A DNA stretch of 64,000 nucleotides from Streptomyces sp. NBC_01235 (GTDB lineage: Bacteria > Actinomycetota > Actinomycetes > Streptomycetales > Streptomycetaceae), in the NCBI RefSeq assembly GCF_035989285.1, contig NZ_CP108513.1, positions 4,278,001-4,342,000 on the forward strand, given 5' to 3'. The position numbers and the translations under genes were made by a program. Each line of letters opens with the position of its first letter. The stretch's first letter is position 1. A model generated the notes under the pieces. It did not search any database, was not told the DNA's origin, and was given only the letters and a program-made list of their open reading frames with translations. Positions 1-64,000 of the stretch are shown piece after piece.

Positions 1-669
1 GTCGTGCGGGATGCCGACGGACTGGGCGATCTTGTCGGCGGTGAGGAAGCCGATGCCCCAGACGTCGGCCGCCAGCCGGTAGGGCTGGTTCTTCACGACG
101 GAGATCGAGGCGTCCCCGTACTTCTTGTAGATGCGCACGGCGATGGAGGTGGACACCTCGACGGTCTGGAGGAAGAGCATGACCTCCTTGATCGCCTTCT
201 GCTCCTCCCAGGCGTCGGCGATCTTCTTGGTGCGCTTGGGGCCGAGGCCGGGGACCTCGACGAGGCGCTTCGGCTCCTCCTCGATGATCTTCAGGGTGTC
301 CATGCCGAAGTGCTGTGTGATGCGGTCGGCGAAGATCGGACCGATGCCCTTGACCAGGCCGGATCCCAGGTAGCGGCGGATGCCCTGGACCGTGGCGGGC
401 AGCACGGTCGTGTAGTTCTCGACGGTGAACTGCTTGCCGTACTGGGGATGGGAGCCCCAGCGGCCCTCCATGCGCAGGGACTCCCCCACCTGCGCGCCGA
501 GCAGCGCGCCGACGACCGTGAGCAGGTCGCCGGCGCCTCTGCCGGTGTCCACCCGGGCGACCGTGTAGCCGTTCTCCTCGTTCGCGTACGTGATGCGTTC
601 GAGCACGCCTTCGAGCGTCGCGAGCCGCCGCTCCTCCGCCCCCTGGGCGGCCCCCGTCTGCTGGGACAT
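1..669 (-). CDS. RecD2-like ATP-dependent DNA helicase, N-terminal part (runs off the window)
   Basis: The minus strand is open without a stop from an ATG at 669 to base 1, giving 223 residues of the N-terminus. The start MSQQTGAAQGAEERR is followed by an OB-like segment (ITYANEENGYTVARV) and then helix-hairpin-helix segments (GLVKGIGPIFADRI near residue 102, VPGLGPKRTKKIA near 143, WGIGFLTADKIA near 206). This order is characteristic of RecD2/RecD-like superfamily 1B helicases. The helicase motor with its Walker motifs lies outside the window. Such proteins are 5'-3' helicases acting in DNA repair without RecBC. The family call is firm; the role in this strain is inferred. Confidence 0.85.
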   Translation of the reverse strand, partial: MSQQTGAAQGAEERRLATLEGVLERITYANEENGYTVARVDTGRGAGDLLTVVGALLGAQVGESLRMEGRWGSHPQYGKQFTVENYTTVLPATVQGIRRYLGSGLVKGIGPIFADRITQHFGMDTLKIIEEEPKRLVEVPGLGPKRTKKIADAWEEQKAIKEVMLFLQTVEVSTSIAVRIYKKYGDASISVVKNQPYRLAADVWGIGFLTADKIAQSVGIPHD

Positions 670-702
670 GATCCGACGGTACCGCCCGGCACTGACAGGC
701 CC

Positions 703-745
703 GGTCGGATCTGTCGGTCCGGTCGGTCCGGTCGGATCTGTCGGT
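703..745. repeat. Short direct repeat upstream of the helicase gene
   Basis: The 16-mer GGTCGGATCTGTCGGT occurs at 703-718 and again at 730-745, separated by a run of GGTCC units. It lies between the helicase start and the 3' end of the next gene. No function is evident. Confidence 0.6.
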
Positions 746-774
746 GCCGCGCGGCTCGGCGCCGGGAGCCCGGG

Positions 775-1098
775 TCAGACCTGGTCGACCGTCACGCAGG
801 TGCCGACCACATAGCCGGTGACGCCGCTCCTCGTGACCTTCACCCAGCGCTTGCTGATGATGCCGCACTTCTCGTAAGAGGAGGTGGCGTAGTGCATCGT
901 GCAGTCCGCCGACGCGCTCGAACCCTTGTTGATCTGGGCGAGGGCCGTGCCGCTGGTGCTCGTCGTGGACCGAATGATCACGGTCTCGAGGGCCTTGGCC
1001 GTGCAGCTCGCCGCGGCTGCGGGGGTGGCGACGACGAACGAGGTACCGACCAGGGCGGCCGCCCCCATGGACGCACCGAGTATCCGGCCTGCGCGCAT
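775..1098 (-). CDS. Small exported protein, SH3-like
   Basis: A 107-residue protein. The chosen ATG at 1098 has GGGGAG eight bases upstream; an in-frame ATG at 1131 has no such site. Residues 1 to about 29 form a Sec signal peptide (MRAGRILGASMGAAALVG, ending in TPAAAA). The mature part has four cysteines and a strand-rich segment (SKRWVKVTRSGVTGYVVGTCV) resembling bacterial SH3 modules, often found in actinobacterial exported proteins. It is probably secreted or wall associated; the ligand is unknown. It is transcribed toward the helicase gene on the same strand, but a 105-base gap argues against tight coupling. Confidence 0.7.
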   Translation of the reverse strand: MRAGRILGASMGAAALVGTSFVVATPAAAASCTAKALETVIIRSTTSTSGTALAQINKGSSASADCTMHYATSSYEKCGIISKRWVKVTRSGVTGYVVGTCVTVDQV

Positions 1099-1442
1099 AT
1101 CTGATTCTCCCCTGTTGATTGGCACGGGCATGCCACCCGTGACGGACAGAGGCAGCCTAGGGCCTGCCGGCGGATCAGGCCGCAGGAAAAGCGCGGTGCC
1201 CGATCAGTGCGGGTGAGCGGGGGATGGGAGTCCCCCGCTGGTGCGTGCCGCGCCCCGCGTCTGCGGTGCGATCCGCCGGACAGGCCCCTTGATCGCTTCG
1301 CGCCACCGTTCATCACGATCCGGTTTCAGCCACGCCGGAGGCTTGATTAACCCCCGTGTAATCGATTCCAATCCTCCATACACGTCGATGTAATCGATTC
1401 CACGACGTTCATGAACCGAGTCCACGAGGAGGTGGAGCGGCG
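1099..1442. promoter_or_regulatory. Divergent intergenic region holding two LacI-type operators for the ribose regulon
   Basis: This 344-base gap separates the minus-strand exported protein from rbsR. TGTAATCGATTCCA occurs identically at 1357-1370 and 1389-1402, 32 bases (about three helical turns) apart. Each copy is nearly its own reverse complement around the central CG of AATCGATT, which is the usual shape of a LacI-family operator. The placement just upstream of rbsR implies autoregulation and ribose-responsive control of the operon. The rest of the gap shows no recognisable gene. Confidence 0.7.
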
Positions 1443-2468
1443 ATGGCGAGCATCAAGGACGTCGCTGCCGAGGCGGGGGTCTCCGTCGCCACGGTGTCGC
1501 GCGTCCTGAACGACCATCCGTCGGTCAGCGACGACGCACGCACGCGCGTGCTGGCCGCCGTCGAGGCGCTGGGCTACCGCCCGAACGCCGTCGCCCGGTC
1601 GCTGCGCACCGACCAGACCCGCACTCTCGGCCTGGTCATCAGCGACGTGATGAACCCTTACTTCACCGAGCTGGCCCGCTCCGTCGAGGAGGAGGCCCGC
1701 GCGCTCGGGTACAGCGTCATCATCGGCAACGCCGACGAACGGCCCGACCTTCAGGACCACCACGTGCGGACCCTGCTGGACCGCCGGATCGACGGTCTGC
1801 TGGTCTCCCCCACCGAGGGGGCCTCGCCGCTGATGCTGGACGCCGCGCGCGGCCGGACCCCGATGGTCTTCGTGGACCGGTGGATCCCCGGCGTGGACGT
1901 GCCCGTCGTCCGGGCGGACGGGCGGGAGGCCGTACGCGACCTCGTGGCCCACCTGCACGGGCTCGGGCACCGGCGGCTCGCGATCATCGCGGGCCCCGCC
2001 GCCACCACCACCGGAAGCGAGCGCGTCGAGGCCTTCAGGGAGGCCCTGGCGGAGTACGGGATCCCCCTCCCGGACGCCTACATAGGCCAGGGCGACTTCC
2101 AGGCCGAGAGCGGACGGCGGGTCACCGAGGGCTTCCTCGACCTGCCCGAGCCGCCCGAGGTCGTGTTCGCCATGGACAACCTGATGGCCCTGGGCGCGCT
2201 CGACGCCATCCGCGCGCGCGGGCTGCGGGTGCCAGAGGACATCGCGCTGGCCGCGTTCGACGACATCCGCTGGTTCGTGCACACCGATCCGCCGATCACC
2301 GCGATCGCCCAGCCCACGGGCGAGCTGGGGCGCGCCGCCGTACGCGCCCTGGTCGACCTCATCGAGGGACGGCCCCCCGAGTCCGTCACCCTCCCCGCCC
2401 GTCTCGTCGTACGCCGCTCGTGCGGCGAGGCCGCTTCTTCGCCGAAGGACCTGAGGAGCACCACGTGA
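1443..2468 (+). CDS. rbsR: LacI-family transcriptional repressor of the ribose operon
   Basis: A 341-residue protein of standard LacI length. The N-terminus (IKDVAAEAGVSVATVSRVL) is the classical helix-turn-helix and hinge region. The remainder is a periplasmic-binding-protein-like effector domain. GAGGTGGAG lies about seven bases before the ATG. It is first in a run with rbsA, rbsC, rbsB, rbsK and rbsD, and its TGA overlaps the rbsA GTG by four bases. That context makes ribose or a phosphorylated derivative the likely effector. It probably binds the twin palindromes at 1357-1402. Confidence 0.88.
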   Translation: MASIKDVAAEAGVSVATVSRVLNDHPSVSDDARTRVLAAVEALGYRPNAVARSLRTDQTRTLGLVISDVMNPYFTELARSVEEEARALGYSVIIGNADERPDLQDHHVRTLLDRRIDGLLVSPTEGASPLMLDAARGRTPMVFVDRWIPGVDVPVVRADGREAVRDLVAHLHGLGHRRLAIIAGPAATTTGSERVEAFREALAEYGIPLPDAYIGQGDFQAESGRRVTEGFLDLPEPPEVVFAMDNLMALGALDAIRARGLRVPEDIALAAFDDIRWFVHTDPPITAIAQPTGELGRAAVRALVDLIEGRPPESVTLPARLVVRRSCGEAASSPKDLRSTT

Positions 2469-4003
2469 GCCATCCAGACGAGTTGCTGCGTATCGAAGGG
2501 ATACGCAAGACCTTTCCCGGCGTCGTCGCACTCGACAGCGTGGACTTCGATCTGCGCCGCGGCGAGGTGCATGTGCTGCTCGGCGAGAACGGAGCGGGCA
2601 AGAGCACCCTCATCAAGATGCTCTCCGGCGCCTACCGCCCCGACAAGGGCCGCGTTCTGGTCGACGGCACCGAGACCCGCATCCACGGCGCGCAGGACGC
2701 CGAGCGGCTCGGCATCGCCACCATCTACCAGGAGTTCAACCTCGTCCCCGACCTCAGCGTCGCCGAGAACATCTTCCTGGGCCGCCAGCCGCGCCGCTTC
2801 GGCCTCATCGACCGCAAGCGGATGAACGCCGAAGCGGCCCGGCTCCTCGCCCGCGTCGGTGTCGATGTCGACCCGCGCGTCCAGGTGCGCGAACTGGGCA
2901 TCGCCCGGCTCCAGATGGTCGAGATCGCCAAGGCGCTGAGCCTCGACGCCCGCGTCCTGATCATGGACGAGCCCACCGCCGTCCTGACCACCGAAGAGGT
3001 CGACAAGCTGTTCCGCATCGTGCGCAAGCTGCGGGACGACGGCGTCGGCATCGTCTTCATCACCCACCACCTGGAGGAGATCGCCGCCCTCGGCGACCGC
3101 GTCACCGTCCTGCGCGACGGCCGCAGCGTCGACCAGGTCCCGGCGAGCACCCCCGAGGACGAGCTCGTACGGCTCATGGTCGGGCGGAGCATCGAGCAGC
3201 AGTACCCGCGTGAACGCGCCGACGCCGGGGCGCCGCTGCTCAAGGTCCGCGGCCTCACCCGGGCCGGCACCTTCCACGACATCGACTTCGAGGTCAGGGC
3301 CGGTGAGGTCGTGGGCCTCGCGGGCCTGGTCGGTGCCGGCCGTACCGAGGTCGTACGCGCCGTCTTCGGCGCCGACCGGTACGACTCCGGCACCGTCGAG
3401 GTGCAGGGCAGCCCGCTTCGCCCGTATGACGTCAACGCCGCCATGGACGCCGGGATCGGCCTCGTCCCCGAGGACCGCAAGGGTCAGGGCCTGGTCCTTG
3501 ACGCCACCGTGCAGGAGAACCTCGGCCTGGTCACGCTGGGCCGCTCCACCCGCGCGGGTTTCGTCGACCGGGCCGGGCAGCGGCGGGCCGCCGACCGGAT
3601 CTCCGGGCAGCTCAAGGTCCGTATGGCCGGACTGCACCAGCACGTACGGACACTGTCCGGCGGCAACCAGCAGAAGGTCGTCATCGGCAAATGGCTGCTG
3701 GCCGACACCAAGGTGCTGATCCTCGACGAGCCGACCCGCGGCATCGATGTGGGCGCCAAGGTCGAGATCTACCAGCTGATCAACGAACTGACCGCCTCCG
3801 GGCACGCCGTTCTGATGATCTCCAGCGACCTCCCCGAGGTGCTGGGCATGAGCGACCGCGTCCTGGTCATGTCCCAGGGCCGGATCGCGGGCGAACTCCT
3901 CGCCCAGGAAGCAACACAGGACGCCGTCATGGCGCTGGCCGTCAGCGCGAGTGCGGCAACGAACACAGCAGCAAAGGATGTGGAGGTCTCCCGTGGCCAC
4001 TGA
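2465..4003 (+). CDS. rbsA: Ribose ABC importer, ATP-binding protein RbsA
   Basis: A 512-residue cytoplasmic ATPase with two tandem ABC domains, as expected for the RbsA/MglA carbohydrate class (CUT2). The first has Walker A GENGAGKST near residue 40 and Walker B VLIMDEPTAVL near 165. The second has a degenerate P-loop (GLVGAGRTE), signature LSGGNQQKV and Walker B VLILDEPTRGID. The GTG start is chosen because it overlaps the rbsR stop in GTGA and is followed by the expected LRIEGIRKTFPGV. It energises ribose uptake with RbsC and RbsB. Translational coupling to rbsR and rbsC is likely. Confidence 0.93.
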   Translation: MSHPDELLRIEGIRKTFPGVVALDSVDFDLRRGEVHVLLGENGAGKSTLIKMLSGAYRPDKGRVLVDGTETRIHGAQDAERLGIATIYQEFNLVPDLSVAENIFLGRQPRRFGLIDRKRMNAEAARLLARVGVDVDPRVQVRELGIARLQMVEIAKALSLDARVLIMDEPTAVLTTEEVDKLFRIVRKLRDDGVGIVFITHHLEEIAALGDRVTVLRDGRSVDQVPASTPEDELVRLMVGRSIEQQYPRERADAGAPLLKVRGLTRAGTFHDIDFEVRAGEVVGLAGLVGAGRTEVVRAVFGADRYDSGTVEVQGSPLRPYDVNAAMDAGIGLVPEDRKGQGLVLDATVQENLGLVTLGRSTRAGFVDRAGQRRAADRISGQLKVRMAGLHQHVRTLSGGNQQKVVIGKWLLADTKVLILDEPTRGIDVGAKVEIYQLINELTASGHAVLMISSDLPEVLGMSDRVLVMSQGRIAGELLAQEATQDAVMALAVSASAATNTAAKDVEVSRGH

Positions 4004-4967
4004 CACGCTCAAGAGCAGTACGACCACGGGCAGTGCCCCCGCACTGCGCCGCATGCTCCTCAACAACGGTGCTCTCAGCGCCCTGGTCGTCCTGGCCGTG
4101 GCGATGTCGTTCCTGTCCGGCGACTTCCTGGCCACCCAGAACCTCCTCAACGTCGGCGTCCAGGCGGCCGTCACCGCGATCCTGGCCTTCGGTGTCACCT
4201 TCGTGATCGTCTCGGCCGGCATCGACCTGTCGGTCGGCTCGGTCGCCGCGCTCTCCGCCACCGTCCTGGCCTGGACCGCCACCGACCAGGGCCTCCCGGT
4301 CTGGATCGCGGTCCTGCTCGCCATCGGCACCGGCGTCGTCTGCGGCCTGGTCAGCGGCGCGCTCATCTCCTTCGGCAAGCTGCCGCCCTTCATCGCGACC
4401 CTCGCCATGCTGTCGGTGGGCCGCGGTCTTGCCCTGGTCATCTCGCAGGGCAGCCCGATCGCCTTCCCCGACTCGGTGTCCAACCTGGGCACCACCATCG
4501 GCGGCTGGCTGCCGGTGCCGGTCCTGGTGATGATCGTGACGGGCCTGATCACCGCCGTGATCCTGAACCGCACGTACATCGGCCGCACCATGTACGCCAT
4601 CGGCGGCAACGAGGAAGCCGCCCGGCTCTCCGGCATCCGCGTCAAGCGCCAGAAGCTGGTCATCTACGCCCTGGCCGGCGGCTTCGCGGCCGTGGCGGGA
4701 ATCGTCCTCGCCTCCCGGCTGGCCTCGGCGCAGCCGCAGGCGGCGTACGGATACGAACTCGACGCCATCGCCGCGGTGGTGATCGGCGGCGCCAGCCTCT
4801 CCGGTGGCGTCGGCAAGGCATCAGGCACGCTCATCGGCGCGCTGATCCTCGCGGTGCTCCGCAACGGCCTCAACCTGCTGTCGGTCTCCGCTTTCTGGCA
4901 GCAGGTGGTCATCGGCGTCGTCATCGCGCTCGCCGTCCTCCTGGACACGCTTCGCCGGCGCGCCTAG
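3993..4967 (+). CDS. rbsC: Ribose ABC importer, permease RbsC
   Basis: A 324-residue integral membrane protein with eight to ten hydrophobic segments. It carries the CUT2 permease signature region (FGVTFVIVSAGIDLSVGSV) and a C-terminal run (AAVVIGGASLSGGVGKASG). The GTG at 3993 is preferred: GGAGG lies at 3982-3986, and it overlaps the end of rbsA by 11 bases. It forms the membrane channel of the RbsABC importer. Confidence 0.92.
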   Translation: MATDTLKSSTTTGSAPALRRMLLNNGALSALVVLAVAMSFLSGDFLATQNLLNVGVQAAVTAILAFGVTFVIVSAGIDLSVGSVAALSATVLAWTATDQGLPVWIAVLLAIGTGVVCGLVSGALISFGKLPPFIATLAMLSVGRGLALVISQGSPIAFPDSVSNLGTTIGGWLPVPVLVMIVTGLITAVILNRTYIGRTMYAIGGNEEAARLSGIRVKRQKLVIYALAGGFAAVAGIVLASRLASAQPQAAYGYELDAIAAVVIGGASLSGGVGKASGTLIGALILAVLRNGLNLLSVSAFWQQVVIGVVIALAVLLDTLRRRA

Positions 4968-5017
4968 CCGACCTCGTGTCTCCGCTCTCCCCTCCCCCGG
5001 GTCTCCACCCGAAGCCG

Positions 5018-5063
<46 letters not shown>

Positions 5064-5077
5064 CGCAAGGAACAGCC

Positions 5078-6010
5078 ATGCGTACGAAGCAGATCTCGGT
5101 CACCGCAGCCGCCGTCGCCGCGCTCGCCCTCACCGCCACCGCCTGCAACTCCGGGTCGTCGAGCTCCTCCGACCTGAAGGTGGGCCTGTCGGTCTCCACC
5201 CTCAACAACCCCTTCTTCGTGCAGCTGAAGGAGGGCGCCCAGGCCGAGGCGAAGAAGGAGGGCGTCTCCCTCACCGTCACCGACGCCCAGAACGACGCCT
5301 CTCAGCAGGCCAACCAGATCGAGAACTTCACCAGCCAGAACGTGAAGTCGATCATCATCAACCCGGTGGACTCCGATGCCGCGGGCCCGTCCGTCAAGGC
5401 CGCCAACAACGCGAACATCCCGGTCGTCGCCGCCGACCGCACCGTCAACGACGCCTCGGTCGCCACCACCGTCGCCTCGGACAACGTCGCGGGCGGCAAG
5501 CTCGCCGCCAAGGCGATCGCCGACCAGCTCGGCGGCAAGGGCACCATCCTGGTCCTGCAGGGCACCTCCGGCACCTCGGCCGCCAACGAGCGCGGCAAGG
5601 GCTTCACCGAGGGTCTGAAGGCCTACCCGGGCATAAAGATCGTCGCCTCGCAGCCGGCCGACTTCGACCGCACCAAGGGCCTGGACGTCACCACCAACCT
5701 GCTGCAGGCCCACCCGGACGTGAACGGCATCTTCGCGCAGAACGACGAGATGGCGCTCGGCGCGATCAAGGCCCTGGGCAGCAAGGCCGGCAAGTCGGTC
5801 AAGGTCGTCGGCTTCGACGGCACGCCGGACGGCCTGACGGCGGTCAAGGCGGGCACGCTGTTCGCCTCGGTGGCGCAGCAGCCCAAGCTGCTGGGCGAGT
5901 TGGCCGTGCAGAACGCCGTGAAGGCCGCCGAGGGCAAGAAGGTCGACGCCACGATCAAGGTCCCGGTCAAGGTCGTCACCAAGGAGAACGTCGCCGAGTT
6001 CTCCTCCTGA
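5078..6010 (+). CDS. rbsB: Ribose ABC importer, substrate-binding lipoprotein RbsB
   Basis: A 310-residue type I periplasmic-binding protein. The N-terminus is a lipoprotein signal with the lipobox cysteine at residue 23 (LALTATAC), followed by a Ser-rich tether (NSGSSSSSD). The mature part has the sugar-binder pattern VGLSVSTLNNPFF, INPVDSDA, NGIFAQNDEMALGA and VVGFDGTPDG. AAGGAA precedes the ATG at 5078. It captures ribose or a related pentose outside the membrane and passes it to RbsC. Confidence 0.92.
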   Translation: MRTKQISVTAAAVAALALTATACNSGSSSSSDLKVGLSVSTLNNPFFVQLKEGAQAEAKKEGVSLTVTDAQNDASQQANQIENFTSQNVKSIIINPVDSDAAGPSVKAANNANIPVVAADRTVNDASVATTVASDNVAGGKLAAKAIADQLGGKGTILVLQGTSGTSAANERGKGFTEGLKAYPGIKIVASQPADFDRTKGLDVTTNLLQAHPDVNGIFAQNDEMALGAIKALGSKAGKSVKVVGFDGTPDGLTAVKAGTLFASVAQQPKLLGELAVQNAVKAAEGKKVDATIKVPVKVVTKENVAEFSS

Positions 6011-6077
6011 CGTCCTCCTCGAACAGCCTGACGGCGTCCTCGAACGGGACGACGAACCGACGTAAGGAAACACAACG

Positions 6078-7058
6078 ATGCACGGCTACGACCTGCTGGT
6101 CGTAGGGTCGGCCAACGCCGACCTGGTGATCGGAGTCGAGCGGCGGCCGGGGGCCGGGGAGACCGTCCTCGGCTCCGACCTGGCCGTCCACCCGGGCGGC
6201 AAGGGCGCGAACCAGGCCGTCGCGGCGGCCCGTCTGGGTGCCCGTACGGCCCTGCTGGCCCGGGTCGGCGACGACGCGTACGGCCGGCTGCTGCTCGACT
6301 CGCAGCGGGCGGCCGGGGTCGACACGGTGGGCGTGCTGGTGGGCGGGGCGCCGACCGGGGTCGCGCTGATCACCGTGGACCCGTCGGGCGACAACAGCAT
6401 CGTGGTGTCGCCGGGCGCGAACGGCCGGCTGACGCCGCAGGACGTACGGGCGGCAGCCCGCCTGTTCCACACCTCCCGCGTGGTGTCGGCCCAGCTGGAG
6501 ATCCCCCTGGAGACGGTGGTCGAGGTCGTACGAAGCCTGGCGCCGGACAGCCGCTTCGTGCTGAACCCCTCCCCGCCGCGCCCCTTGCCGGCCGAGGTGC
6601 TGGCGGCCTGCGACCCGCTGATCGTCAACGAGCACGAGGCGAAGGTGATCCTCGGAGAGGCCGGGGCAGACGCAGGGGCCGGTGACCGACCCGAGGACTG
6701 GGCGCGGGCCCTGCTCGCGAAGGGTCCGAAGTCGGTCGTCGTGACGCTGGGTTCGCAGGGCGCGCTGGTGGCCTCGGCGGAGAGTGTGGTGCTGGTGCCG
6801 TCCGTGGAGGTGGCGGCCGTGGACACCACCGGTGCGGGCGACTCCTTCACGGCGGCGCTGGCGTGGAAGCTGGGCACGGGTTCGTCCCTGGCCGAGGCGG
6901 CGGCGTTCGCGGCGCGGGTCGGGGCGGCGGCGGTGACCCGGCGTGGCGCGCAGGACTCCTTCCCCACGGCGGAGGAGGTGGCCTCGCTGGGCCATCAGCG
7001 GGAGCCGGACAGCGCGCCCGGGGCTGTCGCCGCTGCTCGGCGAGGTGAGTCCCTGTGA
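6078..7058 (+). CDS. rbsK: Ribokinase
   Basis: A 326-residue PfkB-family sugar kinase. It shows the N-terminal substrate-binding signature (GGKGANQAVAAARLGA) and the C-terminal anion-hole and base motif DTTGAGDSF, with the catalytic aspartate at about residue 255. A TAAGGAA site lies just upstream of the ATG. It phosphorylates ribose to ribose 5-phosphate after import. Its stop overlaps the rbsD start by four bases. Confidence 0.93.
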   Translation: MHGYDLLVVGSANADLVIGVERRPGAGETVLGSDLAVHPGGKGANQAVAAARLGARTALLARVGDDAYGRLLLDSQRAAGVDTVGVLVGGAPTGVALITVDPSGDNSIVVSPGANGRLTPQDVRAAARLFHTSRVVSAQLEIPLETVVEVVRSLAPDSRFVLNPSPPRPLPAEVLAACDPLIVNEHEAKVILGEAGADAGAGDRPEDWARALLAKGPKSVVVTLGSQGALVASAESVVLVPSVEVAAVDTTGAGDSFTAALAWKLGTGSSLAEAAAFAARVGAAAVTRRGAQDSFPTAEEVASLGHQREPDSAPGAVAAARRGESL

Positions 7059-7444
7059 AGAAGGCCGGGATCCTCAACCGTCATCTCTCCGGAGCGATCG
7101 CCGAGTTGGGGCACGGGGACGGGGTGCTGGTGTGCGACGCCGGCATGCCGATACCGGACGGTCCCCGGGTCGTGGACCTCGCCTTCCGTGCGGGGGTGCC
7201 GTCGTTCGCGGAGGTGGTCGAGGGGCTGCTCGCCGAGCTGGCCGTGGAGGGCGCCACGGCGGCGACAGAGGTCCGGGAGGCGAATCCGGCGGCGGCCGCT
7301 CTGCTGGACGGGCACTTTCCCGCACTGGCCCTGGTCCCGCACGAGGAGCTGAAGAGGCTGTCGGCGGGGGCGCGGCTCGTGGTGCGCACGGGCGAGGCGC
7401 GACCGTACGCGAACGTGCTGTTGCGGTGCGGGGTGTTCTTCTGA
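7055..7444 (+). CDS. rbsD: D-ribose pyranase
   Basis: A 129-residue protein close to the usual RbsD length. The GTG start at 7055 overlaps the end of rbsK. The N-terminus shows the family pattern GILNRHLSGAIAELGHGD, with the likely catalytic His20 and Asp28 (VCDAGMPIP). The C-terminus (RTGEARPYANVLLRCGVFF) carries the conserved Tyr-Ala-Asn segment. It interconverts beta-pyranose and beta-furanose ribose, supplying the form used by ribokinase. It is the last gene of the operon; a hairpin terminator follows at 7520. Confidence 0.93.
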   Translation: MKKAGILNRHLSGAIAELGHGDGVLVCDAGMPIPDGPRVVDLAFRAGVPSFAEVVEGLLAELAVEGATAATEVREANPAAAALLDGHFPALALVPHEELKRLSAGARLVVRTGEARPYANVLLRCGVFF

Positions 7445-7519
7445 GGCCTGCGCGAGCGACGTTCGCCTGAGGCCTGCGCGACCTTCGGGTCCCCGCACGC
7501 CTCGGGTCTGCGAAAGCCT

Positions 7520-7560
7520 CGAGGGGGTCCGGTCCGTCGACCGGGCCCCCTCGGCTTTTC
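7520..7560 (+). terminator. Rho-independent terminator of the rbs operon
   Basis: CGAGGGGGTCCGGT at 7520-7533 pairs with ACCGGGCCCCCTCG at 7540-7553 (14 bp with one G-U) and is followed by GCTTTTC. Confidence 0.8.
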
Positions 7561-7868
7561 CCCTCCGTACCAGAACCCCCGTGATCCCCCCCGGATCCCC
7601 CTCCAGAAGCCCTGATGCCATGTACGACACGCATGGGGCGGTAAGGGTTGCACGGTCTTCGGGGAATCTTTCGCAGTGAATTCGGCATGCATTCGGTGCG
7701 GAACAGGTGAGCGAAGAGAACAAGCCAACGGGATATACCGGATGTATCAAACAATCCCGTGCATATTCCATCATTTACGGTGAACCCCCCAGGTCAGGTG
7801 GGCGATATGCCGGAATTTTCCCGCATGATGACCTTGTCTCCCCCGCCTCTCCCACCAGGAGTACGACC
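7561..7868 (+). promoter_or_regulatory. AT-richer leader region upstream of the hydrolase gene
   Basis: This 308-base stretch between the rbs terminator and the next ATG is clearly richer in A and T than its surroundings (about 7655-7800). That fits promoter DNA for the downstream gene. No convincing operator or small gene was found. A CAGGAG ribosome-binding site occurs just before 7869. Confidence 0.4.
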
Positions 7869-9077
7869 ATGTCCGAAACGACCGAGCCCAACGCCGGTAC
7901 GTTCACCCTCGGCGATCCGCTGACCACCGAACCCTCCACCCCGGTCGAGGTGCCGGAGCACGACGAATGGACGCTGCCGAACGGCTTCGCCTGGATCTTC
8001 CCCGGCGAGGGCAACGACACCGGTGGTCTCGTCCGGCCCGTGCTCATGGCCGACGGCTTCAATCTCGGCCGGAGCGAGCTCGACAAGCTCTACCAGGGCC
8101 TGGAGGGCGGCTACCCGTTCGTCAGCGAGCTGCGCCGGCGCGGCAGGGACGTGATCCTGCTCGGCTACGAGGAGCGCAGCGCGTCCATCCTGGACAACGC
8201 GCAGGCGGCCGAGGCCGCCATCATGCAGGCCATCGCCGAGCGGCACGGCAACGCCCCACTGGTCGTCGGCGGCTTCAGCATGGGCGGCATCGTCACCCGC
8301 TACGCGCTGGCCAAGCTGGAGACGCAGAGGATGGACCACCAGACCGCGCTGTACTTCTCGTACGACAGCCCGCACCGCGGCGCCTCCATCCCCGTCGGCG
8401 TGCAGGCGTTCTCGTACTTCATCCCCTTCCCGAACGACTTCGCCAAGCAGATGGACAGTCCGGCCGCGCGCCAGATGCTGTGGCGGCACTACGACAGGGA
8501 CACCGGCAAGATCGGGGTCGCCCCGGAGCGCACGGAGTTCCTGACCGCGCTGGAGCGGTTCGGCGGCTGGCCGATGATCCCGAGCAAGATCGCCGTCGCC
8601 AACGGCCGCGCCGACGGGGTCGGCCTGCCCGACGTACCGCCCGGCGACGTCGCGCTGCGGATCGACCGGATCTACCCCGGCACCACCTTCTACACCCAGG
8701 CCCAGGGCGACGACGTGACGGTGGCCTACCTGAACCGGAGGTTCCCCTCGGCCGAGAAGACCATCACGACCAGCGGCTTCCCGGAGCTGGACGGCTCACC
8801 GGGCGGCACGCTGCACACGTACAAGATCCTCGCCGACACGATGGTGAAGCTCGGCGGCACGGTGGACCTGCGGCACGAGGAGGTGTGCTTCGTCCCGTCG
8901 GTGAGCGCGGTCGCCATCCGTGACGTCGAGCGGCAAGAGGACCTGTACACGAAGATCAACGAACTCCCCTCGCACGAGAGCGAGTTGGACGAGTTCCTCT
9001 GCTCGTCCACGACCACCGAGCACACGGCCATCACCGAGGAACTCTGCAACTGGCTGCTGGCCCGCCTCCCTGACTGA
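7869..9077 (+). CDS. Alpha/beta hydrolase, lipase/acylhydrolase-like
   Basis: A 402-residue protein. The nucleophile elbow GGFSMGG places Ser137 at the expected position after a strand and helix. A candidate acid residue lies in FSYDSPHRGA, and a C-terminal histidine in GGTLHTYKI could complete the triad. No signal peptide is visible, so it is probably cytoplasmic. The ATG at 7869 is chosen for its GGAG site; the longer in-frame extension from 7707 covers AT-rich leader DNA. The substrate cannot be read from the sequence. It appears monocistronic. Confidence 0.8.
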   Translation: MSETTEPNAGTFTLGDPLTTEPSTPVEVPEHDEWTLPNGFAWIFPGEGNDTGGLVRPVLMADGFNLGRSELDKLYQGLEGGYPFVSELRRRGRDVILLGYEERSASILDNAQAAEAAIMQAIAERHGNAPLVVGGFSMGGIVTRYALAKLETQRMDHQTALYFSYDSPHRGASIPVGVQAFSYFIPFPNDFAKQMDSPAARQMLWRHYDRDTGKIGVAPERTEFLTALERFGGWPMIPSKIAVANGRADGVGLPDVPPGDVALRIDRIYPGTTFYTQAQGDDVTVAYLNRRFPSAEKTITTSGFPELDGSPGGTLHTYKILADTMVKLGGTVDLRHEEVCFVPSVSAVAIRDVERQEDLYTKINELPSHESELDEFLCSSTTTEHTAITEELCNWLLARLPD

Positions 9078-9101
9078 CCGATCCCCGCGCCTTGCACCAC
9101 C

Positions 9102-9142
9102 GGGGCCGCCCCGTCCGCTCACACCCGGCGGAGGGCGGCCCC
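9102..9142. terminator. Possible bidirectional terminator between convergent genes
   Basis: GGGGCCGCCC at 9102-9111 pairs perfectly with GGGCGGCCCC at 9133-9142, with a 21-base loop. It sits between the hydrolase stop and the convergent gene ending at 9119, and overlaps the last codons of the latter. There is no T run, which is common in Streptomyces. Confidence 0.45.
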
Positions 9143-9445
9143 GTCCTCACTCCGCCCACCGAGCCGCGCTCCCCGGCTCTCGGCCACCCTCCTGACGTCC
9201 CGCAAGGACTCGACGAGCCGCCGGGCGAGGTAGCGGAGTTCGGCGCCGGTCGCCCGTTGCTCCGCGAGGAGGGCGTCGGCGTGGCCGAGGAGGGCGTCCG
9301 CCATGCCGAGTTGTACGCACTCGACGTCGTCCGCCATCCGCCACACATAGCCCGTCCCGTCGCCCACGAGATAGCAGGGCTTGCCCTCGGGCCCCGTCCA
9401 GGGCAACAGGCGGGCGGCCGGCTCCTCGCGTCCCGCGCCGCTCAC
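9119..9445 (-). CDS. Conserved Streptomyces-type hypothetical protein
   Basis: A 108-residue soluble protein from GTG at 9445. A short N-terminal strand region (KPCYLVGDGTGYVWRMADD) is followed by a long helical region (VQLGMADALLGHADALL) and RYLARRLVESLRDVRRVAESRGARL, which looks coiled. Small proteins of this form commonly sit beside XRE/DUF397 loci in Streptomyces (general knowledge, not checked here). The start overlaps the stop of the upstream small gene by four bases (GTGA), implying coupling. Function unknown. Confidence 0.65.
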   Translation of the reverse strand: MSGAGREEPAARLLPWTGPEGKPCYLVGDGTGYVWRMADDVECVQLGMADALLGHADALLAEQRATGAELRYLARRLVESLRDVRRVAESRGARLGGRSEDGAALRRV

Positions 9446-9690
9446 CCGTCGCTCCCCACACGAGGCCAGAACAGCGAGCCGACGCCCACTCCGCGAACGG
9501 CGGACGGCACGTCAGGCGACACGTCAGGCGGCGGGCGCTCTCCCGTGCCGTGGGCCGTCGGGCCACCGACGTAGGGGCACGAGTACGGACAGAGGGGCGG
9601 GACGGACGGCGCGGGCGGCGTGCCGTGGTGCCTGCGCGTCGGGGAGAACCTCCCGAACGTCCTGAAGAACCGGGCGATCAGACGTGTCAC
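9442..9690 (-). CDS. Small Pro/Arg-rich hypothetical protein
   Basis: An 82-residue protein from GTG at 9690. It has an Arg-rich amphipathic N-terminus (TRLIARFFRTFGRF) and a Pro-rich remainder (CPYSCPYVGGPTA). The GTGA overlap with the gene at 9445 and the same strand support it as the first gene of a two-gene unit divergent from the XRE regulator at 9817. Composition gives no function, and the start is uncertain. Confidence 0.5.
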   Translation of the reverse strand: MTRLIARFFRTFGRFSPTRRHHGTPPAPSVPPLCPYSCPYVGGPTAHGTGERPPPDVSPDVPSAVRGVGVGSLFWPRVGSDG

Positions 9691-9781
9691 GTCAACCTGC
9701 TTCCACCTGCGATGACTTCGCTCTGTTGTGAATCACTCACAGCGTGGGGTCGGCGATGGCTACTCTGCTAGTGCCTGGAGG

Positions 9782-9800
9782 TTGACAACGCATTCGTCAA
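9782..9800. promoter_or_regulatory. Inverted repeat just upstream of the XRE/DUF397 pair
   Basis: TTGACAACGCATTCGTCAA has matching TTGAC/GTCAA arms and lies 17 bases before the ATG at 9817. It is placed to act as an autoregulatory operator for the XRE protein. Functional assignment is inference. Confidence 0.4.
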
Positions 9801-9816
9801 GTTGGGAGTTGGCAGC

Positions 9817-10641
9817 ATGCCGAAGCCTCGAACACCTCGGACGCAACGGGAGAAGTACGGGGAGGAACTGAGGCTGCGGCGGACGGCAGCCGACCTCACG
9901 CAGGAGGAACTGGGCGACCAGGTCGTGTGCTCGCCCACACTGATCAGCCACTTCGAGGCGGGCAGGCGGTTGCCGAAGCCTGACGACGCGCAGCGGATCG
10001 ACCGAGTACTGGGCACGGATGGGTTCTTCGCACGCTGGCTGGAGGACTTGGACAGCAAGTACGACAGCAGCTTCGCTGCGGCAGCTGAACTGGAACGACA
10101 GGCCACCCTGATCCAGCAGTTCGCCCTCACCCTGGTTCCTGGCCTGTTGCAGACCCCCCACTATGCACGGGCCGTGTTCAGCGCGTACCGGCCCAACCAC
10201 TCCGCCGAGGAACTTGACAGGGAAGTTGTCATTCGAACAGAGCGTGCCCGAATTCTGGACGGGCCGTTGAAGCCGGTTGTCTGGACGCTGCTCGACGAGG
10301 CCGTGCTAAGACGCCGTGTCGGTGGCCGACAGGTCATGGCCGAACAGCTGCACAAGATCGCGGACATGGCAGAGATGGGACGGCTGAGGCTCCACGTACT
10401 ATCGAACGCTGTCGGGGCTCACCCGCTCCAGCAGAGCCTGCTCACACTCATGAGCTTCGAGGACTCCGCCCCCGTTGCCTACGCCGAAGGCTTCCTCACC
10501 GGCAACTTGATGGATGATCCGGCGCTGGTGGCCGCCAGCCAGACGGCCTACGCTCTAGCGCTGAGTGACGCGTTGTCACAGCAGGAGTCACTGGCCATCG
10601 TCAGGTCGGCAGCAGAGGAACACGCACATGGTCAACAGTGA
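9817..10641 (+). CDS. XRE-family regulator with DUF5753 domain (Scr2/WhiJ-like)
   Basis: A 274-residue protein. Residues about 12-65 form a Cro/CI-type helix-turn-helix (YGEELRLRRTAADLTQEELGDQVVCSPTLISHFEAGRR). The remainder matches the DUF5753 pattern (IQQFALTLVPGLLQTPHYARAVF, VWTLLDEAVLRRRVGG, LRLHVLSNAVGAHP). GGGAG lies about nine bases before the ATG. It overlaps the downstream DUF397 gene by 14 bases. Such pairs, for example SCO4441/SCO4442, are reported as toxin-antitoxin-like or developmental and antibiotic regulators in Streptomyces. Base composition is less GC-rich than the flanks. Confidence 0.85.
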   Translation: MPKPRTPRTQREKYGEELRLRRTAADLTQEELGDQVVCSPTLISHFEAGRRLPKPDDAQRIDRVLGTDGFFARWLEDLDSKYDSSFAAAAELERQATLIQQFALTLVPGLLQTPHYARAVFSAYRPNHSAEELDREVVIRTERARILDGPLKPVVWTLLDEAVLRRRVGGRQVMAEQLHKIADMAEMGRLRLHVLSNAVGAHPLQQSLLTLMSFEDSAPVAYAEGFLTGNLMDDPALVAASQTAYALALSDALSQQESLAIVRSAAEEHAHGQQ

Positions 10642-10846
10642 GCACACGCTCTCCGACTCATCCGCTCTCACCGGCTGGTACAAGTCCAGCTACAGCGGCG
10701 GCAATCAGGGCGAGTGCCTTGAGGTCGCGCGTGGCCACGTCCGCGTGCCCGTCCGTGACAGCAAGGCCGTCAGCGGCCCGGTGGTGGTCTTCTCGGGGCG
10801 CGGCTGGTCGGAGTTCGTCGGCGCGGTCAAGGTCGGCAGTCTCTAA
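10628..10846 (+). CDS. DUF397 protein (small partner of the XRE regulator)
   Basis: A 72-residue protein with the complete DUF397 pattern: a WYKSSYSGGNQGECLEVA core, VRVPVRDSK in the middle and a final strand (WSEFVGAVKVGSL). The ATG at 10628 overlaps the XRE gene, so the two are probably co-translated. DUF397 proteins (BldB and Scr1 relatives) work with their XRE partner, in some cases as toxin or antagonist. Its stop overlaps the stop of the convergent XRE gene. Confidence 0.88.
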   Translation: MVNSEHTLSDSSALTGWYKSSYSGGNQGECLEVARGHVRVPVRDSKAVSGPVVVFSGRGWSEFVGAVKVGSL

Positions 10847-11694
10847 CCCGGGTTCAGTGACCGTCGCGCCGCGTTGATCAGGTTGTGTGCGTCGGTGCCG
10901 TACACCGCGGACTCCCTGAGCGTGCTCCAGACGCGCAGGTACGTGGCCACGGCGTCGTCGTCCTCGATCCACAGCTCCGCGTGCCACGTCTCCGTGACGA
11001 CCTGGTGGTCGTCGTAGATCCAGAAGCCCGAACCCGGTGGCAGCTTCAGGGGTGCGCCGGACGGGACGATCCCCAGTTCCACCGTCTCCAGGCCGACGAC
11101 TCCGCTCAGGTGGCTCAGCTGCGCCGCGAGCACCGAAGGCGGGCAGATCAATGCGCGCAGGACGGGCTCCCACAAGATGATGTGGTAGCGCCTGCCGGAC
11201 GCGTAGAGGAGTTCCCGGCGTTTCATTCGAGCGCGCACGGCGTCGTCGATGTCGCGTGGCGACTGGTGAAGGTCGGCGAATCGGGAGAGTACGGAGCGTG
11301 CGTACTCGGGTGTCTGGAGGATGCCGACGATCCACGACGACTCCCAGGCACGCAGCGTGCGGGCGTTCGCCTGCGCGGTGTTGTGCGCCTCTTGTACGGG
11401 GCGGTTTCCGCCGGCTGTCTGACGTCTCCACGACCGGATGTGTGACTCGAACCCACGGAGACGAGCGAGGAGTTCGGGATACGTCTCCGGTTGGCCGACG
11501 GCATCCGCGTAGGCACGCAGGTCTTCGGAGGCGGCCGTCTGGTTGCCCAGCTCGAGCTTGGAGATCTTCGAGTTCGGCCAGCCGAGACGCCTTGCGAGTT
11601 CGGATGCGGTGAGCCGACCACCAGGCGCGCCGAGCCGGAGTTCACGGAGCCGTGCCCCGAGGGCCACCCGCGCCTGCTGGTAGTCGGTACTCAC
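10843..11694 (-). CDS. Second XRE-family regulator with DUF5753 domain
   Basis: A 283-residue protein from GTG at 11694. The helix-turn-helix (TASELARRLGWPNSKISKLELGNQTAASE) covers roughly residues 28-60. The DUF5753 part includes SSWIVGILQTPEYARSVLSRF, YHIILWEPVLRALIC and SGFWIYDDHQVVTETWHAELW. It converges on the first XRE/DUF397 pair, overlapping DUF397 by four bases. The gene upstream on the same strand encodes a DUF6879 protein, a frequent partner. Three 11-base repeats lie just ahead of its start. Confidence 0.85.
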   Translation of the reverse strand: MSTDYQQARVALGARLRELRLGAPGGRLTASELARRLGWPNSKISKLELGNQTAASEDLRAYADAVGQPETYPELLARLRGFESHIRSWRRQTAGGNRPVQEAHNTAQANARTLRAWESSWIVGILQTPEYARSVLSRFADLHQSPRDIDDAVRARMKRRELLYASGRRYHIILWEPVLRALICPPSVLAAQLSHLSGVVGLETVELGIVPSGAPLKLPPGSGFWIYDDHQVVTETWHAELWIEDDDAVATYLRVWSTLRESAVYGTDAHNLINAARRSLNPG

Positions 11695-11703
11695 CGGATC
11701 CCG

Positions 11704-11736
11704 CCTGTTCTCTTCCTGTTCTCTTCCTGTTCTCTA
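11704..11736. repeat. Three 11-base tandem repeats upstream of the second XRE gene
   Basis: CCTGTTCTCTT starts at 11704 and 11715, and a third near-copy starts at 11726 (minus-strand reading AAGAGAACAGG). The array spans the DUF6879 stop and the XRE leader. The 11-base period would place the copies on nearly one face of the helix. Its role is unknown. Confidence 0.7.
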
Positions 11737-12483
11737 CTCCTGCGCGGTCGTCGAGACCGCGAAGTGTTCGTACGGGACGGCGTAGTGCCACGCGGCGTCC
11801 CACGCCTGAAGGTACCGATTGACCGCTGTCGGCTCGGTGATGAGTTGCGCGCCTTCGAGGTTGTCGGCGGCGTCGAAGGCGAGCAGTGCAACCAACCGGG
11901 CGTCGAAGATCCAGAAGTCCTCGTCCGACAGGTACAGGCGAACGGCGTCGTCACGTGACAGGTTGTGGACCTGCTCGCCGAGCGCCGTGTTCTTCTCCGC
12001 ATGGGCCAGCAGGTAACGCTGGCCTGTGGTGGCCGGTTGGTCGATGACACGGACCCGTTCTACACGCGCGCCCTGGGCTACCTGCCGTCGGATCGTTGTG
12101 CACCAGGGAGTGTGCATGTCCCAGGTGGGTGCCTCGCCGCGCATGAACTGGGCGTAGGTGTCGGTCTCCTCGTCCGAGGCGTATCGGCGTCGGGTTTCCA
12201 AGCGCCGTGCCGTGTGGGCGAACTTCTCGAAGAGACCGGTGAACGCGTCAAGGCCGATGACGACTGGAGTGTCGTCACGCGGCCCGAAGTCGACCAGCGT
12301 GTTGCGCGGCACGATCACCGCGACTTCGTTGTCCGGATCGAAGAACTGGAGCCGTTTTAGATCGGTGGCGTCAGTGAGGGGGCGTCCCTGGACAATGACC
12401 TCGCCGGTGTCGAGGTCCTCATGGACGGCCGGGCAGCCGCCCTCTCCGCTACCCGTGCCGTTGAAACGCAGCCGTCGCGCCAT
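11734..12483 (-). CDS. DUF6879 protein with an additional N-terminal domain
   Basis: A 249-residue protein. The second of two ATGs (12483) is chosen because GAAGGGA stands eight bases before it but abuts the first (12489). Residues 1 to about 75 form a distinct unit (RLRFNGTGSGEGGCPAVHE through IVPRNTLVDFGP). Residues about 85-245 fit DUF6879 (RRLETRRRY, HTPWCTTIRRQVAQGARVERVRVIDQP, GQRYLLAHAEKN, DFWIFDARLVALL, CDS end near WDAAWHYAVPYEHF). DUF6879 proteins usually accompany XRE regulators, as here. Biochemical role unknown. Confidence 0.78.
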   Translation of the reverse strand: MARRLRFNGTGSGEGGCPAVHEDLDTGEVIVQGRPLTDATDLKRLQFFDPDNEVAVIVPRNTLVDFGPRDDTPVVIGLDAFTGLFEKFAHTARRLETRRRYASDEETDTYAQFMRGEAPTWDMHTPWCTTIRRQVAQGARVERVRVIDQPATTGQRYLLAHAEKNTALGEQVHNLSRDDAVRLYLSDEDFWIFDARLVALLAFDAADNLEGAQLITEPTAVNRYLQAWDAAWHYAVPYEHFAVSTTAQE

Positions 12484-12568
12484 GGACATTCCCTTCGCCT
12501 GTGAGCCGACCGACCTGCCCAGCGTGACCTGGCAGTTGAGTCGCGACCACGGGTCTCCCCCACCCTCG

Positions 12569-12617
12569 CGAGAAAAGACGAGAAAAACAACGAAGGGGGC
12601 GAGAAAACCCGAGAAAA
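12569..12617. promoter_or_regulatory. Four phased CGAGAAAA boxes between divergent genes
   Basis: CGAGAAAA begins at 12569, 12579, 12600 and 12610, giving spacings of 10, 21 and 10 bases. All copies therefore face the same side of the helix. The boxes sit in the 204-base gap between the DUF6879 gene (minus) and the gene at 12688 (plus), in an A-rich patch unusual for this DNA. They look like a binding array for a local regulator, possibly one of the XRE proteins. Confidence 0.6.
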
Positions 12618-12687
12618 TCGTCTCGGGCCGGTCGCCTGACTTCTCCTACGCTCCGGTTCACGCAGAACGCGCCGAAGGAGGAATCCA

Positions 12688-13188
12688 ATGACCGTCACAC
12701 TGGACCGTCCCACGAGCACCCGCACTCGGGATCCGAAGGAACTCCTCAATGCCGTCCGACCGCACGTCAGGCATCTGACCGTCAACGTGCTCGACAGCGA
12801 CATGCCCCTGTGGGACCGCGAGGTCGCCCTGCTGCTGCGTGACCACACAATGGTCCGTGACATGGCCGAACGCGTCCTTGCCAACGCCGTCATGTACACC
12901 ATCGGCTGCATCGAGCACCCCGAAGTGCACCTCGGTGTCGGCAAACTCGTCGACATCGGCGTCCACCAGCTCATCCTCGACACTCCGGTCTGGTGGGCCC
13001 TGTGCGACGTCTACAACGAGGGCCGGTACAAGCACCACGCCCCGTTCATCCAGCGCCGCAGGGACGGCCTGTGCCTGCGCACTGCGGACTTTCTGAAGTC
13101 CATCGGCTTCGCCGTCGACGAGGAGCTGTGGGCCATCGACGGCGCGGATTGCTCGCCGTGTGACAACAAGGTCCCCGACAGCCACTGA
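12688..13188 (+). CDS. Small conserved protein, resembling bacterial glycine-rich-domain (GRDP-like) proteins
   Basis: A 166-residue protein with a strong GAAGGAGG site before the ATG. The core (VLANAVMYTIGCIEHPEVHLGVGKLVDIGVHQLILDT) and the following WWALCDVYNEGRYKHHAP recall actinobacterial proteins annotated as glycine-rich domain-containing, where a VDxxWHxLIL segment precedes an HH pair. Here the Trp of that motif is Val. It ends with two close cysteines (CSPC). A methyltransferase gene follows after 75 bases on the same strand. The family link is tentative and the function unknown. Confidence 0.65.
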   Translation: MTVTLDRPTSTRTRDPKELLNAVRPHVRHLTVNVLDSDMPLWDREVALLLRDHTMVRDMAERVLANAVMYTIGCIEHPEVHLGVGKLVDIGVHQLILDTPVWWALCDVYNEGRYKHHAPFIQRRRDGLCLRTADFLKSIGFAVDEELWAIDGADCSPCDNKVPDSH

Positions 13189-13263
13189 GCCCGCGCAGAC
13201 GGGCCGCTGCCTCACAGGGCCGCGGCCCGCCTGTGGACCGCTCGTCCGAGGAGGAACCCGAAC

Positions 13264-13920
13264 TTGCCCGCCGAACACGACCTCGTCGCCGAGACCGATC
13301 TGTGGAACACATACGCCGAGACCGCCTTCAAGGAGGACGCCGAACCGGTGTTCCACTGGACCCAGTACGCCGGACACGGCCCCGGGCCCGAGCTTCTCGG
13401 CACCCCCGCCTCCGTACTGGAGATCGGCTGCGGAACCGGGCGGGCGCTCGCCCACCTCGCCGGGCTCGGCATCCGTGCGCGAGGCGTCGACCTGTCACCG
13501 GTCATGGTGGAGAAGACCGCCGAGAAGTGGGGCGACACCGGTGCGGTGTTCGTGCGCGCGGAGGTCCTGGAGTATCTGCGTGCCTGCGAGGACGCCTACG
13601 ACGCGATCTACTCGATCTTCGGCGCGGCCTGGTTCACCGACCCCGGCCGTCTTTTCCCGCTCGTCCGTCGGCGGCTCAACCCGGGCGGTGTCTTCGTCTT
13701 CTCGCAGCCTCCGGCCATCCCGGGGGCGTACGGGCCGCAGGGCATGTATAAGGGGGGCTTTGCGGGCAAGGCCATGTTCACCTACCGCTACAGCTACCGC
13801 CCCGCCGTCTGGGAGCGCCTGCTCACCCGGGCCGGCTTCGCCCGGGCCCGGGCGTATGTGCTCGACGCGCCGAAGCCGGGACACATCGGCACACTGATCG
13901 TGCGTGCGGAGGCGGACTGA
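13264..13920 (+). CDS. Class I SAM-dependent methyltransferase
   Basis: A 218-residue protein. A TTG at 13264 is chosen because GAGGAGG lies nine bases upstream. Motif I (VLEIGCGTGRALAHLAGLG, residues about 51-69) and motif II (GVDLSP) identify a Rossmann-fold methyltransferase of the ubiquinone/small-molecule type. The middle (YDAIYSIFGAAWFTDPGRLFPLVRRRLNPGG) fits motifs IV-VI. The substrate is unknown. It probably shares a transcript with the small protein upstream and converges on the HNH gene 23 bases away. Confidence 0.85.
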   Translation: MPAEHDLVAETDLWNTYAETAFKEDAEPVFHWTQYAGHGPGPELLGTPASVLEIGCGTGRALAHLAGLGIRARGVDLSPVMVEKTAEKWGDTGAVFVRAEVLEYLRACEDAYDAIYSIFGAAWFTDPGRLFPLVRRRLNPGGVFVFSQPPAIPGAYGPQGMYKGGFAGKAMFTYRYSYRPAVWERLLTRAGFARARAYVLDAPKPGHIGTLIVRAEAD

Positions 13921-13943
13921 GCGGCATCCAAAGGGCGGTCGCG

Positions 13944-14705
13944 TCAGGGGCTGAAGCCCTTGAAGTCCAGGAACGCGGCTCGCAGTTCGGGATCTCGGAG
14001 GAGGGTGAGTACGTCGTCCTCCCCGACGAACAGGGCGTCGGCCGACGGGTGCCCGGACTGGTGGAACATGGCGACCAGGACGTCGACGAGGGGGCGGTTC
14101 CAGGCGACCCGGACGATCTCCGTGGCCTTCTCGCGCTGGCCCTTGTCCATGGCTATGCGCCACAGCTCGATGGAGTACCCGGCCGTCGCGTAGGCGTCCA
14201 TACGTCCCTTGACCAGGACCGCCCTGGCGTTGAGGCCGAACACGTCGATGCAGGCCCGGCCCCGGTCGGTCAGTCCCCGGTACGTTCCGAGCGGGAGCAC
14301 CAGGTGCAGGTGGTCCAAAGGGTCCTCGGCCGTCGGGTCTACGAGCAGGGGGTTGCCCTCGGCCGTGGTCGGGAACCGGTTCCGTTTCTGGTTGCTGTTG
14401 CAGTACGAGCAGGCGAGCAGGTGGTTGAGCCAGTCGAACGTGCGCAGCGGAGTGAGGCTCTTCGGCTCGAAGTGGTCGATGTCCGTGCCCTGGCTGTCAC
14501 CGCAGTACATGCAGCGTTCGTGACCGGGAGCCATCTCCGCCAGGGCGGTGGCGAGTGCGGGGCGGACCTGTCGGCGGTTCGCCCATAGGTCCTTCGCCCT
14601 GGCCTTGCGGGCCTCCGCTGTGGGCTGCTGCCGGATGTCCTCGGTGTAGTCCCCCAGTCTCGCCATCGTGACCGGCGACAGGGCGGCACGCGGCAGCCGG
14701 ATCAC
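13944..14705 (-). CDS. HNH endonuclease, PtuB-like (TIGR02646-type)
   Basis: A 253-residue protein. It has a zinc-framed HNH module: Cys65 and Cys68 (CMYCG), the DIDHF motif with His78, then Cys99 and Cys102 (CSYCN), followed by RNRFP and GNPLLVDP. This order matches the PtuB/TIGR02646 nucleases that act with AAA ATPases in Septu and some retron defence systems. The start overlaps the stop of the ATPase gene by four bases, so the two should be made together. The predicted role is DNA cleavage triggered or targeted by the ATPase. Confidence 0.82.
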   Translation of the reverse strand: MIRLPRAALSPVTMARLGDYTEDIRQQPTAEARKARAKDLWANRRQVRPALATALAEMAPGHERCMYCGDSQGTDIDHFEPKSLTPLRTFDWLNHLLACSYCNSNQKRNRFPTTAEGNPLLVDPTAEDPLDHLHLVLPLGTYRGLTDRGRACIDVFGLNARAVLVKGRMDAYATAGYSIELWRIAMDKGQREKATEIVRVAWNRPLVDVLVAMFHQSGHPSADALFVGEDDVLTLLRDPELRAAFLDFKGFSP

Positions 14706-16093
14706 TCCTCCCCGCCCTCCTCGTCCTCCCCGCCGTCAGCGATCTCTTCCGCCAGCCGGTGGAGGTGGGCCGACACCTCGTCCACGCGGGCCGACGGCGA
14801 ACTGGTGAGCCGCTCCTTCAGTTCCTGGTAGCGGGCGAGCGACTCGGGGGACGTGGCCCCGTCGTAGATCTGTGCCTCCAGGTCCACGAACTCGGCCCTG
14901 GCCTGTTCGGCCCTCTCGGAGTACGGGGTGTCCAGGCCGAACAGGTCCGAGAGAACCGCGTCGTCGCCGCTGCCGTACACCACCCGGTCGTACAGGTCCT
15001 GGTCGATGACCTCGGGCGGGCGCGCCTCGTCCACGCCGGGCAGCCGGATCAGGCCGCCGGGATCCGCGGCCTGGCAGATGTACGGGCTGTGGGTGGTGAC
15101 AATGAACTGGATGCGGGGGAAGTGGGCGGTCAGCCACGGACCGATCCGGCGCTGCCAGGAGACGTGCAGATGGGCGTCGATCTCGTCGATGATGACGACG
15201 CCTGGGGTCATCAACGCGATCGAATTGCCTCTGGCCTCCCAGAGGTTGGACTCCCAGAGGTCGGCACCGAACACGTCGTGGAACTGCTTGAGGATGTCGA
15301 CGACAAGGGCCGCCACGGTCCGGAATCCGTCACTCATCTCCCGCAGCGGAAAGCGACTGCCCTGACGCTCGACCCACAGGCCCTCGGAGTCGACGTCCAT
15401 GATCCGGTACCCGTCCGGCAGGAGCCCGTCCCCGAGGAGCGCCAGTGCGAACGCCTTCAGCCCGGCGGCGCCCCCTCTGCCTTCCAGCGCGCGCAGATGC
15501 TGCTCGATCAGCCAGGCGACCCCTTCGGCGAGCGAGGCGTCCTCGTGAAAGAGGCTCGCCTGCCTGGCCACGGGCCCGGACGCCAGCATCAACCGCTGCA
15601 CCTCGCCGGAGCCTCCGGCCATCCGCCGGAACGGCCCGTAGGCCGCGCAGAACCAACCCTCCGGGTTGTCCGCCCAGGGGCCGCGGCGGGCGATGCTGGT
15701 CCGGGCCCTGGTGTAGACGAGTTCGTCCAGTGCGGGTTGATAGCCCTTGGGCGGTACGGACCATGCGAGCCCCGCCCTGAAGGAGCCGCTGGGCGGGCGC
15801 CCCTGGGAGAACCGGTCGTGCCCCGTGTCCCGGGTGATCTCGACTTCGAGCCGGGCCACCCTGGCTCCCTGCGTCACCCAGTTCTCGAACCCCGGCATCA
15901 GACTGCGGGCCACCGCCGGTCCGCTCAGCGCCAACGCCATCGCCCGCAGCAGCGTCGTCTTGCCCGAGCCGTTGCGGCCCGCGAGCACCGTCCACCCCGC
16001 ATGACTGCCGTCGGGGCGCGTCAGGGTGAGGTCGACCTGACGGGGACCGTGAAAGGACTTGATGTCCTGCACGATGATCCGGCTGACGTACAT
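14702..16093 (-). CDS. AAA/SMC-like ATPase, PtuA-like
   Basis: A 463-residue ATPase of the OLD/RecF-like class. Walker A is GRNGSGKTT (residues 39-47) and a signature-like LREMSDGFRT lies near 255. Walker B is VVIIDEIDAHLH near 300 with a D-loop directly after, and an H-switch VTTHSPYI near 335. No TOPRIM domain follows, which separates it from OLD nucleases and fits PtuA. The C-terminus is acidic (GGEDEEGGEE). It is the first gene of a two-gene unit with the HNH nuclease and probably acts as its phage-responsive partner. Confidence 0.82.
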   Translation of the reverse strand: MYVSRIIVQDIKSFHGPRQVDLTLTRPDGSHAGWTVLAGRNGSGKTTLLRAMALALSGPAVARSLMPGFENWVTQGARVARLEVEITRDTGHDRFSQGRPPSGSFRAGLAWSVPPKGYQPALDELVYTRARTSIARRGPWADNPEGWFCAAYGPFRRMAGGSGEVQRLMLASGPVARQASLFHEDASLAEGVAWLIEQHLRALEGRGGAAGLKAFALALLGDGLLPDGYRIMDVDSEGLWVERQGSRFPLREMSDGFRTVAALVVDILKQFHDVFGADLWESNLWEARGNSIALMTPGVVIIDEIDAHLHVSWQRRIGPWLTAHFPRIQFIVTTHSPYICQAADPGGLIRLPGVDEARPPEVIDQDLYDRVVYGSGDDAVLSDLFGLDTPYSERAEQARAEFVDLEAQIYDGATSPESLARYQELKERLTSSPSARVDEVSAHLHRLAEEIADGGEDEEGGEE

Positions 16094-16142
16094 GGGCGTC
16101 GGCGTCCGTTCGTTCGGGTGTCCTGCCCGATCCTACGGCCGT

Positions 16143-16173
16143 GGCCTGCCCGTCCCCCGCGCACGGGCAGGCC
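16143..16173 (-). terminator. Hairpin terminator after the sugar-isomerase operon
   Basis: GGCCTGCCCGT at 16143-16153 pairs perfectly with ACGGGCAGGCC at 16163-16173, with a nine-base loop. It stands just beyond the stop at 16186 for minus-strand transcription, in the gap before the ATPase gene. There is no clear T run. Confidence 0.6.
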
Positions 16174-16185
16174 GCTCGGGCGTCA

Positions 16186-17025
16186 CTACGCCGTGTGCTC
16201 CACGAACCGTGCCGCCGTCTCCGCCAGCACTTCGCGGCCGTCGCGTGCCCACAGCACGTCGTTGAACAGTTCGACCTCGATGGCGCCGGTGTAGCCGGCC
16301 GCCTCCACGTAGGCCTGCCATTCGCGCATGTCGATCGCGCCGTCGCCGATCTGGCCGCGGCCGTTCAGCACGCCCTCGGGCAACGGCGTCGTCCAGTCGG
16401 CGAGTTGGAAGGTGTGGATGCGACCGGAGGCGCCCGCGCGGGCGATCTGGGCGGGGGCCTGGTCGTCCCACCAGATGTGGTACGTGTCCACCGTGACGCC
16501 GACCTGGTGGGCCGGGAAGCGTTCCGCGAGGTCCAGGGCCTGGGTGAGGGTCGAGACCACGCAGCGGTCGGAGGCGTACATGGGGTGGAGTGGCTCGATG
16601 GCCAGCTTCACCCCGTGGTTCTCGGCGTAGGGGCCGAGCTCCGCCAGCGCGTCCGCGATGCGCTCCCGCGCGCCGTGCAGGTCCTTCGAGCCGGACGGGA
16701 GGCCGCCGGAGACGAGGACCAGCACCTCGGTGCCCAGGGTCGCGGCCTCGTCGATGGCTCGGCGGTTGTCGGCCAGGGCCGCCGTCCGCTCGGCCGGGTC
16801 GATCGCCGTGAAGAAGCCGCCGCGGCACAACGTCGTCACCGTCAGGCCCGCGTCGCGGACCAGCTTCGCGGTCGCCTCCAGGCCGTACGTCTGCACCGGC
16901 TCGCGCCACAGGCCGACGTTCGTCACGCCCAACTCACGGCAGGCGTCGACGAGTTCGGGCATGGACAGCTGCTTCACCGTCATCTGGTTGATGCTGAAGC
17001 GGGTCAGGTCGGCACTAGCGGTCAT
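16186..17025 (-). CDS. Sugar phosphate isomerase/epimerase (AP endonuclease 2-like TIM barrel)
   Basis: A 279-residue protein of the xylose-isomerase-like TIM-barrel family. Barrel metal-binding patterns include VKLAIEPLHPMY, VGVTVDTYHIWWDD, IHTFQLADW and GAIEVELFND. The ATG at 17025 overlaps the end of the DUF993 gene by four bases. It is the last gene of a three-gene unit (dehydrogenase, DUF993, isomerase) that looks like a sugar or cyclitol degradation operon. The exact substrate cannot be read from sequence. Confidence 0.85.
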   Translation of the reverse strand: MTASADLTRFSINQMTVKQLSMPELVDACRELGVTNVGLWREPVQTYGLEATAKLVRDAGLTVTTLCRGGFFTAIDPAERTAALADNRRAIDEAATLGTEVLVLVSGGLPSGSKDLHGARERIADALAELGPYAENHGVKLAIEPLHPMYASDRCVVSTLTQALDLAERFPAHQVGVTVDTYHIWWDDQAPAQIARAGASGRIHTFQLADWTTPLPEGVLNGRGQIGDGAIDMREWQAYVEAAGYTGAIEVELFNDVLWARDGREVLAETAARFVEHTA

Positions 17026-18176
17026 TGGTTCACTCCGTACAGGGCCAGCAGGTTCTTCATGCGCTCCTCCGCCGGCTTCGGGTCCGGGAACAGGCCCAGG
17101 CCGTCGGCGAGTTCGTAGGCGCGGGCGAAGTGCGGGAGGGAGCGGGCCGACTGGAGGCCGCCGACCATCGTGAAGTGGGACTGGTGGCCGGCCAGCCAGG
17201 CCAGGAAGACCACGCCCGTCTTGTAGAAGCGGGTGGGGGTCTGGAAGAGGTGGCGGGAGAGTTCGACCGTCGGGTCCAGGAGATCCCGGAAGCCCGCCAC
17301 GTTCCCCGTGTCCAGGACGCGTACCGCCTCCGCCGCCAGCGGACCCAGCGGGTCGAAGATGCCGAGGAGGGCGTGGCTGAAGCCCTTCTCGTCGCCCGCG
17401 ATCAGCTCGGGGTAGTTGAAGTCGTCGCCGGTGTAGCAGCGGACGCCCTGCGGCAGCCTGCGGCGGATGTCGATCTCGCGCTGGGCGTCCAGCAGGGAGA
17501 CCTTGATGCCCTCCACCTTGTCGGGGTGGGCCGCGATGACCTCCAGGAAGGTGTCCGTGGCCGCGTCCAGGTCGGACGAGCCCCAGTAGCCCTCCAACGC
17601 CGGGTCGAACATCGGGCCCAGCCAGTGCAGGATCACCGGCTCGGCGGACTGGCGCAGCAGGTGGCCGTAGACGTCGAGGTAGTCCTCCGGGCCGGAAGCG
17701 GCCGCCGCCAGGGCGCGAGACGCCATCAGGATCGCCTGGGCGCCCGACTCCTCCACGAGGGCGAGCTGCTCCTCGTAGGCCGACCGGACCTCGGCGAGGG
17801 ACGCCGGGCCGGTGAGCTGGTCGGTGCCGACACCGCACGCGATCAGCCCGCCCACCGCCTTGGCCTCGGCCGCGGATCTGCGGATCAGTTCGGCCGCGCC
17901 CGCCCAGTCCAGGCCCATGCCGCGCTGGGCGGTGTCCATCGCCTCGGCGACGCCGAGTCCGTGGGACCACAGGTGGCGGCGGAAGGCGAGGGTGGCGTCC
18001 CAGTCGACGGCGGCGGGGGAATCGGGCGACACGTCCGCGAACGGGTCGGCGACCACGTGCGCCGCCGAGAAGACCGTGCGGGAGGTGAAGGGCGCGCCGG
18101 TGGTGACGGCGAGGGGTTCCGTGCGGGGCTCGTATGTCCGCAAGGTCCCTGTGGAGTCGGGGAGTCGGATCGTCAC
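17022..18176 (-). CDS. DUF993 protein, dihydrodipicolinate-synthase-like aldolase family
   Basis: A 384-residue protein with TIM-barrel aldolase-like segments (VGGLIACGVGTDQL, LVEESGAQAILMASRALA, EPVILHWLGPMFDP, VEGIKVSLLDAQREI). The GTG at 18176 overlaps the upstream dehydrogenase stop by four bases; the longer open frame upstream is inside that gene. DUF993 proteins are regularly found in this gene order. A lyase or aldolase step on a keto-sugar acid is plausible but inferred. Confidence 0.82.
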   Translation of the reverse strand: MTIRLPDSTGTLRTYEPRTEPLAVTTGAPFTSRTVFSAAHVVADPFADVSPDSPAAVDWDATLAFRRHLWSHGLGVAEAMDTAQRGMGLDWAGAAELIRRSAAEAKAVGGLIACGVGTDQLTGPASLAEVRSAYEEQLALVEESGAQAILMASRALAAAASGPEDYLDVYGHLLRQSAEPVILHWLGPMFDPALEGYWGSSDLDAATDTFLEVIAAHPDKVEGIKVSLLDAQREIDIRRRLPQGVRCYTGDDFNYPELIAGDEKGFSHALLGIFDPLGPLAAEAVRVLDTGNVAGFRDLLDPTVELSRHLFQTPTRFYKTGVVFLAWLAGHQSHFTMVGGLQSARSLPHFARAYELADGLGLFPDPKPAEERMKNLLALYGVNQ

Positions 18177-19324
18177 AGCGTGACCTCCGGGACGTCGAGG
18201 CGGCGGCCCTCCGCCGAGGACTTCAGGCCCAGCTCGGCGAGCTGGACGCCGCGGGCGCCGGCCAGCAGGTCCCAGTGGTAGGGGGCGTCGGCGTAGACGT
18301 GCTTGAGGAACAGCTCCCACTGGGCTTTGAAGCCGTTGTCGAACTCACCGTTGTCGGGGACCTCCTGCCACTGGTCGCGGAAGACCTCGGTGGCGGGGAT
18401 GTCGGGGTTCCAGACCGGCTTGGGGGTGGCGCTGCGGTGCTGGACGCGGCAGTTGCGCAGGCCGGCGACCGCCGAGCCCTCCGTGCCGTCGACCTGGAAC
18501 TCGACGAGCTCGTCGCGGTTGACGCGGACCGCCCAGGAGGAGTTGATCTGGGCGATCGCGCCTCCGTCGAGCTCGAAGATGCCGTAGGCGGCGTCGTCGG
18601 CGGTGGCGTCGTAGGGCTTGCCGTTCTCGTCCCAGCGCTGCGCGATGTGGGTGGTGGCGATGGCCTGGACGGACTTCACCCGGCCGAACAGCTCGTGCAG
18701 GACGTACTCCCAGTGCGGGAACATGTCGACGACGATGCCGCCGCCGTCCTCGGCGCGGTAGTTCCAGGACGGGCGCTGGGCGGCCTGCCAGTCGCCCTCG
18801 AAGACCCAATAGCCGAACTCGCCGCGGATGGAGAGGATCCGGCCGAAGAAGCCGCCGTCGATGAGGCGCTTCAGCTTGAGCAGGCCCGGGAGGAACAGCT
18901 TGTCCTGGACGACACCGTGCTTGATGCCCTTCTCGCCCGCGAGCCGGGCCAGCTCCAGGGCGCCCTCCAGACCCGTGGCCGTCGGCTTCTCCGTGTAGAT
19001 GTGCTTGCCCGCGGCGATCGCCTTCTTGATCGCCTCCTCGCGGGCGGACGTCACCTGGGCGTCGAAGTAGATGTCGACGGTCGGGTCGGCGAGTACCGCG
19101 TCCACGTCGGTGGAGATGTGCTCCAGGCCGTGCTGGTCCGCCAGCGCCCTGAGCGCGTGCTCGCGGCGGCCGACGAGGATCGGTTCCGGCCACAGCACGG
19201 TGCCGTCGCCGAGGTCGAGGCCGCCCTGTTCGCGCAGGGCCAGGATGGAGCGGACGAGGTGCTGGCGGTAGCCCATGCGCCCCGTCACGCCGTTCATGGC
19301 GATTCGCACCGTCTTGCGTGTCAC
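18173..19324 (-). CDS. Gfo/Idh/MocA-family NAD(P)-dependent sugar dehydrogenase
   Basis: A 383-residue oxidoreductase from GTG at 19324. An N-terminal Rossmann segment (RIAMNGVTGRMGYRQHL) is followed by the family motif HIYTEKPTATG near residue 125, and a C-terminal GFO/IDH/MocA domain contains FGYWVFEGDWQ and GGGIVVDMFPHW. It probably oxidises a sugar or cyclitol. It heads the operon with DUF993 and the isomerase and is divergent from the LacI gene at 19641, which likely controls it. Confidence 0.88.
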   Translation of the reverse strand: MTRKTVRIAMNGVTGRMGYRQHLVRSILALREQGGLDLGDGTVLWPEPILVGRREHALRALADQHGLEHISTDVDAVLADPTVDIYFDAQVTSAREEAIKKAIAAGKHIYTEKPTATGLEGALELARLAGEKGIKHGVVQDKLFLPGLLKLKRLIDGGFFGRILSIRGEFGYWVFEGDWQAAQRPSWNYRAEDGGGIVVDMFPHWEYVLHELFGRVKSVQAIATTHIAQRWDENGKPYDATADDAAYGIFELDGGAIAQINSSWAVRVNRDELVEFQVDGTEGSAVAGLRNCRVQHRSATPKPVWNPDIPATEVFRDQWQEVPDNGEFDNGFKAQWELFLKHVYADAPYHWDLLAGARGVQLAELGLKSSAEGRRLDVPEVTL

Positions 19325-19640
19325 GTCGATCCCTTCGTAGGCGTCGTGCGCAGCATGCCTGCGCGCTTCGTACGCGGTTGTGCGCGCCGCGTACGCCTCT
19401 TCCTGATCAGCGTTACAGCAAGCGCTTTCTATCCAAGGAGAAGCTAGCCTCTGACCAGCGGTCCGGACAAGACCGTGTCCATCCCGAGTTGTTCGAGGGG
19501 GCGAACAGCGGGGGTGTTGGGCCGTAGGGTCTGCTCGACACGCCCGGAACCGCGCCCACGCGGCTGCTGTCTACCAGGGCGTACGACGACGTACGACAAC
19601 GTATGACGTATGACGAGATGCGTGACCGGAGGACGACGAG
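19325..19640. promoter_or_regulatory. Divergent promoter region with a LacI-type operator
   Basis: AGCAAGCGCTTTCT at 19417-19430 is a 12-of-14 palindrome around the AAGCGCTT core, a typical LacI-family operator. It sits between the dehydrogenase operon and the second LacI gene. Nearer the LacI start (19581-19614) are short repeats of GTACGACGAC/GTACGACAAC and GTATGAC/GTATGAC. No gene is evident in the 316 bases. Confidence 0.6.
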
Positions 19641-20687
19641 ATGACGGTGACCCTGGCGGACGTGGCGGCCCGCGCGCAGGTCTCGCCCGCGACGGTGTCG
19701 CGCGTGCTGAACGGGAACTACCCCGTCGCCGCTTCCACCCGGGAGCGGGTGCTGCGGGCGGTCGACGAGCTGGACTACGTGCTGAACGGGCCGGCGAGCG
19801 CGCTGGCGGCGGCGACTTCCGACCTGGTGGGAATCCTCGTCAACGACATCGCCGACCCCTTCTTCGGGATCATGGCGAGTGCGATCCAGGGGGAGATCGG
19901 GGGGCCGGGCGGCCGGGCCGGGGGCGAGCGGCTGGCGGTGGTCTGCAACACCGGGGGCTCGCCGGAGCGTGAGCTGACCTATCTGACCCTCCTTCAGCGG
20001 CAGCGGGCCGCGGCCGTGGTGCTGACCGGCGGGGCCATGGAGAACGAGCCGCACGCGGCGGCGGTTGCGGCGAAGCTGCGCAGACTGGGCGAGGCGGGGA
20101 CGCGGATCGTGCTGTGCGGCCGGCCGCCGGCGCCGGAGACCTCGGCGATCGCACTGACCTTCGACAACCGCGGGGGCGGGCGGGAGCTGACCGAGCACCT
20201 CATCAGGCTCGGGCACCGGCGGCTCGGCTACATCGCGGGCCCGGAGGAGCGGACGACGACCCGGCACCGGCTGGAGGGCCACCGGGCGGCGCTGGCCGCG
20301 GCCGGCATCGAGGAGGACCCGCGCTGGACCGTGCACGGACGCTACGACCGACGGGCGGGCTACGAGGCGACGCTGGAACTGCTGCGCCGGGACCCGTCCC
20401 TGACGGCGGTCGTCGCCGCCAACGACTCCGTCGCGCTGGGCGCGTGCGCGGCGCTGCGCGAGTCGGGGATGCGGATCCCGGACGACGTCTCGGTCGCCGG
20501 CTTCGACGACCTCCCCTTCAGCATCGACGCGGTGCCCTCCCTCACGACGGTGCGACTGCCGCTGGCCGAGGCGGGGGCCCGGGCCGGACGCATCGCCACG
20601 GGACGCGAGGAGCCGCCGCCCGGCGGGATCGCCACGGTGCGGGGGGAGTTGATGGTGCGGGGGTCCACGGGGGTGCCTCGGGCTTGA
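19641..20687 (+). CDS. LacI-family transcriptional regulator
   Basis: A 348-residue LacI repressor. The helix-turn-helix is VTLADVAARAQVSPATVSRVL, followed by a sugar-binding core (LVGILVNDIADPFFGIMAS, LGHRRLGYIAGPEER, AVVAANDSVALGACAALRESG, SVAGFDDLPFS). GGAGG lies eight bases before the ATG. It is divergent from the dehydrogenase/DUF993/isomerase operon and probably represses it and itself through the palindrome at 19417-19430. Its stop overlaps the next start (TTGA). Confidence 0.88.
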   Translation: MTVTLADVAARAQVSPATVSRVLNGNYPVAASTRERVLRAVDELDYVLNGPASALAAATSDLVGILVNDIADPFFGIMASAIQGEIGGPGGRAGGERLAVVCNTGGSPERELTYLTLLQRQRAAAVVLTGGAMENEPHAAAVAAKLRRLGEAGTRIVLCGRPPAPETSAIALTFDNRGGGRELTEHLIRLGHRRLGYIAGPEERTTTRHRLEGHRAALAAAGIEEDPRWTVHGRYDRRAGYEATLELLRRDPSLTAVVAANDSVALGACAALRESGMRIPDDVSVAGFDDLPFSIDAVPSLTTVRLPLAEAGARAGRIATGREEPPPGGIATVRGELMVRGSTGVPRA

Positions 20688-21067
20688 TACTGCCTCCGGC
20701 TCACGAGCGGGCCGAACTCGTCGAGGTCGTGCGGATCGGCGACCCCGTCGGGCATCTCACGTCGCGGGGCCTGAGCGGCGACGTCGTCGAGGTCTGGGCC
20801 GGGGAGGAGGTGCGGGAGGCCCTGGCCCTGGTCGCCGGGCTGCCGGACAGTCCGAAGTACCGCTGCTTCCTCCCCGGTTGGGGCATTCGCGCCTACGAGG
20901 AACGCGATCCCGATCCGCTCTTCGAGATCGCGTTCTGCTTCCGGTGCAACGGAGCCCGCATCTGGGGGCACGACATTCCGGAGCAACTGCGGAACCAGGA
21001 CTTCGACGCGGAGAGCCCGGCCGGGCGGGAGCTGCTGCGCCGGTTCCGGGCCTGCGTGGCGAGCTGA
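20684..21067 (+). CDS. Conserved hypothetical protein
   Basis: A 127-residue soluble protein. The likely start is TTG at 20684, giving a four-base TTGA overlap with the LacI stop. Distinct segments are IGDPVGHLTSRGLSGDVVEVWAG, KYRCFLPGWGIRAYEE and FEIAFCFRCNGARIWG, the last with two close cysteines. Strong codon bias supports a real gene. It is not assigned to a family; it is probably co-transcribed with the LacI gene. Confidence 0.65.
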   Translation: MILPPAHERAELVEVVRIGDPVGHLTSRGLSGDVVEVWAGEEVREALALVAGLPDSPKYRCFLPGWGIRAYEERDPDPLFEIAFCFRCNGARIWGHDIPEQLRNQDFDAESPAGRELLRRFRACVAS

Positions 21068-21141
21068 CGTTCCCCAGCCACGATCAGCGATCCCCCGGCT
21101 CCGCTGGACCCGCACCCCTCACACGGGTGACAGTGGACACC

Positions 21142-21942
21142 ATGAAGCTCGCCTTCTCCACCCTCGGTGTTCCCGGTCTGCCCCTTTCCGAGGTGCTGCG
21201 GCTCGCTGTCGCGCACGGCTATCACGGCGTGGAGTTGCGCGCCCACCCGGAGGAACCGGTCCACCCGGGGCTCCCTCCGGCCGAGCGGGAGGATGTGGCC
21301 GTCGCGTTCAAGGCGGCCGGAGTGGAGGTGCTGGGGCTCGCGGGGTACGCGCGGGTCGCAGCGCCGGGGGACGACGAGCCGGTGATCGAGGAGATCCGGG
21401 CGCTCGTCGAGCTCGCCGCCGCACTCGGCGCGCCCTTCGTCCGCGTCTTTCCCGGTGGCTCCGACGACCAGTCCCCCGCCGAGGCCGACGCCGTCGCCGC
21501 CCGGCGGCTCGGCACCGCCGCCGAGTACGCCGCCGACCTCGGCGTACGCATCCTGCTGGAGACCCACGACTCCCACCGCACCGGAGCGGACGCGATGCGC
21601 GTGCTCGGCCTGGTCGGGCATCGGCAGGTCGGTGCGCTGTGGGACGTCATGCACACCTGGCTGGGCGGCGAGCAGCCGCTGGAGACGTACGCGGCGCTCT
21701 CGCCGTATCTCGGATACGTGCAGGTCAAGGACATCGCCTCGGCCGAGGACACCACCCCGCTGGCGCTCGGCGCCGGGGTGCTGCCGCTCGCCGAGTGCGT
21801 GGAGGTGCTGACGCGGCACGGCTGGGACGGGTGGCTGTGCTGGGAGTACGAGAAGCGGTGGTACGAGGCCGCCGAGCCGCTGGAGGGGCTGCTGGGCGGC
21901 GGGCGCAAGCATCTCGGAAGGCTGCTCAACGACTCCGCGTGA
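21142..21942 (+). CDS. Sugar phosphate isomerase/epimerase (TIM barrel)
   Basis: A 266-residue xylose-isomerase-like barrel protein. It shows MKLAFSTLGVPGLPL, GYHGVELRAHPEE, GVRILLETHDSHRTG, VGALWDVMHTW and LGYVQVKDIAS, the last four carrying the usual metal ligands (Glu, His, Asp). The ATG at 21142 is used; an in-frame GTG at 21127 is possible. It belongs to the same local set of sugar genes as the isomerase at 16186, but the substrate is unknown. Confidence 0.83.
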   Translation: MKLAFSTLGVPGLPLSEVLRLAVAHGYHGVELRAHPEEPVHPGLPPAEREDVAVAFKAAGVEVLGLAGYARVAAPGDDEPVIEEIRALVELAAALGAPFVRVFPGGSDDQSPAEADAVAARRLGTAAEYAADLGVRILLETHDSHRTGADAMRVLGLVGHRQVGALWDVMHTWLGGEQPLETYAALSPYLGYVQVKDIASAEDTTPLALGAGVLPLAECVEVLTRHGWDGWLCWEYEKRWYEAAEPLEGLLGGGRKHLGRLLNDSA

Positions 21943-21966
21943 GCCCGCCGGCCCCCGCGTCATGAC

Positions 21967-22551
21967 CTACCGCACCCTGAACTTCGCCTCCCCGTCCGTG
22001 CACCACTCCAGCACCGACGGCCAGGGACCGTAGCCCGCGTCCAGGTCGAGGTGGGCGGCGCCGGGGAGGAGTTCGGCGGGGAGGCCCAGGGGATCGCCGT
22101 AGGCGCTCCGGGCGCCTTCCGGGCAGTACGGGTCGTCGTCGCCGGCGACCAGCCGGGTGGGGGTGGGGAGTGCGAGCCCGGTGAGCGGCGGGGGTGCGAA
22201 CTCCGCGACCTCGGGGTAGCGGGCGAGCACCGAGCCCGACGGCGGAGCCACCAGCAGGACGCGGTCCACCTCGCCGACCCCTGGTGTCTCCCGCGCGACG
22301 GCGTGCAGCCAGAGCGGGACGGAGAGGCTGTGGGCGACGACCACCCGCTCGTCGGCGTCGGCCGACTCTCCGAGATGCCGCTCCAGTTCGCTCAGCCACG
22401 CCTCCAGGGCGGGGTCGTCCGGGTCGGGCAGCTGCGGGTAGGTGACGTCCTGGCCGAGCTCGGTGAGGCGGTCGGCGAGCCAGTGCTGCCAGTGGTCCTT
22501 GGGGCGGCGGTTCTGCCAGCCGTGGAGGATGAGGAAGGAGCGGGTGGTCAT
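21967..22551 (-). CDS. RBBP9/YdeN-type alpha/beta hydrolase
   Basis: A 194-residue serine hydrolase of the RBBP9/YdeN size class. It starts FLILHGWQNRRPKDHWQHWL. The nucleophile is in VVVAHSLSVPLWLH (AHSLS), the acid residue in LVAGDDDPYC and the histidine in LPGAAHLDL. It is the last of four minus-strand genes (EamA, aroA-like, GNAT, hydrolase) but is separated from the GNAT gene by 35 bases. Substrate unknown. Confidence 0.85.
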   Translation of the reverse strand: MTTRSFLILHGWQNRRPKDHWQHWLADRLTELGQDVTYPQLPDPDDPALEAWLSELERHLGESADADERVVVAHSLSVPLWLHAVARETPGVGEVDRVLLVAPPSGSVLARYPEVAEFAPPPLTGLALPTPTRLVAGDDDPYCPEGARSAYGDPLGLPAELLPGAAHLDLDAGYGPWPSVLEWCTDGEAKFRVR

Positions 22552-22586
22552 GGCATCGGATCTCTCGGTGCTTTGCGTGCTTTCGG

Positions 22587-23231
22587 TCAGGTGATGGAGG
22601 CGCTCCGGTGCGCCACGAACCGCGCCACCCGTTCCTCCAGCCGTGCCCGGCGCTCCGGCCATTCGTCCGCCGTGATCGAGAAGATCGCGGAGTCGCGGAG
22701 GCGGCCGTCCTCGCCCGGGGCCCAGGAGCGGGACCAGTTGCGCAGGACGCCTTCGAAGCGGGCGCCGACGCTCTCCATGGCGGCGCGGGAGCGGGCGTTG
22801 CGGGCGTCGGTCTTGAGGTCGACGCGGGAGACGTCCCACGTTTCGAAGGCGTGCTGGAAGAGCAGCAGCTTGGCCTCCGCGTTCACGCCCGTGCCCTGGG
22901 CGGATGCGGCCAGCCAGGTGAAGCCGACCTCGATGGCGTCCAGGCGGTCGTCCGTCAGCCAGTGGCGCGGCTCCCAGTAGGCCGTGGCGCCGACCGCCCG
23001 GCCCGAGGCGAGGGAGATCTGCGCGTAGGGCGCGAGCCGGCCGGTCGCGGCGCGGGCGAGCTGGGCGTCGACGTAGTCGCCGACCTCGTCGGCCCGTGGC
23101 ACCCACGTGAACGCGTACGTCCCCCGGTTCTCCTCCGCCGCCACCGCCAGCTCGGCCGCATGTCGCCGCTCCAGCGGCTCCAGGCGCACCAGCGCGCCCT
23201 CGAGAACCGGAGCCCGCAGTGTGAATGTCAC
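22587..23231 (-). CDS. GNAT-family N-acetyltransferase (RimJ/RimL-like)
   Basis: A 214-residue protein. [23 protein letters not shown] is the typical opening of RimJ/RimL-like acetyltransferases. The acetyl-CoA region is [19 protein letters not shown], followed by [26 protein letters not shown]. The GTG at 23231 overlaps the stop of the EPSP synthase gene by four bases. It may acetylate a protein N-terminus or a small molecule; the operon context with an exporter hints at the latter. Confidence 0.85.
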
Positions 23232-24481
23232 CCGATCAAGTCCTTCCTCAACTCCGCGAACGCCTCGTGGAAACCGGGGAAAGTCTTGCGGACACAGCCG
23301 GGGTCGTCGAACGAGATTCCGGGGACGCGCAGGCCGGTCACGGCGAAGGACATGACGATGCGGTGGTCGCCGTAGGTCTTGATGCCGGCGCCCGCGGGAG
23401 CGCTGTCCGTGCCAGGGCGGATCTCGATCCAGTCGTCCCCGGTGGCCACCTCCACGCCCAGCCGCCGGAGGTTCTGCGCGCAGGCGTCCAGGCGGTCGCA
23501 CTCCTTCACGCGCGTGTTCGCCACGTCCTCGATGCGTACCGGGCCGGAGGCGAAGGGGGCGATCGCGGCAAGGGTCGGCATGGTGTCGGAGATGTCCCGC
23601 ATGTCGACGGTGACGCCGTGGAGTTCGCCGGTCCCGGACACGGTGGTGCGGTCGGCGCCGACGTCCACCCGGGCGCCCATCCGCCGCAGTACGTCCACGA
23701 AGCCCAGGTCGCCCTGGAGCGCTCCCGCGCCGAGGCCCGGCACGGTCACCTCGCCGCCGGTCACCGCGGCCGCCGCGAAGAAGTAGCTCGCGGTGGAGGC
23801 GTCCGGCTCGATCGCGTACGTGGTGGCCCGGTAGCCGCCCGGCGGGACGACGTACGTGTTCCCCTCGCGGCCCACCTCCACCCCGAACTCCCGCATCATC
23901 GCGATCGTGATCTCGACGTACGGCACCGAGACCAGGTCCGTGACGGTGATGCGCAGGCCGGTGCGGGTGAGCGGGCCGAGCAGCAGGAGGGCGGTCAGGT
24001 ACTGGGAGGACTGGCCGGCGTCCAGCACCACCTCCCCGCCCTCGACACCGGCCGCCCGCACGGTCAGCGGGTGGTGGCCCTCCGCCGCCTCGTGCCGCAG
24101 GTCCACGCCCAGGTCGCGCAGGGCGCGGGTGAGCGGAAGGAGGGGGCGGCGGCGCATCTGGGGGGAGGCGTCGAAGCGGTAGGTGCCGTGTCCCGCGGCG
24201 GCGAGGGTCGGCAGGAAGCGTGCCGTGGTCGCGCCGTCCCGGCAGTAGACGTCGGCCTCGGCGAGCGCCGGCCCCTGCGGGCGGCCGTCGACCTGCCAGG
24301 CGCCCGGTGTCCGTCCGACGCGGTAGCCGAGCCGCGACAGGCCCTCGGCGAACCCCTCGGTGTCGTCGGAACGGAGGGGGCGCTGGAGGGTGGTGACGCC
24401 GTCGGCGGCCGCGGCCAGGAACAGGGCGCGGGCGGTGATGGACTTGGAACCGGGGATGTCGACGAGGGCCATGCCCCTCAT
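23228..24481 (-). CDS. aroA: EPSP synthase (3-phosphoshikimate 1-carboxyvinyltransferase), variant active-site loop
   Basis: A 417-residue enzyme that joins shikimate 3-phosphate and phosphoenolpyruvate. Seen motifs are [14 protein letters not shown], the phosphoenolpyruvate loop [12 protein letters not shown] (residues 80-91), RVKECDRL and [14 protein letters not shown]. The loop differs from the usual GNAGT: Ala84 falls where Escherichia coli AroA has Gly96. The start at 24481 is supported by an ATGA overlap with the EamA gene; an alternative ATG lies at 24472. Placement with an exporter and an acetyltransferase, away from other aro genes, suggests a second, specialised EPSP synthase. Confidence 0.87.
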
Positions 24482-25554
24482 GATCCCGCGCCGGTCCGCC
24501 CAGGCGCCGGTACGTCCACGGGATGGACGAGGGTCGAGGTGGTTTCCTCCGGTTGAACGGCGGGGTGAATGGCGGGTTGGGCGGCGGGCCGGGAGGCGGG
24601 TTGAACGACGGGCTGGGCGGCCGGCTGAACAGCGGGTCGGACGGCGGCAGTGCGACGGGCAGGCCGGACAGCCGGGCGTGCGGGCGGGCGTGCGGCCGTC
24701 CTCGCCGGGGCGAGCGATGCCAGTGCCACCCCGCCCACCAGCAGGGCCGCCGCGCACCAGCGCAGGCCGCTCACCGACTCGCCGAGGAACAGGGCGGCCG
24801 ACGTCATGCCGAAGACCGGGACCAGGAGGGAGAAGGGGGCCACCGTGGACGCCGGGTGGCGATGCAGCAGCCGGCCCCAGGCGCCGAAGCCGAAGACGGT
24901 GGTGACCCAGGCGACGTAGACGACCGTCCCGGCGCCCTGCCAGTCCAGCCCGCGCAGCGCGGCCAGGTCCCGGGACGGGCCCTCGGTGAGGAGGGAGAGG
25001 GCGAGCAGCGGCAGCACCGGGATCGTGCTCACCCACACCATGAAGTTCAGCGCGTCCGGCGGGGACGCCTTGCGGGTGAGGACGTTGGACGCGCCCCAGC
25101 AGGCCGCCGCCGCGATGACCAGCGCGAACGCGCCGAGCGGACCCGAGGCTCCCTCGTCGACGGCCGCCACCGCGATGCCGGCGAGGGCCACGGCCATGCC
25201 CAGTACCCGGACCCGGGTGGGTCGTTCGCCGAGTACGGCGAAGGCGATGACGGCGGTGAAGACCGACTGTATCTGCAGGACCAGCGACGACAGTCCGGCC
25301 GGCATGCCCGCGTCCATGCCGACGAACAGCAGCCCGAACTTCGCCACGCCCAGCACCAGGCCCACCGCCACGATCCACTTCCAGGCCACCTTCGGGCGCC
25401 CCACGAAGAACACCGCGGGAAACGCCGCCACCAGGAAGCGCAGGGCCGAGAAGAGCAGCGGCGGGAAGTGGCCGAGGCCGATCTCGACGACCGTGAAGTT
25501 CACGCCCCAGACGGCGGCGACGAGGACGGCCAGGGCGAGGTGCGCGGGTTTCAT
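24478..25554 (-). CDS. EamA/DMT-family transporter with a Pro/Ala-rich C-terminal tail
   Basis: A 358-residue membrane protein. Residues 1 to about 285 contain ten hydrophobic segments in two EamA repeats ([21 protein letters not shown] at the start, [17 protein letters not shown] in the middle). Residues about 286-340 are a tail of near-repeats such as [18 protein letters not shown], unlike normal family members. It probably exports a small metabolite or amino acid. It overlaps the EPSP synthase gene by four bases and is divergent from a LysR regulator. Confidence 0.85.
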
Positions 25555-25605
25555 ACGTCGAGGATCACGTCCGGCGACCGTGAAGCACCAGCGACGATTA
25601 CTGCA

Positions 25606-25620
25606 TGCTTGGATGAAGCA
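25606..25620. promoter_or_regulatory. Probable LysR-type operator
   Basis: TGCTTGGATGAAGCA is an inverted repeat (TGCTT-N5-AAGCA) in the 90-base gap between the EamA gene and the divergent LysR gene, the usual place for a LysR box. Confidence 0.6.
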
Positions 25621-25644
25621 ACGCTAATTCCCTGGGAGCTCTCC

Positions 25645-26553
25645 GTGCTCGATCTCCAGCGGCTGCGCGCCCTGCACGCCGTCTCCGTCCACGGCTCCGT
25701 CGGCGCCGCGGCCGTCGCCCTCGGCTACACCCCGTCGGCGGTCTCCCAGCAGATCGCCAAGCTGGAACGCGAGACCAGGACGGTCCTGCTGGAGCGGGAG
25801 GGGCGCGGCATCCGGCTCACCGACGAGGCACTCCAACTCGCCGCAACCGCCAAGGAGTTGCTGGCCATCGTCGAGCGCGCCGAGACCGACCTGGAGGAGC
25901 GGCGCGGGGTGCCGGCCGGTCGGCTGACCGTCGTGGCGTTCCCCTCGGCGGCCCGCGGCCTGCTGCCGTCCGTCCTCGCCGAACTGGCCCGCGAACACCC
26001 CGCCCTGGACGCCCGGCTCAGCGAGGTCGACCCGCACCTGTCGGTGGACCTGGTCGCCAAGGGCGCCGTGGACCTCGCCGTCGCGCACGACTGGGACATC
26101 GCCCCGCTGCCCGCCCCGGCGGGCGTGGAGCACGCCGTGATCGGGGACGACCTGTGCGACCTGCTGGTCCCCGAGGGCCACCCCTTCGCGGGGCGTACGG
26201 CGGTACGGCGGGAGGAGCTGGGCGGTGAGCGCTGGATCTGCCAGCCGCCCGGCCGGGTCTGCAACGACTGGCTGATGCGCACCCTGCGCGCGGCCGGGCA
26301 CGAGCCGGACGTCGTCCACACCGCCGAGGAGAACCCCACCCTCGTCGCCCTGGTCGCCGCCGGCCTCGGCGTCGCCCTGATCCCCCGGCTCGGGCGCGGT
26401 CCGCTGCCGGCCGGGGTGGTGGAGGTGCCGCTCGACCCGATACCCGTACGACGGCTGTACGCGCTGTGGCGCACGGGCGCGGCACGGCGGCCGGCGATCG
26501 CGGAGACGGTGCGGGTGCTGCGCGGGCAGTGGCCGCGGGTGTCGGCCCACTGA
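25645..26553 (+). CDS. LysR-family transcriptional regulator
   Basis: A 302-residue regulator from GTG at 25645, with GGGAG about six bases upstream. The N-terminus has the LysR helix-turn-helix (LRALHAVSVHGSVGAAAVALGYTPSAVSQQIAKLE). The C-terminal substrate domain includes GRLTVVAFPSAARGLLP and TLVALVAAGLGVALIPRLG. Divergence from the EamA/aroA/GNAT genes suggests it controls them through the box at 25606-25620. Confidence 0.9.
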   Translation: MLDLQRLRALHAVSVHGSVGAAAVALGYTPSAVSQQIAKLERETRTVLLEREGRGIRLTDEALQLAATAKELLAIVERAETDLEERRGVPAGRLTVVAFPSAARGLLPSVLAELAREHPALDARLSEVDPHLSVDLVAKGAVDLAVAHDWDIAPLPAPAGVEHAVIGDDLCDLLVPEGHPFAGRTAVRREELGGERWICQPPGRVCNDWLMRTLRAAGHEPDVVHTAEENPTLVALVAAGLGVALIPRLGRGPLPAGVVEVPLDPIPVRRLYALWRTGAARRPAIAETVRVLRGQWPRVSAH

Positions 26554-26864
26554 AGCCCGACCGCGCACAGGATGACCGTCCCAGAAGTCCCCGCACGTTA
26601 CACCCGTACCGACTTCCGGAAATCCGTACGTGGGCGGGAACCCTGCCCGAGGCCCGCTCGTCCAACTCGCAAGCTGTCGGATGAGTCACCTCGGTGCGGT
26701 GTCGGCCCTCGCTGCTGGCTGCGATCGCTGACCCACCCTCTCCGCCGCACCGCGGCCGGCAGCCGAGCCGTCATCGGCGCGCCCCCCTCCAATGCGCCGA
26801 TGGCGGCGCCGCCGCAGGTAGCGTGCGCCACCGGACCCCCTCCGGCCTCCGGTAAGGAGCGCAC
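26554..26864. promoter_or_regulatory. Leader of the GH3 gene with a 26-bp imperfect palindrome
   Basis: The gap holds an imperfect palindrome at 26605-26630, centred on TTCCGGAA with outer arms CGTAC/GTACG. It could be an operator for the glycoside hydrolase downstream. Nothing else recognisable was found in the 311 bases apart from a GGTAAGGAG ribosome-binding site just before 26865. Confidence 0.4.
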
Positions 26865-28706
26865 ATGCCCTCCAGACGCACCGTCCTCGCCGCCACCGCA
26901 GGCGTCACCGCCGCCCTCACCGTCGGCGCCGCGGCACCCGTGAACGACCGCGACCCGAGCACCCTGCTGTCCCGGATGACCCTGGAGGAGAAGGTCGGCC
27001 AGGTCTTCGTCTCGCGGGTGTACGGCCACTCGGCGACCGCGCCCGACCCGGCCGACGCCGACGCCAACCTCGCCGAACTCGGCGTGCGCACGGCCGCCGA
27101 GCTGCTCGCCCGCTACCGGCTCGGCGGGATCATCTACTTCACCTGGGCGCACAACACCCGCGCCCCACGGCAGCTCGCGGACCTCTCCAACGGCATCCAG
27201 CGGGCCTCCCTCCAGCAGCCGCGCGGTCTGCCGGTACTGATCTCCACCGACCAGGAGCACGGTGCCGTCTGCCGGGTGGGCAGGCCCGCCGCCCTCTTCC
27301 CGGGCGCCATGGCGATCGGCGCAGGAGAAAGAGGGCGCGAAGCGCTTCGTCAGAAGGGTGGTGGGAGACGGGCGGGCGGTTCACGGGCCGACGCCCGCAT
27401 GCTCGGGCGTCTCGCGGGCGGCGAGCTGCGGGCGATGGGCATCCGGCAGAACTACTCCCCCGTCGCCGACGTCAACGTCGACCCGGCCAACCCGGTCATC
27501 GGCGTGCGCTCCTTCGGCGCCGACCCGGACGCGGTGGCCGCCCTGGTCGCGGCGGAGATCGAGGGCTACCGGGCGGCGGGCGTGGCGGCGACCGCCAAGC
27601 ACTTCCCCGGGCACGGCGACACGGCCGTCGACAGCCACACCGGCTTCCCCGTCATCACCCACACGCGCGAGGTGTGGGAGACCCTGGACGCGGTGCCGTT
27701 CCGGGCGGCGATCGCGGCCGGCGTCGACTCCCTCATGACCGCGCACATCCTGGTCCCCTCCCTCGACGCCTCCGGCGACCCCGCCACCCTCTCCCGTACC
27801 GTCGTCACCGGCATCCTGCGCGAGGAGCTCGGCTACGACGGGGTCGTGGTCACCGACGCGCTCGACATGGCGGGCGTGCGCACGAAGTACGGCGACGACC
27901 GGGTGCCGGTGCTCGCGCTCAGGGCCGGCGTCGACCAGCTCCTCAACCCGCCCAAGCTGGACGTGGCCTTCCACGCCGTCCTGAAGGCCGTCCAGGACGG
28001 GGAACTCACCGAGAAGCGGCTCGACGAGTCGGTGCTGCGGATCCTGCGGCTGAAGGCGAGGCTGGGACTGTTCGACGAGCCGTACGTCAGCCCGGCCGAG
28101 GTCGGGCGGACGGTCGGCGCGCCGGCGCACCTCGCGGCGGCCGACCGGATCGCCGAGCGGACGACGACGCTGCTGGTCGACGAGGGCCCGGTGCTGCCCC
28201 TCTCCCCCCGCACCCACCCCCGCGTCCTGGTCGCCGGCGCCGACCCGGCCTCCCCCACCGGCACCACGGGCCCGCCCACCGCCGTCCTCGCCGCCGCCCT
28301 CACCGCGCTGGGCTTTTGGGCGACGGCCCTGTCCACGGGCACCGACCCGACGCCCGAGACGATCACGCGGGCGGTGACGGCGGCGGGCGCGGCCGACGCC
28401 GTGGTGGTGGCGACGTACAACGTCACGGCGGACGGCGCGCAGCGCACGCTGGTGGAGCAGCTGGTGACGACCGGGCGTCCGGTGGTCGGGCTGGCGATCC
28501 GCAACCCGTACGACGTGGCCCAACTCCCCTCCGTGAAGGCTTACTTGGCGGCCTACTCCTGGACCGACGTCGAACTGCGGGCCGCCGCCCGGGTGATCGC
28601 CGGGGCGGTCGCGCCGCGCGGGAAGCTGCCGGTGCCCGTGCGGCGGGCGGACGATCCGACGCAGGTGCTGTACCCGATCGGGCACGGCCTGACGTACTGG
28701 GCTTGA
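26865..28706 (+). CDS. Exported glycoside hydrolase family 3 protein, beta-N-acetylhexosaminidase-like
   Basis: A 613-residue protein with an N-terminal signal carrying paired arginines (SRRTVLAAT), possibly Tat. The GH3 catalytic domain includes MTLEEKVGQVF, the NagZ-type AKHFPGHGDTAVDSH near residue 245 with its His/Asp pair, and the nucleophile Asp331 in VVVTDALDM. A C-terminal GH3 domain follows (AAADRIAERTTTLLVDEG). It probably trims N-acetylglucosamine-containing or beta-linked glycans outside the cell. Near residue 152 there is an odd Arg/Gly-rich stretch (GERGREALRQKGGGRRAGG) where relatives usually run straight from AIGAG to SRADA. Confidence 0.85.
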   Translation: MPSRRTVLAATAGVTAALTVGAAAPVNDRDPSTLLSRMTLEEKVGQVFVSRVYGHSATAPDPADADANLAELGVRTAAELLARYRLGGIIYFTWAHNTRAPRQLADLSNGIQRASLQQPRGLPVLISTDQEHGAVCRVGRPAALFPGAMAIGAGERGREALRQKGGGRRAGGSRADARMLGRLAGGELRAMGIRQNYSPVADVNVDPANPVIGVRSFGADPDAVAALVAAEIEGYRAAGVAATAKHFPGHGDTAVDSHTGFPVITHTREVWETLDAVPFRAAIAAGVDSLMTAHILVPSLDASGDPATLSRTVVTGILREELGYDGVVVTDALDMAGVRTKYGDDRVPVLALRAGVDQLLNPPKLDVAFHAVLKAVQDGELTEKRLDESVLRILRLKARLGLFDEPYVSPAEVGRTVGAPAHLAAADRIAERTTTLLVDEGPVLPLSPRTHPRVLVAGADPASPTGTTGPPTAVLAAALTALGFWATALSTGTDPTPETITRAVTAAGAADAVVVATYNVTADGAQRTLVEQLVTTGRPVVGLAIRNPYDVAQLPSVKAYLAAYSWTDVELRAAARVIAGAVAPRGKLPVPVRRADDPTQVLYPIGHGLTYWA

Positions 28707-28745
28707 CGTACTGGGCTTGACGTACTGGGCCTGACGTACTGGACG
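28690..28745. repeat. 14-base tandem repeat overlapping the GH3 stop codon
   Basis: GACGTACTGG recurs at 28691, 28705, 28719 and 28733, giving about four copies of a 14-base unit (TGACGTACTGGGCT). The second copy supplies the TGA stop of the GH3 gene. Every unit contains TGA in register, so array length changes would not extend the protein much. Confidence 0.85.
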
Positions 28746-28860
28746 TACGCCGACCGGCGAGCGCGCGCCCCGCACCATGCGCAAAGCACTCCAGGCGGCC
28801 GGCGTGCGCCCGGCGTCGCGGGTCACGCTGGTCGGGCCCTGTTCGTCGGGCGGGTGGGGG

Positions 28861-29499
28861 ATGCCGATGCGCGGGAGCCGTTCCGTGGGGGTGACGTGCT
28901 GGGCACTCACCGCCGCCCTGATCTTGACGGGGTGTCAGCTCCTGTCTTCGGACGACGCGGCCGTGGACAGCACGCCGACGGCGGCGCGGACGCCCTCCTC
29001 CCTGGCCCCCGTCTCCGGCTTCGGCACGCTCTTCCTCGCCGTCGGCGAGTGCAGTTCCTTCGGCACGACCGCATTCACCGAGGTGCCGTGCGCCGGCGAA
29101 CGGGCGGCGGCCAAGGTCGTCGCCCGGCACGACGGCAAGGTCGGCGAGGGCCCGCTCTGCCCGCCGACCACCGACTTCGTCCTGCACATCGGCGAACAAC
29201 CGGCGGAGAACGGCACCGGCTCCAACCCGCGGGGCTACGCCTGCATGCGCAACCTCCAGCCGCCCCACCCCGGCGACCCGGGCGCCGGCGGCGGCCCCCG
29301 CACGATCGTCGGCGACTGCATCTACGGCGCGGGCCGCGGCCAGGTCCGCGAGACGGCGTGCGACGGCTCGGGGACCAGGAAACCGCAGTACAAGGTGACG
29401 AGGGCCGTGGACACCCAGGCACAGTGCCCGGCATCCACGGCCCTCTACGTCCAGCTCGGCGGCGCCCCGGATCCGGTGGGGTGCGCGCGGCCGGTATGA
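28861..29499 (+). CDS. Putative lipoprotein of unknown function
   Basis: About 212 residues if started at ATG 28861; ATG 28867 is equally possible, and a longer form from 28777 lacks a ribosome-binding site. The N-terminus (RGSRSVGVTCWALTAALILTGC) is a lipoprotein signal with lipobox LTGC. A Ser/Thr-rich linker follows, then a cysteine-rich region with repeated VGEC/VPCAGE-like and VGDCIYG segments, suggesting two related subdomains with disulphides. The ligand is unknown. Confidence 0.68.
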   Translation: MPMRGSRSVGVTCWALTAALILTGCQLLSSDDAAVDSTPTAARTPSSLAPVSGFGTLFLAVGECSSFGTTAFTEVPCAGERAAAKVVARHDGKVGEGPLCPPTTDFVLHIGEQPAENGTGSNPRGYACMRNLQPPHPGDPGAGGGPRTIVGDCIYGAGRGQVRETACDGSGTRKPQYKVTRAVDTQAQCPASTALYVQLGGAPDPVGCARPV

Positions 29500-29706
29500 C
29501 GTGGCTCGCTGTCTCCCGCGACGGCCGCACCTCGCCACCGCCGACGACGACCGGACCGGACAGTGCGACTGAGGGACGCGGACACCCTCCCCGAACCCGG
29601 CGAAGCAATCGAACAGCTCTGCCGCACCGTCGACCGCGACCTCACCCCTGAGGAACGCGCCGCCCATCTCCCGGACGAGTCGGGGGACCCCTGTGCCCCA
29701 CCCACT
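29500..29706 (+). pseudogene. Relic of the C-terminal end of a WD40-repeat protein
   Basis: No intact gene is present, but three frames read in sequence give WLAVSRDGR, then HLATADDDRT, then VRLRDADTLPEPGEAIEQL and CRTVDRDLTPEERAAHLPD. This is the ending of a last WD40 blade plus the conserved tail of actinobacterial nSTAND/WD40 proteins (LC...DLTPEERxxHLP). At least two frameshifts separate the pieces. The parent protein would have been over 1000 residues; only the end survives next to the lipoprotein gene. Confidence 0.6.
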
Positions 29707-29749
29707 GACGGCGGGCCCCCGAACCGCCGTCGGCGAGAGGCAATGAACG

Positions 29750-31234
29750 CTACGGACGCAGCGCGGGCTCCCGTTCCACGTCCCGCACGTCCAGCCCGGC
29801 GTCGAACTTCGCCAGCGGCTTCGCCTGGGCGACAGCCGACGGCGAGACGCCCGCCCAGGCCAGGATCCGGGCCGTCGCCAGGGTCTTCTGGTCCGCGACC
29901 AGGCCCGCGACGTTCGCGCCGTGGTTCAGGCCGGGGGCCGTGAAGACGTACGAGTCACGCGCGCCGGCGCCGAGGCGGAACCGCTCCGCGCCCCACGGGT
30001 CGTTCTGGCCGTAGACGAAGAGCATGTGGTGGGCGTTGTGCTTGACCCATGTGTCGACGTCACGCATCGCCCATGGCTGGAACCTCATCGGGATCGAGCG
30101 CGGCACGAAGTTGCGCGGGGGCTGGTAGCCGTAGCGGATGTACTGCTTCTCGATGGACGGGAAGTGGATGGTGGGGGCGCCCAGTTGGGTGCCCGCCTGG
30201 TAGTAGTACGGGGTGTAGGTCTCCAGGCCCTGGTCCGCGTAGGCCGAGAAACCGGAGATCGTGTCGACCGACGTCCAGATCTCGTCGTCGGTGGCGGCCG
30301 CCGCGTTCGCCGGGACGGTGTCGCAGTCGGACAGCAGGCTGTACTGCCAGAAGCCCCAGACGTAGTCCAGGACGACCGCCTCGTAGGCGCGGTCCAGGCC
30401 GCCGATGGTGGTGAACGTGTAGCCGTTCTCCGCCGCGTACGCCTCGTACTTCTTCTCCAGCGGCTCCCGGCGCACCAGCGCCTCGCGCTGCACCGCGTTC
30501 AGACGGTCCCGGCACTCCTTGGTGCCGACGCCGGCGAAGAAGCGGTCGTAGGCGGAGTCCTCGTCGTTGACGACGTCGTTCGGGGCCACGTACGCCACCA
30601 CGCCGTCCATGTCCTTCGGGTAGAAGCGCTCGTAGTACGTCGCCGTCATGCCGCCCTTGGAGCCGCCCGTGGAGATCCAGTTCTTGCTGTAGATCTTCTT
30701 CAGCGCCTTGAAGACGCGGTGCTGGTCGCTCGCCGCCTGCCAGATGTCCAGCTTGGACCAGTCGGCCGGGTCGGGGCGGGACGGCGTGAAGAAGCGGTAC
30801 TCCATGGAGACCTGGTTGCCGTCGACGATCTGGGTCGGCTCGCGGCGGCCGGGGGTGGTGGAGACGTTGTAGCCGCCGGTGTAGAAGACCGTGGGGCGGC
30901 CGACGTCCTTGTGCAGCACCGTGATCCGCTGCTGGAAGGTGCCCTTGGACGGGTGCCGGTGGTCGACCGGCTGGGTGTAGTTCAGGACGAAGTAGCGGTA
31001 GCCGGGGTACGGCTTCTCCTGGATCAGGCTCATGCCCGGGATCGCGAGAAGCCGGTCCTTGATGTCCGTGGCGGCGGTGGTACCGGTGGCTTCCGGCGGT
31101 GGGGGTCCCCCCGCGCGAGCTGAGCCGAGCGTGGGGGAGGCTGTTGCCGCCCCCGCCGTGGCCGCCGTGGCTGTCGTGCTCAATGTGCCCATGAGCACGG
31201 TGAGCGCCAGCAGCCATCTGAGCGCCTTGCGCAT
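29750..31234 (-). CDS. Secreted S37-family peptidase (PS-10 / tripeptidyl aminopeptidase)
   Basis: A 494-residue exported serine peptidase. The signal peptide (MRKALRWLLALTVLMG through ATA) is followed by the S37 domain. The nucleophile lies in STGGSKGGMT near residue 192, the acid in VYGQNDPWG and the histidine in APGLNHGANV, in that order. It releases short N-terminal peptides from proteins outside the cell, a role known for Streptomyces relatives. Residues 33-47 (SPTLGSARAGGPPPP) are encoded by a dispersed palindromic repeat that has entered the gene in frame just after the signal peptide. Confidence 0.88.
   Translation of the reverse strand: MRKALRWLLALTVLMGTLSTTATAATAGAATASPTLGSARAGGPPPPEATGTTAATDIKDRLLAIPGMSLIQEKPYPGYRYFVLNYTQPVDHRHPSKGTFQQRITVLHKDVGRPTVFYTGGYNVSTTPGRREPTQIVDGNQVSMEYRFFTPSRPDPADWSKLDIWQAASDQHRVFKALKKIYSKNWISTGGSKGGMTATYYERFYPKDMDGVVAYVAPNDVVNDEDSAYDRFFAGVGTKECRDRLNAVQREALVRREPLEKKYEAYAAENGYTFTTIGGLDRAYEAVVLDYVWGFWQYSLLSDCDTVPANAAAATDDEIWTSVDTISGFSAYADQGLETYTPYYYQAGTQLGAPTIHFPSIEKQYIRYGYQPPRNFVPRSIPMRFQPWAMRDVDTWVKHNAHHMLFVYGQNDPWGAERFRLGAGARDSYVFTAPGLNHGANVAGLVADQKTLATARILAWAGVSPSAVAQAKPLAKFDAGLDVRDVEREPALRP
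31100..31138. repeat. Dispersed REP-like palindrome inside the S37 peptidase gene
   Basis: The 39 bases begin TGGGGGTCCCCCCGCG, pass through CGAGCTGAGCCGAGCG and end TGGGGGA. The arrangement GGGGGTCCCCCC plus a GCTCG-type inner hairpin and TCCCCCA end is the pattern of a short repeat scattered widely in Streptomyces genomes, usually between genes. Here it lies within coding DNA. Confidence 0.65.
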
Positions 31235-31330
31235 GCGCGTGCACCCTCCCTGTGAGACAGATGTGCGTCGCCGGAAGCTACCGGAGCAACACCCGTCACA
31301 CCAGAGGGGGTTGGTGCCGTGTCGGTCGGT

Positions 31331-31753
31331 TCAGCAGAGGATCCAGCCCGAGCTGTAGGAGCCGCCGGCCACCGAGCCCCTCACCCACACGCACCGGTGT
31401 CCCGCGTAGACCTTCACCACCGGGGAACTGCGGGTGTGCTGCCGCGCCTTCCGTACGGCGACATGGCCGCGCGCCTGCACGCTCACCGAGACCAGCCGCT
31501 TGGTGCCGGGCGTCTTCTGGACGGTGTAGGCGCAGACCAGGCCGCCGTCCTTGTACACCAGCACGGAGCCGGTGGAGAAGGTCAGGGTGCGCACCTTCCG
31601 GCCCGTGCAGGAGGCGGCGGAGGCGGACGCGGCCTGTGCGCTGCCCGGTGCCGCGACGGCGAGCAGCGCGGACACGATCAGCACGACCAGTCCCCCCACC
31701 AGCCGCCGGACCGTCGCACTCCTCGCGCCCCCGACGCCACCCCTCCCACCCAT
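31331..31753 (-). CDS. Small exported protein of unknown function
   Basis: About 140 residues from ATG 31753; the start is uncertain because the frame stays open upstream. A hydrophobic segment (LVGGLVVLIVSALLAVAAPG) followed by SAQA is a signal peptide. The mature part (RKVRTLTFSTGSVLVYKDGGLVCAYTV through HRCVWVRGSVAGGSYSSGW) has four cysteines and looks beta-rich, like other small secreted Streptomyces proteins. It lies between the S37 peptidase and the ABC exporter on the same strand. Confidence 0.65.
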   Translation of the reverse strand: MGGRGGVGGARSATVRRLVGGLVVLIVSALLAVAAPGSAQAASASAASCTGRKVRTLTFSTGSVLVYKDGGLVCAYTVQKTPGTKRLVSVSVQARGHVAVRKARQHTRSSPVVKVYAGHRCVWVRGSVAGGSYSSGWILC

Positions 31754-31805
31754 GTCCCCCACGCCCCCGACGCCCCCTGTGCCCACGGTCCCCGTCCCCT
31801 CCCAC

Positions 31806-31880
31806 GTTCGCCGTACGCGATGGCAGTACCCGCGGTGGCGGTACCCGCGATTGCCATACTCACGTTTGCCGTACTGATGT
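31806..31880. repeat. Degenerate 15-base tandem repeat
   Basis: About five units related to ATGGCAGTACCCGCG run from 31806 to 31880 (for example 31821-31835, 31836-31850, 31851-31865, 31866-31880). They lie in the 251-base gap between the ABC exporter stop and the small exported protein. If read on the minus strand they would encode five-residue repeats of the RGYRH type, but no convincing start supports translation. Confidence 0.7.
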
Positions 31881-32004
31881 ACGGACGCACGACGCGTGTC
31901 GGATGGTTGCACGACCGTCACCAGGACGCGCCCACCGCTTCCTCGTGCGTACCGGCCGGCCGGCGTGACCGCCGACAGGCCGGGCAAGCACCACGGGCGG
32001 CCGG

Positions 32005-35000
32005 TCAGACCACCGCAGGCGCGTCCTCTCCCACGAACGTGCGCCACAAGGTGGCGTACCGTCCGCCGAGACGGAGCAGTTCGTCGTGGGTGCCGTCCTC
32101 CACGACCCTGCCGTGGTCCACCACCACGACGCGGTCCGCGCGGGCGGCGGTGGTCAGGCGGTGGGCCACCACCAGGGTCGTGCGGCGGCCCGCCAGGCGG
32201 TCCGTGGCCTGGTTGACCTGGGCTTCCGTCGCCAGGTCGAGGGCGGCCGTCGCCTCGTCCAGGAGCAGCACGTCCGGGTCGACGAGTTCCGCGCGGGCCA
32301 GGGCGATCAGCTGGCGCTGGCCGGCGGAGAGGTTGCGGCCGCGTTCGGCGACCTCGTGGAGGTAGCCGCCGTCGAGGGTGGCGATCATCTCGTGGGCGCC
32401 GACCGCCCTGGCCGCCGCCTCCACCTCGGCATCGGTGGCGTCGGGCCGGCCGTAGGCGATGGCGTCGCGGACGGTGCCGGGGAAGAGGTAGGCCTCCTGC
32501 GGGACGACGCCGAGACGGTGACGGTACGAGGTGAGGTCCAGGGAGCGCAGGTCCGTGCCGTCGACCGTGACCCGGCCGCCGGTGGGGTCGTAGAAGCGGG
32601 CCACCAGCTTGACGAGGGTCGACTTGCCGGCGCCGGTCTCGCCGACGAACGCGACCGTCTGGCCCGCGGGGATGGTCAACTCGATGCCCGTCAGGGCCTC
32701 TTCGGGTTCGCCGGTGGAGCCGTACTTGAAGTGCACGTCCTCGAAGGCGATCTCGCCGCGCAGGGAGAGGACCTCGAGCGGTTCGTCGGCGGACTTCGTG
32801 GACGTCGGTTCCTGGAGCAGTTCCTGGATGCGGCCCAGGGAGACGGTCGCCTGCTGGTAGCCGTCGAAGACCTGGGAGAGCTGCTGGACGGGGGCGAAGA
32901 ACAGGTCGATGTACAACAGATACGCCACCAGGGCGCCTGTCGTCAGCGTCGCCGCGTCGACCCGGCCCGCGCCCGCGATCAGGACCGCCGCCGCCGCGAC
33001 CGACGACAGCAGCTGCACGAACGGGAAGTAGATCGAGATCAGCCACTGGCCCCGGACACGGGCCCTGCGGTAGCTGTCGCTGCGCTCCGCGAACCGCGCC
33101 CCGCCGTCCCGCTCGCGCCGGAAGGCCTGCACGATCATGAGCCCGGACACCGACTCCTGGAGGTCGGCGTTGACCGTCGACACGCGCTCGCGGGCGAGTT
33201 CGTACGCCTTCACGCTCGCCTTGCGGAAGAAGTAGGTGGCGATGATCAGCGGCGGGAGCGTCGCGAAGACGACCAGCGCGAGCTGTACGTCGATCACCAG
33301 CAGGGCGACCATGATGCCGAAGAAGGTGACGACCGAGACGAAGGCCGTGACCAGGCCGGTCTGCAGGAACGTGGAGAGGGCGTCGACGTCCGTCGTCATC
33401 CTCGTCATGATCCGGCCGGTCAGCTCCCGCTCGTAGTAGTCGAGTCCGAGACGCTGGAGCTGGGCGAAGATCTTCAGGCGGAGGGTGTAGAGGACGCGTT
33501 CGCCGGTGCGGCCGGTCATCCGGATCTCGCCGGTCTGCGCGACCCACTGCACCAGCACGGCGAGCAGCGCGAGGAGCGAGGCGGCCCAGACGGCGCCGAG
33601 CGCCGCCCGGGTCACGCCCTGGTCGATGCCGTGCCGGATCATCACCGGCAGCAGCAGGCTCGTACCGGCGTCGACGGCGACCAGGCCGAGGCTGACGAGG
33701 AGGGGCGCGCCGAAGCCGCGCAGCAGCCTGCGCAGGCCGTACGACTCCTCCGGCTGGACCGCCCGCCCCTCGTCGATGCCGGGCGTGTCGTCGGCCGGGG
33801 GCAGCGCCTGAACCTGGGCGAGGAGTTCGGGGGTGGCGGGCATCCCGGACAGGGCGGTGTCCTTCGGCTCGCGGTCGCCGGTCCACAGGCGGGGGGTCAC
33901 ACCGCGCTCGGCGTCGAACTCGGCGTCCAGCTCGTCGCGGACGGAGGTGTCCTCGCCCGGGGCGACCGGCTGGGCGTGGCCGGGCGAGACGCCGCCGAGC
34001 TCGTCCGGGTCGGTGAGCAGACGGCGGTAGAGCGGGGAGCGTTCCTGGAGCTCCTCGTGGGTGCCGAGGTCGGCGAGGCGTCCGGCGTCGAGGACGGCGA
34101 TGCGGTCGGCGAGGTTGAGGGTGGAGCGGCGGTGGGCGATGAGGAGGGTCGTGCGGCCCTGCATGACGTGCTTCAGCGCCTCGTGGATCTCGTGCTCGAC
34201 GGCCGCGTCCACGGCGGAGGTCGCGTCGTCGAGGACCAGCAGGCGCGGGTCGGTGAGGATCGCGCGGGCGAGGGCGACGCGCTGGCGCTGGCCGCCGGAG
34301 AGAGTGAGGCCGTGCTCGCCGACCGTCGTGTCGTAGCCGTCGGGCAGCTCGGCGATGAACCGGTCGGCCTGGGCGGCGCGGGCGGCGGCCTCGATCTCGT
34401 CCTGGGTGGCGTCGGGGCGGCCGTAGGCGATGTTGGCGCGGACCGTGTCGGAGAAGAGGAAGGAGTCCTCGGGGACCAGGCCGATCGCGGCCCGCAGCGA
34501 GTCGAGGGTGAGCTCGCGGACGTCGTGGCCGCCGATGAGGACGGCGCCCCGGGTGACGTCGTAGAAGCGGGGCAGGAGCAGGGAGACCGTCGATTTCCCG
34601 GAGCCCGAGGAGCCGACGACCGCGAGGGTCTCGCCGGGGCGGATCTCGAAGGTGAGGCCGTCGAGGACCGGGCGGTCGGCGTCGTAGCCGAAGGAGACGT
34701 CGTCGAACTCGACGGTGGCGGGGGCGTCGGCGGGGAGTTCCTTGGTGCCGTCCGTCATCGACGGCTCGGTGTCGATCAGCTCCAGGACGCGTTCGGTGCC
34801 CGCGCGGGCCTGCTGGCCGACCGTGAGGACCACCGCGAGCATCCGGACCGGGCCGACGAGCTGGGCGAGGTAGGTGGAGAAGGCGACGAAGGTGCCGAGC
34901 GTGATGTGCCCGCGCACGGCCAGCCAGCCGCCGAGGGCGAGCATGGCGACCTGGCCGAGGGCGGGAACGGCCTGGAGGGCGGGGGTGTAGGCGCTGTTCA

Positions 35001-35733
35001 GCCGGATGGTGCGCAGACGGCCCGCGAAGAGCCGGCGGCCGACCTCACGCAGTTTGCCCGTCTCCTGGTCCTCCTGCCCGAAGCCCTTCACCACGCGGAC
35101 GCCGCTGACGGCGCCGTCGACCACGCCCGCGACCGCCGCCGCCTGGGCCTGGGCGTACCAGGTGGCCGGGTGCAGCTTCGTACGGCTGCGCTTGGCGATG
35201 TACGCGAGGGCGGGCGCCACGGCGAGGGCGACCAGGGTGAGCGGGAGCGACAGCCACGCCATGATCACCAGGGAGATCAGGAAGAGGAGGAGGTTCCCGA
35301 TCGTCATCGGGAGCATGAAGAGCAGGCCCTGGATGAGCTGGAGGTCGCTGGTGGCGCGGCCCACGACCTGCCCGGTGGACAACTCGTCCTGGCGGCGGCC
35401 GTCGAGCCGGGTGATCGTCTCGAACATCTCGGTCCGCAGGTCGTGCTGGACGTCGAGGGCGAGGCGGCCGCCGTAGTAGCGGCGCACGTAGGTGAGCGCG
35501 TAGACGAGGAGCGCGGCGCCGAGGAGGGCGCCCGCCCAGGGGGCCATGTCACGGCTGTGGTCACCGATGACGTCGTCGATGATCACCTTGGTGGCCAGCG
35601 GGACCAGGGCCATGACGGCCATGCCGGCGAGGGAGGAGCCGAGTGCGAGGACGACGTCCGTCGGGTGGCGCCATGCGTAGCCTGCCAGGCGGTGTACCCA
35701 GCCTCGCGGTGTCTCCCCCTGCTGCGCTGCCAC
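32005..35733 (-). CDS. Fused double ABC exporter (two permease-ATPase halves in one chain)
   Basis: A 1242-residue protein, twice the usual half-transporter length. GTG at 35733 is preceded by GAAGGAAGG. The first half has a six-helix exporter membrane domain (from about residue 30) and an ATPase with GSSGSGKST near 375 and [14 protein letters not shown]. An acidic linker (residues about 590-650) leads to a second membrane domain and ATPase with GETGAGKST near 1034 and [14 protein letters not shown]. The first Walker B reads VLDDATSA (Asp after Asp instead of Glu), so that site may be weak, as in asymmetric exporters. Lipid or drug export is likely. Confidence 0.9.
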
Positions 35734-35827
35734 GCGGGTGCCTTCCTTCGGACGACCTGATCTTCCGGAAGGCACCAACGCGCAACGGAGCGGATTTCAT
35801 CCCGCCGCAACAAAACGGCGGCGGCGG

Positions 35828-35994
35828 TCAGACACGTACCCGGAGGTAATACAAGCGGGTCGTCTGTGCCGCGTTCTGGTTGTCGTCGCTGACCAGGAGG
35901 ACCTTGAGGCGGTTCTTGTCGCGGCCCGTGATCGCCATGCCCTCGATGTTGTCCAGGAGGGGGTTCGGCTGGGGCTGCTTGGCGGTCGCTCCCA
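35828..35994 (-). pseudogene. 3' fragment of a phytase-like esterase gene, cut by the TnpB element
   Basis: The fragment encodes GATAKQPQPNPLLDNIEGMAI and ends QTTRLYYLRVRV before a stop at 35828. NPLLDNIEGM and VLLVSDDN are hallmarks of the esterase-like activity of phytase family. The gene is broken at 35994, where the TnpB element begins. The N-terminal fragment lies at 37499-37610. Joining the two across the element gives an in-frame chain of only about 92 residues, so the central several hundred residues are missing. Confidence 0.72.
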
Positions 35995-36150
35995 TTGAAT
36001 CCTCCCCTCCCCGAAGGGAGGGGATTCCTGGCTCAGGCAGCCTCCTGGAGCAGCGCTCCAGGAGGTCTTCCGCCATCGGCACCAGCCGGGTTGAGACCAG
36101 CCCGGACGAGCATCACGCGTGCGGAGTTCTTGTCCCGTGGAGACACGGCT
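35995..36150 (-). ncRNA. Predicted guide (omega/reRNA) region at the right end of element 1
   Basis: TnpB guide RNAs of this family cover the 3' end of tnpB and the right end of the element. Here an 11-bp hairpin (CCTCCTGGAGC with GCTCCAGGAGG, 36041-36065) lies inside the last tnpB codons and an 8-bp hairpin (36004-36023) lies at the element end. The guide would begin at 35994 and read into the phytase-like fragment (TGGGAGCGACCGCC). The 5' limit is a guess. Confidence 0.5.
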
Positions 36151-37253
36151 CCGCACACGGCGCAGGTGTATGTGCGCTCACCCAGCGGCAAGCGATGCTT
36201 GGCTCTCGCATCGCAGTGCGCGCAGTCCATCGTGGTGTGCGCGGGGTGTACGAGGCGGATGTCCCGCCCGTGCTTGCGTCCCATCTCGATCAGAGCGGCC
36301 TTGGTAGCGCCGATGGCGGCGTCAGCGGCCTTGCGGGCCATGGTGCTCTTGGCCAGGAACTTTGGACGAAAGTCCTCGACAGCGACGGCATCGTGGTCGC
36401 GGACCACCTTCTTGGCCCACTTACGGCCGGTGTCCTCACGCTGCCTGGCGACCTTCTTGTACGCCTTCGCCCGCAGTTTCTTCGCCTCGCGGTAGCTCTT
36501 CGATGCCGGTTGTCCCTTCTTCGGCCTGCGGCGGGCCATCATCCGGTCGTACCGGGCCAGCTTCGCCCGGGCCTTCCTGCCGTGCCCAGCGTGCGGCAGG
36601 TCGTGCGTGTCGGATGTGGTGGTCGCGGTCTCCTTCACGCCCCAGTCGATACCGAGTACGCGACCGGTCTGCGGCAGCCGCTGCACCTCGGCAGGGACAA
36701 CGAACGAGCAGTACCAGTGCCCCAGGCTGTCCTGGCACAGGCGCACCGAGGACGGCTCAGCCGGCAGTTCCCGCGACCACACCACCGTCACCACGATGCC
36801 CCCGGCCAGGTGCAGCCGGCCGTCCTTCAATCGGAACCCGCGCTTCGTGTAGTTGAGGGTCGGCAGTGCCTCGCGCTTGGATTTCCACTTCGGCATCCCA
36901 GCCCGGCGCGCCATGGGCAGGCGTTCGCGGATGTCCTTGTGCGCCTTGGCACGTGAGCGGCCGAAGTCGCGGATGACCTGCTGCTGGGGAACCGACGAGC
37001 CCTCACGCAGCCACGGCGTACGCGCGCGGGCTTCGGTCAGCATCCTGTCGAGCAGCGCCGGGCCACACGTGGCCTTCCGGCCGGTCGACTTGTTGAGCAG
37101 GTGTACGGCCCTGGACTTGGCGACACATTCGTTCCACACCCAGCGGCACCGGTCCCACTCCGCCGCCAGGGCGGTGCGAGCAGTGGACGACACGCGCAGC
37201 CGGTAGGTGTACCGGGCGTGCCCGCCCTCCGCAGCCGCCCCCACCTGCGCCAT
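36033..37253 (-). CDS. tnpB: RNA-guided nuclease TnpB (element 1)
   Basis: A 406-residue TnpB. The three RuvC acidic residues are all present: VLGIDWGVKET (Asp), VAVEDFRPKF (Glu) and SPRDKNSARV (Asp). The zinc ribbon is CAHC ... CAVC. The N-terminus has the usual YTYRLRVSSTARTALAAEWDRCRWVWNECV. With its end-encoded RNA such a protein cuts DNA next to a short target motif and helps retain the element. It appears intact. It shares little beyond motifs with the second TnpB at 53458. Confidence 0.9.
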   Translation of the reverse strand: MAQVGAAAEGGHARYTYRLRVSSTARTALAAEWDRCRWVWNECVAKSRAVHLLNKSTGRKATCGPALLDRMLTEARARTPWLREGSSVPQQQVIRDFGRSRAKAHKDIRERLPMARRAGMPKWKSKREALPTLNYTKRGFRLKDGRLHLAGGIVVTVVWSRELPAEPSSVRLCQDSLGHWYCSFVVPAEVQRLPQTGRVLGIDWGVKETATTTSDTHDLPHAGHGRKARAKLARYDRMMARRRPKKGQPASKSYREAKKLRAKAYKKVARQREDTGRKWAKKVVRDHDAVAVEDFRPKFLAKSTMARKAADAAIGATKAALIEMGRKHGRDIRLVHPAHTTMDCAHCDARAKHRLPLGERTYTCAVCGAVSPRDKNSARVMLVRAGLNPAGADGGRPPGALLQEAA

Positions 37254-37498
37254 TTCGCCCCCTCACGGCCCCGGCCGGGACACTGTGTCGTCCCGAACCC
37301 TCCGAAGGACCGTATGTACGACAGCAGCACAAACGCACCCCAATCCCACGGCCACCACCCCGACCAGCGATCACAGGCACACACGTTCGCATCACCTCGG
37401 CGATGACGACCGCGGTACGGGCGCTCCGCGCCCTGAACCGGATGCGGCGACGCTCCGTCTCGCGACACCCGGATGCGATTCCTCCCCGCAAGAACCAG

Positions 37499-37610
37499 GT
37501 GAACAGGCGTTGCTCGTGGCCGGGTTGGCGCTGGCGGGCCCGGCGGCGGTGAGAGTGGCGGCCGCCGCCAGGCCGGCGGTGAGGGTGGCGAGTACGGTTC
37601 GCAGGCGCAT
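37499..37610 (-). pseudogene. 5' fragment of the phytase-like esterase gene
   Basis: From ATG 37610 the fragment encodes a signal peptide (MRLRTVLATLTAGLAAAATL through GPASA) and then NPATSNACS, the start seen in secreted phytase-like esterases. It runs into element 1 at 37498. The 3' fragment is at 35828-35994. Confidence 0.68.
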
Positions 37611-37685
37611 GGCCGTCACCGTAGGACGGGCCGGTGACGGCCGGTAGGACTGCTCGTCAAAGATCGCCCGACGCGGCCACGACGG

Positions 37686-38540
37686 CTAGGACGCCGCGAG
37701 GTCCTTGTGGATGACCTTGGCGACGCCCTGGATGGTCGCGATGCCGTAGTTCATCGTGCTGTTGCCGTGGGTGAGGACGGTCATGGAGTAGTCGTGGCCG
37801 CCGCCCTTGAAGGTGCCGACGCTGTGCACCCGCCAGCCGTACGTGGCGCGCGACAGCCAGCCGTTCTTGACGTGCCAGGTGACGCCGGCGGGCCGCCCGT
37901 AGGGCGTGCCCCAGCGCTGGGAGGAGATGACCTGGCCCATCAGTTGGTTGACGTAGGCGCGCGAGCCGTCGGTGAGGACCGCGTTCTTGGCGGTGAGCAG
38001 GTTCAGCAGCTTCTGCTCGTCGGTGACGGTGATCTGGGTCAGGCCCCAGTAGCCGTTCGCGCCCGGCTTGGTCTGGGTCATCCTGGCGGCCGCCAGGAAG
38101 TTCTTGATCTTCGTCGGGCCGAGCTGCTTCCACAGGGTGGAGGTGGAGGCGTTGTCCGACTTGGTGATCATGGCAGTGGCGAGGGACTTCTCACGGCTGG
38201 TGAGGGCCCGGTGCGTCTTCTGCGCGTCCCACAGCAGCGCGGAGAGGACGGTGACCTTGACGACGCTGGCCGAGTCGTAGGCGGTGGAGGCGCGCAGGGT
38301 GCAGGTGGTGTTGGTGCTGCGGTCGTAGAGGCCGACGGCGATCGTGCCCTTGCGGCCCACGAGCGCGGCGGTGATGTCCTTCTTCAGCTTGGCCGCGAGT
38401 CCGGCCCTGGCCGACGTACAGCTGACGGTCGGCGTCGCGGCCGCGGCGGGCGCGGCGGCGGCCACGCCGGTCATGAGGATGCCGGTGCCCAGAGCCGTGG
38501 CGACCAGTCCTCTCCTGCGTCTGGAAGTCCGGTGAGTCAT
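37686..38540 (-). CDS. Exported class A beta-lactamase-related serine hydrolase
   Basis: A 284-residue protein with a twin-arginine-rich signal (THRTSRRRRGLVATALG, cleavage after about residue 36). It carries Ser92-Val-Val-Lys95, Ser128-Asp129-Asn130 and Lys225-Asn226-Gly227, the three active-site elements of class A beta-lactamases and related penicillin-interacting enzymes. The usual Omega-loop Glu166 motif is not evident. It may therefore be a peptidoglycan-related hydrolase or a weak lactamase. ATG 38540 is chosen over an upstream in-frame start at 38561. Confidence 0.82.
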   Translation of the reverse strand: MTHRTSRRRRGLVATALGTGILMTGVAAAAPAAAATPTVSCTSARAGLAAKLKKDITAALVGRKGTIAVGLYDRSTNTTCTLRASTAYDSASVVKVTVLSALLWDAQKTHRALTSREKSLATAMITKSDNASTSTLWKQLGPTKIKNFLAAARMTQTKPGANGYWGLTQITVTDEQKLLNLLTAKNAVLTDGSRAYVNQLMGQVISSQRWGTPYGRPAGVTWHVKNGWLSRATYGWRVHSVGTFKGGGHDYSMTVLTHGNSTMNYGIATIQGVAKVIHKDLAAS

Positions 38541-38632
38541 GCCACGTTGACTCACACACACGTCCGAAAGTTGTACTCATGTTCCCCGCGCCGAAGTTCA
38601 TGACACGCCGGGGCGGCGGGCATGCATGCGGC

Positions 38633-38998
38633 ATGCCGACCGAGACACCGAACGGACATTTCACGGCAGGGCAGTTGCGTGCCGCCCTGTGGGTTCTGCT
38701 CCGCCTCGCCGTTCCCGAAGCGAAGGCGCCCGACGTGAAGGGGTTCCGCGGGAAGAAGGTGCCCACCAGACTCCTGAGCGACGGTCTGAGGACCTTGATG
38801 GAGAATTTCCTGCTCGCGAGGCGTCGCGGAGGGGACGGCTGGAAGGCGGCCGTCGAGGTGTTCCAGGAGATACCGGGCTTCTTGCAGGCGGATCTGCCCG
38901 GTTCGACGATGGGTCTCGGCGAGGAGACGACCTTCATCGCCGGATACGACAAGCAACTCGCCGATTACAGGGAAAGGTTCGGTCCGCTTCTGGAGTGA
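38633..38998 (+). CDS. Hypothetical protein
   Basis: About 121 residues from ATG 38633; an in-frame ATG at 38579 would add 18 residues. The sequence is mixed helical (FTAGQLRAALWVLLRLAVPE, LLSDGLRTLMENFLLARRRG, YDKQLADYRERFGPLLE) with no signal peptide. Codon use supports coding but the composition is less GC-rich than its neighbours. No family was recognised. It is divergent from the beta-lactamase-like gene. Confidence 0.58.
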   Translation: MPTETPNGHFTAGQLRAALWVLLRLAVPEAKAPDVKGFRGKKVPTRLLSDGLRTLMENFLLARRRGGDGWKAAVEVFQEIPGFLQADLPGSTMGLGEETTFIAGYDKQLADYRERFGPLLE

Positions 38999-39086
38999 TC
39001 GGTCTCTTACCGACCTCTCATCCAGTCACAGGTTGCCCCCAGGTGGAGCACAGGCCCCGCTCATCGGGCGTCCGCATCGTGCAGTG

Positions 39087-41444
39087 GTGACATCTGCCAC
39101 CGATCCCCTCCCCCACCCGACCGTGCCCCCGGCCGTACCCCCGGCCGTGTCCCCCGACTGGGCGCCGCCGACGACCTCCGAGACGGTCCCCGCGGCGCCC
39201 CCGCCGGACAAGGCGCCGCGCTGGTCGCTCCCCGCGCTGATCGCGATCATGGTCCTGGCGGCGGTGCTCTACTCCTGGAACCTGTCGTCCAACAGCCTCA
39301 ACAGCTTCTACAGCGCCGCCATTTACAGCGGTACGAAGAGCTGGGAGGCGTGGTTCTTCGGCTCGCTCGACGCCGGGAACTTCATCACCGTCGACAAGCC
39401 GCCGTTCGCGCTCATGATCATGGGCCTGTCCTGCCGGATCTTCGGTTTCGGCACCTGGCAGATGATGGCGCCGGAGGTCGCGGCGGCGCTGGGCACGATC
39501 TGGATCCTGCACTCGTCCGTGAAGCGGGTGTTCGGGCACGTGGCCGCCGTCATCGCGGCGCTGGTCCTCGCGCTGACGCCGATCACGGTCGCCATCAACC
39601 GGGACAACAACCCCGACACCCTCCTCGTCCTGCTGATGGTCGGCGGCGCGGCCCTCGCCCTGCGCGCCACGCGCGACGAGAAGCTGCTGCCGCTCATCGG
39701 CTCCGCGGTGTGCTTCGGGCTCGCCTTCAACACCAAGATGCTCCAGGGCTACATCGCCCTGCCCGCCGTCTTCGCCGTGTACGTGTACGCGTCGAGGCTG
39801 GGGTGGAAGAAGAAGGCCGTCAACCTGGCGCTCGCGGCCGTGGCGCTCGCCGTCTCCAGCTTCTGGTGGGCGACGGCCGTGTCCCTGGTGCCCGCCGACG
39901 ACCGCCCCTACATCGGCGGTTCGACCGACGGCAGCGCCTGGGACCTGATCATGGGCTACAACGGCCTGGGCCGGGTCCTCGGCGGCGAGGGCAACGGCGG
40001 GGGCGGGGGCGGCGGGGGCGGCACCTTCGCCGGGACCGCGGGCATCGGCCGGATGTTCAACGACATCCTCGGCGGCCAGATCTCCTGGCTGATCCCCTTC
40101 GCGGGCATCGCGCTCGTCGCCGGCCTCGTGCTGTGCGGCCGCGCCCCGCGCACCGACCTCACCCGCGCCGCGCTGGTCCTGTGGGGCGGCTGGCTGGTGC
40201 TGCACTACCTGACCTTCGCCATGGCCGAGGGCACCATGCACCCGTACTACACGACCGCGCTCGCCCCGGGCATCGCGGCGCTGTGCGGTGGCGGCGGCGT
40301 CATGCTGTGGCGCGCCTTCCGCGGCGGTGACGCCCGCTGGTCGTGGGTGCTGCCCGCGGGGCTCGCGGTCACCGGCGTCTGGGCGATCGTGCTGCTGCGC
40401 CGGGCCACCGGCTGGAACACCTGGCTGTGGCCGGTGATCGGCGTGGTCATGGTCCTCGCGATCGTGGGCCTGTTCGTCCTGCGGTCCGCGAGCTCCGGCA
40501 CCAGGGTCCGGCTGCTCGGTGTGTCCGTCGCCGCGGCGATCGTGGCGGCCCTGGCGGGTCCGACGGCGTACGCGGCCTCGCCGGCCTTCGGCTCCTCCGG
40601 GGGCATGATGGGCGGCACCAACCCCACCGCGGGCCCCTCCACCGGGGGCGGCATGGGCGGTCCCGGCGGAGGCGGCCGGGGCGGCATGGGCGGCGGCCCC
40701 GGCGGCCAGATGCCCGGTGGCACGCAGCAAGGCGGTACGCAGCAGGGCGGCCAGGCGAACGGCGAGTTCCCCGGCGGAGGCGGCAACGGCCAGACGACGC
40801 CGGGCGGCGGCGCTCCGAGCGGCGCGCCGAACGGCCAGGACGGCCAGGACGGCCAACAGGGCGGCACGAACGGGGAGTTCCCCGGCGGCGGCACTCAGGG
40901 CGGCGGCGAGAACGGCACGGCTCCGGGCGGGACCGGCGGCGCACCCGGCGGGACCGGCGGAGGCGGCGGCATGGGCGGCGGCGGTATGGGCGGCGCCGAC
41001 AGCGAGCTCGTCTCGTACCTGGAGAAGCACCAGGACGGCGCCAAGTGGCTGATCGCGGTGTCCAACTCGCAGAGCGCGGGCCAGATGATCCTCAGCACCG
41101 GCAAGCCCGTCATCTCGATGTTCGGCTTCACCGGCTCCGACAACGCGATGACGCTTGCCAAGCTCAAGGAACTGGTGAAGAAGGGCGAGCTGCACTACAT
41201 CCAGCTCGGCAGCGGCGGCGGTCCGGGCGGCGGCAACAACAGCCTCCTCTCCGAGATCACCACCTGGGTGCAGAAGAACGGGACGGCGGTGAAGGAGAGC
41301 GAGTACAGCAAGAGCACGTCCTCGAGCTCCGAGTCCGGGTCCACCTCCCAGTCCGGGACCGAGACCGAGTCCGGGAGTTCCTCCCAGTCCAGCACCTCCA
41401 CCACGTCCACCGTCTACCGTCTGGACGCCTCGGACGTGAGCTGA
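39087..41444 (+). CDS. GT39/ArnT-type membrane glycosyltransferase (YkcB-like)
   Basis: About 785 residues; the start is uncertain (GTG at 39087 or 39084, TTG at 39033). After a Pro-rich N-terminus there are about eleven membrane segments. The first extracytoplasmic loop has the GT-C pattern (SWEAWFFGSLDAGNFITVDKPPF). Residues about 500-640 are extremely Gly-rich ([20 protein letters not shown] and similar). A C-terminal domain follows (SELVSYLEKHQDGAKWLIAV through YIQLG), as in YkcA/YkcB proteins, then a Ser/Thr-rich tail. It probably moves sugar from a polyprenyl-phosphate donor to an exported acceptor. Confidence 0.82.
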   Translation: MTSATDPLPHPTVPPAVPPAVSPDWAPPTTSETVPAAPPPDKAPRWSLPALIAIMVLAAVLYSWNLSSNSLNSFYSAAIYSGTKSWEAWFFGSLDAGNFITVDKPPFALMIMGLSCRIFGFGTWQMMAPEVAAALGTIWILHSSVKRVFGHVAAVIAALVLALTPITVAINRDNNPDTLLVLLMVGGAALALRATRDEKLLPLIGSAVCFGLAFNTKMLQGYIALPAVFAVYVYASRLGWKKKAVNLALAAVALAVSSFWWATAVSLVPADDRPYIGGSTDGSAWDLIMGYNGLGRVLGGEGNGGGGGGGGGTFAGTAGIGRMFNDILGGQISWLIPFAGIALVAGLVLCGRAPRTDLTRAALVLWGGWLVLHYLTFAMAEGTMHPYYTTALAPGIAALCGGGGVMLWRAFRGGDARWSWVLPAGLAVTGVWAIVLLRRATGWNTWLWPVIGVVMVLAIVGLFVLRSASSGTRVRLLGVSVAAAIVAALAGPTAYAASPAFGSSGGMMGGTNPTAGPSTGGGMGGPGGGGRGGMGGGPGGQMPGGTQQGGTQQGGQANGEFPGGGGNGQTTPGGGAPSGAPNGQDGQDGQQGGTNGEFPGGGTQGGGENGTAPGGTGGAPGGTGGGGGMGGGGMGGADSELVSYLEKHQDGAKWLIAVSNSQSAGQMILSTGKPVISMFGFTGSDNAMTLAKLKELVKKGELHYIQLGSGGGPGGGNNSLLSEITTWVQKNGTAVKESEYSKSTSSSSESGSTSQSGTETESGSSSQSSTSTTSTVYRLDASDVS

Positions 41445-41470
41445 CCCGCACGCCGACCGGCACAGCACCA

Positions 41471-41500
41471 ACGGCCCCCGACTCTCCTGTCGGGGGCCGT
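41471..41500 (+). terminator. Hairpin terminator after the glycosyltransferase gene
   Basis: ACGGCCCCCGAC at 41471-41482 pairs perfectly with GTCGGGGGCCGT at 41489-41500, with a six-base loop, followed by TCCCGTTTCC. Confidence 0.8.
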
Positions 41501-41521
41501 TCCCGTTTCCGTCTCCGCATG

Positions 41522-41645
41522 TCAACTCGCGTAGACAAAGGGCAGTTTGCCGGTTCCCGTCATCTGATCGACATGTCAGATTCATTGCCATGACCGCATG
41601 TGCATGTCACTCTCCCGATTGCCGCCTCCAATCAACCCGCGTAGA
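41522..41645. promoter_or_regulatory. Pair of direct repeats upstream of the endonuclease gene
   Basis: TCAACTCGCGTAGA (41522-41535) and TCAACCCGCGTAGA (41632-41645) differ by one base and are 110 bases apart. The second ends 13 bases before the ATG at 41659. They may be regulator sites for the nuclease gene; the binding protein is unknown. Confidence 0.5.
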
Positions 41646-41658
41646 TCGGACACCCCAC

Positions 41659-42465
41659 ATGCTGGCGACACGCATACGCCGATGGAAGTCGGTGGCGCTT
41701 GCCACCACTGCCGTCCTGGTCGGCCTCACCGCGCCCGCGCTCACGGCGACCCCCGCCGCCGCGACCACGACGGCGTACGACTCGACGTACTACAAGAACG
41801 CGGTCGGCAAGACGGGTACGAGCCTGAAGTCGTCCCTGCACACGATCATCAGCGCCAACGTCTCGAAGATCTCGTACTCCGCGGTCTGGAACGCGCTGAA
41901 GGTCACCGACCAGGACCCGAACAACAGCAGCAACGTGATCCTGCTGTACAGCGGTGTCTCGCGCAGCAAGTCCCTCAACGGCGGCGACGTCGGCGACTGG
42001 AACCGCGAGCACGTGTGGGCCAAGTCGCACGGCGACTTCGGCGAGGTGACCGGTCCCGGCACGGACCTGCACCACCTGCGGCCCGCGGACGTGACGGTCA
42101 ACAGCATCCGCGGCAACAAGGACTTCGACAACGGCGGCAGCACGGTCTCGGGCGGCGGCGGCAGCCTCACCGACTCCGACTCCTTCGAGCCGCGCGACGC
42201 CGACAAGGGCGACGTGGCCCGCATGATCCTCTACATGGCGGTCCGCTACGACGGCGGCGACGGCTTCGCCGACCTGGAGCCCAACGAGAAGGTCAACAAC
42301 GGCAGCGACCCGTACATGGGCAAGCTCTCCGTCCTCAAGGCATGGAACGACGAGGACCCGCCGAGCGCCTTCGAGGAGAACCGCAACCAGGTCATCTACG
42401 ACACCTACCAGCACAACCGCAACCCGTTCATCGACCACCCGGAGTGGGTCGAGGCGATCTGGTAG
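41659..42465 (+). CDS. Secreted endonuclease I-family nuclease (HNH/beta-beta-alpha metal)
   Basis: A 268-residue exported protein. The signal peptide (TRIRRWKSVALATTAVLVGL, ending ATPAAA) precedes a mature nuclease. The active-site pattern DWNREHVWAKSHGD (His about residue 117) and GTDLHHLRPADVTVNSIRGN are those of EndA/endonuclease I enzymes, and NRNPFIDHPEWVEAIW is the characteristic C-terminus. It digests DNA outside the cell for nutrient or phosphate recovery. ATG 41659 gives the complete signal peptide. Confidence 0.9.
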   Translation: MLATRIRRWKSVALATTAVLVGLTAPALTATPAAATTTAYDSTYYKNAVGKTGTSLKSSLHTIISANVSKISYSAVWNALKVTDQDPNNSSNVILLYSGVSRSKSLNGGDVGDWNREHVWAKSHGDFGEVTGPGTDLHHLRPADVTVNSIRGNKDFDNGGSTVSGGGGSLTDSDSFEPRDADKGDVARMILYMAVRYDGGDGFADLEPNEKVNNGSDPYMGKLSVLKAWNDEDPPSAFEENRNQVIYDTYQHNRNPFIDHPEWVEAIW

Positions 42466-42498
42466 CACGCGGCACAGCCGTCACCACAGGCACAAGCA

Positions 42499-42532
42499 CA
42501 GGGCCCTCCCGGAACTCCCGGAAGGGCCCTGC
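42499..42532. terminator. Bidirectional hairpin terminator between convergent genes
   Basis: CAGGGCCCTCCCGG pairs with CCGGAAGGGCCCTG (one mismatch) around a short loop, between the endonuclease stop at 42465 and the convergent gene ending at 42565. Confidence 0.7.
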
Positions 42533-42564
42533 GTCGTTCGGTACGCGTTCGGTCCGTGCCCCGC

Positions 42565-43047
42565 TCAGCGCCGGGCGAGGCCCAGCCGGGCCACGTCGTC
42601 GTGGCGGCGGCACATCTCCTCGACCCGGGCCCCGACGAAGGCAAGCGCCTCGTCGAGGCCGAGGCCGTCGGCCCGCTGCCGGTACGGGACATGCACCCCG
42701 GCCGGCCACTCTCCCATGTCCCGCTCCAGGTCGAGCCGGACGAACGCCTCCACCGCGATCCCCGCCTCCGTGAAGGCGAGGGTCACGGCGAGGCGGTACT
42801 CGCTCGGCTCCTGGTCCCGGGTCAGGTCCATCCACGTGATGCCATGGTCGAGCATCACCTGCGGTGCGCCGTGAACGACATCGAGCCGTACCTGCGGGCT
42901 GAGTGTCGAATCGCCGTCGTCCCCGGAATCGTCCCCGGAATCGCCGCCGAAGTCGCACGCCAGGTAGGAGCCGAGCATGAACGCGTCGAGCTGCTTCTGG
43001 AACCGGTCCAACGACAGCAGGAGTCCGGCGAACCGCTGCTCGACCAC
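42565..43047 (-). CDS. Small protein downstream of the RHS toxin, second immunity candidate
   Basis: About 160 residues from GTG 43047. It is acidic (a DFGGDSGDDSGDDGD run near residue 33) with LSPQVRLDVVHGAPQVMLDHGITWMDL and AVTLAFTEAGIAVEAFVRLDLE strands. It starts seven bases after the preceding small gene and is in the same unit as the RHS gene. Small acidic genes directly after polymorphic toxins are often immunity proteins or remnants of earlier ones. No family recognised. Confidence 0.65.
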   Translation of the reverse strand: MVEQRFAGLLLSLDRFQKQLDAFMLGSYLACDFGGDSGDDSGDDGDSTLSPQVRLDVVHGAPQVMLDHGITWMDLTRDQEPSEYRLAVTLAFTEAGIAVEAFVRLDLERDMGEWPAGVHVPYRQRADGLGLDEALAFVGARVEEMCRRHDDVARLGLARR

Positions 43048-43054
43048 CAGGAGC

Positions 43055-43378
43055 TCACCCTTCGTCGTCGTCCTGCAAGTACCACCCGCGCCCGACCATG
43101 CGATCCTTCAGCCGCTCCACCTGTTCGGCAGGCGGCTTTCGGACGGACAGGGCCGCTGCCGCGTGGTTGCGCGCCACATGCCGGTCGAGCCCGAAGGCGG
43201 CCTCCACCACCACGCCGAGGTTCCGCTCCGACAGCAGGTCGGAGAGGATCACGAGCAACGGACCGAAGTCCGTGTCGTCCTCTCGGACCCCAGCGGGAAA
43301 CACCAGTCGCAGCTGGTCGACCACTTCGGCGAGATGAGGTTCCAGGTCTGCCATTTCGCTGATCATTTTCCGATCCAT
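43055..43378 (-). CDS. Small protein overlapping the RHS toxin end, likely immunity protein
   Basis: A 107-residue protein from ATG 43378; other in-frame ATGs lie at 43366 and 43354. It overlaps the RHS stop by up to 16 bases, the position of a cognate immunity gene. The sequence is helical and acidic at the end (HLAEVVDQLRLVFPAG, LLVILSDLLSERNLGVVVEA, GWYLQDDDEG). It has no signal peptide, consistent with a cytoplasmic antidote to a nuclease domain. No family recognised; role from context. Confidence 0.68.
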   Translation of the reverse strand: MDRKMISEMADLEPHLAEVVDQLRLVFPAGVREDDTDFGPLLVILSDLLSERNLGVVVEAAFGLDRHVARNHAAAALSVRKPPAEQVERLKDRMVGRGWYLQDDDEG

Positions 43379-46300
43379 GACACGGATGCGTGGACGATGG
43401 CGTTGAACGATACGCCCTGGATTCCCGCCGCCCGTACGAACTTGGCGTCCGAAGTGAAGATGGGAATCCCCATGGCGTCGGCGGTGCCGAAGATCTTGAT
43501 GTCGTCGGCGCCGACCCTCCTGCTGGGTTTGAGGCCTGCGGCCCGCGCACTCACATTGTCCGGCACCACCCGCACCTTGCTCATGAGCGTCTGGATCATG
43601 GCCGTCTCCTGCGGGCCGACGAAACCGTTCGCGGTGTTGCGGGCCACGGCCGCCTGGAACTCGTTGACGGCGGTCTGGGTCATCACCATCCCGCGGTCCC
43701 CGATCTGCGCGGCGACCTGATCGCCCACCGCCCGGTCGGCCGACGTCAACGCCCGGGCCGAACCGGTGTCGATCATCACCTCTTCCTTGGGCGCGTCGGG
43801 CGCCTCGCCGTCCTCGGCCTTCTTCTTCTCGGCGCCCTCGCTCTTCTTCTCCGCGCCGTCGTTCTTCTTGCCTCCGGAGTCGCCCTTCTTGGCCTCGGGA
43901 GCGTCCTTGGCCTTGGCCGGAGGCGGCGGCTTCGGAGCCTCCTTGGGCTTCGGAGTGGACGGCGGGGTGAGGTCGTCGGCGTGCTTGACCGCGTCCTTGG
44001 TCTTGTCCGCCGCCTTGGCCGTGTCGGTGGCCACGTCCACGGCGTCGACGGCCTTGTTGACGTACCGGGCGCCCTTGGCCGCACTCGCGCCGTAGCCCGC
44101 GATCGGGATGGCCGAGGCGTAGGACAGACCGGCGTCGATGTAGTTGCCCTCGGCCGTGTACCAGAGGCCGTTGAGCAGGTCGGCGGGCTCACCGAAGCCG
44201 GGCACCAGACCGGCGACGTCCAGGGCGCCGTGGCCGATCGGGCTGATCCAGGACTCGCCCCAGTACAGGCCGGTCGGGTCCGGGAAGACCAGCGGATTGT
44301 TGCGCCCGTAGGCGTAGGCGTTGAGGTGCTGCGGATCGCTGACGTTCAGCAGCGGGTCCGCGGACAGGAAGCGGCCGGCCGTCGGGTCGTACTCACGGGC
44401 GCCGAGATGGACCAGGCCGGTGGTGGCATCGGCGGTCCCTCCGACGAACGCCTTGTCACCCGGCCATGCGGTCGGGTTCGATCCGCGCACCTCGCCGAAG
44501 GGCAGGGTGCGACGCTGCTGCACCGCCGAGTCGGCGGCCCGGACGGCGATCTCGGCCGTCCCGTTCTGTCCGCCGACCAGCCAGGTCACCCCGGCCGCGG
44601 TGCGCACCGCGATCTGTTGCCCGCCGTGGGCGTAGTACCGGGTACCGGAGAGCGTGTTCTTCGCCTTGTCCAGGCGGATCTCCTGCACACCGAGATAGAG
44701 CGTGACCGCGCCCTTCTCCTTGCGCAGCAGCCGGTTGCCCTGCGCGTCGTAGACGAAGCCGGTGCGGTTCGCCTCGTCCTTGGCACCGTTCACATAGGGC
44801 GTGACGGAGGCGAGACGCTCCTCGACGTCCCATTCCAGGGACTGGTCCACCGCCGCCCACAGCCCGGTGGCCTGCCGGGTGCGCCGGGTGGTGTTGCCCA
44901 TCTCGTCGTACTCGAAGGACTGGGTCGCCGTCTCGTCCTTGCCGGGGGCCACCGAGTGCGACTCGGCCGACTTCACGGCGTGCGCGTGCGGGTTGCCCGT
45001 GCCGTTCGGGGTGTACGTCGTCGTCTGGGCGACGGCCGCCGCACCCGTCGTGCCCGTCGCGTAACGCGTCTCGGACGTGCGGTTGCCCATGGCGTCGTAC
45101 TCGTAGGCGTGCCGGTACGGAGCCGGTCCCCCGATCGTCGCCTCACCTGCGCTGGGGGCGCAGGCAGCTGCGCTCTGGGTCCAGGCGTCGGTGAGCCGGC
45201 GCAGGTAGTCGTACGTGAAGCACTGGACGTCCGCCGCCTTCCCTTCCGGCGTGTCCGCGATCTTCGTGATGTTGCCGGAGGCGTCGTAGCCGTAGGCGAT
45301 GTCCGAGTCGGGCGTCTTGACGACCTCCCGGTCGATCCGCGCGCGCTCCAGGCGGCGGGTGCCTTCCTCGTAGGTGTTGGTCAGCCAGGTGTACTTGTCG
45401 GCGCTGGCGGTGCCCAGGGTGAGCTGCAGGACCTCGCCGTAGTTGGAGTAGCGGGTCTCGCGGGCGTAGTCGGTGCCGTCGCCGAGGGTGAAGGACGGCA
45501 GACCGGTGGCCGTGTATCCGGTGGTGACGGTCTCCGCCGGCAGGTCGCCGGCGGCCGGGAGTTCGGTGCTCGCGAGGGATCCGTCCGGCTTGTACGACGT
45601 GGTGGCCGTGTAGGTGCCGGCGAGCTTGCCCTCGGACGCCGGAACGGTGACCGAGGTCTTCAGCGGACGGCCCGCCGCGTCATAGGCGTCGACCGACGTG
45701 GTGTAACCGTCGCTGCCGGCCCACTTGGTGGCGGAGGCCAGACGGCCCTTGCCGTTGGGGATGGTGCTGCTGTCGTACTCCCAGGTGGTGAGCTTGGTGT
45801 CACCGTTGTAGAGGGAGCGCTGGCGGCCCAGCTTGTCGTAGTTGTAGGTGAGGGTGATCTCGCGCTGGTTGCGGACCGTCTTCAGCCGGTCCAGTTCGTC
45901 GTACGTCATCCACGAGGTGCCCTCGTCCGGGTCGACCGCCACCGTCTGCCGGCCGCGCACGTCGTACTCGTACGACCAGACGTTGCCGGCAGGGTCCTTG
46001 ACCTCGGACAGTCGGCCGGCCTTGTCGTAGGAGTAGTTCGTGGTGTCCGCGGCGCCGCTGGGCGAGGCTCCCTTGAACTGGACGAGCTTCGTGGTCCTGC
46101 CCTGGGCGTCGGTATACGTGGCGGTCGGGGTGTCGCCCTCCGGCGGGTCGACCGTCATGTGGTCGCCGTGGTAAGCGGCCTTGGCCCGCCACTTCTCCTT
46201 GCCCGCGACCCGGAAGACGGTGTCCGTGGCGCGGCCCGCGCCGTCGTACACCATCTCGGTCTCCGAGGGGGTGCCCTCGGAGGCGTCGACCACGTTCACG

Positions 46301-49300
46301 AACGTGGTGCCGGGGGCGGCGGAGTTGTAGAAGGGACCGATGTTCCTGATGGCCAGGCCCCGGCTGTCGTACTCGGTGGTCGTGACGACCCGGCCCGAGT
46401 TCGCCGCCGGCGTCTGGGTCTGGCGCGGGCGCAGCAGGCCGTCGCTGAGCTGGTGGCTGGTGGCCACCGAGCCGTTGGGGAGCAGGGACTTGGTGGTGGT
46501 GACGACGGGCGCGTTGTTGCGGACCAGGTAGGCGTACTCCAGGCTCGGGGTCTCCGAGGCCTTGGCGCGGCCCGGCAGCCACACCTTCAGCAGGCGGCCG
46601 AGCGCGTCGTACTCCAGGTCGGTGCGCTGCTTGTTCGCGTCTACGGTCGCGGTGACCAGGCCCCAGCGCGGGTCGACCGTGGAGGTCGTGGAGTTGCCCG
46701 CCGGGTCCGTCACCTTCATGCCGGTGACCGGGCCGCCGAGGGTGGGCGTGTACGCCGTCTTCGTGGTGTTGCCCTGCTGGTCGGCGGAGTCGGTGACCCG
46801 GCCGTGGGCGTCGTACTTCGCGGTCGACGTCGTCACGTACTGGGGCGTGCCGTCGGCCGCGTAGCCCTTGACCTTCTCGCTGCGGACCACGTCGCCCTTG
46901 GTGGGCGTGGCGCCGTAGGTGTCGGGGTCGTCGTACCAGGTGCGGACGTCGGAGATCGCCTCGCCCTTGTAGGACGGCGGGCCGTCGTCGCACGCCACCG
47001 GGACGACCGTCACCCGCTTCAGCAGCGTGAGCAGGCCCGCGTCGGTGTTGCGGTTGTAGGCGTTCGTGGTGCAGGTGTCGTCGTCGGGGTCGGCGAGGTC
47101 GCCGGAGTCCGAGGAGCGCTCCAGCATGCCGTAGGAGTCGTAGAAGTGCTCGATGGCGGCGCGGCGGACCTTGCCGTCGTCCAGCGCCGTGCGGGTCTTC
47201 GTCGACTTGACCGCCGCGTAGGTCGCCTCGTCGCTGCCCTCGGTGGCCGTGGCGGCGGACTTCCAGGGCGTGCTGACGGTGCCGCTGATCTCGTCGGCGC
47301 CGTCGAAGGTGCGCTGCTCCAGCTGGAAACCCTGGTGGCGTTCGTCGTCGCGGACCTTGGTGCCGTCGGAGGCGGTGACCGTGACGGACTTCGTGCCGCC
47401 GGACTCCTTCTCCCGGTCGCCGTCCATGCCCTGGAGGTAGGTGGTCTCGGTGCGCAGCTGCTTGGAGCCCGCCTCACCGGTCTTCATGGTGACCGAGCGG
47501 AAGCCGCGCCACTGGTTCCAGGTCTTCTTCTTGGTCTTGACGAGCTCGCTGTCGTCGAAGGCCCAGGCCGCGCCGGAGTAGTCGTACGACGTGACCTTGT
47601 TCGGGCCGGTGACGGTGACCTCGTCCTCGATCACCGTGTCCACGACGAACTTGTGGAACCAGTCCTCCTTCTCCCCGACCGTGCCCTCCTTCGACCAGAA
47701 GGACGGCATGCACCGCTTGGTGTTGGTCTCGGGAGTGGGGAGGCTGGACGGGGTGCACTCCGTCGGCTTGTAGTTGACCGAGATCGTGCCGCCGGTCTCC
47801 GACTGGATGGCCCGGATGCGCCACTTGTACATGGGCAGCCGGTCGTCGGCGCCCGTGTCGACGCGGTTGGCGTCCTGCCGTTCGTAGAAGGTGACCTTCG
47901 GGAGCTTGTTCGCGCCGTCCTTGCCGGAGTGGGTGATGGACTCCAGCCACATCGCCGGGGCGTGGGTGGTGTCGGCGCTCTGGTACTTGTGCGCCAGGTC
48001 CCACACGTCGACGTCCGTGTACTTGCCGTCGGCGCCCAGCACCTGCGTGGTGACCTTCGACAGGCGCTTACGGGTGAAGAAGGTCGGCGCCCACTGGTCC
48101 TTGCACTCGGTGTCGGAGGTGCAGATCTGCTCGAACGGCACGTCCGGCCAGCGGGTGGCGGTGGACTCCTTCAGATCGCCGGGCTCGCAGTCGGCCGCCG
48201 CGCCGGTGCAGCGCTCGACGGCGCTGAAGACGACCTGCGCGGGGGCCGCCGTGGAGTTCTCCTTGCCCTCCTGCTCGCCGTACTCGACCCGCTTGAGCCA
48301 GCCGCCGCGGTCGTAGGAGACGACCTTGTCGCCGCGCACCGAGTCGTACTTGTTGGTCTCGGTGCCGTAGTAGTACGTCATCGTGTTGCCGTGCACGTCG
48401 ACGACGTAGTCCAGGTTCCAGCGCCAGGTCTGCTGGCAGCGGGACTCCTTGAACGTGTCCTTGTGGCAGGGCTCGTCCTTGTCGTCGCCGAAGACCGGGA
48501 CCTCCCAGGAGGAGCCGGTGTTCTCGGCGTCGGCGGCCTCGGACTCCCGCTTGCCCTTGCCGAAGTAGTAGCGGGTGCCGTCGGTGGTGGTGACGACCCA
48601 GTACTCCTTGTTGTCGTCCGAGTTGAAGCCGCCGGTCTTCCGCTCGATCTTCGTGCCGTCGTCCTGCTTCAGCCGCCACTCGTTCGCCGACTTCTTCACC
48701 AGCTCGCCGGCCCGGCCGCCGAAGTTCATGGTGGCGTTGTCGGAGTGCCAGCACAGGTCGTACTTCTGCGCGCCGGCCTCGTCGTGGCCGTCCTCCGTGC
48801 AGGAGCGGTAGGCGCGCTCGATGTAGCCGGCGCTGAGGTCGAAACCCTCGCCGACCCAGGAGGTCTGGTTGTTGCTGGAGGCCGTACGGCCGTCCGTGGA
48901 CGCCGAGTTGTAGGCCAGGCCCAGCTGCGGCGACGGGCCCGCCAGGGCGGGCGGCACGCGCAGCGGGTACTGCCAGGTGAAGGCGCCGGTCTGGCCCGCG
49001 ACCTGCCAGGACGCCGAGGGCGCCAGCGAGGTCGCGGTGTAGGAGCCGGAACCGCCCGCGGGCGCCGCGGAGACCGCGAGCAGCGGCGCCTTGGCGCCCG
49101 CGACGGCCGTCGGGACGTCGGCGGTGAGCTTCTGGCCGCGGACGTCGTTGCTCGTGGCGAGCGGGGTGACGCCCTGACAGGCCGCCGCGTTCGGCGTGGT
49201 CAGCGCACAGGCGGGCAGCTGAACCAGCCGCAGCCGCTGGGCCCAGTCGCCGCCGTAGGCCTGGGCGAAGGAGGCGTAGTCGACCTGGACGGAGACCTTG

Positions 49301-49779
49301 GCCCCGGCCGTCGTACGGCCGTCCGCGCGCGTGACCTTCAGGAGCAGGCCGTCGATGCCGGCCTTGCGCGCTGCGGCGTGGCCGAGGAGGTCGACCTTGG
49401 CCCGGGCGGGCGCCGCGGCCCGCGACTTGGGGGGCGCGAGGCGGACGGGGAGACCGCCCGCGCGCAGGCCCTTGCGGGCCGCACCGCTCGCGCCGCTCGC
49501 GCCCAGGGTGACGGTGGCGCTGCCCGGCTCGGGCCAGGCGGCCTTCGGGCGGGGCGTGGCGCCGTATCCGGTGAGGTGCTTGAGCGGGGTGCGCGGGCCG
49601 TCGGCCTCCACCACCGGGGTGGAGGTCACGTCCTGCGTCTTGGGCCGCCGCTGCTCCCGGGTGTCGTCGTCACCGAGGGCGGGGACGGCCTGGAGCAGGG
49701 TCAGGGCCAGGGCCGCGGACACGGTCGCGGCCAGGGGTTTCGCCCACCTTCGGGCGTCATGTCTGCGTGTTGAGCGCAT
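43363..49779 (-). CDS. Exported RHS-repeat polymorphic toxin with C-terminal PIN-like nuclease domain
   Basis: A 2138-residue WapA-like protein. ATG 49779 has GGGAGGAG upstream and starts a signal peptide (MRSTRRHDARRWAKPLAAT through LQAVPALG). The N-terminal half carries the SpvB/RHS-entry region (PLRVPPALAGPSPQLGLAYN). YD/RHS repeats fill about residues 1000-1800. The RHS core ends at YAYGRNNPLVFPDPTGLYWG near 1835. A Lys/Pro/Glu-rich linker precedes the toxin tip, residues 2001-2138, with PIN-type acids Asp2004 (VMIDTGS), Glu2040 (AVNEF), Asp2092/2093 (GADDIKIFGTA) and Asp2111 (TSDAKF). The tip probably cuts RNA in competitors. Confidence 0.87.
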   Translation of the reverse strand: MRSTRRHDARRWAKPLAATVSAALALTLLQAVPALGDDDTREQRRPKTQDVTSTPVVEADGPRTPLKHLTGYGATPRPKAAWPEPGSATVTLGASGASGAARKGLRAGGLPVRLAPPKSRAAAPARAKVDLLGHAAARKAGIDGLLLKVTRADGRTTAGAKVSVQVDYASFAQAYGGDWAQRLRLVQLPACALTTPNAAACQGVTPLATSNDVRGQKLTADVPTAVAGAKAPLLAVSAAPAGGSGSYTATSLAPSASWQVAGQTGAFTWQYPLRVPPALAGPSPQLGLAYNSASTDGRTASSNNQTSWVGEGFDLSAGYIERAYRSCTEDGHDEAGAQKYDLCWHSDNATMNFGGRAGELVKKSANEWRLKQDDGTKIERKTGGFNSDDNKEYWVVTTTDGTRYYFGKGKRESEAADAENTGSSWEVPVFGDDKDEPCHKDTFKESRCQQTWRWNLDYVVDVHGNTMTYYYGTETNKYDSVRGDKVVSYDRGGWLKRVEYGEQEGKENSTAAPAQVVFSAVERCTGAAADCEPGDLKESTATRWPDVPFEQICTSDTECKDQWAPTFFTRKRLSKVTTQVLGADGKYTDVDVWDLAHKYQSADTTHAPAMWLESITHSGKDGANKLPKVTFYERQDANRVDTGADDRLPMYKWRIRAIQSETGGTISVNYKPTECTPSSLPTPETNTKRCMPSFWSKEGTVGEKEDWFHKFVVDTVIEDEVTVTGPNKVTSYDYSGAAWAFDDSELVKTKKKTWNQWRGFRSVTMKTGEAGSKQLRTETTYLQGMDGDREKESGGTKSVTVTASDGTKVRDDERHQGFQLEQRTFDGADEISGTVSTPWKSAATATEGSDEATYAAVKSTKTRTALDDGKVRRAAIEHFYDSYGMLERSSDSGDLADPDDDTCTTNAYNRNTDAGLLTLLKRVTVVPVACDDGPPSYKGEAISDVRTWYDDPDTYGATPTKGDVVRSEKVKGYAADGTPQYVTTSTAKYDAHGRVTDSADQQGNTTKTAYTPTLGGPVTGMKVTDPAGNSTTSTVDPRWGLVTATVDANKQRTDLEYDALGRLLKVWLPGRAKASETPSLEYAYLVRNNAPVVTTTKSLLPNGSVATSHQLSDGLLRPRQTQTPAANSGRVVTTTEYDSRGLAIRNIGPFYNSAAPGTTFVNVVDASEGTPSETEMVYDGAGRATDTVFRVAGKEKWRAKAAYHGDHMTVDPPEGDTPTATYTDAQGRTTKLVQFKGASPSGAADTTNYSYDKAGRLSEVKDPAGNVWSYEYDVRGRQTVAVDPDEGTSWMTYDELDRLKTVRNQREITLTYNYDKLGRQRSLYNGDTKLTTWEYDSSTIPNGKGRLASATKWAGSDGYTTSVDAYDAAGRPLKTSVTVPASEGKLAGTYTATTSYKPDGSLASTELPAAGDLPAETVTTGYTATGLPSFTLGDGTDYARETRYSNYGEVLQLTLGTASADKYTWLTNTYEEGTRRLERARIDREVVKTPDSDIAYGYDASGNITKIADTPEGKAADVQCFTYDYLRRLTDAWTQSAAACAPSAGEATIGGPAPYRHAYEYDAMGNRTSETRYATGTTGAAAVAQTTTYTPNGTGNPHAHAVKSAESHSVAPGKDETATQSFEYDEMGNTTRRTRQATGLWAAVDQSLEWDVEERLASVTPYVNGAKDEANRTGFVYDAQGNRLLRKEKGAVTLYLGVQEIRLDKAKNTLSGTRYYAHGGQQIAVRTAAGVTWLVGGQNGTAEIAVRAADSAVQQRRTLPFGEVRGSNPTAWPGDKAFVGGTADATTGLVHLGAREYDPTAGRFLSADPLLNVSDPQHLNAYAYGRNNPLVFPDPTGLYWGESWISPIGHGALDVAGLVPGFGEPADLLNGLWYTAEGNYIDAGLSYASAIPIAGYGASAAKGARYVNKAVDAVDVATDTAKAADKTKDAVKHADDLTPPSTPKPKEAPKPPPPAKAKDAPEAKKGDSGGKKNDGAEKKSEGAEKKKAEDGEAPDAPKEEVMIDTGSARALTSADRAVGDQVAAQIGDRGMVMTQTAVNEFQAAVARNTANGFVGPQETAMIQTLMSKVRVVPDNVSARAAGLKPSRRVGADDIKIFGTADAMGIPIFTSDAKFVRAAGIQGVSFNAIVHASVSWIGK

Positions 49780-49808
49780 GCGCGCTCCTCCCGTTTGTGA
49801 TGTGGAAT

Positions 49809-49843
49809 TCCCGGGCGCCCAAAGGGTGTTCGGGCGCCCGGGA
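49809..49843 (-). terminator. Intercistronic hairpin between the LamG and RHS genes (module 1)
   Basis: CCCGGGCGCCC at 49810-49820 pairs with GGGCGCCCGGG at 49832-49842. It lies 30 bases upstream of the RHS start in the 253-base gap after the LamG gene, without a T run. It may attenuate or process the transcript. A comparable hairpin is present in module 2 at 59734. Confidence 0.6.
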
Positions 49844-50032
49844 CAGCGGGTTCTGGTCAGGAACCGCCAGATGTTCAGGTGCTGAGCGGGTCGTGCGAAG
49901 TCCACTGCGGTTCGGCAGCGCCCTGAAGGGGCGCGGGGCTGTGTCGATGTGCGGCTCCGCCGCGTGGGCGCGACCAGCCACGATGGTGCCGCGGACGATC
50001 GACGGCACCTCACGGCACTTCCAGCGGAGCGC

Positions 50033-52918
50033 TCAGTCGTTCGCGAGCCGGTAGATCTCGGTGCCGGAGAGCAGGCCGGGCACGAGGCGGACGTCGTCGA
50101 TGTCGCCGGCGAAGAAGTCGTGCCACTCGCCCTTGTACTGGGCGCGGCCGATGTTCAGGCCCTTGGTGGCGTTCCAGACGTCGGTGACGGCGGCGCTGCC
50201 CTGCTCCTCGCCGTCGACGTAGAGGGTGAACTTCCGGGCCGCCGGATCGTAGGTGCCCGCCAGGTGCGTCCACTTGCCGACCACGGCCGGCCGCTCGCTG
50301 GTCGCCATGGCGCGGATGATGTCGGAGTCGGCGGTGTCCGAGATGTGCCGGCCGAAGATCCAGCGCTTGAAGGCCGTCGAGTAGTAGAGGTTGAAGCCGT
50401 TGCCCTGGGTACCGGACTGGCCGATCACCGCGATGTTCTCGCTCAGCGAGGTGGGCCGCACCCAGGCCGACACGGTGAACGCCTGCCCGGTGTGGACAGC
50501 GGAGGCGGCGGTGGCGTAGTCGCTGCTGCCGTTGAACCGCAGGGCCTTGTCGGCCGGCTGGTCGGCGGAGTGGTTGCCCGCGACCCAGTCGGCGCCCTTG
50601 ACGGTCAGGGTGCGGTCGTGGCCGGAGGCGTCGGGCGCGGTGGTGCCGGTGCTCTGGTCGAGGCCGTAGACGGCGGCGGCGCAGGAGTCGGCGAGGGCGT
50701 CGGCGCAGGCGCGATCGGCCGTGAAGATGTACTTCTCCAGCGGGCCGCGGTTGCCGGCCCGGTCGACGCTGCGCACGTAGAGCACGTTCGGCCCGAACGT
50801 GGACGGCGCCACCTCGATGGTGGCGTTGCCGCCGAGGCTCGCGGGCGTGGCATGACGGCCGGGGGTGTCGCTGCCGAGGTCCCACTCGTAGTACTCGACG
50901 TCGTTCTTGAAGACCGAGTCGGAGTTCCCGTTGGCCGAGACGGTGAAGTGCCGCTTGGCGCCCGCCGGGAGGTCGGCCTCGCCGTCCGCCGGTGTCACCA
51001 GCGGCTTGGTGTCGGGCCGCTCGGTGTCCACGACGAACTCGCACCAGTCGGACCAGTCCGAGTAGCCGGAGTCCTTCAGCTTGCCGGTGGAACCGTCATA
51101 GGTCTGGGCGTGCCACTTGTAGCCGTGGCCGTGCGCCAGCTCCCTGATAGGGATGCCCTTCTCGAACACGCCCTCGTTCTGCGGCCCGTCCTTGCCCTCG
51201 TACACCATGGGCCTGCCGTCGACCTGGTCCCAGACGCGGAACGTGGCGGTGAGGTTCTGGCCGGTGCCGTCGGTGTAGGAGTCGGCGTCGGTGCCGTTGA
51301 CCGCCATGGCCGGGGTGTCGTCACGGATCCACGGCCGCTTGGTGTTGTCGGTCGTGCAGGTCTTCTCCTCCGGGTTGCTCAGCCGCTCGTTGTACGGCTT
51401 GCCCGGGGTGGTGTTGTAGGTGACGACCAGCTTGGCGTTGTCGCCCCGGAACCGCTTCCAGGAGTTCGGGTCGTCCTCGTCGGCGGCGCGCAGCGAGAAG
51501 GCGATCGGGTCACCGGCGGCGGCCTTCTTGCGGACGGTGGGCGTGAGGTTCTCGTTGTCCTCCTTGCTGCTGTCCTGGAAGTCGACCCAGCTCGCGGGCG
51601 CGTCGGGGCTGCAGCTGCTGCCGCGCCCGTAGGCCACCGTACGGTCGACCATCAGGTCGCCGTCCTTGGGCTTGTTGTTCCAGTTGGTGGCGGAGTCGAC
51701 GCCGCCTTCGGGCACCAGGTGCAGGTTGACGGTGCTCGCCTGGCAGGAGAAGGAGAAGGTCTCGTAGACCTCGAAGACCGCCTTGGAGATGGTGCGGTTC
51801 TTCCACCCCGAGGTGGAGAACTGGAAGTACATGCGGTTGGTGTACGGCGAGGAACTGCACACGTAGTACGTGCCGCCGATGGACTTGTACGAGCAGCGGC
51901 CCACGCCCTCGTCGTCCTTGAACTTGTGGAACTCGGTGCCCGGGTGGGCGCTGGAGACGTACAGCCACTCGCTCTTGGACATGCCGGCCTCCGGGTCGAG
52001 ATAGACCGGGAAGTCGGTGTCGGCGGCGGTCAGCACGGCGTGGTCGGGGACGACGGTGACCGCGTCCCCGGACACGTCGAGGCCCATGTCGGCGACCTTC
52101 GCGGCGGCGTCGGGCGTGTCCTGGACGGGGGCGCCGGCGCCGGAGGCGGCCACGGCGTCGGCCGGGACCTCCCGTGCGGCGGTCGCGGAGTCCCACATCT
52201 TGGGGGCCTGGCCGCCGAAGACACGCGCACCGGAGGCGTCGACGGCTTCCAGACCGCCGTCCGCCGCGGCCTTGAGGTCGAGCCCGTCCACCCGCACGGG
52301 CAGCTTCAGCCGGGCGAGCTCCGGGTTGCGTGCCGCCTCGGGCGTCTTCACCTCCAGCACGTACGCGTACCCGGTGACCGAGGCGCTGGCGAGCAGGTCC
52401 ACGCCGGGCAGCACCTCGCGGTACTCGGCGGTGTCGCCGGCCAGCACCGGCTCGGGCAGCGGCTTCGGCCAGCGCAGGGTGAAGGACCTGCCGTCCTCGC
52501 CGAGGGTCACGAAGTCCTGCGAGCCGCCGGCCGCGAAGGCCAGGTCGACGACGGCGGCCCTGGGGCCGACGGTTCCGTCGGCCCGACGCTCCAGAGTCGG
52601 ATCGGCGGCGGCCCAACTGCCGTCCGCCCGGTGCACCCGCTGGGGCTGCACGCTGGTCTCACTGGTGAGCGAGCCGTCCGGATTGGCGAAGACGAGCTCG
52701 TCCTCGGTGCGCCGCGGCACGATCTCCACCCGTTCGCCGGTGGCGGCGGCCTCGGCGAACGCGGTCGCCTCGGCGGTGGTCGGTGCGGTGGTGGTTACGG
52801 CGTCGGCGGCCTCGGCCGCACTGGTGACGGCGGGCAACGCGCCCAGGACGACGGCGCTGCCGAGCAGCACACCGAGCGTCCGGGTACGACGAAGCCGCCG
52901 GAACCAAGGGTTGGTCAT
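50033..52918 (-). CDS. Exported LamG/DNRLRE-domain protein, partner of the RHS toxin (module 1)
   Basis: A 961-residue secreted protein. A signal peptide (RTRTLGVLLGSAVVLGALPAV) precedes a beta-rich wall-type region (GSLTSETSVQPQRVHRADG, LPGVDLLASASVTGYAYVLE). A DNRLRE-like domain spans about residues 300-500 (SPYTNRMYFQFSTSGWKNRT), then fibronectin-like segments, and a C-terminal concanavalin/LamG domain at about 780-950 (AFTVSAWVRPTSLSENIAVI, GTYDPAARKFTLYVDGEEQG). It lies directly upstream of the RHS gene; together they resemble a WapA protein split in two, perhaps for surface anchoring or delivery. Confidence 0.85.
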   Translation of the reverse strand: MTNPWFRRLRRTRTLGVLLGSAVVLGALPAVTSAAEAADAVTTTAPTTAEATAFAEAAATGERVEIVPRRTEDELVFANPDGSLTSETSVQPQRVHRADGSWAAADPTLERRADGTVGPRAAVVDLAFAAGGSQDFVTLGEDGRSFTLRWPKPLPEPVLAGDTAEYREVLPGVDLLASASVTGYAYVLEVKTPEAARNPELARLKLPVRVDGLDLKAAADGGLEAVDASGARVFGGQAPKMWDSATAAREVPADAVAASGAGAPVQDTPDAAAKVADMGLDVSGDAVTVVPDHAVLTAADTDFPVYLDPEAGMSKSEWLYVSSAHPGTEFHKFKDDEGVGRCSYKSIGGTYYVCSSSPYTNRMYFQFSTSGWKNRTISKAVFEVYETFSFSCQASTVNLHLVPEGGVDSATNWNNKPKDGDLMVDRTVAYGRGSSCSPDAPASWVDFQDSSKEDNENLTPTVRKKAAAGDPIAFSLRAADEDDPNSWKRFRGDNAKLVVTYNTTPGKPYNERLSNPEEKTCTTDNTKRPWIRDDTPAMAVNGTDADSYTDGTGQNLTATFRVWDQVDGRPMVYEGKDGPQNEGVFEKGIPIRELAHGHGYKWHAQTYDGSTGKLKDSGYSDWSDWCEFVVDTERPDTKPLVTPADGEADLPAGAKRHFTVSANGNSDSVFKNDVEYYEWDLGSDTPGRHATPASLGGNATIEVAPSTFGPNVLYVRSVDRAGNRGPLEKYIFTADRACADALADSCAAAVYGLDQSTGTTAPDASGHDRTLTVKGADWVAGNHSADQPADKALRFNGSSDYATAASAVHTGQAFTVSAWVRPTSLSENIAVIGQSGTQGNGFNLYYSTAFKRWIFGRHISDTADSDIIRAMATSERPAVVGKWTHLAGTYDPAARKFTLYVDGEEQGSAAVTDVWNATKGLNIGRAQYKGEWHDFFAGDIDDVRLVPGLLSGTEIYRLAND

Positions 52919-52934
52919 TCCCTTGTCTCCCCCT

Positions 52935-52995
52935 GGAGCTCTCCCCAGAGCTCCCTATGACGAATATGAAGTTGATGTGGTCATGCAGTACTGCA
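52935..52995. promoter_or_regulatory. Leader hairpin and 12-bp palindrome upstream of the LamG gene
   Basis: GGAGCTCTCCCCAGAGCTCC (52935-52954) forms an 8-bp hairpin immediately upstream of the GGGGGAG ribosome-binding site of the minus-strand LamG gene. TGCAGTACTGCA (52984-52995) is a perfect 12-bp palindrome in the same divergent leader. Either may serve in regulation. Confidence 0.5.
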
Positions 52996-53185
52996 GTGGC
53001 GAGGGAGAACGTATGGGACTTCCTTTACTGATTCAAGCCACTTTCCACATTGACTGACCAGTTCCCTCACACCGGTGATGTGGATCTTCATCCCGGGCAT
53101 GTCGCGGGCCAGGCCGAAAGCATGGGGCCAGCCCCGGCACCCGCCGAGGCGATGCTCGCTCCAACTCCCTTTCCCGGAGACCTTC

Positions 53186-53440
53186 ATGAAGCTTCGCGCC
53201 TGGTCCCTCGCCGCCGCCCTCGCCCTGACCGCCCTCGTCCTGCCGGCCCAGGGCGCCTCGGCGGCCGCGGCGCCGTCCTGTCCCGACGGCTCGGTCTGTT
53301 TCTACAGCGGGGAGGACTTCGGCGGCAGCACCTGGGAGTGGACCGCCCGCAGCGGCTACCGCGACATGCCGCCCTACCTCCACGACCACGTCGGCTCGTT
53401 CGTCGCCGGCACCCGCGCCTGCTTCATCAACTGGGGCCCG
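53186..53440 (+). pseudogene. 5' part of a peptidase inhibitor I36-type gene, split by element 2
   Basis: From ATG 53186 (GGAGA upstream) the reading frame gives a signal peptide (MKLRAWSLAAALALTALVLP through ASA). A beta/gamma-crystallin-like I36 domain follows (PDGSVCFYSGEDFGGSTWEW, GTRACFINWGP). At 53440 the sequence passes into the TnpB element and the frame ends seven codons later. The missing C-terminus is at 55017-55157. Confidence 0.85.
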
Positions 53441-53600
53441 TTGACATCCTCCCCCTCTTAAGAGAGGGGGATTCCAACCCGGGTGGGTTGAGGTTCACGG
53501 GTGCTCGAACGGCTGGTGGCCGTTGTCACCCCTCCGGCACCGGCTGTTCGCCGGGGGCGGGGGATCCCGCCCTGTCCTGCCGCGACGTTGGCTGCTGCGT
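53441..53600 (-). ncRNA. Predicted guide (omega/reRNA) region at the right end of element 2
   Basis: The tnpB stop (53458-53460) lies inside the terminal hairpin CCCCCTCT-TAAG-AGAGGGGG. A second short hairpin (CAACCC/GGGTTG) lies next to it within the coding end. A TnpB guide RNA would cover this region and take its guide from the flank starting at 53440, minus strand CGGGCCCCAGTTGATGAAGC. The 5' limit is a guess. Confidence 0.5.
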
Positions 53601-54759
53601 TGGTGTCCGCGTTGCAGGCGAAGCCGCAGGAGGAACAGACGAACTCGGCTTGGCTCTTACGCGAGTTCTTGTCAATCCATCCGCAGGCACTGCACCGCAG
53701 ACTCGTGTACGGGGCGGGGACGTCCTCGACCCGGCCGGGGGCTTTTTCCTCGGTGCGCTGCCGCAGCAGGCCCCAGCCCTGGGCAAGGATGCCCCGGTTC
53801 AGCCCCGCCTTCTGCGCCACGTTCCTGCCGGGCTGCTCCACGCTGCCCTTCGCGGAGCGGGTCATGTTCTTGATGTTCAGCTTCTCGAACCGGATCAGGT
53901 CGTACGACCGGGCAAGCAGGGTGCTGGTCTTCTCGCACCAGTCCTTACGGCGGTTCGCCTCGCGGGCCCTGAGCCGGGCGACGGCCGCGTAGGCGGCGGT
54001 CTTCCGCTCGCTGCCCTTGGGCGCGCGGGCGGCGCGCCGCTGGTGCTTGCGGATCTGGGCGCGTTCCCTGGCGGTGAGCTGCGGGCAGTTCAGCTTCCGC
54101 CCGTCGGAGAAGGCGGCGGTGACGGTGACGCCCCGGTCGACGCCGATGACCTCACCGGTGCCGGGCGCCTCGGCCGGGTCGGGGATGACGGCGAACGCCG
54201 CATGCCACTGCCCGTTGCGGAAGGTGACCCTAAACGTCTTCGCACTGGGCAGCTTCGCACCCTTGCCGCCGACGCTCAGGCGGAAGCGGACCCAGCCGCA
54301 GCCGGGCACCTTCACCTGCGCCCACCGCCGGTTGAGCTTGCGCACCACGACCGAGCGGCCCATGACCTGCCGGCCGGTCCTTGCGTTCAGCCTCGGTGTG
54401 CCGTCTGCGTGATACTCGGGCACACGGTCGGTGCCGATGACACGGAAACCCTCGTGCCGGTACTTCCTGCGCCAGGTCGGCTCACCGAACCCGGACGTGA
54501 AACGTGCCTGCTTGGCCTTCGCGAAGTCCTTGAGCGCCTGCTGCTGCACATCCGCGCTCCCGGCCGCCAGCCACACGTGGTCGTGCCGGGCCTCGGTGAG
54601 CTGACGGCACTGCTCGGCGAAGGAAGGCGCGGGCTTGCGTCCCTTCCGCCAGTGCGCGTGCTGTTCGACAGCAAGGTTCCACACGTACCTCGCGTGCGCG
54701 CAGTGCAGCAGCATCTGCTGTTCCTGCCCGCTCGTCGGGTACATCCGAAACCGTGCCAT
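53458..54759 (-). CDS. tnpB: RNA-guided nuclease TnpB (element 2)
   Basis: A 433-residue TnpB from ATG 54759. It begins MARFRMYPTSGQEQQMLLHC. RuvC residues are intact: EVIGVDRGVTVTAAF (Asp), LIRFEKLNIKNM (Glu) and CNADTNAAANVAAG (Asp). The zinc ribbon is CSACGW ... CSSCGF. The C-terminus (QPTRVGIPLS) is encoded by the right-end hairpin. It probably uses the end-encoded RNA to cut empty target sites. Confidence 0.92.
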   Translation of the reverse strand: MARFRMYPTSGQEQQMLLHCAHARYVWNLAVEQHAHWRKGRKPAPSFAEQCRQLTEARHDHVWLAAGSADVQQQALKDFAKAKQARFTSGFGEPTWRRKYRHEGFRVIGTDRVPEYHADGTPRLNARTGRQVMGRSVVVRKLNRRWAQVKVPGCGWVRFRLSVGGKGAKLPSAKTFRVTFRNGQWHAAFAVIPDPAEAPGTGEVIGVDRGVTVTAAFSDGRKLNCPQLTARERAQIRKHQRRAARAPKGSERKTAAYAAVARLRAREANRRKDWCEKTSTLLARSYDLIRFEKLNIKNMTRSAKGSVEQPGRNVAQKAGLNRGILAQGWGLLRQRTEEKAPGRVEDVPAPYTSLRCSACGWIDKNSRKSQAEFVCSSCGFACNADTNAAANVAAGQGGIPRPRRTAGAGGVTTATSRSSTREPQPTRVGIPLS

Positions 54760-55016
54760 GCCGTGAACCTAGACCACACATTCCCCCACCGCGCACACCA
54801 TCGATCACCATCACCCGTGCGAGTGACCGCACCCCGGCCGGCCACCGACCCCAGGACCCACGACCTCCCGTCGCCACCACCCGTCCGTGGCCACCCTCGG
54901 CATCCCGGACGACGACGCCGGATCGCCCTGACAGCGATCCCCAACCCCTGCCCCACTCCGCGGGAACGGGCATTCACCCCGGCCCTGAAGGACCGGGCAC
55001 CCTGCCCGAAAGCCAG

Positions 55017-55157
55017 GTGGAGAAGCGGGACACCTTCAACGGCGACTGGCGCTCGCGCTACCCGGGCGACTTCGGCGGCAGGATCGACGCATGGGCCCGG
55101 GGGCCTGCTGAGGCCTCTTACCGCTCGCCCCCGGGAGCGCCGTACCACCGCCACTGA
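55017..55157 (+). pseudogene. 3' part of the split I36-type gene
   Basis: The frame continues as VEKRDTFNGDWRSRYPGDFG and GRIDAWARG, the normal ending of crystallin-like I36 proteins. It then runs PAEASYRSPPGAPYHRH to a stop at 55155-55157. The final codons overlap the end of the convergent gene at 55118. The restored protein would have about 131 residues. Confidence 0.8.
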
Positions 55158-55780
55158 CTGAGACGCGCATGCCCCGGGATCTCCCCCCGGCCGGTGGCCC
55201 AGAGCAAGGTGGGCCATCGGTCGCTGCCGGTCGGCGCATCGGGAAACAGCCGCGCCAGCACCCGGTCACACGCCCCGGCATCCGGCGCCCATTCGACACC
55301 GAGCCCATCGGCGACGTCGTACATGTGCACCAGCGTCTCGACGACCCCCATGGCGGCGAAGCCCTCGGCATCGGAGAGCCCGAACACGTGATGCGCCCGG
55401 ACGGTCGCCGGGGTCACCCGCACCATGGCCGCCAACAACCCCCCACAGGCATCCAGCACCTGCACCAGCCCGGCCGGCCCGGCGCCACGGTCCGCGAAGA
55501 TCACATTCGCCGGCGCACCGGACCTCTCCGCCCGCCAAACGAAGGGCACCTCGGTGTCCGACGGCGGCTGCTCTGGCCCGAGTTGAGCGGCATAGGCGAA
55601 CAGATCGTCGGCCAGATGCTCAATGGTCTCCCGACAACTCCACTCCAGGGAACCGGCATTGGCGTCCCAGTCGGCCGCCGCCCCCGCGCCCCGAAGTGCG
55701 GCGACGGCCAGCCGGACGGCGTACTGCACGTCATCGGCGGTGACGGGGCCGGGGCCGGAGACTCGGTTCGCTTCAGGCAT
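55118..55780 (-). CDS. DinB/maleylpyruvate isomerase-like (mycothiol-dependent) protein
   Basis: A 220-residue helical protein of the DinB/MDMPI superfamily. Metal-ligand patterns are TIEHLADDLFAYAAQ (His55) and VVETLVHMYDVADGL (His152, with Asp155). Its length fits the actinobacterial mycothiol-dependent maleylpyruvate isomerase-like group. It probably catalyses a thiol-dependent transfer or isomerisation in the cytoplasm; the substrate is unknown. It is transcribed toward the split I36 gene. Confidence 0.78.
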   Translation of the reverse strand: MPEANRVSGPGPVTADDVQYAVRLAVAALRGAGAAADWDANAGSLEWSCRETIEHLADDLFAYAAQLGPEQPPSDTEVPFVWRAERSGAPANVIFADRGAGPAGLVQVLDACGGLLAAMVRVTPATVRAHHVFGLSDAEGFAAMGVVETLVHMYDVADGLGVEWAPDAGACDRVLARLFPDAPTGSDRWPTLLWATGRGEIPGHARLSQWRWYGAPGGER

Positions 55781-55968
55781 GGCGGGACGGTATCAACGAT
55801 CACCGGACAGGAACCGCGCCTCTTCAGCGTCAGTCATTCAACTGCCAAGCGCTACTGCCGAGTTGAAAGGAAATCAACGTGACACCTAACACTATTGACC
55901 AGCATGTTCGATCAGCACATGATCTTCACAGCATATTGTAAGAAAAAGTTAAGGGGGCGGGTGGGGGC

Positions 55969-58900
55969 GTGTTAACGCGAAGACGGCGGCACGGCTGGCA
56001 CCAAGCGGTGCGGAGTGGGGCGACAGTCGTCGCGCTTCTAGCGGGCGCGGTATCAGTGGTCGGGGCGGGGACGACTCCAGCACTCGCCGATGACGGGGCC
56101 GCCTCGGCAGCGGCTGACAGTAGTCCGGAGTCGCAGGCGAGTGTTCTCGCGGCGAAGACCGGTGAGCGGGTGGCCGTGGACGTGGCGACCACCGAGTCGT
56201 CCCAGGTCTTCGCCAACCCGGACGGCACCTTCACGCAGGAAACCAACGCGGCTCCGGTCCGTGCCCAGAAGGACGACGGCACCTGGGCGCCCATCGACAC
56301 CACCCTCGTGCACGATGCCGACGGCTCGGTGCGGGCGAAGAACACGACGCCCGCTCTCACCTTTCGGGCGGCGGCAGCGGGGCCGGGCTGGCCACGCTGA
56401 AGGACGAGGGGTACGAGCTAAAGCTCGGCTGGCCCACCGCGCTCCCTGAGCCCCGGCTCGACGGCGCCACCGCCACCTACGACGGAGTCCTGCCGGATGT
56501 CGATCTGAAACTGACCGCGCTGAGCTCCGGCTACACCTCGGTGCTCGTGGTCAAGACCGCTGAGGCGGCGAAGAACCCGGCGCTCGCGACGATCAGGATG
56601 ACCGTCTCCAGCGGTGGACTGGCCGTCGCCCCGACGGCCAACGGCGGTTTCGTCGCGCGTGACAGCAACGGCACCCCGGTCTTCGAGAGCCCGGCGGGGC
56701 GGATGTGGGACTCGGCCGGTGACACCCCGGCCACAGCCACCGCCGCTGCCGGCGTCACGACGCAACTCGCCCGCACCGCTCCGGCGGAGGCCGAGGGCGA
56801 GCCGGAGCAGGCCAAGGCGGTTCCACTGCCTGCCGCCGGGGGCGAGCCGGCCCCTTCCGAAGCTCCCGACAGCGATGACGCGACGGCGGAGCTCCCACTC
56901 AAGGTCACCGGCGCCACTCTGGAGATCACTCCCGATCCGGCCCTGCTCCACGGAGACGACACCGTCTTCCCGCTCTACATCGACCCCCCGACCAAGGGCA
57001 TCGCGCTGGGCGACTGGACGGCTCTGGCCTCCAACGGCACCAAGTACTGGGAGTTCGACGGGGACAAGGGCGTGGGGCGCTGCTCCAACTACGCCGGCTA
57101 CCTCTGTGCCAGCACCCCGTACACCCAGCGCATGTACTTCGAGTACCCGCTGTCGTCGATCCACGGCAAGAAGGTCCTGGACGCGACGATGGAGGTGTAC
57201 CAGTTGTGGACGTTCACCTGCGATCCGCACTGGTACGACCTGACCCGCGTGGACAAGGGCATCTCCTCCAGCACCACCTGGTCGACCAAGCCCACCGGGG
57301 TGGACCTGATGGGCGACCGGGAAGTGGCCTACGGGCGGGGCACCTTGTGCAGCCCGTCGCAGCCGGCGAACTGGGTGCGCTTCAGTGACAACGTCTCCGG
57401 CGGGGAGACCAACGAGAACCTGACGACCACCCTCGCGTCGTACGCGGCGAACAAGCAGGCTGAGATCACCTTCTCGCTGACCGCTCACGACGAGTCCGAC
57501 GCGGCCGCCTGGGCGCGGTTCCGCAACGACGCGAAGCTGTCGGTCACGTACATCTCCTACCCCTCCACGCCGACCGAGGCGAAGGTCCAGGACGGCACCA
57601 GCGGTAAGGCGTGCGGGACGTCCGCCGTGCCGCAGGTCACCGGCGACACCACGCCGACGGTGTACGGCACGGTGCAGTCGGTGGACGGATCGCAGGCGCA
57701 ACTGCGTGCGGCATTCGAGATCTGGAAGGCGGACGGCACCAGCCGTGCCTGGACAGCGAACTCGCCCGCCAGCGCCTGGGTCGCGGACAACGCGGTGCGC
57801 GACGCCACATCCTCCGCACTGACCCCGCAGACGAACTACCGGCTGCGGGCCATGACACAGGCGTACTACATGACCGACCGGGGCGCCACCGGCGTCCTGA
57901 ATTCGCCCTGGTCGTCCTGGTGCTACTTCCGGGTCGACACCGATTCCCCGCCGCCTCCGGTGGTGTCCAGCTCCGACGGCCGCTACCAGCCCGCCGAGAC
58001 GAACCAGGCCGCAGACGGTGTGGGCGTGACGGGCTCGTTCCTGTTCACCCCCGCCGATACCGACCCCACCACTGCCGGCATCCAGTCCGACGTCGTCAGC
58101 TACAAGTGGCGGCTGAACAGCGGCGCCGTGTCCGCGCCGATCACCGTCGCGAAGGGCACGGCCGGCAAGGCGAACATCACCCCGAACCAGGTCGGTGAGA
58201 ACACCGTCCAGGTCTGGGGCTACGACGCGGCCGGCCACAGCTCCCTCACCGGCTACTACAGCTTCCTCGTCAACCCCGGCGCGAAGGCCTCGGGCGTGTG
58301 GCACTTCGACGGCAACGGCAACGACTCCACGACAACCGCCGCGCCCCATGCACTGTCCACGGGGGCAGGGGCTTCGTACGACGGGCCCGGCCGTGGTGGA
58401 CCGGCTTCCCTGAAGCTGGACGGCGCCACCGGCTATGCCCAGTCGTCCGGGCCGGTGGTGGACACGACCAAGTCGTTCAGCCTCTCCGCCTGGGTCCGGC
58501 TCTCGGACGTCACCCGCAGCCAGACCATCGTCTCTCAGCAGGCCACCACACTGTCGGGATTCGCGCTGCACTACTCAGCCACCAGCAAGCGGTTCACTTT
58601 CTCCCGCTACCAAAGTGACGTGGCTGCTCCGACGGCGAGCCGCTCTACCTCCCTCGCCGCTCCAGCGGCAGGGGTGTGGACCCACCTCACCGGCGTCTAC
58701 GACGCCGTGGGACAGACCGTGCAGTTGTATGTGAACGGCCGCCCCCAGGGGACTCCCGTGGCCTTCACCACGCCGTGGGCGGCGACCGGACCGCTCCAGG
58801 TCGGCAGGTTTCACAACAGCACTGGCTACGTCGAGTACCTCAATGGGCTCGTCGACGAGGTGCACGTCTGGTCCCGGGTGCTCGCCGATGCAGAGGTCGT

Positions 58901-59726
58901 CCAGGACGCCCGCTTCGAGGACGAGGACAGCAGCGACGGCAGCTCCGGCGATCCGGTGTCGGCCCTCGTCGCCAGGTGGGATGCCACCGACACGGTGAAC
59001 GCGACCGGCACCACGATCAACGACAACACCAGCGGCTTCGCCCGCACACTGGCCCTCAGCGGGGCAACGCTGGCCCAGATCACCACCGGTGCAGACCCCG
59101 ACACCGGCGAGACCGGCACGACCCGGCAGACGATGCAACTGAACGGCTCCAGCGCCTACGCCTCGGCGACCGGCCCGATCGTGGACGACACCGGCTCGTT
59201 CACGGCAACGGCCTGGGTCACGCTGGACCCCGCCAAGTTCACCGACACCACCAAGTCGTACGCCGTGCAGGTGTTCGGTCAGTCAGGGGCGACCCAGTCG
59301 TCCTGGGGCGTCTGGTACGAGCAGCCGGCCGGAAGCAGCCAGGGACGCTGGACCTTCGGCCGCCCCGACAAGGACGGCACCGGAGCGGCCTGGACGAAGA
59401 GCGAGTCCGACGCCGTCAACGCCGCTGAACTCAACGGCGATCCCGTCATGCTGACGGTCGTGTACGACGCGCAAATGGCAGTCGACACCTCCACCGGCCC
59501 GAAGCTCGGTTCGCTCATCCTCTACGTCAATAGCGCACGCATGGGCAGCGAGGACGACGTGTCCTTCCCAGCTCCGTGGCAGGGCAGTGGGGCGTTCGAA
59601 GTGGGCCGCGCGAAGATCGACGGCACTGCTGCGCGCTTCTTCCCGGGAACGGTCGACAGCGTCCGCGTCTGGTCCGGCGCTACGCCCACCAGCGTGATCG
59701 CCGACCGCTGGAACACCGAGCAGTAA
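55969..59726 (+). pseudogene. LamG/DNRLRE-domain exported protein, frameshifted (module 2 partner of RHS)
   Basis: The N-terminus reads from GTG 55969 (signal RSGATVVALLAGAVSVVGA, then TGERVAVDVATTESSQVFAN) to a stop at 56400. The rest continues in the next frame from about 56365 (SGAGLATLKDEGYELKLGWP) to 59726. A single missing T in the TTT at 56362-56364 explains the break: restoring it gives TFSGGGSGAGLATL. The protein would have about 1250 residues, with a DNRLRE-like domain (STPYTQRMYFEYPLSSIHGK) and two LamG domains, one more than its paralogue at 50033. The second codon is TTA (55972), read by the bldA tRNA in Streptomyces. A sequencing error is possible. Confidence 0.8.
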
Positions 59727-59733
59727 TCAACTC

Positions 59734-59770
59734 CCGGGTGGCCGGGCGGAGGTCCCGCCCGGCCACCCGG
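59734..59770 (+). terminator. Intercistronic hairpin between the LamG and RHS genes (module 2)
   Basis: CCGGGTGGCCGGGCGG at 59734-59749 pairs perfectly with CCGCCCGGCCACCCGG at 59755-59770 with a five-base loop. It lies just after the LamG stop and about 90 bases before the RHS start, and is followed by CCTCTTCTCATCTTTC. It may terminate or attenuate transcription into the RHS gene. Confidence 0.75.
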
Positions 59771-59857
59771 CCTCTTCTCATCTTTCAGATCTCCGCTCCG
59801 GTATTGGCGCTGCCTCCGGAGTAGCCCCTGCCCATTTCCGAGAACCGGGACATCACC

Positions 59858-62800
59858 GTGTCTTCATCTCTCTTGCGCCCACGTCCGCCGGGGCCGGTCA
59901 TACGCCGCTGGCTCGGCCGTAGCACGCTCGTCGTCTCCCTCTCCCTCCTTCCGCAGATCGTGGTTCCCTCGGGCTATGACTTCGCCGCCCAGGCCCAGCC
60001 CTCGGCAGCCCACAAGCGGTTGGAGGACCGTCCCGACGCGAAGATCAACAAGGTGGGCGTGCTCAAGCCCGGCACGTCCAAGGCCCCCAAGGACAAGGCC
60101 GCCTCCGCCTCCCAGGAGACCCGTGAGCGGCTGAAGAAAGCAGCATGGCCCAAGGCGGGCAAGGCCACCGCCACGGTCTTGGCGACCGGCGGGGCCGCTG
60201 TCACCGTCGGCGGGCTCGGCATGGAGCTGGCCCAGGAACCCGCCGCCATCCCGGCGTCCAAGCTGGCCAAGAACAAGGCGAAGGCCACCGGACCGGCCGA
60301 GAAGGTGACGCTCAGCGTCCACCCCCAGGCGGCCGCGAAGAAGGCGGGCGTCAACGGCGTCCTGCTCACCGTCGACCCGGCGGGAGCCACGTCCGCGAAC
60401 TCCACCGGCGACACCGACAAGCTCCGGGTCTCTCTGGACTACTCCTCCTTCAACGACGTCTACGGCGGCAACTTCGGCCCCCGTCTGCGCCTGGTGACGC
60501 TCCCGGCGTGCGCGCTGACCACACCGGAGAAGAAGGCCTGCCGCACCCAGAGCCCGGTGGCGGGCGCGGACAACGACGCGAAGTCCCAGACCCTGACAGG
60601 CACGGTCTCCGCCCGCACCCTCTCGGCCGGCACTCCGATGCTGCTGGCGGCGGCGGCCGACAGTTCGGGCGGTGGAAGCGACTACAGCGCCACCCCGCTG
60701 TCCCCGACCGCGACCTGGGAGGCCGGCGGCAGCACGGGTGACTTCACCTGGAACTACCCGCTGCGGGTCCCCCCGGCGACAGCCGGCCCGTCCCCGAACC
60801 TGTCCATCTCCTACAACTCCGCCTCGGTGGACGGCCGCACGGCCGGGGAGAACAACCAGACCTCCGTCGTCGGCGAAGGCTTCTCGATCACCGAGTCCTA
60901 CATCGAGCGCAAGTACGGCTCCTGCAAGGACGACGGCCAGTCCGGCAAGGGCGACCTGTGCTGGAAGTACGCCAACGCCACCTTGGTCCTCAACGGCAAG
61001 GCCGTCGAACTGGTCAACACCTGCGCCGACAAGGCGGCCTGTGACAGCGCAGCCCTGTCCGAGGCGACCGGCGGCTCGTGGAAGCTGAAGAACGAGGACG
61101 GCACCCGCGTCGAGCACCTGACCGGCGCCACCGGCAACGGCGACAACAACACCGAGTACTGGAAGGTCACGGACGCTTCCGGAACCCAGTACTTCTTCGG
61201 CAAGCACCGCATGCCCGGCTGGAGCGACAAGGGCACCACCTCCACCGCCGACGACGACCCGGTCACCAACTCCGTGTGGACCGTCCCGGTCTTCGGTGAC
61301 GACTCGGGCGAGCCCTGCTACAAGTCCACCGGCTTCGCCGACTCCTTCTGCAACCAGGCCTGGCGCTGGAACCTGGACTATGTTGTGGACACCCACGCCA
61401 ACGCCTCCACCTACTGGTACACCCCGGAGACGAACTACTACTCCAAGAACGCCGACACCACCGTCAACGGCACCGGCTACACCCGCGGCGGCTACCTCAA
61501 CCGCATCGACTACGGCTTGCGCAGCGACCTGATCTACACCAAGCCCGCCGCCCAGCAGGTCAGCTTCACCTACGCCGAGCGCTGCGTCACCTCCGGCGGC
61601 TGCTCCAGCCTGACCAAGGACACCAAGGCCAACTGGCCCGACGTGCCCTTCGACATGATCTGCGCGTCCGGCACCAAGTGCATCACTCAGATCGGCCCCG
61701 CCTTCTTCACCCGCAAGCGCCTCACCGACATCACCACCTCGGTGTGGACCGGCACCGGCACCACCCGCCGGGACGTGGACACCTGGCACCTGGACCAGAG
61801 CTTCCCCGACACCGGCGACGCCTCCTCGGCGAGCCTGTGGCTGAAGTCCATCCAGAACACCGGCAAGGCCAACACCACCGCAGCCGCCATACCGCCGGTC
61901 GTCTTCGGAGGCATCCAGCTGTCCAACCACGTCGAGGGCAGCGGCCCGGACACCCTGCGCTACATCAAGTGGCGGGTGCGCACCATCAAGTCCGAGACCG
62001 GCTCCACCCTCACCGCCAACTACTCCGACCCCGACTGCATCTGGGGCTCGAGCATGCCGGCGGACATCGACAAGAACACCCGCCGCTGCTTCCCGGTCAA
62101 GTGGTCCCAGTCCGGAGCGACCCCGGTCACCGACTGGTTCCACAAATACGTGGTCACCTCCGTCTTCCAGGACGACCCCTACGGCCACGGCGACACCGGC
62201 GAGACGTACTACGACTACCAGGGCGGCGCCGGCTGGGCCTACGCCGACGACGAAGGCCTGACCAAGGCCTCCAACCGCACCTGGTCGCAGTGGCGCGGCT
62301 ACGCCAAGATCATGGAAACCTCCGGCGACTCCGAGGGCCCGCGCTCCAAGAAGTCCACCCTCTACATGCGCGGCCTGAACGGCGAGAAGGAACTCGACGG
62401 CACCGCCCGGGTGGAGAAGGTCACCGACTCCACCGGCACCGCCCTCGACGACGCCCGCCAGTACGCCGGCTTCGTCCGCGAGACCGTCGTCTACAACGGC
62501 GCCGAGGAACTCAGCGGCACCATCAACACCCCCTGGTCCCACAAGACCGGCAGCCACGCCTACAGCTGGGGCACCACCGAGGCGTGGATCGTCCAGGCCG
62601 ACGAGACCAGCACCCGCACCAAGACCTCCACCGGCACCCGCACGGCCAAGCAGAAGACCACGTACGACACCACGTACGGCATGCCGATGACCGTGGAGGA
62701 CAGCGGCGACACCGCCAAGACCGGCGACGAGACCTGCACACGGACCACCTACGCCCGTAACACGGCGGCCTGGCTGGTGGCCAAGGTCAGCCGCGTCGAG

Positions 62801-64000
62801 GTGTACTCCGTCTCCTGTACAGCCACTCCTGCGGTTCCCGGGGACACCCTCTCCGACGTCACCACGGCCTACGACGGCCAGGCGGTCGGCGTGGCACCCA
62901 TCATGGGCGAGATCACCGCCTCCTACCGGGTCGCCAGCTACGACCCAGTGGGCAAGACGCCCGTCTACCAGAAGGTCTCCGGCGCCACATTCGACAAACT
63001 GGGCCGCCCGCTCGCCGAGACCAACGCCCTGAACCGCACGGTCAGAACCACCTACGTCCCCGACGACACCGGCTACGGCCCGCTGACGTCCAAGACCTCC
63101 ACCGACCCCAAGCTCTACGCCTCCACCACCGTGGTGGACCCGGCCTGGGGCACGGCTACCAAGACCACCGATGCCAACGGCAACGTCACCGAGTGGTCCC
63201 TGGATGCGCTCGGCCGCCTGGTCTCAGTCTGGAAGCCGGACCGCGCCCGTACGCTCGGCGACGCCGCCAGCATCGTCTACGCCTACAGCATCAACAACGA
63301 CAAGGAGACCTGGGTCCGCACCGACGCCCTCAAGGCCGACGGAAAGACCTACAACAGCTCCTACGAGATCTTCGACGGCCTGCTGCGCTCCAGGCAGAAG
63401 CAGGTCCCCGCGCCGAACGGCGGCCGGGTGATCTCCGAGACCCTCTACGACGACCGCGGCCTGGCGTACATCTCCAATAGTCAGGTTCACGACGACAACG
63501 CGCCCTCGGGCGCCCTGGCCAACACCTACCCCGGTTCCGTTCCCGCCTCCACCGAGACGGTCTTCGATGCCGCCGGCCGCGCCACCGAATCGATCTTCCG
63601 GGTCTACGACCAGGAGAAGTGGCGCACCAAGACCGATTTCCAGGGCGACCGCACCGCCGCCACCGCCGCCGCGGGCGGCACCGGCACCCTGAGCATCACC
63701 GACGTCCGCGGCAGGCTCATCGAGCGCCGTGAGTACGGCGGCCCCATCCCGACGGGCACCGACTACACCCGCACGCTCTTCGAGCACGACGCCGCTGGCC
63801 GACTGACGAAGATGACGGGCCCGGACAACGCCGTCTGGTCGTACGGCTACGACCTGCGCGGGCGCAAGACCACGTCCACCGACCCCGACAAGGGCACCGT
63901 CACCACCACCTATAACGACGCCGACCAGCCGGCGACCACCACGACGACTCTCTACGGGGCCACCCGCACCCTGATCACCGACTACGACGAGCTCGGCCGC
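59858..64000 (+). CDS. Second RHS-repeat exported protein (module 2), 3' end beyond the window
   Basis: From GTG 59858 the frame is open to the window end, 1381 codons. The N-terminus (VIRRWLGRSTLVVSLSLLPQ) is a signal peptide. It continues in parallel with the RHS protein of module 1: PLRVPPATAGPSPNLSISYN, SVDGRTAGENNQTSVVGEGF, WRWNLDYVVDTHAN, then YD-type repeats (DANGNVTEWSLDALGRLVSV, YDLRGRKTTSTDPDKGTVTT). The toxin tip lies outside the window. The start has only a weak ribosome-binding site (GGGAC). Confidence 0.88.
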   Translation, partial: MSSSLLRPRPPGPVIRRWLGRSTLVVSLSLLPQIVVPSGYDFAAQAQPSAAHKRLEDRPDAKINKVGVLKPGTSKAPKDKAASASQETRERLKKAAWPKAGKATATVLATGGAAVTVGGLGMELAQEPAAIPASKLAKNKAKATGPAEKVTLSVHPQAAAKKAGVNGVLLTVDPAGATSANSTGDTDKLRVSLDYSSFNDVYGGNFGPRLRLVTLPACALTTPEKKACRTQSPVAGADNDAKSQTLTGTVSARTLSAGTPMLLAAAADSSGGGSDYSATPLSPTATWEAGGSTGDFTWNYPLRVPPATAGPSPNLSISYNSASVDGRTAGENNQTSVVGEGFSITESYIERKYGSCKDDGQSGKGDLCWKYANATLVLNGKAVELVNTCADKAACDSAALSEATGGSWKLKNEDGTRVEHLTGATGNGDNNTEYWKVTDASGTQYFFGKHRMPGWSDKGTTSTADDDPVTNSVWTVPVFGDDSGEPCYKSTGFADSFCNQAWRWNLDYVVDTHANASTYWYTPETNYYSKNADTTVNGTGYTRGGYLNRIDYGLRSDLIYTKPAAQQVSFTYAERCVTSGGCSSLTKDTKANWPDVPFDMICASGTKCITQIGPAFFTRKRLTDITTSVWTGTGTTRRDVDTWHLDQSFPDTGDASSASLWLKSIQNTGKANTTAAAIPPVVFGGIQLSNHVEGSGPDTLRYIKWRVRTIKSETGSTLTANYSDPDCIWGSSMPADIDKNTRRCFPVKWSQSGATPVTDWFHKYVVTSVFQDDPYGHGDTGETYYDYQGGAGWAYADDEGLTKASNRTWSQWRGYAKIMETSGDSEGPRSKKSTLYMRGLNGEKELDGTARVEKVTDSTGTALDDARQYAGFVRETVVYNGAEELSGTINTPWSHKTGSHAYSWGTTEAWIVQADETSTRTKTSTGTRTAKQKTTYDTTYGMPMTVEDSGDTAKTGDETCTRTTYARNTAAWLVAKVSRVEVYSVSCTATPAVPGDTLSDVTTAYDGQAVGVAPIMGEITASYRVASYDPVGKTPVYQKVSGATFDKLGRPLAETNALNRTVRTTYVPDDTGYGPLTSKTSTDPKLYASTTVVDPAWGTATKTTDANGNVTEWSLDALGRLVSVWKPDRARTLGDAASIVYAYSINNDKETWVRTDALKADGKTYNSSYEIFDGLLRSRQKQVPAPNGGRVISETLYDDRGLAYISNSQVHDDNAPSGALANTYPGSVPASTETVFDAAGRATESIFRVYDQEKWRTKTDFQGDRTAATAAAGGTGTLSITDVRGRLIERREYGGPIPTGTDYTRTLFEHDAAGRLTKMTGPDNAVWSYGYDLRGRKTTSTDPDKGTVTTTYNDADQPATTTTTLYGATRTLITDYDELGR

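Follow-up and report, generated by a model that had tools for sequence, protein, structure and literature searches.

The window analyzed here, the whole stretch of 64,000 nucleotides, spans positions 4278001-4342000 of an 11.09-Mb single-contig genome. Two adjacent genes lie on its minus strand in the same direction, ptuA followed by ptuB. The ptuA-like gene (14702-16093, minus strand) encodes an SMC/Rad50-type ATPase of 463 amino acids, and the ptuB-like gene (13944-14705, minus strand) encodes an HNH endonuclease of 253 amino acids with zinc-binding cysteines. The sequence GTGA (14702-14705, minus strand) belongs to both genes, the GTG start codon of ptuB overlying the TGA stop codon of ptuA; the coordinates, the strands and this four-base overlap are as the first-pass annotation had them. 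The same spacing of −4 recurs elsewhere: of 66 non-redundant intact pairs, a set cleared before counting of loci in which ptuA or ptuB was short or absent, 56 have it. Across intact pairs the identities of PtuA and PtuB rise and fall together (r = 0.91, with none of 2,000 permutations as high), and the overlap suggests that ptuA and ptuB are translationally coupled. At one locus (L010) PtuB is 89% and PtuA 78% identical to the window proteins, which hints at recombination within the operon. A promoter scan upstream of ptuA, of a kind that covers Streptomyces promoters poorly, found none. A structured leader 5' of ptuA was considered and dropped, the folding z score of −1.5 being unconvincing. 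An 11-pair hairpin, possibly a terminator, is predicted at 16143-16173 in the gap between the isomerase gene and ptuA.

Among PADLOC models, PtuA best matched the Septu model PDLC00269 (608 bits, E = 2.4e-183, residues 1-445), followed by the mREase_IV model PDLC03660 (384 bits) and the next PtuA model (192 bits). It carries a Walker A motif, GRNGSGKT, at residues 39-46, a signature-like SDG at 254-256, the motif DEIDAHLH at 303-310 and H335-S-P. Fifteen of these residues (G39, N41, G42, G44, K45, S254, G256, D303, E304, D306, H308, H310, H335, S336, and P337) are invariant in all 72 aligned PtuA rows. In a Pfam scan at E values up to 0.1, AAA_21, AAA_15, and AAA_23 exceeded their cut-offs, SMC_N was at its cut-off, and no TOPRIM domain was found. 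The protein is the SMC-like ABC ATPase expected of Septu, with Walker A, signature, Walker B and H-switch and without TOPRIM, much as the first-pass annotation had described an SMC/OLD-like ATPase lacking that domain. The OLD nuclease family was rejected on the same scan, in which the C-terminal TOPRIM domain is absent. The nearest solved protein in a single-sequence search was the E. coli PtuA of 8ee4 (5.7e-17); in a profile search 8ee4 (5.2e-25) was nearly tied with Ec83. The best matches of the predicted fold were solved Septu and retron PtuA proteins.

The last codons of ptuA (14702-14749, minus strand, including the stop codon) encode an acidic tail with 9 aspartate or glutamate residues among the last 15, predicted with low confidence (pLDDT block means at the PtuA end of 72, 69, and 53). 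Of 27 intact pairs with a PtuA identity of at least 69.5%, 25 have at least four acidic residues in this stretch, against 1 of 39 pairs below 64%. The acidic tail previously called unusual is therefore real but not unique; it is restricted to close relatives and is a trait of the subclade to which the window pair belongs.

PtuB likewise best matched a Septu model, PDLC00317 (312 bits, E = 1e-93, residues 1-245), with 191 bits on the mREase_IV model PDLC03661 and 111 bits on the next PtuB model, and its Pfam HNH score was 23.1 against a cut-off of 21.4. The motifs that had been read from the sequence are all present: C65-x2-C68, D75-I-D-H78-F, N94, C99-x2-C102, and the FP...GNPLLVDP tail at residues 111-124. 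All 48 aligned rows share the four cysteines, H78, N94, and N103; D75 and D77 vary among them. PtuB is accordingly an HNH nuclease with zinc cysteines and the catalytic histidine and asparagine residues of Septu. The nearest solved protein in a single-sequence search was Ec78 PtuB, at a nonsignificant 0.011, and a profile search reached an Ec78-type PtuB at 7.8e-12; solved Septu and retron PtuB proteins were again the best matches of the predicted fold. The profile comparison that had been proposed for both proteins, naming TIGR02646 for PtuB, gave a divided answer: the PADLOC Septu models matched strongly, but PtuA and PtuB both fell below the cut-offs of the respective NCBIfam models, and PtuB scored 30.5 bits on TIGR02646 against a cut-off of 52.15. 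Because TIGR02646 is described as a retron-system HNH model, and because the fold and the active site are those of PtuB, we regard the window protein as a divergent PtuB.

The gene layout, the intact catalytic residues, the family and fold of each protein and the absence of a retron partner nearby are all seen at this locus, which by anatomy is ordinary Septu, a family that is already known. The Septu-like PtuA/PtuB pair named in the first-pass annotation is borne out by the profile matches, the fold predictions and the arrangement of the genes, at identities to solved PtuA and PtuB of about 14 to 23% in structural alignments. Since the window contains no reverse transcriptase and no Rfam RNA, this is very probably an intact stand-alone (type I) Septu operon. 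We also weighed whether the pair might instead serve as the effector of a retron with its reverse transcriptase and RNA encoded at another place, as retron I-A effectors are PtuA/PtuB homologs and fill many of the rows of fold matches. The type I-A arrangement has a reverse transcriptase beside ptuAB, but the genome-wide matches to RVT_1 lie only at contig positions 112874-113545 (over the cut-off) and 2095678-2095815 (below it), megabases from the window. Both retron effector models were below their cut-offs (NF041760, 97.4 of 500 bits; NF041761, 23.2 of 150 bits), and no Rfam RNA was present in the window at gathering thresholds, although retron RNAs are thinly covered in Rfam. The distance of the reverse transcriptases, the model cut-offs and the RNA scan led us to reject a retron effector, which we consider extremely improbable; the earlier observation that no reverse transcriptase or msr/msd-like RNA is nearby held.

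The pair sits in a variable 8.7-kb stretch (7445-16185) after rbsD (7055-7444, RbsD_FucU) and before an operon that starts at 16186 with a sugar isomerase-like gene and continues with DUF993 and Gfo/Idh/MocA genes. At a threshold of E = 1e-40, PDLC00269 matched in 31 of 295 sampled same-genus genomes, truncated and divergent copies included; PDLC03660 matched in 29 of the 295, all of them within those 31. A class-wide scan at E = 1e-30 gave 9 of 394. Among 26 named loci, 18 from Streptomyces and 8 from Actinokineospora, the flank fetched on the side of ptuA contained sugar-cluster genes, either adjacent to ptuA or up to about 7.3 kb away, in 15 of the Streptomyces loci and in none of the Actinokineospora loci. 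In a second set of 29 pair loci, at least 5 of which are shared with the first, the sugar cluster was found at 12, all with a PtuA identity of at least 70%. Two further loci at 75% identity had only the rbs genes (L180) or only an HTH-DUF397 pair (L192), and the remaining 15, at 63% or less, had none of the cluster.

Eleven relatives that lack the pair were fetched at the isomerase gene. In four (L160, L161, L165, and L166) the gap between rbsD and the isomerase gene is 0.2 to 1.2 kb, in six the arrangement differs, and in one (L159) remnants of both ptu genes persist at the rbsD/isomerase site. Close relatives mostly have the pair at the same site, as would be expected of a long-established element more than of a recent acquisition. 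We infer that the pair has long resided in its subclade, mostly in synteny and with occasional loss, at a spot that also gains other genes. The "accessory island" of the first-pass annotation stands insofar as the stretch is variable and a minority of genomes carry the pair; the shared site in close relatives speaks for long residence. A phage origin was rejected, as tblastn of PtuA against phage records returned two records with partial matches (24 to 27% of the query), and scans of viral_contigs found no relative of window PtuA or of the mREase_IV-type protein P0141 considered below. The remnant in L159, together with loci that have a short ptuA or no ptuB match, would also be compatible with the window pair being a decayed, nonfunctional remnant, but both window frames are open and the core motif residues and the overlap are intact, and decay here seems very unlikely.

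Several features of the neighborhood were recorded alongside. The interval between ptuB and a hydrolase-like gene (7707-9077; all Pfam matches below cut-off) contains an insert of 4.8 kb when set against one relative (L007). At 9119-10846, an HTH_31/DUF5753 regulator is accompanied by a DUF397 gene and by a small open reading frame that matched nothing in Pfam; of the 18 named Streptomyces loci, 10 have this module flanking the pair at its ptuB end (in one of them, L019, ptuB itself was unmatched), and a similar module (about 50%) lies upstream of ptuA in the divergent loci L173 and L198. HTH_31/DUF5753-DUF397 modules are common in Streptomyces, and the association may be due to chance. At 10843-12489 lie another regulator of the HTH/DUF5753 type and a DUF6879 gene, part of an insert that is absent there in relatives such as L007 and L012. 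A 166-residue protein without a Pfam match (12688-13188) adjoins a SAM methyltransferase gene (13264-13920). Five neighboring proteins searched against PADLOC gave general helix-turn-helix and SAM-methyltransferase matches only, besides a weak stray ThsB match (E = 0.06), so that these five do not mark the surroundings as a defense island. Farther away, ARAGORN called a 92-base tRNA-Gly(acc) at 3309-3400 that Rfam did not confirm at threshold and that is perhaps false, and a PHPHPH-coding repeat at about 5010-5075 lies where the rbsB frame is extended at its 5' end, and the true start may be downstream of it. Elsewhere, two ptuA-like matches in tandem were recorded for L093 and L100 of one genome (G454).

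The second-best models for both window proteins are the mREase_IV models PDLC03660 (431 positions) and PDLC03661 (249 positions), which links the pair to modification-dependent (type IV) restriction. The wording of the mREase_IV model description is that quoted from REBASE in PMC6769113. From this wording and from the lengths, rather than from sequence comparison, the two models are likely to represent ScoA3II+III, that is, Sco3261-62 of Streptomyces coelicolor. We take Sco3261-62 to be an ATPase and an HNH protein. When the Sco3261-62 sequence itself was sought, none of the 120 matches listed out of 264 was named S. coelicolor. In a search from the L092 protein, for which PDLC03660 gave 459 bits and PDLC00269 gave 510, 6 of 10 scanned Streptomyces-type proteins (P0126, P0129, P0132, P0135, P0139, and P0141) scored 637 to 891 bits on PDLC03660 against 511 to 520 on PDLC00269; for the other four PDLC00269 outscored PDLC03660. 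Genome scans showed no locus as close to PDLC03660 as these six.

In a PtuA tree of 57 rows, the six mREase_IV-type proteins and the window protein fall in one supported clade of 52 rows (100/99), within which they occupy separate subclades of 26 rows (98/94) and 18 rows (99/97); the grouping of these two subclades as nearest sisters is weakly supported (84/45), and one row (L125), of unusual composition and on a very long branch, is unsafely placed. PDLC00269 is also the best model for Hymenobacter and Methylobacterium plasmid proteins outside the 52-row clade, so the mREase_IV type lies inside a broader Septu family. Between the two subclades, six core segments of PtuA are 0.64 to 0.79 identical and others are intermediate, whereas residues 271-300 are at 0.26 and residues 61-180 at 0.10 to 0.26. 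The latter (codons 15554-15913, minus strand) form the longest fast-diverging part, after the Walker A motif, and are a candidate specificity region. Their divergence is such that specificity may not carry over from the mREase_IV type to the window pair.

If action of the pair depended on 5-methylcytosine, carriers might be poorer in C5-methyltransferases (PF00145), a prediction of our own. Carriers were defined as 31 of 40 genomes with a hit, leaving out nine in which the pair was divergent, truncated or without a ptuB match (G049, G091, G155, G165, G207, G231, G250, G268, and G271); non-carriers were 80 of the 264 same-genus genomes without a PDLC00269 hit. PF00145 was present in 26 of 31 carriers and 48 of 80 non-carriers (odds ratio, 3.5; Fisher P = 0.024, statistics that ignore relatedness), and when genome size was taken into account, 18 of 500 permutations were as extreme as the enrichment in carriers. 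We dropped low methyltransferase content as an indicator of type IV action because the result ran opposite to the prediction. The two PF00145 genes of the host are adjacent (contig 1 of G000, 4467203-4469482), and adjacent doublets also occur in G068, G744, and G004. An operon with an m5C methyltransferase (Hma) is frequent alongside Septu type I according to the PADLOC authors (PMC8565338).

The proposed mechanism is carried over in part from other members of the family, in which formation of a PtuA-PtuB complex and cleavage of DNA or tRNA have been described. PtuB would be made from the same message as PtuA by translational coupling, and the SMC-like ATPase would oligomerize and carry the HNH nuclease, kept inactive in the resting cell. 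Entry of foreign DNA, phage or plasmid, may then alter the nucleotide state of PtuA and release PtuB to cut nucleic acid, most likely the DNA of the invader. The choice of target has to be inferred, because the PtuAB pairs studied so far differ in theirs: in PMC11555353, nicked DNA is reported as the target of E. coli ATCC 25922 PtuAB and depletion of tRNA-Tyr is reported for the PtuAB of retron-Eco7, and according to PMC13096335, Septu EcB88 cleaves the variable loop of tRNA-Tyr and requires its Walker and HNH residues. For the window pair, DNA irrespective of modification has about an even chance of being the target, DNA recognized through its modification is possible but holds a smaller share, and tRNA is doubtful.

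That the window pair is itself a type IV enzyme, as reported in vivo for ScoA3II+III, in which PtuA or PtuB would recognize 5-methylcytosine, or some other modification, on entering DNA and PtuB would cleave that DNA, is a tentative reading. It draws on the second-best models and on the shared 52-row clade, on the solved structures matched by P0141, of which the top 12 (E = 3.5e-13 or better) are all Septu or retron PtuA entries, and on a review table (PMC3874153) that lists Sco3261-62 as positive for m5C and negative for m6A in vivo. Both window proteins nevertheless score higher on the Septu models (608 versus 384 bits and 312 versus 191 bits), the mREase_IV models being second best rather than best; residues 61-180 of PtuA are scarcely conserved between the subclades, the host genome itself encodes two C5-methyltransferases, and PF00145 shows no depletion among carriers. 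A ribonuclease that acts in abortive infection by cutting host tRNA, as in Septu EcB88 and retron-Eco7 (tRNA-Tyr), is an unlikely description of the clade to which the window pair belongs: ties in fold are uninformative about substrate, and PtuA is nearest by sequence to the E. coli Septu PtuA of 8ee4, although the profile search put Ec83 almost level with it.

Our preferred reading remains a stand-alone Septu operon, whose lineage probably also includes a pair tested for restricting methylated DNA; two defenses that were named separately may be one. An antiphage role, proposed in the first-pass annotation, is putative; what is probably the closest relative with an assay was assayed for restriction of methylated DNA. 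We hypothesize, as a speculative extension that we hold to be improbable as a whole, that the major Septu lineage (PDLC00269/PDLC00317), which is common among actinomycetes, restricts DNA by sensing its modification and forms one family with ScoA3II+III, in which PtuA would be the sensor and residues 61-180 would set the DNA mark or structure that wakes PtuB. If this were true, the trigger of Septu, at least in the PDLC00269/PDLC00317 lineage, would be a chemical mark on DNA. If the kinship and the m5C record both hold, the trigger of this Septu lineage could be tested directly in Streptomyces, and a mechanism would be at hand for a barrier against DNA transfer into antibiotic-producing Streptomyces. 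No paper tying Septu to Sco3261-62 was found in a literature search whose scope took in few subscription papers, and "ScoA3," "Septu," and "PtuA" do not occur in the accessible part of PMC12707154.

Among known systems, type I Septu of E. coli (8ee4, 8eea, and 8sux) is about 17 to 23% identical to the window pair over those chains, and the acidic PtuA tail sets the window pair apart. The effectors of type I-A retrons (Ec78/Eco7 and Ec83) have PtuA and PtuB folds in common with it, but the window pair has no reverse transcriptase nearby and scores under the retron model cut-offs. The mREase_IV pair, probably Sco3261-62, resembles it in combining an ATPase with an HNH protein and in belonging to the same 52-row PtuA clade, yet its PtuA is about 50% identical to that of the window, with residues 61-180 nearly unrelated. 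S. lividans, a laboratory host, is reported to lack Gi-4, the islet SCO3250-3270. According to PMC1934918, this 14-kb islet sits at a tRNA-Arg gene and is made up mostly of pSAM2-related genes, so that Sco3261-62 lies in a pSAM2-like islet, whereas the window pair occupies a chromosomal site common to its relatives.
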